Of a DNA stretch of 20,374 nt, positions 1 to 20,374 are shown one piece after another. Each line of letters starts with the position of its first letter. Position 1 is the stretch's first letter. The position numbers were made by a program, and so were the translations under genes. The stretch is taken from positions 1 to 20,374 of the forward strand of contig JAADIO010000029.1 in NCBI GenBank assembly GCA_013151235.1. Reading direction: 5' to 3'. The notes under the pieces are model-generated. The model saw nothing but the letters and a program-made list of their open reading frames with translations. It did not search any database and had not been told where the DNA came from. This stretch comes from Deltaproteobacteria bacterium. Lineage in GTDB: Bacteria > CG2-30-53-67.

Positions 1-120
1 TTCTGGTTGTTTTTGTTTTAGCGGACTGAAATAAACCAGATGGAAGGCTATCATGTCCTTTTTGAATGTGCGAAAAATATTTTACGTTATCACCAATTCC
101 GGATGCGGCTTTAATATGAG

Positions 121-141
121 AAAGCTCCTCCGAGCTTTTTT
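121..141 (+). terminator. Intrinsic terminator of a plus-strand unit outside the window
   Basis: The sequence AAAGCTC (121-127), a CTCC loop and GAGCTTT (132-138) form a 7-bp hairpin running into a T tract (136-141). The T run lies on the plus strand only, so it should end a transcript entering from left of the window. The preceding 120 bases show no convincing coding frame and are probably the 3' untranslated end of that unit. On the minus strand the hairpin lacks a U tract, so it is at best a weak end for the operon that converges on it. Confidence 0.6.
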
Positions 142-164
142 GTTTTCGATTTTCAGATGGCTAT

Positions 165-184
165 TTTCGTTTCAAGAAACGAAA
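165..184. repeat. Perfect short inverted repeat between convergent units
   Basis: TTTCGTTTC (165-173) and GAAACGAAA (176-184) are perfect 9-base arms separated by AA. It lies between the plus-strand terminator at 121-141 and the stop codon of the beta-helix gene at 250. It could form a hairpin in either transcript, but neither side has a T run. It may help end the minus-strand operon or protect its mRNA; no function is shown. Confidence 0.4.
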
Positions 185-249
185 CCGGGTCGTATCGACC
201 AGAGAAATCCGATTTCAACTGCTGCTTGAAGCGACTTTTTCAGGAACGA

Positions 250-2073
250 CTAATTAGCCAGAATTACACTCTTAATCACAGGCACAGAACGTGTCTCCTG
301 CTCATATTCATAGGCACCAATATCAAACAAGCCGTTTTGGGGTCTTGTGACTCCTTTGAAATCATGTAATACAATTCCGCTTGTATCCATACCGACATCA
401 ATTGCAGGAGATCCTGCAGAAAGATCAAAATTATCCGACAGGACACCGACAAAAGCTGGATTTCTCCCTGTTATATTGTTCAAAAAGCAGGAAGAAATGG
501 TGCTGGCAGTGGTACCTTTAGTGCTGAACCATAAATTATGGTCTCCAGATACATGGGGATATTTGCCGGGATCAATATTAGTGAATGCGTACCCCTGTGT
601 ATCAACAATAATATTGTTTTTTATGGAACAGGTAACATGGCCATAGTTGCTGGTTGTATAAAACCATATACCAGCTTCACCACCCCCACCATAAGAATCA
701 CCGTAGGCATATATAGTATTGTTATATATCCTTATGGTACTTGACATCCCACGATCCCCTATCCTGATAGCAGCTTCTTCTGCATTCGCCTCATCTTTTG
801 GCCCCTTTCCTGAATTGAGCAAAATGTTGTTATAAACATCGAATGAGCCACTCCAACAGATACTCCCATCTGCTGCACGCGATCCAATGTTGATCCCTGG
901 TCCTCGTTGGTTTAGTACATAATTATCATGGATTTTAACGGTACCGCTAAAATTTCCACAAGTTGTTCCATATGTCTCATCATAGTTGTTCAACCCATAC
1001 TTGGATTTATTGTCCTTAAGAACATTCCAACCCAATTCCCACGGACTCACATTCGTAATCGTGTTGCTGCGTATAGAAAGATATACCGTATGTTGGAACT
1101 TGGATGTCTGATCACAACCGAAATCATGTATATAATTCCCCAGGATCCTGGCATCCGACAAATAATCATAAGAAGCACAATTCGTTGAGATTGCACCTTG
1201 CTCGCCAGAAGTACATTTCCCGGGAATATCGGTTATTTCATTACCAACTATCCTGCCAGATGCCGTTGGCCTGATACCTCTCGCTGTTCCAGGATGAAGA
1301 ATAGTTGTGTCTCCTACAGACGGTTCATCATAGTTACCTATTCTTATTACATACTTTGATATGACAATCCCTTTGGCTTTATATGAATCAATTCCCTGAT
1401 TGTCTCCCTGTGCAGTACAACGGCTGTTCGGATAAGCGGCAAAAGCCGTCTGGTTCATCGCACCACTGACCAAATAGTCAATGCGAATGCCGGTAAGGCC
1501 ACTTGAATAGGAGTTTATCTCCTGCACTCCATCAAGCACATATACAATATCCCCCGGCTGTATTTTCGTACTGGCACCATTTGTATATCTCGAGACAGTT
1601 TTCCATGGATGTACCCATGAACCATCGCCAGTGGAGTTATTCCCTGTTTCACTGACATAATATATGGAGCCCGACCGTACGGTAAACGGCAATGTATTCG
1701 ACAGAATACCGTTCACCTTTAACTGAATCTGATATGTACCCTTGGTCAACGTACCGGGTACAGAAAATGCTATTTCTTGCATTTTGCTGTATGTATACAG
1801 ATCAGCAGGACCTCCCGGAAGTCGCCCATCCGCGTTTTTCCAGTAATAAATATGTGCCGGAGCGATACCGCCTATTGTCAAAGTAGATGCAGCCTGACTG
1901 TTCCCAAGGTTACGACCCCAAAGAGTTACAATGGTACCCTGCCCATAACCATCATTCAGCCCACTACTCGGCCCATTTGTCATGTCAGTAAAAAACAAAA
2001 CAGGAGCCGCGGCATAAGCGATAGATGTAAGGCCTAAAAACACTAATACACAAAAACTTATTATTCTTCTCAT
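250..2073 (-). CDS. Secreted TIG-domain / parallel beta-helix protein with choice-of-anchor-Q-like end
   Basis: 607 residues. The N-terminus (about 1-22, MRRIISFCVLVFLG... ending AYA-A) is a Sec signal peptide. Residues about 25-131 look like an IPT/TIG immunoglobulin-like fold. Residues about 135-560 carry repeated short strands of the pattern 'I.nN.I', typical of right-handed parallel beta-helix (PbH1) proteins. The C-terminus has 'LSAGSPAIDVG' and 'DIGAYEY', hallmarks of the choice-of-anchor-Q region found at the end of such surface proteins. No membrane anchor or lipobox is seen, so it is secreted or held on the surface by an unknown route. The ATG at 2073 is preceded by GGAG seven bases upstream. 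It is the last gene of a three-gene minus-strand operon, 66 bases after the Fn3 gene. Its DNA is clearly richer in A/T than the rest of the window, which hints at separate origin. Polysaccharide binding or cleavage is possible for this fold, but no catalytic residues were identified. Confidence 0.88.
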   Translation of the reverse strand: MRRIISFCVLVFLGLTSIAYAAAPVLFFTDMTNGPSSGLNDGYGQGTIVTLWGRNLGNSQAASTLTIGGIAPAHIYYWKNADGRLPGGPADLYTYSKMQEIAFSVPGTLTKGTYQIQLKVNGILSNTLPFTVRSGSIYYVSETGNNSTGDGSWVHPWKTVSRYTNGASTKIQPGDIVYVLDGVQEINSYSSGLTGIRIDYLVSGAMNQTAFAAYPNSRCTAQGDNQGIDSYKAKGIVISKYVIRIGNYDEPSVGDTTILHPGTARGIRPTASGRIVGNEITDIPGKCTSGEQGAISTNCASYDYLSDARILGNYIHDFGCDQTSKFQHTVYLSIRSNTITNVSPWELGWNVLKDNKSKYGLNNYDETYGTTCGNFSGTVKIHDNYVLNQRGPGINIGSRAADGSICWSGSFDVYNNILLNSGKGPKDEANAEEAAIRIGDRGMSSTIRIYNNTIYAYGDSYGGGGEAGIWFYTTSNYGHVTCSIKNNIIVDTQGYAFTNIDPGKYPHVSGDHNLWFSTKGTTASTISSCFLNNITGRNPAFVGVLSDNFDLSAGSPAIDVGMDTSGIVLHDFKGVTRPQNGLFDIGAYEYEQETRSVPVIKSVILAN

Positions 2074-2139
2074 CTTAAATCTCCACCATATGGATAAAGA
2101 ACAATCACAACGCTTATTGCAGAATTTATTTCTCCCGAA

Positions 2140-2502
2140 TCAGGGTGTGCTGCTTACGACAGTAACATTATGAGGAACCGCAGGAATCGTGGATAGTTTT
2201 TTCTCTTCCGCCGTAGAAGTACGCTCACTCCCATCACTCATCACAGCCGAAATGGTGAAGTAGACCGGGTACTGCGTTATATCCACATTTGTACATGCTA
2301 ATGTCGTAGCTGTCGCATCACCGGTCTCACACGCAAGCGTTTTACCGCTCATGTCCGCGCTGTAAGAATAGTACATCTTGTATCCCTGAAGATTGCTGGT
2401 GTCCGCCATTGACCAAGTAATCGTTACGGTTTTAGATGCACTCCACACCACAGAAGGGAATAGAAACAACAAAACAAAACAAGCAAGGACTGATTTTACC
2501 AC
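2140..2502 (-). CDS. Small secreted single fibronectin-type-III domain protein
   Basis: 120 residues from a GTG start. An ATG exists at 2538 and another at 2517, but the only good Shine-Dalgarno sequence, GGAGGA (about 2514-2509), sits inside that longer frame and exactly seven bases before GTG at 2502. Starting there gives a clean signal peptide (MVKSVLACFVLLFLFPSVVWSA). The mature part is one Fn3-like beta-sandwich ('VTITWSMADTSNLQGYKMYYS...'), the same fold that begins the 860-residue protein upstream; two cysteines (in ACETG and ACTN) could form a disulfide. It has no anchor, and its end (SSTP) is abrupt for a full-length partner. It lies 58 bases downstream of the 860-residue gene and 66 bases before the beta-helix gene, so co-transcription is likely. 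Function is unknown; a structural or adhesive extracellular role is inferred. Confidence 0.8.
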   Translation of the reverse strand: MVKSVLACFVLLFLFPSVVWSASKTVTITWSMADTSNLQGYKMYYSYSADMSGKTLACETGDATATTLACTNVDITQYPVYFTISAVMSDGSERTSTAEEKKLSTIPAVPHNVTVVSSTP

Positions 2503-2560
2503 TTGATTTTCCTCCATCCCGCATATTCGTATCTGCATATCACCATAAAACTGTATTTTC

Positions 2561-5143
2561 TCATTGTTTCCTGCATCGGATTCTCACAATTAGAACAAAC
2601 ACCGGAAGCAACAGAAACAGGCCATCCACCCCGTTCCCCGGCCGACCGGACAAGGCGCAACCACCACCGCCTCCACCACTTCCAGCGGAAGCCCCGGAGG
2701 ATCCGGATGAATTTGAGAGGGGCTCTCCGACAAACCCAGGGTCCACGATCACACCGTTCGCCGTCTTATCGGCATCTCCCGTCCCGCCGTCGGTCAGAGT
2801 GAAACTCAGGCGGTTACCCGATACGACGGCACTCAGCTCCGTAAAACCGTTCCCCGTATCATACTTCCAGTATTCCACATCTGCAGGAAAGCTTGCCTGA
2901 CTGTAGATCGTGACCGTAACGCTTCCTCCGACAGCAACGTTTTCTATCTTATATTGAAATCCGCCGTATGAAAAGTCCGCCGGGAGACTTTCCGACAGAT
3001 AAGCGGAAGGACTGCTGATAAATACGGCTTCGGCAATCCGGACAGCCGAAGCGGAGACCTTCAGCGCAATCTTTCCCTTCTTCCCTTCCAATGTCACCAG
3101 CGTAGCGTCCAGACGATCCGGAACCCCATCACCATCAATGTCATTGCTCAATTCCTGGCTGTCCGGAATCCCGTCATTGTCCGAATCGGTATCCAACGCA
3201 TCGATGATCCCGTCTCCATCCGAATCCAGAGGAGAAGATATATTGCCGATCTCCTGACTGTCCGGGATTCCGTCCTGGTCGCTGTCGGTCAGGTTGGGAT
3301 TCAGAGCGATGGATGTCTCTTCAATGTTCGTCAATCCGTCGCCATCCTGATCACCGTTCGGACCGTCCGTATCATTCATATCAACATAGTTGGGGGCGCC
3401 GTCGTTGTCGGAGTCGCCTGTACCCTCTACGGCATCCGGTTTCCCGTCGTTGTCGGAATCAAGATCAAGGGCGTCGATCGTGCCGTCACCGTCAGAATCG
3501 ATGGGAGTCTTCCCTTTGTCAAATTCCGCCTGATCGGAAATCCCGTCTCCGTCGGAATCGGCAAGGTTCGGGTTCAACCCATATGTCACCTCGGTCGAAT
3601 TGCTGATTCCGTCGCCATCCTGATCACCGTTCGGACCGTCCGTATCATTCATATCAACATAGTTGGGGGCGCCGTCGTTGTCAGAGTCGCCTATACCTTC
3701 CACGGCATCCGGTTTTCCGTCGTTGTCGGAGTCGAGATCAAGGACGTCGATCGTGCCGTCACCGTCGGAATCGATAGGACGGACCCCGTTCCCCCATTCA
3801 ACAAAATCCGATATTCCGTCGCCGTCCGAATCGGCAAGGTTCGGATCCAATCCATACTTAAGCTCCTGACTGTTGGAGAGTCCGTCATGATCCGGATCCG
3901 CCTGTGAATCATAAACGGTGATCATCTTGCTGACGGTTGTTTCCCCTCCATTATTATCGGTAACCCGGAGAGAGACCGCAAAACCGCCCGCCGCTGAAAA
4001 GGTGTGCGAAGGATTCGCCGTATAGGCGGAGGAATGATCACCGAAATCCCAGACATAACCGGTGACCTGCCCGTCACTGTCCGATGCGTTCGCCGTAAAT
4101 GCCACAGTCAACGGGGCAACACCGGTCGTTTTGTCCGCGGTCATGGTCACGGAGGGCGGAACATTCGGATGATCGGAGACAACGATCGACTGTGAGGCGG
4201 TCGCGGTGGCCCCCTGGTTATCCGTTATCGTGAGCGTCGCCGTATAGGTGCCGGCCACACGATAGACATGCGTGGGCGCAGAACCTGAACCGCTGCTTCC
4301 GTCGCCAAAATTCCAGGCATAGGAAGCAATCGTTCCGTCCGTATCCGTCCCCAGGCCGTAGAACCGGACGGAGAGAGACACCTGTCCCTGCGTCGGCGAG
4401 GCGCTTACCGAGGCGGTAGGCGGCGAATTGCCCGAAGACGCCGCCTGCTCTACGACAACCTGGACCGTATCCGTACTGCTCGCCTTCCCGTCATTGACGG
4501 TCAGCTTGAAAACCAGCGTCTGACCGGAAAGGGCCGAAGTAGCCGAAAAGAACGGTGTGGCCGCAGTGCTGCCCAACAGGTTCACCGCCCCGCCGGAGAC
4601 TTGTACCCACGAATAAGTCAGGTTATCTCCGTCCGGATCGGAGCTCCCGCTCCCATCCAGATTGACCTGGATACTCCCTCCCGTTAATTGCGATTGTGTG
4701 ACCGTTTGATCTGCTCCTGCCGAAGCCGTAGGGGCGTGATTTACACTCTCGGTGGCAGTCACTTCATTGGAATAGCCGCTCTCATTCCCGCTTGTATCGT
4801 AGGATGTAACAGCAATATGGTATGTAACGCCGGCGGTCAGGCCGCTCAGTGTAAGCTCCGGATTCGCCGGGTCGGAAAGGGATGCAACCGGGACCGAGAT
4901 CGGAGAATTCCCCTGGGAAAGCCCTGTACCGTTGTAGGGAGCGCCGGACCCGTCCGTATCATAATAAATCCTGTACCCGGCAAGATCGCTGCAGGCAGTT
5001 CCATCGGCATTGGTCGTCGTCTGATCCCAGGCAACGGTCACGGAAGCCTCGGCAAACCCTGGTCGGAGAGAAACCACCAGAAAACAAAGGATCAAAAAGA
5101 TCAAGCTTTTACTTCGGATTGTCTCCATTCGTAAAGCTTTCAT
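2561..5143 (-). CDS. Large surface protein: Fn3, PKD domains, thrombospondin-3 repeats, choice-of-anchor-U, Gly-Cys tail
   Basis: 860 residues. The signal peptide is at about 1-31 (MKALRMETIRSKSLIFLILCFLVV...). Then come an Fn3 domain (about 32-133), a PKD/REJ-like domain (134-234), two PKD domains with 'WNFGDG' and 'WDFGD' (235-314, 315-411), and a long calcium-binding thrombospondin type-3 stretch (about 412-680) of 'DSDGDGI' loops. A choice-of-anchor-U type region follows (about 690-810, with 'DGGTGDADKTANGVIVDPG'). The C-terminal sorting-like tail is a Ser/Gly run, GGGGGGC (Cys829), a hydrophobic segment and a basic end (RIRCRKQ). Such tails (JDVT/Synergist-CTERM-like) are thought to be processed and anchored at the glycine-cysteine site. 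The ATG at 5143 has GAGG seven bases upstream. It is first in the operon and directly follows the riboswitch/terminator leader. Likely role: calcium-stabilised adhesin or matrix protein; the ligand is unknown. Confidence 0.9.
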   Translation of the reverse strand: MKALRMETIRSKSLIFLILCFLVVSLRPGFAEASVTVAWDQTTTNADGTACSDLAGYRIYYDTDGSGAPYNGTGLSQGNSPISVPVASLSDPANPELTLSGLTAGVTYHIAVTSYDTSGNESGYSNEVTATESVNHAPTASAGADQTVTQSQLTGGSIQVNLDGSGSSDPDGDNLTYSWVQVSGGAVNLLGSTAATPFFSATSALSGQTLVFKLTVNDGKASSTDTVQVVVEQAASSGNSPPTASVSASPTQGQVSLSVRFYGLGTDTDGTIASYAWNFGDGSSGSGSAPTHVYRVAGTYTATLTITDNQGATATASQSIVVSDHPNVPPSVTMTADKTTGVAPLTVAFTANASDSDGQVTGYVWDFGDHSSAYTANPSHTFSAAGGFAVSLRVTDNNGGETTVSKMITVYDSQADPDHDGLSNSQELKYGLDPNLADSDGDGISDFVEWGNGVRPIDSDGDGTIDVLDLDSDNDGKPDAVEGIGDSDNDGAPNYVDMNDTDGPNGDQDGDGISNSTEVTYGLNPNLADSDGDGISDQAEFDKGKTPIDSDGDGTIDALDLDSDNDGKPDAVEGTGDSDNDGAPNYVDMNDTDGPNGDQDGDGLTNIEETSIALNPNLTDSDQDGIPDSQEIGNISSPLDSDGDGIIDALDTDSDNDGIPDSQELSNDIDGDGVPDRLDATLVTLEGKKGKIALKVSASAVRIAEAVFISSPSAYLSESLPADFSYGGFQYKIENVAVGGSVTVTIYSQASFPADVEYWKYDTGNGFTELSAVVSGNRLSFTLTDGGTGDADKTANGVIVDPGFVGEPLSNSSGSSGASAGSGGGGGGCALSGRPGNGVDGLFLLLPVFVLIVRIRCRKQ
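3338..3779. repeat. Nearly identical tandem DNA repeat inside the TSP3 region (period 273 bp)
   Basis: The segments 3338-3506 and 3611-3779 are nearly identical at DNA level, offset by 273 bases (91 codons, in frame). Each encodes the same run of Asp-rich loops ending in 'YVDMNDTDGPNGDQDGDG'. The few differences are mostly silent, so the copies are recent or kept alike by recombination. This allows in-frame gain or loss of 91-residue units and so length variation of the surface protein. Confidence 0.85.
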
Positions 5144-5159
5144 AAATCTACCTCACCAC

Positions 5160-5195
5160 AAAAAAAGGCCGCCAGGAAAACTTCCTCTGGCGACC
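5160..5195 (-). terminator. Intrinsic terminator directly upstream of the 860-residue gene (leader attenuator)
   Basis: On the minus strand GGTCGCCAG...GGAA (5195-5181) pairs with TTCC TGGCGGCC (5180-5167), followed by seven T (5166-5160). The ribosome binding site (GAGG, near 5154) and the ATG at 5143 come immediately after the T tract. A terminator placed between promoter and start codon makes sense only as an attenuator. It lies about 55 bases downstream of the GEMM-type aptamer that probably controls it. The linker between them is pyrimidine-rich and seems unstructured, and I did not find an obvious antiterminator helix. Confidence 0.8.
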
Positions 5196-5249
5196 CGGCC
5201 GACATAGAAACAGAAAAGGGGAATCGGGAAATAGGAATTGGAAAAACAA

Positions 5250-5326
5250 GGGCAACCCCATACCCATCACCGTTTCATTAGTCCCGAGGCTCTGCGTCCC
5301 GCGGTTTCCCGCGGTTTGCTCTGAGC
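5250..5326 (-). promoter_or_regulatory. GEMM-I class cyclic-dinucleotide riboswitch aptamer (possible cGAMP-type, A at the G20 position)
   Basis: Read on the minus strand, the core shows the GEMM-I signature in order: AGAGCAAACC, a 6-bp stem CCGCGG closed by a GAAA tetraloop (5314-5299), then GGGACGCAGAGCC, CGGGACTAA and a closing GGGGTTGCC. These match the Vibrio Vc2 c-di-GMP-I aptamer closely. Aligned on GCAAACC, the base matching Vc2 G20 is A (CAGAGC here, CAGGGC in Vc2). In this family A at that site marks the GEMM-Ib variants that recognise 3',3'-cGAMP, known from deltaproteobacteria. A competing hairpin TTTGCT/AGCAAA overlaps the 5' side of the core. Class assignment is fairly sure; ligand preference is inferred from a hand alignment. 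Confidence 0.8.
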
Positions 5327-5373
5327 AAAGGAAAACTATTTTATATCAGTATGTTACACCTCATTTCCTCCAC

Positions 5374-5408
5374 AAAAAAACCCAGCATACCGAAAAAGGC
5401 ATCCTGGG
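5374..5408 (-). terminator. First leader terminator (upstream attenuator)
   Basis: On the minus strand CCCAG-G-ATGCC (5408-5398) pairs with GGTAT-G-CTGGG (5391-5381) around one G/G mismatch with a T-rich loop, followed by seven T (5380-5374). It ends the first leader element, upstream of the GEMM aptamer, so a transcript must pass two terminators to reach the coding genes. The 11-mer TTTTTTTGTGG occurs here and again after the second terminator. Confidence 0.75.
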
Positions 5409-5444
5409 TAAAAGTCCTCGGGCATCCTGCCGCCCACTATTTTA

Positions 5445-5533
5445 CCACTTCGGGAGGTCATGACCGACCTTAATGATAAGGCCTCACAACTCTGCGATCC
5501 CGGCCTTCCGACCGGAACTGCCTTTATCGGTGG
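5445..5533 (-). promoter_or_regulatory. Structured leader element upstream of first terminator, possibly a diverged GEMM-like aptamer
   Basis: The minus-strand RNA can fold as a closed unit: CCAC/GTGG at the ends (5533-5530 with 5448-5445), GATAA-GGC with GCCTTATC, a 6-bp stem CCGGTC/GGCCGG with a GGAA (GNRA) tetraloop, and AGGTC/GACCT. Its order resembles the GEMM aptamer downstream: a purine-rich lead GGCA, a 6-bp GNRA hairpin, GA(T)CGCAGAG, then GGCCTTA (GGCCTAA in Vc2). The lead lacks the usual AAACC (here GTTCC) and the closing strand is unlike the consensus. It is either a diverged sibling or another class; the terminator after it supports a switch role. Confidence 0.42.
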
Positions 5534-5544
5534 TTCTATTTTAA

Positions 5545-5573
5545 ACATTACCCTCACTCGTCAATAATGTCAA
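5545..5573 (-). promoter_or_regulatory. Candidate sigma-70 promoter inside the leader
   Basis: On the minus strand TTGACA (5573-5568) is followed after exactly 17 bases by TAATGT (5550-5545). The -35 box is perfect but the -10 box matches only three of six consensus bases. Transcription would start near 5538, just before the first structured element, so the leader could also be made without the sigma-54 promoter. The TTGACA may instead be part of an operator, since the hexamer occurs three times here. Confidence 0.35.
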
Positions 5574-5588
5574 TGTCAATTTTTGACA
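5568..5588. repeat. Cluster of TTGACA half-sites with a perfect palindrome
   Basis: TGTCAA at 5568-5573, TGTCAA at 5574-5579 and TTGACA at 5583-5588. The last two form a perfect inverted repeat with a TTT spacer. It lies about 8-28 bases downstream of the start point predicted for the sigma-54 promoter and overlaps the candidate -35 box, an arrangement that would suit a repressor operator. No protein can be named from the site alone. Confidence 0.45.
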
Positions 5589-5606
5589 CCTTGATCGTGG
5601 AGGTAC

Positions 5607-5623
5607 TGCAAGGCAAATGCCAA
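5607..5623 (-). promoter_or_regulatory. Sigma-54 (RpoN) -24/-12 promoter of the surface-protein operon
   Basis: The minus strand reads TTGGCATTTGCCTTGCA. GG and GC are separated by exactly ten bases, as required, and it matches the consensus YTGGCACGN4TTGCW except at two bases after TTGGCA. Transcription would start near 5596, giving a leader of about 450 bases that contains both terminators. Sigma-54 promoters need an enhancer-binding activator; a 7-base inverted repeat (5670-5676 and 5697-5703) lies about 75-107 bases upstream and is a possible site. PrsK/PrsR, the usual sigma-54 pathway of XrtA systems, is half present in the window (prsK at 8318). Confidence 0.65.
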
Positions 5624-5891
5624 TAACACCACGCAAAGCTCAGGTTCTCAAAACCCCTTTGTTTCCCATATGTTGTGTAATTATAAAAACGTTCATACAA
5701 CATCTGGCGTTAAATGTCAACAAATAATGCATGTTTTTTTGTACAATTCGCCTGAATAGCTGTATCGGATAAGATACATTCCTTGGGGATAAAGCAAATT
5801 CAGAAAACCAAAAGATCCCTCCCGGCCAATCGGATCATGTATAATAAAATCACGTAATATTCAGGCTGACAAATAACGTGAGGTCTATAAG
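5624..5891. other. Divergent intergenic region, no gene
   Basis: This A/T-rich stretch separates the sigma-54 promoter (minus) from the metallophosphoesterase (plus). It holds the inverted repeat ATGTTGT/ACAACAT (5670-5676 and 5697-5703), a poly-T run near 5734, and a TATAAT box at 5840-5845 without a good -35 partner that could serve the plus-strand gene. Together with the leader (5144-5623) it forms a gene-free gap of almost 750 bases. No tRNA or further aptamer was recognised. Confidence 0.5.
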
Positions 5892-6797
5892 ATGAGGCCT
5901 GAACAACCCATCCCCGTCGAAGGCTATGACCAACGGCAGGAGCATCTTCACTCCCGCTGTCTGCATATCGGCCGGCTTATCGCAATCCTGGTTCTAGCGT
6001 CGTTACTCTCTTACGGCTTCTTCGTTGAGCCGCACAGGTTACGTACGGTCACAGTAACCATCCGGGACCGGGATATGGCCGATGTGCTTGGAGGTCTACG
6101 GATCATCCAGATGAGTGATCTTCACCTCGGCAGCAATTCAACGATCACCCCGAAAGAGATATTCGCCATCCTGCAGAAAATCCGGCCGGACCTGATCCTC
6201 CTTACAGGGGACCTGGTGGACTGGAGCAGAAGCGACAAGGACTATGATGAGGTCTTCGACTTTTTATCTCACCTCCATGCACCACTTGGGGTCTTTGCCG
6301 TAATGGGGGATGCCGACTATTCCAGTACCCGCCGCTCCTGTGAATACTGTCACCGGAAGGAAAGCGGTCTGCCCGTCGAAGACCATGACGTAAGGTTTCT
6401 GCGGAACAAGCTATGGCCTCTGAAAGGAAGGAATGGAAGACCATTCATGCTGGCCGGCGTCGGATGGAAGGCGGACAACGCGCGAAAGAAGAAGTTACTC
6501 CAATCAATCCCTCCGAAAATCCCGGCGATTATGCTGGCCCACTCCTCGGTTATTTTCCGAAAAATCCCGGCATCAAGAAATATTTTGGTTCTTTCCGGCG
6601 ACACACACGGGGGACAGATCCGTCTTCCAAGCTTTTTGTGGAAGATACTGGCCCTCAAACCGGATCCGGAGCACATGTACGGTCTCTATCATGAAGGTCG
6701 CAAGATCCTGTACGTGAGCAGTGGAGTGGGAACATCGGAGATTCCGTTCCGCCTCGGCATGCCGCCGGAGATCGTTCTGTTTCAGTTCATCCCGTGA
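5892..6797 (+). CDS. Membrane-anchored YkuE-like metallophosphoesterase with altered active-site motifs
   Basis: 301 residues. One transmembrane segment (about 27-46) puts the catalytic domain outside the cytoplasm. Calcineurin-like phosphoesterase motifs appear in order: D76-L-H78 ('MSDLHLGS'), G106-D-L-V-D110, the GNHD site read as G139-D-A-D142, H217 ('LAHSS'), and the GHTHGGQ site read as G236-D-T-H239-GGQ. The usual Asn and catalytic His of GNHD are Asp and Ala, and the first His of GHxH is Asp. The acidic changes could still bind metal; the lost His suggests lowered or altered catalysis. An insert with two cysteines (SCEYCHRKE) follows the third motif. The ATG at 5892 has GAGG about eight bases upstream. 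YkuE/LpxG relatives act on membrane-lipid or lipid A precursor phosphates; the substrate here is unknown. The lipoprotein gene follows after 15 bases. Confidence 0.85.
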   Translation: MRPEQPIPVEGYDQRQEHLHSRCLHIGRLIAILVLASLLSYGFFVEPHRLRTVTVTIRDRDMADVLGGLRIIQMSDLHLGSNSTITPKEIFAILQKIRPDLILLTGDLVDWSRSDKDYDEVFDFLSHLHAPLGVFAVMGDADYSSTRRSCEYCHRKESGLPVEDHDVRFLRNKLWPLKGRNGRPFMLAGVGWKADNARKKKLLQSIPPKIPAIMLAHSSVIFRKIPASRNILVLSGDTHGGQIRLPSFLWKILALKPDPEHMYGLYHEGRKILYVSSGVGTSEIPFRLGMPPEIVLFQFIP

Positions 6798-6812
6798 AGG
6801 AGGGAGGTTGTT

Positions 6813-7352
6813 GTGAGCAAGAAGATTCTCAACCTCGGGGTATTGCTCTTGATGCTATTGCTTTTCTGTGCGGCATGCCGTTCAGAAAAGCCGGGCATGC
6901 AATATGATTTCGAATCCCGGGATGATCTGGACAGTCTGCAATGGAAGTGCGGGACGATCTTTTCCCTCTCCGGAGAACATGCCACGTCAGGCAGACATTC
7001 ACTCAAAATGGAGCTGTATCCATCCGACTATCCCGGCCTGACTCTCTCCGGTTTCAACCCAGACTGGTCGGGAGCAAGCATCCTGCACATCGATCTTTTC
7101 AACCCCGGCAGGGATCCCCTCCGCATCACGATTCGAATCGATGACCGAGCCAACCCGCCATACATTGACCGCTTCAACCACTCCTTCCATATCGCACCCG
7201 GGATGAATCATCTTGCCGTTCCGTTGCAAACTCTCGTAACTTCGGGGAGAAAACGGCACCTGGAAACGGCACACATTACAAAACTCGTTATTTTCATAAG
7301 CCACCCCGAAAGAAAGCAAACCCTTTACATCGACAATATACAAACGGAATGA
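6813..7352 (+). CDS. Predicted lipoprotein with a carbohydrate-binding-like beta-sandwich
   Basis: 179 residues from GTG at 6813, chosen because AGGAGG/GGGAGG lies just upstream and the frame begins with MSKK and a hydrophobic signal (5-18). Cys22 after 'FCAA' is the likely lipidation site, although Leu is absent at -3, so the lipobox is not canonical. The mature domain starts 'YDFESRDDLDSLQW' and ends 'LYIDNIQ'. This begin-and-end pattern is typical of galactose-binding-like jelly-roll domains (CBM11/CIA30-like) that bind sugars. It sits between the phosphoesterase and the polysaccharide deacetylase, so an envelope or exopolysaccharide role is reasonable but inferred. No enzyme residues were recognised. 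Confidence 0.72.
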   Translation: MSKKILNLGVLLLMLLLFCAACRSEKPGMQYDFESRDDLDSLQWKCGTIFSLSGEHATSGRHSLKMELYPSDYPGLTLSGFNPDWSGASILHIDLFNPGRDPLRITIRIDDRANPPYIDRFNHSFHIAPGMNHLAVPLQTLVTSGRKRHLETAHITKLVIFISHPERKQTLYIDNIQTE

Positions 7353-7387
7353 TCCTGACACGTAAACAGAAAAACAACATCTTTCCG

Positions 7388-7417
7388 TTGGACTCTGCCT
7401 GCAAACTATGCAATAAT
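7388..7417 (+). promoter_or_regulatory. Weak candidate sigma-70 promoter before the deacetylase
   Basis: TTGGAC (7388-7393), an 18-base gap and AATAAT (7412-7417; five of six matches to the -10 consensus) lie in the 99-base gap after the lipoprotein gene, about 35 bases before the deacetylase ATG. The -35 box is poor. It would give the deacetylase-prsK-permease genes their own start. Confidence 0.3.
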
Positions 7418-7451
7418 CCCGGCAACTTCATTATTATCATAGAGTTAGAAG

Positions 7452-8321
7452 ATGATAAACGCCCTTTCCGTCGACGTGGAAGAATATTTTCAGGTATCCG
7501 CCTTTGACCAGGTGATCGACCGGCGAAGATGGCCAGCACTGGAAAGCCGCCTTGCCAACCCCCTCCACAGGATCCTGGACCTCTTCGATCGCTATAAAAC
7601 AAATGCTACCTTCTTTGTCCTGGGTTGGATCGCAGAGCGTCACCCGGCGCTGATCGGCGAGATCCATGCACGAGGCCACGAAATCGCCTCCCACGGATAT
7701 GAGCACCGGCTGATCTATGAAAGCTCTCCGAATCACTTCGCGGGAGACCTTGAAAGATCCCGGAAGACTCTGGAGGATATCACCGGACATGGTATTCTCG
7801 GATACCGTGCCCCCAGCTATTCCATTACACGCGAAAACATGTGGGCCTTTGATGCCCTGATCGAACAGGGGTTCGTATATGATTCCAGTATCTTTCCGAT
7901 CCATCACGATCGTTACGGCATATCCGGCAGTCCCCGTTTTCCCTATACGATCAGGCGTAAAAACGGCCGGATCCTGGAGTTTCCCCTCTCGACGGCACGC
8001 ATTATGGGCGGCAATATCCCGGTCGCGGGAGGGGGCTACCTCCGTCTCTTCCCTTTCCCACTTATTCGTTGGGGGCTGCGACACATCAACCGCAAGGAAA
8101 AAGAACCTTTCATCCTCTATTTTCATCCATGGGAGATCGACCCGGAACAACCACGGCAGGCGGTCAATGCTGTAACCCGTTTCCGCCACTATCACAACCT
8201 CAACCGGATGGAAGGAAAGATCGAGCATCTCCTGCAGGAATTCACCTTTACTTCCGTCTCCGGTTTACTAAAAGTGCTCTTCTCCCACGACTATACAGAG
8301 ACAACGGGGACCGCGACATGA
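7452..8321 (+). CDS. XrtA-system-type polysaccharide deacetylase (NodB fold + DUF3473)
   Basis: 289 residues. The start 'MINALSVDVEEYFQVSAF' is the signature of the polysaccharide deacetylases tied to XrtA/PEP-CTERM exopolysaccharide loci. NodB-fold motifs are seen: D8-V-E (motif 1), 'SHGYEH' with H81 and H85 as metal ligands (motif 2), 'RAPSYS' (motif 3), and 'FHPWEID' near the end. The C-terminal part ('GGGYLRLFPF...YFHPWEIDP') is the DUF3473 extension. It should remove acetyl groups from N-acetylated sugars in the exopolysaccharide. There is no signal peptide, which is usual for this subgroup. Upstream GAG/AGAAG makes only a weak ribosome site. Its TGA overlaps the ATG of prsK (ATGA, 8318-8321), so the two are translationally coupled. 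Confidence 0.9.
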   Translation: MINALSVDVEEYFQVSAFDQVIDRRRWPALESRLANPLHRILDLFDRYKTNATFFVLGWIAERHPALIGEIHARGHEIASHGYEHRLIYESSPNHFAGDLERSRKTLEDITGHGILGYRAPSYSITRENMWAFDALIEQGFVYDSSIFPIHHDRYGISGSPRFPYTIRRKNGRILEFPLSTARIMGGNIPVAGGGYLRLFPFPLIRWGLRHINRKEKEPFILYFHPWEIDPEQPRQAVNAVTRFRHYHNLNRMEGKIEHLLQEFTFTSVSGLLKVLFSHDYTETTGTAT

Positions 8322-10399
8322 TGGTAACAGCGCTGTTGATCCTTTGCATGCTGATCACTTCCGTCACGGCTTTGCTGCTGCTCACGCGTGAACGGAAAAG
8401 TATTGCATTGAAAACGCTGGGGCAAACGGCCGGGTTGCATGCATTCATTATCCTCTGGCTGTTCCTCTCCTGGAACGGGTTCCTCCCCTTTCTCACTCTT
8501 TTGCCGCTGCGGATTGTCCTCTCCCTTTTCTCGCTGACGCTCTATACCTCGGTCCTCTTTTCTTTCCATCATGTCCGTTTTGAACGACCGCTCCTTCCCG
8601 GGATTCAACGAATCGCATTACCTGTATCGGCTTTTCTGGCCGCACTCTTTTTTCTCCTCTCCTTCCATCCGATACTCCTGGCCGAAAAGACACTGCTTAA
8701 CGGCCGGATCGCACTCCGTTTCGGGCCGGCAGGAACCCTCTTCGGCATCGCAACCATCCTCTGTCAGTTGATCATTCTCTTTCAGATGGAGCAAACCTTT
8801 CGCTCCGCCTCAACAAATCAACGGATCCGGCTCAAATTTCTCATCCTGGGAATTGCCTGCGGCAGTCTGTATCTCCTTTTTCTGGCCGGCAGGATTCTCC
8901 TGTATCATTCCATCGCAATTGATTATCTGGTCGCCGGCGCCGTCGTCGCTTCGGCCTGCTGGTTGATGATCCTTTTTGCAATGGTTCGACATCGTTTATT
9001 GCAGGCGGATCTCTTTATCTCCCGACAGGTCGTTTTTACTTCCGTTGCGGCCTTCGGAATCGGTCTTTATCTCTTCGTTGCAGGAATGATTGGATTCTTC
9101 ATCCGTTCCCGGCGGAGTCAATGGGACCTGCTGATCACGATTATCTTCGTCGCCCTGACCATTATTTTTTTCGCCATGCTCCTTTACTCCCCCGTCCTGC
9201 AACGACGGATCAAACATTTCATCCACACCCACTTCTACCGTTACCAGTATGACTACCGAGAGGAATGGAAGGAATTCACCCGGAAGATCATTGCCGCCCG
9301 GGACCTTCCCCAACTCCTCGAAGGGGTCATCGAAATGATCTCCGAAACCCTTTGGATCAACCAGCTCTCCCTCTGGCTCTTTAATGAAAAGACGGGGATT
9401 CTGACATTTACCACCAGCCGCAACCTTCCCAGGAAGGCCCAATTCGTCCGCAGGGAATCCCCGCTGGTGGCCTCCCTGCTCCGTACCGGCACCCCCTTTA
9501 CCACACAATCGTCACGAGGAAGGAAGACCGCAGAAGCAATGAAGGATTTCTTCCAGCGATACCAGATCTCGATGATCGTTCCGCTCAAACTGGGCAAACG
9601 GCTGGTCGGGATGATCACATTAGGCCCCACGATGAAAGGAACCGACTATACGGATGAGGACGGGGAGCTCCTGACCATGATCGCGGATCAGGCCGCCGGC
9701 GCCATTATCAGCGCCCAGTTAATCGAGGAGATCGGCCGGACCAAGGAAGAAGAGTCCTTCAACAAGATCTCCTCCTTCCTGGTTCATGATCTGAAAAACC
9801 TGGTCTCTTCCCTGTCGCTGGCCCTGCAGAATGCCAAGCGGAACATTGCCAATCCCGCTTTCCAGATGGACCTCCTCTCAACATTGGTGAATACCATCGA
9901 GAAAATGCAGACCCTCATCGAGAAACTCTCCACACTTCCGAAGGAACTGGTGATCCACAAGGAACCGGTCAACATCAACCGGTTGATTCGGGAAGCCATA
10001 GAGAGTTCCCGTGTAGACAACCTGCGGAATGTGGAACTGCACACGGAACTGAATGAACTCCCCCTGATCCAGGCGGATGGCGAATATGTGAAAAAGGTCC
10101 TGGTCAATCTGATTCTGAACGCCGTCCAGGCACTGCCGAACGGCAGGGGAAGGATCGAGATCTCCTCTTACGACAGCGACGGCTATGTCCGAGCCGAGGT
10201 CCTGGACGATGGAGAAGGAATGTCGGACGAGTTTATCACCCAGGAACTCTTCAAGCCCTATCGCTCGACAAAGAAGAAGGGATTGGGAATCGGTCTTTTC
10301 CAATGCAAGACCATTATGGAAGCCCACGGCGGAAAGATTGAAGTCCACAGCCTGCCGCAACGGGGCTCTCAATTTATCCTGAGTTTTCCCATTGCATAG
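8318..10399 (+). CDS. prsK: XrtA/PEP-CTERM system histidine kinase PrsK
   Basis: 693 residues from the ATG at 8318, which overlaps the deacetylase stop and has GGGGA seven bases upstream. The frame stays open further upstream, but that part is antisense-like shadow. About 290 N-terminal residues form a row of membrane helices (seven to nine). A GAF-like domain follows (about 340-470, 'LLEGVIEMISETLWINQLSLWLFNEKTG'), then the dimerisation box with the phospho-acceptor H490 in 'FLVHDLKNL', and a HATPase domain with N box 'NLILNAVQAL', G1 'DDGEGM' and G2 'GLGIGL'. This layout is PrsK. PrsK with the sigma-54 activator PrsR controls genes of the XrtA sorting/exopolysaccharide system. No prsR lies next to it; an NCS2-like permease follows nine bases later instead. 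Confidence 0.88.
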   Translation: MMVTALLILCMLITSVTALLLLTRERKSIALKTLGQTAGLHAFIILWLFLSWNGFLPFLTLLPLRIVLSLFSLTLYTSVLFSFHHVRFERPLLPGIQRIALPVSAFLAALFFLLSFHPILLAEKTLLNGRIALRFGPAGTLFGIATILCQLIILFQMEQTFRSASTNQRIRLKFLILGIACGSLYLLFLAGRILLYHSIAIDYLVAGAVVASACWLMILFAMVRHRLLQADLFISRQVVFTSVAAFGIGLYLFVAGMIGFFIRSRRSQWDLLITIIFVALTIIFFAMLLYSPVLQRRIKHFIHTHFYRYQYDYREEWKEFTRKIIAARDLPQLLEGVIEMISETLWINQLSLWLFNEKTGILTFTTSRNLPRKAQFVRRESPLVASLLRTGTPFTTQSSRGRKTAEAMKDFFQRYQISMIVPLKLGKRLVGMITLGPTMKGTDYTDEDGELLTMIADQAAGAIISAQLIEEIGRTKEEESFNKISSFLVHDLKNLVSSLSLALQNAKRNIANPAFQMDLLSTLVNTIEKMQTLIEKLSTLPKELVIHKEPVNINRLIREAIESSRVDNLRNVELHTELNELPLIQADGEYVKKVLVNLILNAVQALPNGRGRIEISSYDSDGYVRAEVLDDGEGMSDEFITQELFKPYRSTKKKGLGIGLFQCKTIMEAHGGKIEVHSLPQRGSQFILSFPIA

Positions 10400-10408
10400 G
10401 AGCATCCC

Positions 10409-11977
10409 ATGACAGGATCAGGCTATCGATGGATGCAGGTCGGAGATATCAACGCCTTTTTCGGCCTCATGATCGACAACATGTCCGACCTGGTCATCAT
10501 GGCCGGCATCCTGATCGGGGTCTTCGGCTTTCCCCGGGAACTCGTCCTGTACCGCATGATTCCCGGCACGGCCGTCGGCGTCCTGGCGGGTGATCTTTTC
10601 TATAGCTACCTGGCCTTCCGTCTCGCCCGAGAAACGGGACGAAGCGACGTGACCGCCATGCCCCTGGGGCTTGATACCCCTTCCACCTTCGGTCTCGCCT
10701 TCGGAATCATCGGCCCGGCCTACCTAAAGTTCAAAGACCCGATTCTGGTCTGGAAGATCGCTATGTCCGTCATTATTCTCATGGGACTCATCAAAGTCAT
10801 CGGTGCCGGGTTCGGTCCGGCTATCCGCCGCGTGGTCCCCCGTGCGGGACTTTTGGGGTCCATCGCCGCCGTCGCCCTGATGCTGATCGCCTTTCTGCCC
10901 GCGCTGAAGGTCTTCGCCGATCCCGTCGTCGGCTTCGTCTCCCTCGGGATCATCCTGATGACCCTGATCGCAAAGATCCGGTTTCCGCTGCGCATACCGG
11001 GTGCCCTGGCCGCCGTTCTTGCGGGAAGCCTTCTTTACTATCTCCTGCAATGGACGGGGCTTGCCGCCATGGCCCCGGCACCCGTGTCGGAACTCCACTT
11101 GAGTTTCCGTTTCCCCTGGCCGAGCCTTGGATTTCTGGGAGGACTGTCGGCGGCCCTGCGCTATCTTCCCGTGGCCATTCCCTTTGCGATTGCAATTGTG
11201 GTGGGCGGCATCGATGTTACCGAGTCCGCGGCAGCGGCCGGTGATGAATACAGCAGCCGGACCCTCCTCTTTGCCGACGGCATCGGCACCATCCTCTCCG
11301 GTCTCTGCGGCGGCGTCATCCAGAGTACCCCTTACATCGGTCACCCCGCCTACAAGGAGATGGGCGGGCGGGCCGGCTATACCCTGGCCACGGCACTCTT
11401 TATCGGATTAGGCGGCATGTTCGGCTATCTCTCCTTTTTCGTCGACCTTCTTCCCGAGGCCGCCGTCGCCCCGATCCTCATCTTTATCGGCCTGGAAATT
11501 ACCGCTCAGGCATTTGAGGCGACCCCTTCCCGCCATGCCCGGGCGGTGGCAATCGCCTTTCTCCCGGTCATCGCCAACCTCCTCTCCATCGAAATGGCGA
11601 ACCTGCTCTCCAACATCGGAAAAACAGCGGCCGACCTGACGGGTCATGCCGCCGTAACCTATCAAAGTATTCTGGTCCTGGGAAACGGATTTATTCTCTC
11701 TTCGCTTCTGTGGGGTGGAGCCGTTGCCCACATCATCGACAAAAAGCTCAAGACAGCGGCTTTCTACTTCACCCTCGCGGGTCTCTGTTCCCTCTTCGGA
11801 ATCATTCACTCCCCCCTTTCCGACGGAGAGATCTTTCTTCCCTGGCACATCGCTTCGGCCGTACCCTACCGGCTCTGTGCCGGCTACCTTCTGACCGCCC
11901 TGCTCCTCTTGTCCCTTCATCCGGCCGGTTCGAAAGCCGCCCACAACGGAGAAAATGTTTCCCGGAATTTTCATTGA
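10409..11977 (+). CDS. NCS2-like (xanthine/uracil permease family) membrane transporter
   Basis: 522 residues, almost wholly hydrophobic, with about 12-14 predicted membrane helices. The start 'RWMQVGDINAFFGLMIDNMSDLVIMAGIL', the short motif 'MPLGLDTPSTFGLAFG' and 'GTILSGLCGGVIQSTPYIGHPAY' resemble the core of NCS2/AzgA-like permeases, including the conserved gate segments of helices 1, 3, 8 and 10. The family normally imports nucleobases with protons, but many distant members have unknown substrates, so a substrate is not assigned. AGGAG lies five bases before ATG and the gene begins nine bases after prsK, so it belongs to the same transcript. Its link with exopolysaccharide control is not obvious. 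Confidence 0.72.
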   Translation: MTGSGYRWMQVGDINAFFGLMIDNMSDLVIMAGILIGVFGFPRELVLYRMIPGTAVGVLAGDLFYSYLAFRLARETGRSDVTAMPLGLDTPSTFGLAFGIIGPAYLKFKDPILVWKIAMSVIILMGLIKVIGAGFGPAIRRVVPRAGLLGSIAAVALMLIAFLPALKVFADPVVGFVSLGIILMTLIAKIRFPLRIPGALAAVLAGSLLYYLLQWTGLAAMAPAPVSELHLSFRFPWPSLGFLGGLSAALRYLPVAIPFAIAIVVGGIDVTESAAAAGDEYSSRTLLFADGIGTILSGLCGGVIQSTPYIGHPAYKEMGGRAGYTLATALFIGLGGMFGYLSFFVDLLPEAAVAPILIFIGLEITAQAFEATPSRHARAVAIAFLPVIANLLSIEMANLLSNIGKTAADLTGHAAVTYQSILVLGNGFILSSLLWGGAVAHIIDKKLKTAAFYFTLAGLCSLFGIIHSPLSDGEIFLPWHIASAVPYRLCAGYLLTALLLLSLHPAGSKAAHNGENVSRNFH

Positions 11978-12042
11978 AGAAAACCGCCGAAAATGGTAAT
12001 TTAACAATTCTTTTTTTCAAACCTGTATCGGGTGATTCAACG

Positions 12043-14610
12043 ATGAACGAAGAGATGATCGATCGTGTTTCCAGACCGTCGCGCTATATCGGTCGGGAGA
12101 TCAACACAATCCATAAGAATCCACACGAAGTCGAGGTGAAAATCGCCCTCGCTTTTCCCGACACTTACGAGATCGGCATGTCCCACCTGGGGTTGAAAAT
12201 CCTTTATGACATTCTGAACCGTAGGGAGGATACCCTGGCCGAACGGGTCTATGCCCCCTGGAAGGATATGGAGACAGTCCTTCGGAGCGAAGGCAGGCCG
12301 CTGACCACCCTTGAATCCTCGACATCGCCGGCCGAGTTTGACCTGATCGGTTTCACCCTCCAGTACGAAATGAGCTATACCAATATCCTGAATATGCTCG
12401 ACCTGGCGGGGCTTCCCCTTCGGGCTACCGAACGGGATGAACGCCACCCCCTGATCGTCGGGGGAGGTCCCTGCGCCTTCAATCCCGAACCTTTGTCCGA
12501 TTTTTTCGATCTCTTCGTCATCGGCGACGGAGAGGAAGTCCTCCACGAGATCATCGAGGTTTTCCGAACATACCGGGTCGGCACAAGGTCGAAGCTTCTG
12601 CAGGAACTCGCCCGGCTGGAGGGGATCTATGTCCCGGCCCATTTTTCGATCACCTATCACAACGATGGGCGGATTGCCGAGATTCGGAATGTCACGGGGG
12701 GGAAAGACCGGATTCACAAACGGCTTGTCACCGACCTGAACGCAACACCTTATCCCTGCGCTCCGATCCTTCCCTACATGAAAACCGTCCATGACCGGGT
12801 CGCCCTTGAGATCTCCAGGGGATGCACACAGGGATGCCGTTTCTGCCAGGCCGGGATGATCTACCGTCCCGTCCGGGAACGGAAGATCGGCACCCTTCTT
12901 GATATTCTGGAAAGATCGGTGGAGAGTACGGGACATGAAGAGGCCTCTCTCACTTCTCTTTCGAGCGGTGATTATACCGCCCTTCCCCAGCTGGTCGATT
13001 CGGTCCTGCGTTTCGCCGAGGAACGGCACATCGGGGTTTCCCTTCCCTCTCTCCGCCCGGGGACCCTGACCGCAGGTATTATTGAAGCGATCCGAAAGGT
13101 CCGGAAGACCGGTTTTACCATCGCTCCGGAAGCCGGGACTCAGCGGTTGCGGGACGTAATCAACAAGGGAATCGGAGAAGAAGAGATCTTCGACACCCTC
13201 CGGAAGGTCTTTGAGGCCGGGTGGGAATCGATTAAACTCTATTTCATGATCGGCCTGCCTACGGAGACGGGAGAAGACCTGCAGGGAATCGTCGACCTGG
13301 TCCATCGGGCGTTGAAGGTCGCGCGTATCGCCAACCCGAAACTGAAACGGATCAGCGTCAGCCTCTCCCCTTTCGTTCCGAAGCCGCATACGCCTTTCCA
13401 GTGGTCTGTGCAGGACAGCCCTGATGAGATCAACAAAAAATACGAATTCTTGAAGAAGCATCTGAAAAACCGGAAGATCCAGATCAAGTGGCATGACCCG
13501 GAAATCAGTATGCTCGAAGGGATTATCTCCCGGGGAGACCGGAGAATCGGTCGTGTCCTGCAGGCGGCATGGGAGGAAGGATGCCGCTTCGATGGATGGA
13601 CGGAGGAGTTTGATCCGGCCAAATGGGAGTCCGCCTTCAGGAAAGAAGGGATTGACCCCGCCTTCTACCTCTACCGAAACCGGGCCTGTGAAGAAGTGCT
13701 TCCCTGGGACCTGATCGATACGGGGATCTCCAGGGACTTTCTGAAGGAAGAATTCAACCGGGCCCTCCGGACGGAGCTGACTCCCGATTGCCGGAAAGGA
13801 ACATGCAGTCTTTGCGGTGTCTGCACAAAAGAGATCCGGAACGTCTTTGCCGAACCGCCGGAAGAAAAGAACCCCCGCAGCACCCTGTCGAGCCGGAAGG
13901 GTCGTATTTCCGTTAAACGGTTCCGGGTTCGCTATTCCCGGAAAGGGCGGCTCCGGTTCCTCTCTCACCTGGAGATGATCAGCGTCATTCTCCGCTCCTT
14001 CGCCCGTGCGGCGATTTCCCTCGAATATTCGAAGGGGTTTCATCCCCATCCGAAAATCGCCATGGGGCCGGCTCTCCCGGTCGGCGTGGAGGGCAATACC
14101 GAATATTTTGACGTCAATGTGGAAGGAACCCTCTTCGAAGAACCACTATCCGAACGGTTGAACCGGGTCCTTCCGGAAGGGATCAGGATCACGGGCGTCA
14201 ACTGGATTCCTCATCAGGCACCGGCCATCTCTTCCATCATTCGTTTCGGAGAATACCGGATGGAACTCCCGAAAGATCTCGTCCCCCTTGACCCCCGGAG
14301 GAAAGTTCAGGACTTCCTCGACCGGACGGAGATCCCCTTCACCCGGCGGCGGAAGAGAAAAGAAAAACGTTTTGATCTGAAGCCGATGATCGGCTCCCTG
14401 AAAGTTGTAACGGAGACGGACAACAGCTTTTCCCTTGTTACGCTGATCCGGACGGGCGACCAGGGAGGGCTGCGGCCCGATGAACTCCTTCGGGCACTCT
14501 TTGACCTTTCAGAGGAGAACCTTCAAAGAATCCGAATTCTGCGGACCGGGCTTTTTACGGACCGGGAAAAGTCAAGCCCCTTTGAGGAACGGCTGGTGCA
14601 ACCGGCCTGA
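12043..14610 (+). CDS. Radical SAM protein of the TIGR03960 family fused to a DUF2344/TIGR03936 C-terminal domain
   Basis: 855 residues from ATG 12043; GGGTGA seven bases upstream supports this start, although the frame is open much further left across the permease gene. Residues 1-230 form a B12-binding-like Rossmann region ('ALAFPDTYEIGMSHLGLKILYDILN'). The radical SAM cluster site is C261-x3-C265-x2-C268 ('SRGCTQGCRFCQAG'), followed by a TIM-barrel. A Cys-rich segment ('CSLCGVC') precedes the C-terminal DUF2344 domain (from about 620: 'FRVRYSRKGRLRFLSHLEM...SKGFHPHPKIAMGPALPVG'). Some bacteria carry these parts as separate genes; here they are fused. The family is conserved next to rng and the L21/L27 genes, hinting at RNA or ribosome modification, but its reaction is not known. 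rng follows 59 bases downstream. Confidence 0.92.
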   Translation: MNEEMIDRVSRPSRYIGREINTIHKNPHEVEVKIALAFPDTYEIGMSHLGLKILYDILNRREDTLAERVYAPWKDMETVLRSEGRPLTTLESSTSPAEFDLIGFTLQYEMSYTNILNMLDLAGLPLRATERDERHPLIVGGGPCAFNPEPLSDFFDLFVIGDGEEVLHEIIEVFRTYRVGTRSKLLQELARLEGIYVPAHFSITYHNDGRIAEIRNVTGGKDRIHKRLVTDLNATPYPCAPILPYMKTVHDRVALEISRGCTQGCRFCQAGMIYRPVRERKIGTLLDILERSVESTGHEEASLTSLSSGDYTALPQLVDSVLRFAEERHIGVSLPSLRPGTLTAGIIEAIRKVRKTGFTIAPEAGTQRLRDVINKGIGEEEIFDTLRKVFEAGWESIKLYFMIGLPTETGEDLQGIVDLVHRALKVARIANPKLKRISVSLSPFVPKPHTPFQWSVQDSPDEINKKYEFLKKHLKNRKIQIKWHDPEISMLEGIISRGDRRIGRVLQAAWEEGCRFDGWTEEFDPAKWESAFRKEGIDPAFYLYRNRACEEVLPWDLIDTGISRDFLKEEFNRALRTELTPDCRKGTCSLCGVCTKEIRNVFAEPPEEKNPRSTLSSRKGRISVKRFRVRYSRKGRLRFLSHLEMISVILRSFARAAISLEYSKGFHPHPKIAMGPALPVGVEGNTEYFDVNVEGTLFEEPLSERLNRVLPEGIRITGVNWIPHQAPAISSIIRFGEYRMELPKDLVPLDPRRKVQDFLDRTEIPFTRRRKRKEKRFDLKPMIGSLKVVTETDNSFSLVTLIRTGDQGGLRPDELLRALFDLSEENLQRIRILRTGLFTDREKSSPFEERLVQPA

Positions 14611-14669
14611 ATTCGATTTTGGGGCAACGGAAGCCGGCCGGGAAGCCGGCATTTCTGAGGGAGCGTCTC

Positions 14670-16184
14670 GTGACCACCGAATTGATCGTCAACTCCACCA
14701 TGCACGAAACCCGGGTCGCCATGATCGAGAACAATAATGTCATGGAGATCTATATCGACCGAAAGAAAGAACGGGGAGTCGTCGGCAACGCCTACAAGGG
14801 CCGGGTGATCAAGGTCCTTCCCGGGATGCAGGCGGCCTTCGTCGATATCGGTCTGGAAAAATCCGCTTTCCTCTACGTCTCGGATATCTACAATCACCTT
14901 GAACTCTTTCCGCAGATGATGACCGATTCGGAATACGAAGAGGACGACATCGAGGGCGAAGTCTCCCGGATTGAGTATAAAGCCCCGATTGAAGACCTGC
15001 TTCGGGAGGGACAGGAGATCATCGTTCAGATCTCCAAGGAGCCGATCGGTTCCAAAGGAGCCCGGGTCACCTCCTACATCTCCCTGCCCGGCCGGTATCT
15101 TGTCTATATGCCCTCGGTGGACCACGTCGGAATTTCCCGGAAGATCGAAAACGAAGAAGAACGAAAACGACTCAAGGATACCATTCTGAAAATGAAAGAA
15201 CCCGAAGAGGGGTACATCGTCCGGACCGTCAGTGAAGGAAAAACCGAAGAGGAGTTCCGGGCGGACAAACAGTTCCTCAATCGGCTCTGGGTCAACATCC
15301 AGAAAAAGGCGGAACTCGCCTCCGCCCCCTGCCTTCTGCACAGCGATCTTGATCTGACCTTCCGGGTCATCCGTGATCTCTTCACCACGGAGATCGACCG
15401 CATGGTCATCGATTCTCCGACGGAATACCGCCGGGTCAAGGAATTCGTCACCAACTTCCTTCCGAACCTGAAGGAAAAAATCGAACTCTACAACGAACCG
15501 GAACCAATCTTCGATGCCTATGGAGTGGAAGTGGAGATTTCCCGTTCGCTGAAACGCCGGGTCTGGCTGAAATCCGGCGGCTATATCGTCATTGACCAGA
15601 CTGAGGCGCTGGTCACCATCGATGTCAACACCGGACGCTATGTGGGGAAACGAAACCTGGAGGATACGATCTTTAAAACCAACCTCGAAGCCGCCCGGGA
15701 AATTGCCTACCAACTGCGGCTCAGGAATATCGGCGGAATCATTATCATCGACTTCATCGATATGGAGGAAAAGAAAAATCAGCAGATCCTGTTTAACACC
15801 CTCGAAAAAGCCCTCCAAAATGACCGGGCCAAGACCACCATCTACGAGATCTCGGAACTCGGCCTGGTCCAGATGACCCGGAAACGAGTCCGGGAAAATC
15901 TCGGCAGGATTCTTATGGAACCCTGCAGTTACTGTGAAGGAGAGGGTTTCATCAAGTCGAAGACCACCGTCTGTTACGACATCTTCCGGGAAGTCCGCCG
16001 GATCGCCCCGCTGACCAAAGAGAAAAAGATCCTGATCATCGCCCAGGTCGATGTCGCCGACATGCTTTACGACGAGGAACGCCGCGGTGTGGAAGAACTG
16101 GAAAACCGGTACAAGAAACGGATCATCATCAAGAGTGAAGCGGAATTTCATCAGGAACAGTTTGAAGTGATGCTGACCAACTGA
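14670..16184 (+). CDS. rng: Ribonuclease G
   Basis: 504 residues. GTG at 14670 is chosen: GGGAG sits six bases upstream and the protein then begins 'TTELIVNSTMHETRVAMIENN', as RNase G does; the ATG at 14619 would add 17 unrelated residues. An S1 domain (about 35-115) and RNase H-like core follow. The two catalytic aspartates are D318 ('TIDVNTG') and D361 ('IIDFIDM'), 43 residues apart as in E. coli RNase E. The Zn-link is C419-x2-C422 ('CSYCEG'), again at the expected 58-residue distance. RNase G is an endonuclease that matures the 5' end of 16S rRNA and decays mRNA. It probably shares a transcript with the radical SAM gene. The ribosomal protein genes often found next are absent; a kinase gene with its own promoter follows. 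Confidence 0.95.
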   Translation: MTTELIVNSTMHETRVAMIENNNVMEIYIDRKKERGVVGNAYKGRVIKVLPGMQAAFVDIGLEKSAFLYVSDIYNHLELFPQMMTDSEYEEDDIEGEVSRIEYKAPIEDLLREGQEIIVQISKEPIGSKGARVTSYISLPGRYLVYMPSVDHVGISRKIENEEERKRLKDTILKMKEPEEGYIVRTVSEGKTEEEFRADKQFLNRLWVNIQKKAELASAPCLLHSDLDLTFRVIRDLFTTEIDRMVIDSPTEYRRVKEFVTNFLPNLKEKIELYNEPEPIFDAYGVEVEISRSLKRRVWLKSGGYIVIDQTEALVTIDVNTGRYVGKRNLEDTIFKTNLEAAREIAYQLRLRNIGGIIIIDFIDMEEKKNQQILFNTLEKALQNDRAKTTIYEISELGLVQMTRKRVRENLGRILMEPCSYCEGEGFIKSKTTVCYDIFREVRRIAPLTKEKKILIIAQVDVADMLYDEERRGVEELENRYKKRIIIKSEAEFHQEQFEVMLTN

Positions 16185-16223
16185 TTTCCCGAAAGGCACA
16201 TCCGGACAGGGAAAGCCGCTGGT

Positions 16224-16252
16224 TTGACACCCGTGGAACTTTTCAATACAAT
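16224..16252 (+). promoter_or_regulatory. Strong sigma-70 promoter for the two-component pair
   Basis: TTGACA (16224-16229), exactly 17 bases, then TACAAT (16247-16252): a perfect -35 and a five-of-six -10 box. The start point near 16259 leaves a 35-base leader before the kinase ATG. It lies in the 109-base gap after rng, so the kinase and regulator can be expressed on their own. Confidence 0.75.
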
Positions 16253-16293
16253 CGGATCCCGGAAACAGATCAACTTTCAAAAGACGCTCAACA

Positions 16294-18420
16294 ATGATCA
16301 AAGGTTTCTCCATAAGGAAGAAACTGATCGTGGCCTTCATCCTGATCGGGGTCTTTCCCATGCTGATCGCGACCTATGTCGGCATTAAGATCGCATCGGT
16401 CAGGCTGGAAAAAGGGATTGAGGAACGGATCAATTACGCGGGGAAATCCGCGGTCTACCTCCTGGCCCAGAAAAAAACCGAACTCGCGGGAGTGGCCAAG
16501 TCTTTCGCCGATGATCCCCGGTTGCGCCAGGCCATCCAGGGGGGGGTGAACATCAAGTTCCTCTGGTTCGACACTCCCCTGAAAGTCCTGCTCTACAATG
16601 CCCGGGGAAAGATGATCTTCTCCAGCGCCGACATCCATCTTCCCCGCCCTCTTCATCCCGAAAAGGGGATGACCCTGATCAGGAACAAAACCGGCAAGGC
16701 GGGCTGGCCCCTGCTGGTCTATCTTCTTCCGGTATCGGACAAGGGGAAACCGATCGGCACCATCATGACCGGCTATACCCTTAACCAGGAGTTTCTCAAC
16801 AATCTGAAAAGCATGACCGGTGTTGAATCGATTCTGCTGAAAAAAGATGCCGCCGGTTCCTACCGTTCGCTTGGCTCGAAAGACCGGCTCGATCTCGATG
16901 AGACGACTCTCCAGCGTGTGGTGAAGGAAAAACGGCAGGCCTTCATTCGGAACGCTGCGCTGCACAGGGGGGGAAACCGCCACGACTACTATGCCCTCCT
17001 GACCCCACTGCCCGATGCAGACGGAAAGGTCTCCCTCCTCCTGTTCAACGGAATTCCCGCGTCGGAAACACTGGGCGGGAAACTTTCCTCCGCCCGATTT
17101 TACTACATCCTTATCCTCCTCGGTCTGGCCTTGTCGGTCATCACCGGCTCCGCAGTGGCAACCGGGATCTCCTGGCCGATTCTTCGTTTCTCCCAGGGGG
17201 TCCGGGCGATCAGCGCAGGCGATTATAACCAGAAGATTCACATCCACAGCAAAGATGAAATCGGCATTCTGGCGGATTCCTTCAACCGGATGACCGACCG
17301 CCTCAGGGAAACGATCGCCCAGTTGGTCGAAAACCGGAACTATACTGAGAACATCCTGAAAAGCCTTTTAAACGGTGTTATCACGATCGACCCGCTCAAC
17401 CGGATTGTTCGGGTGAACCGGGCCGCCGAACAGATTCTCAACCTGCCGCAGGAATCCATCGTGGGTCGGACCTTTTCGGAGGTCTTTCATCAAGACCCCA
17501 AACTTCAAAAGCTGATCCGGGACAGCCTCGACCATCGCCGGATGAAGGAAGGGATCGAAACGGAGCTGCACCGGGAGGACGGGAAAACAATTCCCATTGA
17601 ATTGAGTCTCTCCCTCCTCGAAGAAAGCAGCGACTCCTCCTCCGGAAAAGGGGGCGGCCTCGTTCTTCTGGTCCGGGACCTGACGGAGATTCAGGTACTC
17701 AAGGAACATATCCGGCGGCAAGACCGGCTGGCAGCCCTCGGAGAACTCTCCGCCGGCATTGCCCATGAAATTCGGAATCCTCTCGGGATCATCAAAGGAG
17801 CGGCGGGTCTGCTCCGGAAGGAATCCTTTTCCCAAAGTGCAAAAACGGAGGAACTGACTTCAGTCATTCTCGAAGAGGTGGACCGCCTGAACGAAGTCAT
17901 CAGCGACTTTCTGGAATTCGCCCGCCCGAAACCTCCCCTCTTCAAACCACAGAATATCAACGAACTGATCCGGAATACCCTCCAGATGGTTGCTCTGCAG
18001 ATCGACGAGCAGAAGACCCGCATCAAAGAACGGCTGGAACCGGGACTGCCTCCGATTCTGGCCGACGAACACCAGATGCACCAGATCTTCCTGAACCTCC
18101 TGCTGAATGCCCTGCAGGCAACCGACCGGGGAGACACCATAACCATTGAAAGTCGTTTTCTTCCTGAGGAAGGACAGATTCAGGTCCGTTTCTCCGATAC
18201 GGGGATCGGGATCCCCGAACATGATCGGAAGAAGGTCTTTAATCCGTTTTTCACAACCCGGGAAGGCGGAACCGGCCTGGGCCTTTCCGTCGTCAGCCAG
18301 ATTGTGGAAAATCATCATGGCAAGATCTTTTTAACCGGCGAAGAGGGAAAGGGAAGCTGTTTCACCCTCCGTTTCCCCGTCCAGAATATTCCGGCGGTGG
18401 AAAACCATCCCGCAAGTTAG
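16294..18420 (+). CDS. Membrane sensor histidine kinase (NtrB-like): periplasmic sensor, HAMP, PAS, HisKA, HATPase
   Basis: 708 residues. Two membrane helices (about 10-31 and 269-292) bracket a periplasmic sensing region that looks Cache-like ('VLLYNARGKMIFSS...PIGTIMTGYTLNQEFLN'). HAMP follows (about 293-345, 'DEIGILADSFNRM'), then PAS (about 352-465, 'NGVITIDPLNRIVRVNRAAEQIL'). The H box has H491 ('AGIAHEIRNPLG') and the ATPase domain has N601/N605 ('NLLLNALQA'), D635 ('DTGIGIPE') and 'GGTGLGLSVV'. It should phosphorylate the NtrC-type regulator encoded 24 bases downstream. The ligand cannot be told from sequence. The ATG at 16294 lacks a clear Shine-Dalgarno sequence, which may keep expression low despite the strong promoter; no better start fits the first membrane helix. 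Confidence 0.92.
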   Translation: MIKGFSIRKKLIVAFILIGVFPMLIATYVGIKIASVRLEKGIEERINYAGKSAVYLLAQKKTELAGVAKSFADDPRLRQAIQGGVNIKFLWFDTPLKVLLYNARGKMIFSSADIHLPRPLHPEKGMTLIRNKTGKAGWPLLVYLLPVSDKGKPIGTIMTGYTLNQEFLNNLKSMTGVESILLKKDAAGSYRSLGSKDRLDLDETTLQRVVKEKRQAFIRNAALHRGGNRHDYYALLTPLPDADGKVSLLLFNGIPASETLGGKLSSARFYYILILLGLALSVITGSAVATGISWPILRFSQGVRAISAGDYNQKIHIHSKDEIGILADSFNRMTDRLRETIAQLVENRNYTENILKSLLNGVITIDPLNRIVRVNRAAEQILNLPQESIVGRTFSEVFHQDPKLQKLIRDSLDHRRMKEGIETELHREDGKTIPIELSLSLLEESSDSSSGKGGGLVLLVRDLTEIQVLKEHIRRQDRLAALGELSAGIAHEIRNPLGIIKGAAGLLRKESFSQSAKTEELTSVILEEVDRLNEVISDFLEFARPKPPLFKPQNINELIRNTLQMVALQIDEQKTRIKERLEPGLPPILADEHQMHQIFLNLLLNALQATDRGDTITIESRFLPEEGQIQVRFSDTGIGIPEHDRKKVFNPFFTTREGGTGLGLSVVSQIVENHHGKIFLTGEEGKGSCFTLRFPVQNIPAVENHPAS

Positions 18421-18444
18421 TTTTTCCGGAAAGGTATCGAAAAG

Positions 18445-19809
18445 ATGGAAGAAATACTGGTGATCGACGATGAGAAGAAAATGCACCGCATCCTGCAGCT
18501 TGCCCTCGAAGGAATCGGCTGCCGGGTCCGGACGGCCGGAACCGGAATGGAAGGTGTGGATCTGGCCCGAAGCCGGCTTCCCGCCCTCGTCATTACCGAC
18601 ATGAAAATGCCCGGCATGTCGGGGATGGATGTACTGGAAGAGATGAAAAAGATCGACGACCAGGTCCCCGTTATTATCATGACCGCCTACGGAACCGTAC
18701 AGACCGCCGTGGATGCCATGAAAGCCGGTGCCTTCGACTATATACTAAAGCCCTTCGACATCGCCGAGATGGAGGTCATTACCCGAAAGGCGCTGGAATA
18801 CCGGAAGCTTTCCCGGGAGATCGTGCAACTCCGCTCCGAGCTACAGTCCAAATACCGCTTCGATAACATCATCGGGAAGAGCCCCGGCATGCAGCGAATC
18901 TTCAATCTGATTACACAGATCGCCCCGACCAAGAGCACCATCATGATCCGGGGGGAAAGCGGGACCGGCAAGGACCTGATCGCAGGATCCATTCACTGTC
19001 ACAGCGACCGGGCCTCTACCCCCTTCATCAAGCTCAACTGCGGCGCCATTCCCGGCACCCTGCTGGAATCGGAACTCTTCGGCTACGAGAAAGGGGCCTT
19101 CACCGGTGCAGACCGCCAGAAACCGGGCCGCTTTGAGCTGGCCGACGGCGGGACCCTCTTCCTCGACGAGATCGGAGATATGGACGCAGCACTCCAGGTC
19201 AAACTTCTGCGGGTCCTCCAAAACGGAGAACTGGAGCATCTCGGCGGGACCCGAACCCTTCAGGTCGATGTTCGTGTTATTGCCGCCACCAACACCAATC
19301 TTGAACAACGGATGCGGGAAGGACGCTTCCGGGAAGATCTCTACTACCGGATCAATGTCGTTCCTATTGAAATCCCGCCCCTCCGGGAACGGCGCGAGGA
19401 TATCCCGCTTCTCGTCCATTTTTTCATGGACAAATATGCGAAAGAAATGAACCGGGGGGAAAAGAATATTACCTCCGAAGCGATGGAGCAGTTCATCCAT
19501 TACGACTGGCCCGGAAATATCCGGGAACTGCAAAATATGATCGAACGGGCCATCGTCCTCAGCCGATCCGACACCCTTTCCCCCCGTTCTTTCAGCTTCC
19601 CCGATCAGCAAAGTCGTTCCTCGGGCCACCGTGAGGAGGTTCGGATCCCGAAGGAGGGGATTTCACTGACACAGGTCGTGGAAGAACTGGAAAAGGCCTA
19701 TCTGCAGAAAGCCTTGATCCAATCCGGAGGCATTCAGACAAAAGCCGCCGATCTGTTAGGAATTACCCGCAAAATTTTGCGCTACAAGATGGAAAAGTTC
19801 GGTCTTTGA
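18445..19809 (+). CDS. NtrC-family sigma-54-dependent response regulator
   Basis: 454 residues. The receiver domain (1-120) has D8/D9, phospho-acceptor D52 ('VITDMKMPG'), T/A switch ('MTAYG') and K ('LKPFD'). The AAA+ domain (about 140-375) has Walker A 170-177 ('GESGTGKD'), the sigma-54 contact loop GAFTGA at 217-222, and Walker B 'GGTLFLDEIGD'. The C-terminal Fis-type helix-turn-helix ('GGIQTKAADLLGITRKILRYKMEKFGL') binds enhancer DNA. All motifs are intact, so it should be an active transcription activator. AAAGG about ten bases upstream of ATG is a fair ribosome site. It forms a cognate pair with the kinase upstream. It is not the PrsR type, whose receiver starts differently, but it could in principle act on the sigma-54 promoter at 5607-5623. 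No clear terminator hairpin follows. Confidence 0.94.
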   Translation: MEEILVIDDEKKMHRILQLALEGIGCRVRTAGTGMEGVDLARSRLPALVITDMKMPGMSGMDVLEEMKKIDDQVPVIIMTAYGTVQTAVDAMKAGAFDYILKPFDIAEMEVITRKALEYRKLSREIVQLRSELQSKYRFDNIIGKSPGMQRIFNLITQIAPTKSTIMIRGESGTGKDLIAGSIHCHSDRASTPFIKLNCGAIPGTLLESELFGYEKGAFTGADRQKPGRFELADGGTLFLDEIGDMDAALQVKLLRVLQNGELEHLGGTRTLQVDVRVIAATNTNLEQRMREGRFREDLYYRINVVPIEIPPLRERREDIPLLVHFFMDKYAKEMNRGEKNITSEAMEQFIHYDWPGNIRELQNMIERAIVLSRSDTLSPRSFSFPDQQSRSSGHREEVRIPKEGISLTQVVEELEKAYLQKALIQSGGIQTKAADLLGITRKILRYKMEKFGL

Positions 19810-20084
19810 CACAACCTTTTTGATTTTTCTCTTCGGCCTCTGCGACTGATTCCTGTTTTTGATCTTGACTTTTTTTAAGTCCCCCCTATCCCCCCTTCAC
19901 GAACTGCCTGTTACTCTTTTCCCTTTCCCCGTGCCCCCCGAGTTCCCCATGGTGAATGCTTTTTGCCTGGTTTATTGTTGTCAAGCATTCTTTCTTTTCT
20001 GCCTTAGCTTTTTCTCCACACACCTCCAGCCGTCATTTGCTCTCAGGATAACATTTCATCCTTCCAAAGTTGCTTAACTCATTG

Positions 20085-20320
20085 TTTTCGTTCATTTTCT
20101 TTGCTCGTCCAAAGAAAACGAACCAAAAGAAAAGACGCCCGATCACTCGGTCCCGCATTCGCGGATTCGCGGGACTCCCCTGCGCTTCTCGAAAGGCCGG
20201 GGGGCTCGATAACACGCTTCGCGTGGTCGCCCCTGAACGGTCTATCTCGTTGGATTCCCGGGCATGGTGAGCTCAGTCGAACCACACGATCTCGCCCTTT
20301 TTCCCGACCTTTCTGCGATG
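20085..20320. repeat. Dispersed intergenic repeat-like element with several hairpins
   Basis: The element opens with a 14-base inverted repeat with one mismatch (20090-20103 and 20110-20123, loop CTCGTC) around TTTTCTTTG/CAAAGAAAA, followed by 'CCAAAAGAAAAGACGCCC'. Further hairpins are TCCCGC/GCGGGA (20151-20156, 20169-20174) and CACGC/GCGTG (20213-20217, 20221-20225). The wording resembles a repeat I recognise from many proteobacterial genomes, where it lies between genes and gives rise to spurious small proteins ('FARPKKTNQKK' on one strand). Both ends are uncertain. It has no transposase. A search against the rest of the genome is needed to prove copy number. Confidence 0.5.
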
Positions 20321-20343
20321 CTCGGCTGCGTGAAGGGGTTACT

Positions 20344-20360
20344 CTCCCCCTACGGGGGAG
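20344..20360. repeat. Strong GC hairpin at the window edge
   Basis: CTCCCCC (20344-20350), loop TAC and GGGGGAG (20354-20360) form a 7-bp stem, followed by CATAGGAAAAACCC to the end of the window. On the plus strand no T tract follows, so it is not a simple terminator. It may belong to the adjacent repeat or to the leader of a gene beyond the window. Confidence 0.45.
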
Positions 20361-20374
20361 CATAGGAAAAACCC

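Follow-up and report, generated by a model that had tools for sequence, protein, structure and literature searches.

A leader with two GEMM-I-type aptamers in series may gate a surface-protein operon by two cyclic dinucleotides

Which signal controls a surface-protein operon whose leader holds a GEMM-I riboswitch with A at the ligand-specificity position? An earlier note on this DNA had proposed a single riboswitch, shifted from c-di-GMP toward 3',3'-cGAMP, in a deltaproteobacterial setting. We analysed the whole 20,374-nucleotide stretch (the window). The A, an ON-type platform, a Hypr-type cyclase in the genome and the link to surface proteins stood, but the 3' boundary of the aptamer, the setting and the single switch found no support: in the databases, relatives of this genome bear the names Nitrospirae CG2-30-53-67 and Hainich bin143, and a further aptamer upstream, with the opposite predicted sign, speaks against the reading as one switch. 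The leader runs on the minus strand from about 5579 to 5144 and is followed by three genes. Its features, and those of the operon, are:

5545-5579, minus strand: likely leader promoter, TTGACA-TTGACA (5579-5568), a 17-nt spacer and TAATGT (5550-5545), located by eye
5444-5534, minus strand: element 1, divergent GEMM-I-like aptamer (own model R1, 106.3 bits; covariation; fold z -2.9)
5407-5446, minus strand: predicted antiterminator of element 1, GGUAAAA (5446-5440) with UUUUACC (5413-5407), overlapping P1 and T1 (cross-locus pairing)
5374-5409, minus strand: terminator T1 of element 1 (-18.3 kcal/mol, z -3.4, U-run)
5184-5331, minus strand: element 2, A20 GEMM-I aptamer (RF01051, 58.0 bits; R2 model, 78.8 bits)
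5212-5271, minus strand: 60-nt insert at the P3 tip of element 2, an insertion in the RF01051 alignment, holding GGTTGCC
5160-5196, minus strand: terminator T2, ON-type, its 5' arm including C92 and the start of the P1 3' strand (-20 kcal/mol, z -2.4)
2561-5143, minus strand: first gene, an 860-aa secreted FN3-like/PKD/TSP3 protein of the choice-of-anchor U type (Pfam PKD_4, 135.7 bits; TSP3_bac, 41 bits)
2140-2538, minus strand: second gene, an open reading frame for a 132-aa protein, FN3-like by eye
250-2073, minus strand: third gene, a 607-aa protein of the choice-of-anchor Q type (NF041518, 45.3 bits, cut-off 25)

Element 2 is a GEMM-I aptamer, as had been claimed. In a cmscan of the whole window, RF01051 (c-di-GMP-I) was the sole Rfam family above threshold, matching the minus strand at 5330-5186 with 58.0 bits (gathering score 35, E 3e-9), and our A20 model (R2), made from 35 other members, scored it at 78.8 bits over 5333-5182. 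Vc2 G20 is the unpaired base immediately preceding the G21-C22 pair on the 5' side; we equated it with position 11 of the RF01051 model, where element 2 has A (5320), the base that defines GEMM-Ib. A47 (5293) and C92 (5190) are kept. P1 pairs CCUUUG (5331-5326) with CAGAGG (5189-5184), P2 spans 5314-5299, and both a GAAA tetraloop (5308-5305) and a CUAA/UAUG tetraloop receptor (5281-5278, 5206-5203) are present. The span first given, 5250-5326, is thus corrected to about 5331-5184. GGTTGCC (5257-5251), taken before as the 3' half of the aptamer, lies inside the P3 insert, and a short fold closed by it scored 39.2 bits versus 58.0 for the long fold, in which the distal P3 helix is GAAAC/GUUUC. 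Minimum-energy folding of element 2 gave z -0.55, a value that, with so long an insert, says nothing for or against the fold. A dispersed repeat was considered as the source of this insert; one partial 22-nt match was found elsewhere in the genome, and no more.

Terminator T2 (5196-5160) takes up C92 together with the P1 3' strand. The Geobacter pilM riboswitch, an ON switch, is built in the same way (PMC9262584). Element 2 shares the GEMM-I fold, A20 and this ON-type terminator with the Geobacter GEMM-Ib (c-AMP-GMP, that is 3',3'-cGAMP) riboswitches pilM (Gmet_0970) and pgcA (GSU1761). It differs from them in belonging to a CUCAGA20...CGCAGAG subclass whose P3 often carries a long insert, in its non-Geobacter host, in preceding a surface-protein operon and in having a second, opposite element upstream. 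With the substitution A20G, the Gmet_0970 riboswitch changes its ligand, cGAMP being replaced by c-di-GMP (PMC6456294). An A20 aptamer of Desulfobacca gained affinity for c-AMP-GMP while that for c-di-GMP was lowered slightly (PMC9481103), and A20 alone is insufficient to exclude c-di-GMP binding (PMC9481103, PMC9262584). From its sequence, element 2 is probably a cGAMP ON switch.

The A20 base proved to be a fixed property of a wider subclass. Scanning 84,980 species genomes for a pattern with A20 fixed yielded 106 stretches, most of which are evident GEMM-I aptamers sharing the core CAGAGCAAACC...CGCAGAG. Because that pattern imposed the A, a second search left position 20 free; it covered 295 genomes of a Nitrospirota-level group and found A in 32 of 32 matches and G in none. 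The subclass is present in Nitrospirota, Gemmatimonadota, Desulfuromonadia and other genomes; the open-access literature searched held no description of cGAMP riboswitches in Nitrospirota or Gemmatimonadota. The helices, P1 among them, covary across 35 aligned members, with 110 cells changed on both sides versus 39.9 expected (0 of 500 shuffles), counts that are inflated by kinship and whose signal is abolished by sliding the partners. The R2 model gave 74-86 bits to the other A20 copies of the lineage, at most 38.5 to most G20 copies, and 54 to the G20 copy of one locus, L056. A terminator using C92 and the P1 3' strand occurs in 59 of 77 members. P3 is hypervariable in the subclass (L142, 61-257 of the minus strand, L161, L164, L130 and others); the gap between the core and the 3' motif ranges from 21 to more than 100 nt, often filled with imperfect self-complementary repeats.

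A cGAMP switch calls attention to the supply of its ligand, and the search for a Hypr-type GGDEF suggested by the earlier note was fruitful. Among 13 GGDEF matches in the window's genome, one protein (G000:C5) has Ser at the Hypr site and GGDEF rather than GGEEF. In its motif GHLVGS the Ser replaces the Asp of the Watson-Crick site, as Ser348 does in GacA, the Geobacter Hypr GGDEF, with which it also shares the GGDEF motif and the GAF-GGDEF architecture. Among PDB structures it is closest to 6d9m (163 bits, versus about 121 for the next GGDEF), which is the Hypr GGDEF of Geobacter metallireducens. The cross-dimer site, described as Arg for canonical enzymes and as Tyr for GacA (PMC6456294), reads as Phe in our alignment, so that here too both proteins are non-Arg. 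These signatures make G000:C5 a candidate cGAMP maker. One orthologue each was found in G001-G004; the pattern scan gave none in G006 or G007, genomes where no A20 copy was found, and no match in G005. Confirmed Ser-type GG(D/E)EF proteins occur in 34 of 49 A20-subclass genomes versus 7 of 54 comparison genomes (Fisher p 5e-9, a guide only, the comparison set not being phylogenetically matched). Two variants of the site were also seen: a GGDEF protein of the same genome (L064, G000:C60:6097-6573, plus strand) has Asn (GHFAGN) where canonical enzymes have Asp and Hypr enzymes Ser, and in proteins of Nitrospiria A20 genomes (L255-L262) a Ser at the Hypr site (NDRYGHLEGS) stands together with a GGEEF motif, unlike GacA.

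The TSP3/PKD operon described before is indeed downstream. Its first protein combines FN3, PKD and TSP3 domains in 860 aa and matches choice-of-anchor U (NF041766, 90.9 bits, cut-off 32); the 132-aa second protein had no Pfam match; the 607-aa protein follows. The proteins behind two related leaders, L042 (66% identity) and L055 (58%), have PKD and choice-of-anchor U in common with the first. From these domains, a surface or matrix function is suggested. The link to adhesin-like proteins generalises, since FN3 is the commonest domain among first genes of the A20 subclass (24 of 74, versus 8 with PKD and 3 with paired CXXCH cytochrome motifs). Divergent neighbours in the window (7452-10399, plus strand) are XrtA/PEP-CTERM exopolysaccharide genes, with an XrtA polysaccharide deacetylase (398 bits, cut-off 276) and a PrsK histidine kinase (413 bits, cut-off 300). 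Upstream regions of the tandem loci described below have, by eye, TTGACA, 17-18 nt and TANNNT in common; we infer the leader promoter from this alignment, since a consensus promoter scan did not list it and returned one chance-level match.

Other downstream genes recur as well. A lipoprotein (SPKIYGT...) is found behind the A20 aptamer in L071, L072, L116, L127, L138 and L162; on contigs that extend far enough, a protein of about 850 aa comes next, and the two make up a conserved A20-controlled pair. In L102, L109 and L196, loci from different phyla, the A20 target is a ferredoxin/pyridine-nucleotide oxidoreductase gene (about 440 aa in complete copies), so that the A20 regulon includes redox genes too.

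Upstream of most A20 loci in the window's family a second structured RNA, element 1, is shared. Six copies fold into one three-way junction with a GNRA-capped P2 (97.8% of cells paired, six pairs changed on both sides), in which the equivalents of G20, A47 and C92 are invariant; in the window these are at 5522, 5493 and 5453, and P1 pairs 5534-5530 with 5448-5444. The structure is GEMM-I-like; the Rfam scores are far below membership: RF03167 (c-di-GMP-I-GGC) gave 17.3 bits in the window and 19.5-22.6 bits at other copies, versus a gathering score of 59. It is nevertheless the only Rfam family matched consistently and over the whole aptamer (copies of the window, L051, L024, L042 and L050, 17-23 bits); the L029 copy had no Rfam match. 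Element 1 also departs from RF03167 in having A, not G, as base 47, and from GEMM-I in its P2 internal loop and its GGAA/GUGA loops. The R1 model, in turn, recognised canonical G20 GEMM-I aptamers over their full length (L018, 36.9 bits, E 1e-7; L023, 45.9 bits), and the R2 model recognised element 1 weakly. As far as sequence can place it, element 1 is, by this full-length cross-recognition and the invariant G20/A47/C92, a divergent relative of GEMM-I, and by its scores it is not a member of an Rfam family. Twister, RcsR1 and anti-hemB RNA were rejected as identities, the matches being isolated, with E values of 2-10.

P1, the antiterminator and T1 of element 1 are mutually exclusive and stand in the order of an OFF switch. 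T1 was found in all copies examined. The antiterminator pairing is short and at single loci mostly not significant; across seven loci, a locus's own partner was better than those of other loci, with 14 of 1854 derangements as good. Several other G20-type aptamers of the lineage have separate terminators and antiterminator pairing, most clearly L023, L186, L198 and L193. The Clostridioides difficile Cd1 riboswitch, a c-di-GMP-I OFF switch, likewise has a separate terminator, and its antiterminator draws on the P1 3' strand (PMC9262584). Element 1 differs from Cd1 in scoring far under the Rfam threshold, in its P2 internal loop and in standing in series with an A20 ON switch. This arrangement of strands suggests that element 1 is probably an OFF switch. 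A further GEMM-I variant has a short P2 lacking the GNRA loop (CCACCGATAAAGGCGACCC...GGGGAGCAAAGCC; L186 at 1497-1575, L180, L198 and L193). Its antiterminator is clearly of the OFF type, and the gene behind it in L180, L198 and L193 is sulfide:quinone-reductase-like.

Element 1 precedes an A20 aptamer at seven loci in five genomes: the window and six loci in four related genomes (L042 in G001; L053 and L196 in G002; L050 and L051 in G005; L055 in G004, whose contig begins within element 1). Other combinations occur. L056 (2762-3091) has element 1 followed by a G20 aptamer with an A20-like scaffold and an ON-type terminator; L045 has element 1 directly before a gene without an adjoining second aptamer; L054 (G003) has A20 without element 1, which was not found beside A20 loci of other phyla. 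Outside the family, two genomes distant from the window's lineage have A20 followed by G20 in one leader (L166, 7846-7594, minus strand; L078, 6464-6890, plus strand, Nitrospirae SZUA-242). A 2022 catalogue of tandem riboswitches contains AdoCbl/c-AMP-GMP, AdoCbl/c-di-GMP-I and glycine/c-di-GMP-I pairs and is without a c-di-GMP/c-AMP-GMP pair (PMC9481103); a 2025 survey merged the Rfam c-di-GMP models into one family (PMC12452182). The AdoCbl/c-AMP-GMP tandem of Desulfobacca acetoxidans (PMC9481103) resembles the window in its predicted NOT-A-AND-B logic, with an OFF element first, a cyclic-dinucleotide ON element second and separate terminators. It differs in that both elements of the window are GEMM-I relatives, whose probable inputs are two dinucleotides made by GGDEF enzymes.

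From the aptamer folds, the A and G identities, the terminators with their overlaps, the tandem recurrence and the Hypr signature, all observed computationally, we infer ligands, switching directions, enzyme product and a role in adhesion as follows. The leader would consist of two complete GEMM-I-kind transcriptional riboswitches in series. In element 1 (5534-5374), which keeps the c-di-GMP triad G20/A47/C92 on a Cd1-type platform, ligand-bound P1 would take the antiterminator strand, so that T1 forms and transcription stops. In element 2 (5331-5160), with A20 and a pilM-type platform, ligand-bound P1 would hold C92 and the strand needed by T2, and transcription would continue. The likeliest ligands are c-di-GMP for element 1 and 3',3'-cGAMP, supplied by the GacA-like Hypr GGDEF, for element 2, and the FN3/PKD/TSP3 surface proteins would be made at high cGAMP and low c-di-GMP. 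The divergent sister switch of opposite predicted sign upstream is what makes the leader look like a two-signal gate, plausibly of the form NOT-A-AND-B, here NOT c-di-GMP AND cGAMP. With somewhat better than even confidence, we consider a c-di-GMP OFF element followed by a cGAMP ON element the best reading. The fuller claim, that two homologous GEMM-I aptamers of opposite sign form this gate and that element 1 is a new branch of the clan, we hold tentatively, at a little short of even chances.

The main doubt about the gate is the ligand of element 1. Its sub-threshold Rfam scores and altered P2 loop were counted against the gate, as were L056, the weak antiterminator at single loci and the Desulfobacca A20 aptamer. 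If both aptamers of L056 sense c-di-GMP, that leader could be a band-pass; its pairing of element 1 with a G20 ON aptamer may instead mean that element 1 binds something else. In that case the window's leader would still be a two-input gate, with element 2 as the cGAMP ON switch and element 1 responding to a different cyclic dinucleotide or to some novel molecule. The GGAA/GUGA loops, added to the scores and the P2 internal loop, point that way, but the invariant G20/A47/C92 equivalents and the full-length recognition of canonical G20 aptamers by R1 argue for c-di-GMP, and we judge this alternative unlikely.

The doubt can also be placed on element 2, which might respond mainly to c-di-GMP, or to both dinucleotides, despite A20. 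The invariance of A20 in the subclass and the enrichment of Hypr-like cyclases in the carrier genomes make this distinctly improbable. Least credible, with very little weight in our estimate, is that the A20 riboswitch is the one functional switch and element 1 an unresponsive relic. The A20 copy standing alone in L054, and the failure to find element 1 beside A20 loci of other phyla, would fit a relic; element 1 and T1 are, however, conserved with covariation in five genomes, and a strong terminator after a relic would shut the operon off. The c-di-GMP OFF, cGAMP ON gate is retained as the preferred reading.

Both c-di-GMP and cGAMP are made by related GGDEF enzymes, which exposes a cell using the two signals to cross-talk. 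If the gate is real, a leader needing one dinucleotide and blocked by the other would solve this problem directly at the RNA level, and the cell would read the balance of two GGDEF-made dinucleotides at one surface-protein promoter. In Geobacter, transient attachment is linked to cGAMP and permanent attachment to c-di-GMP (PMC6456294), a picture that the gate would fit. More widely, cGAMP-type riboswitches and Hypr-type cyclases appear to extend well beyond Geobacter, tied to FN3/PKD surface proteins.
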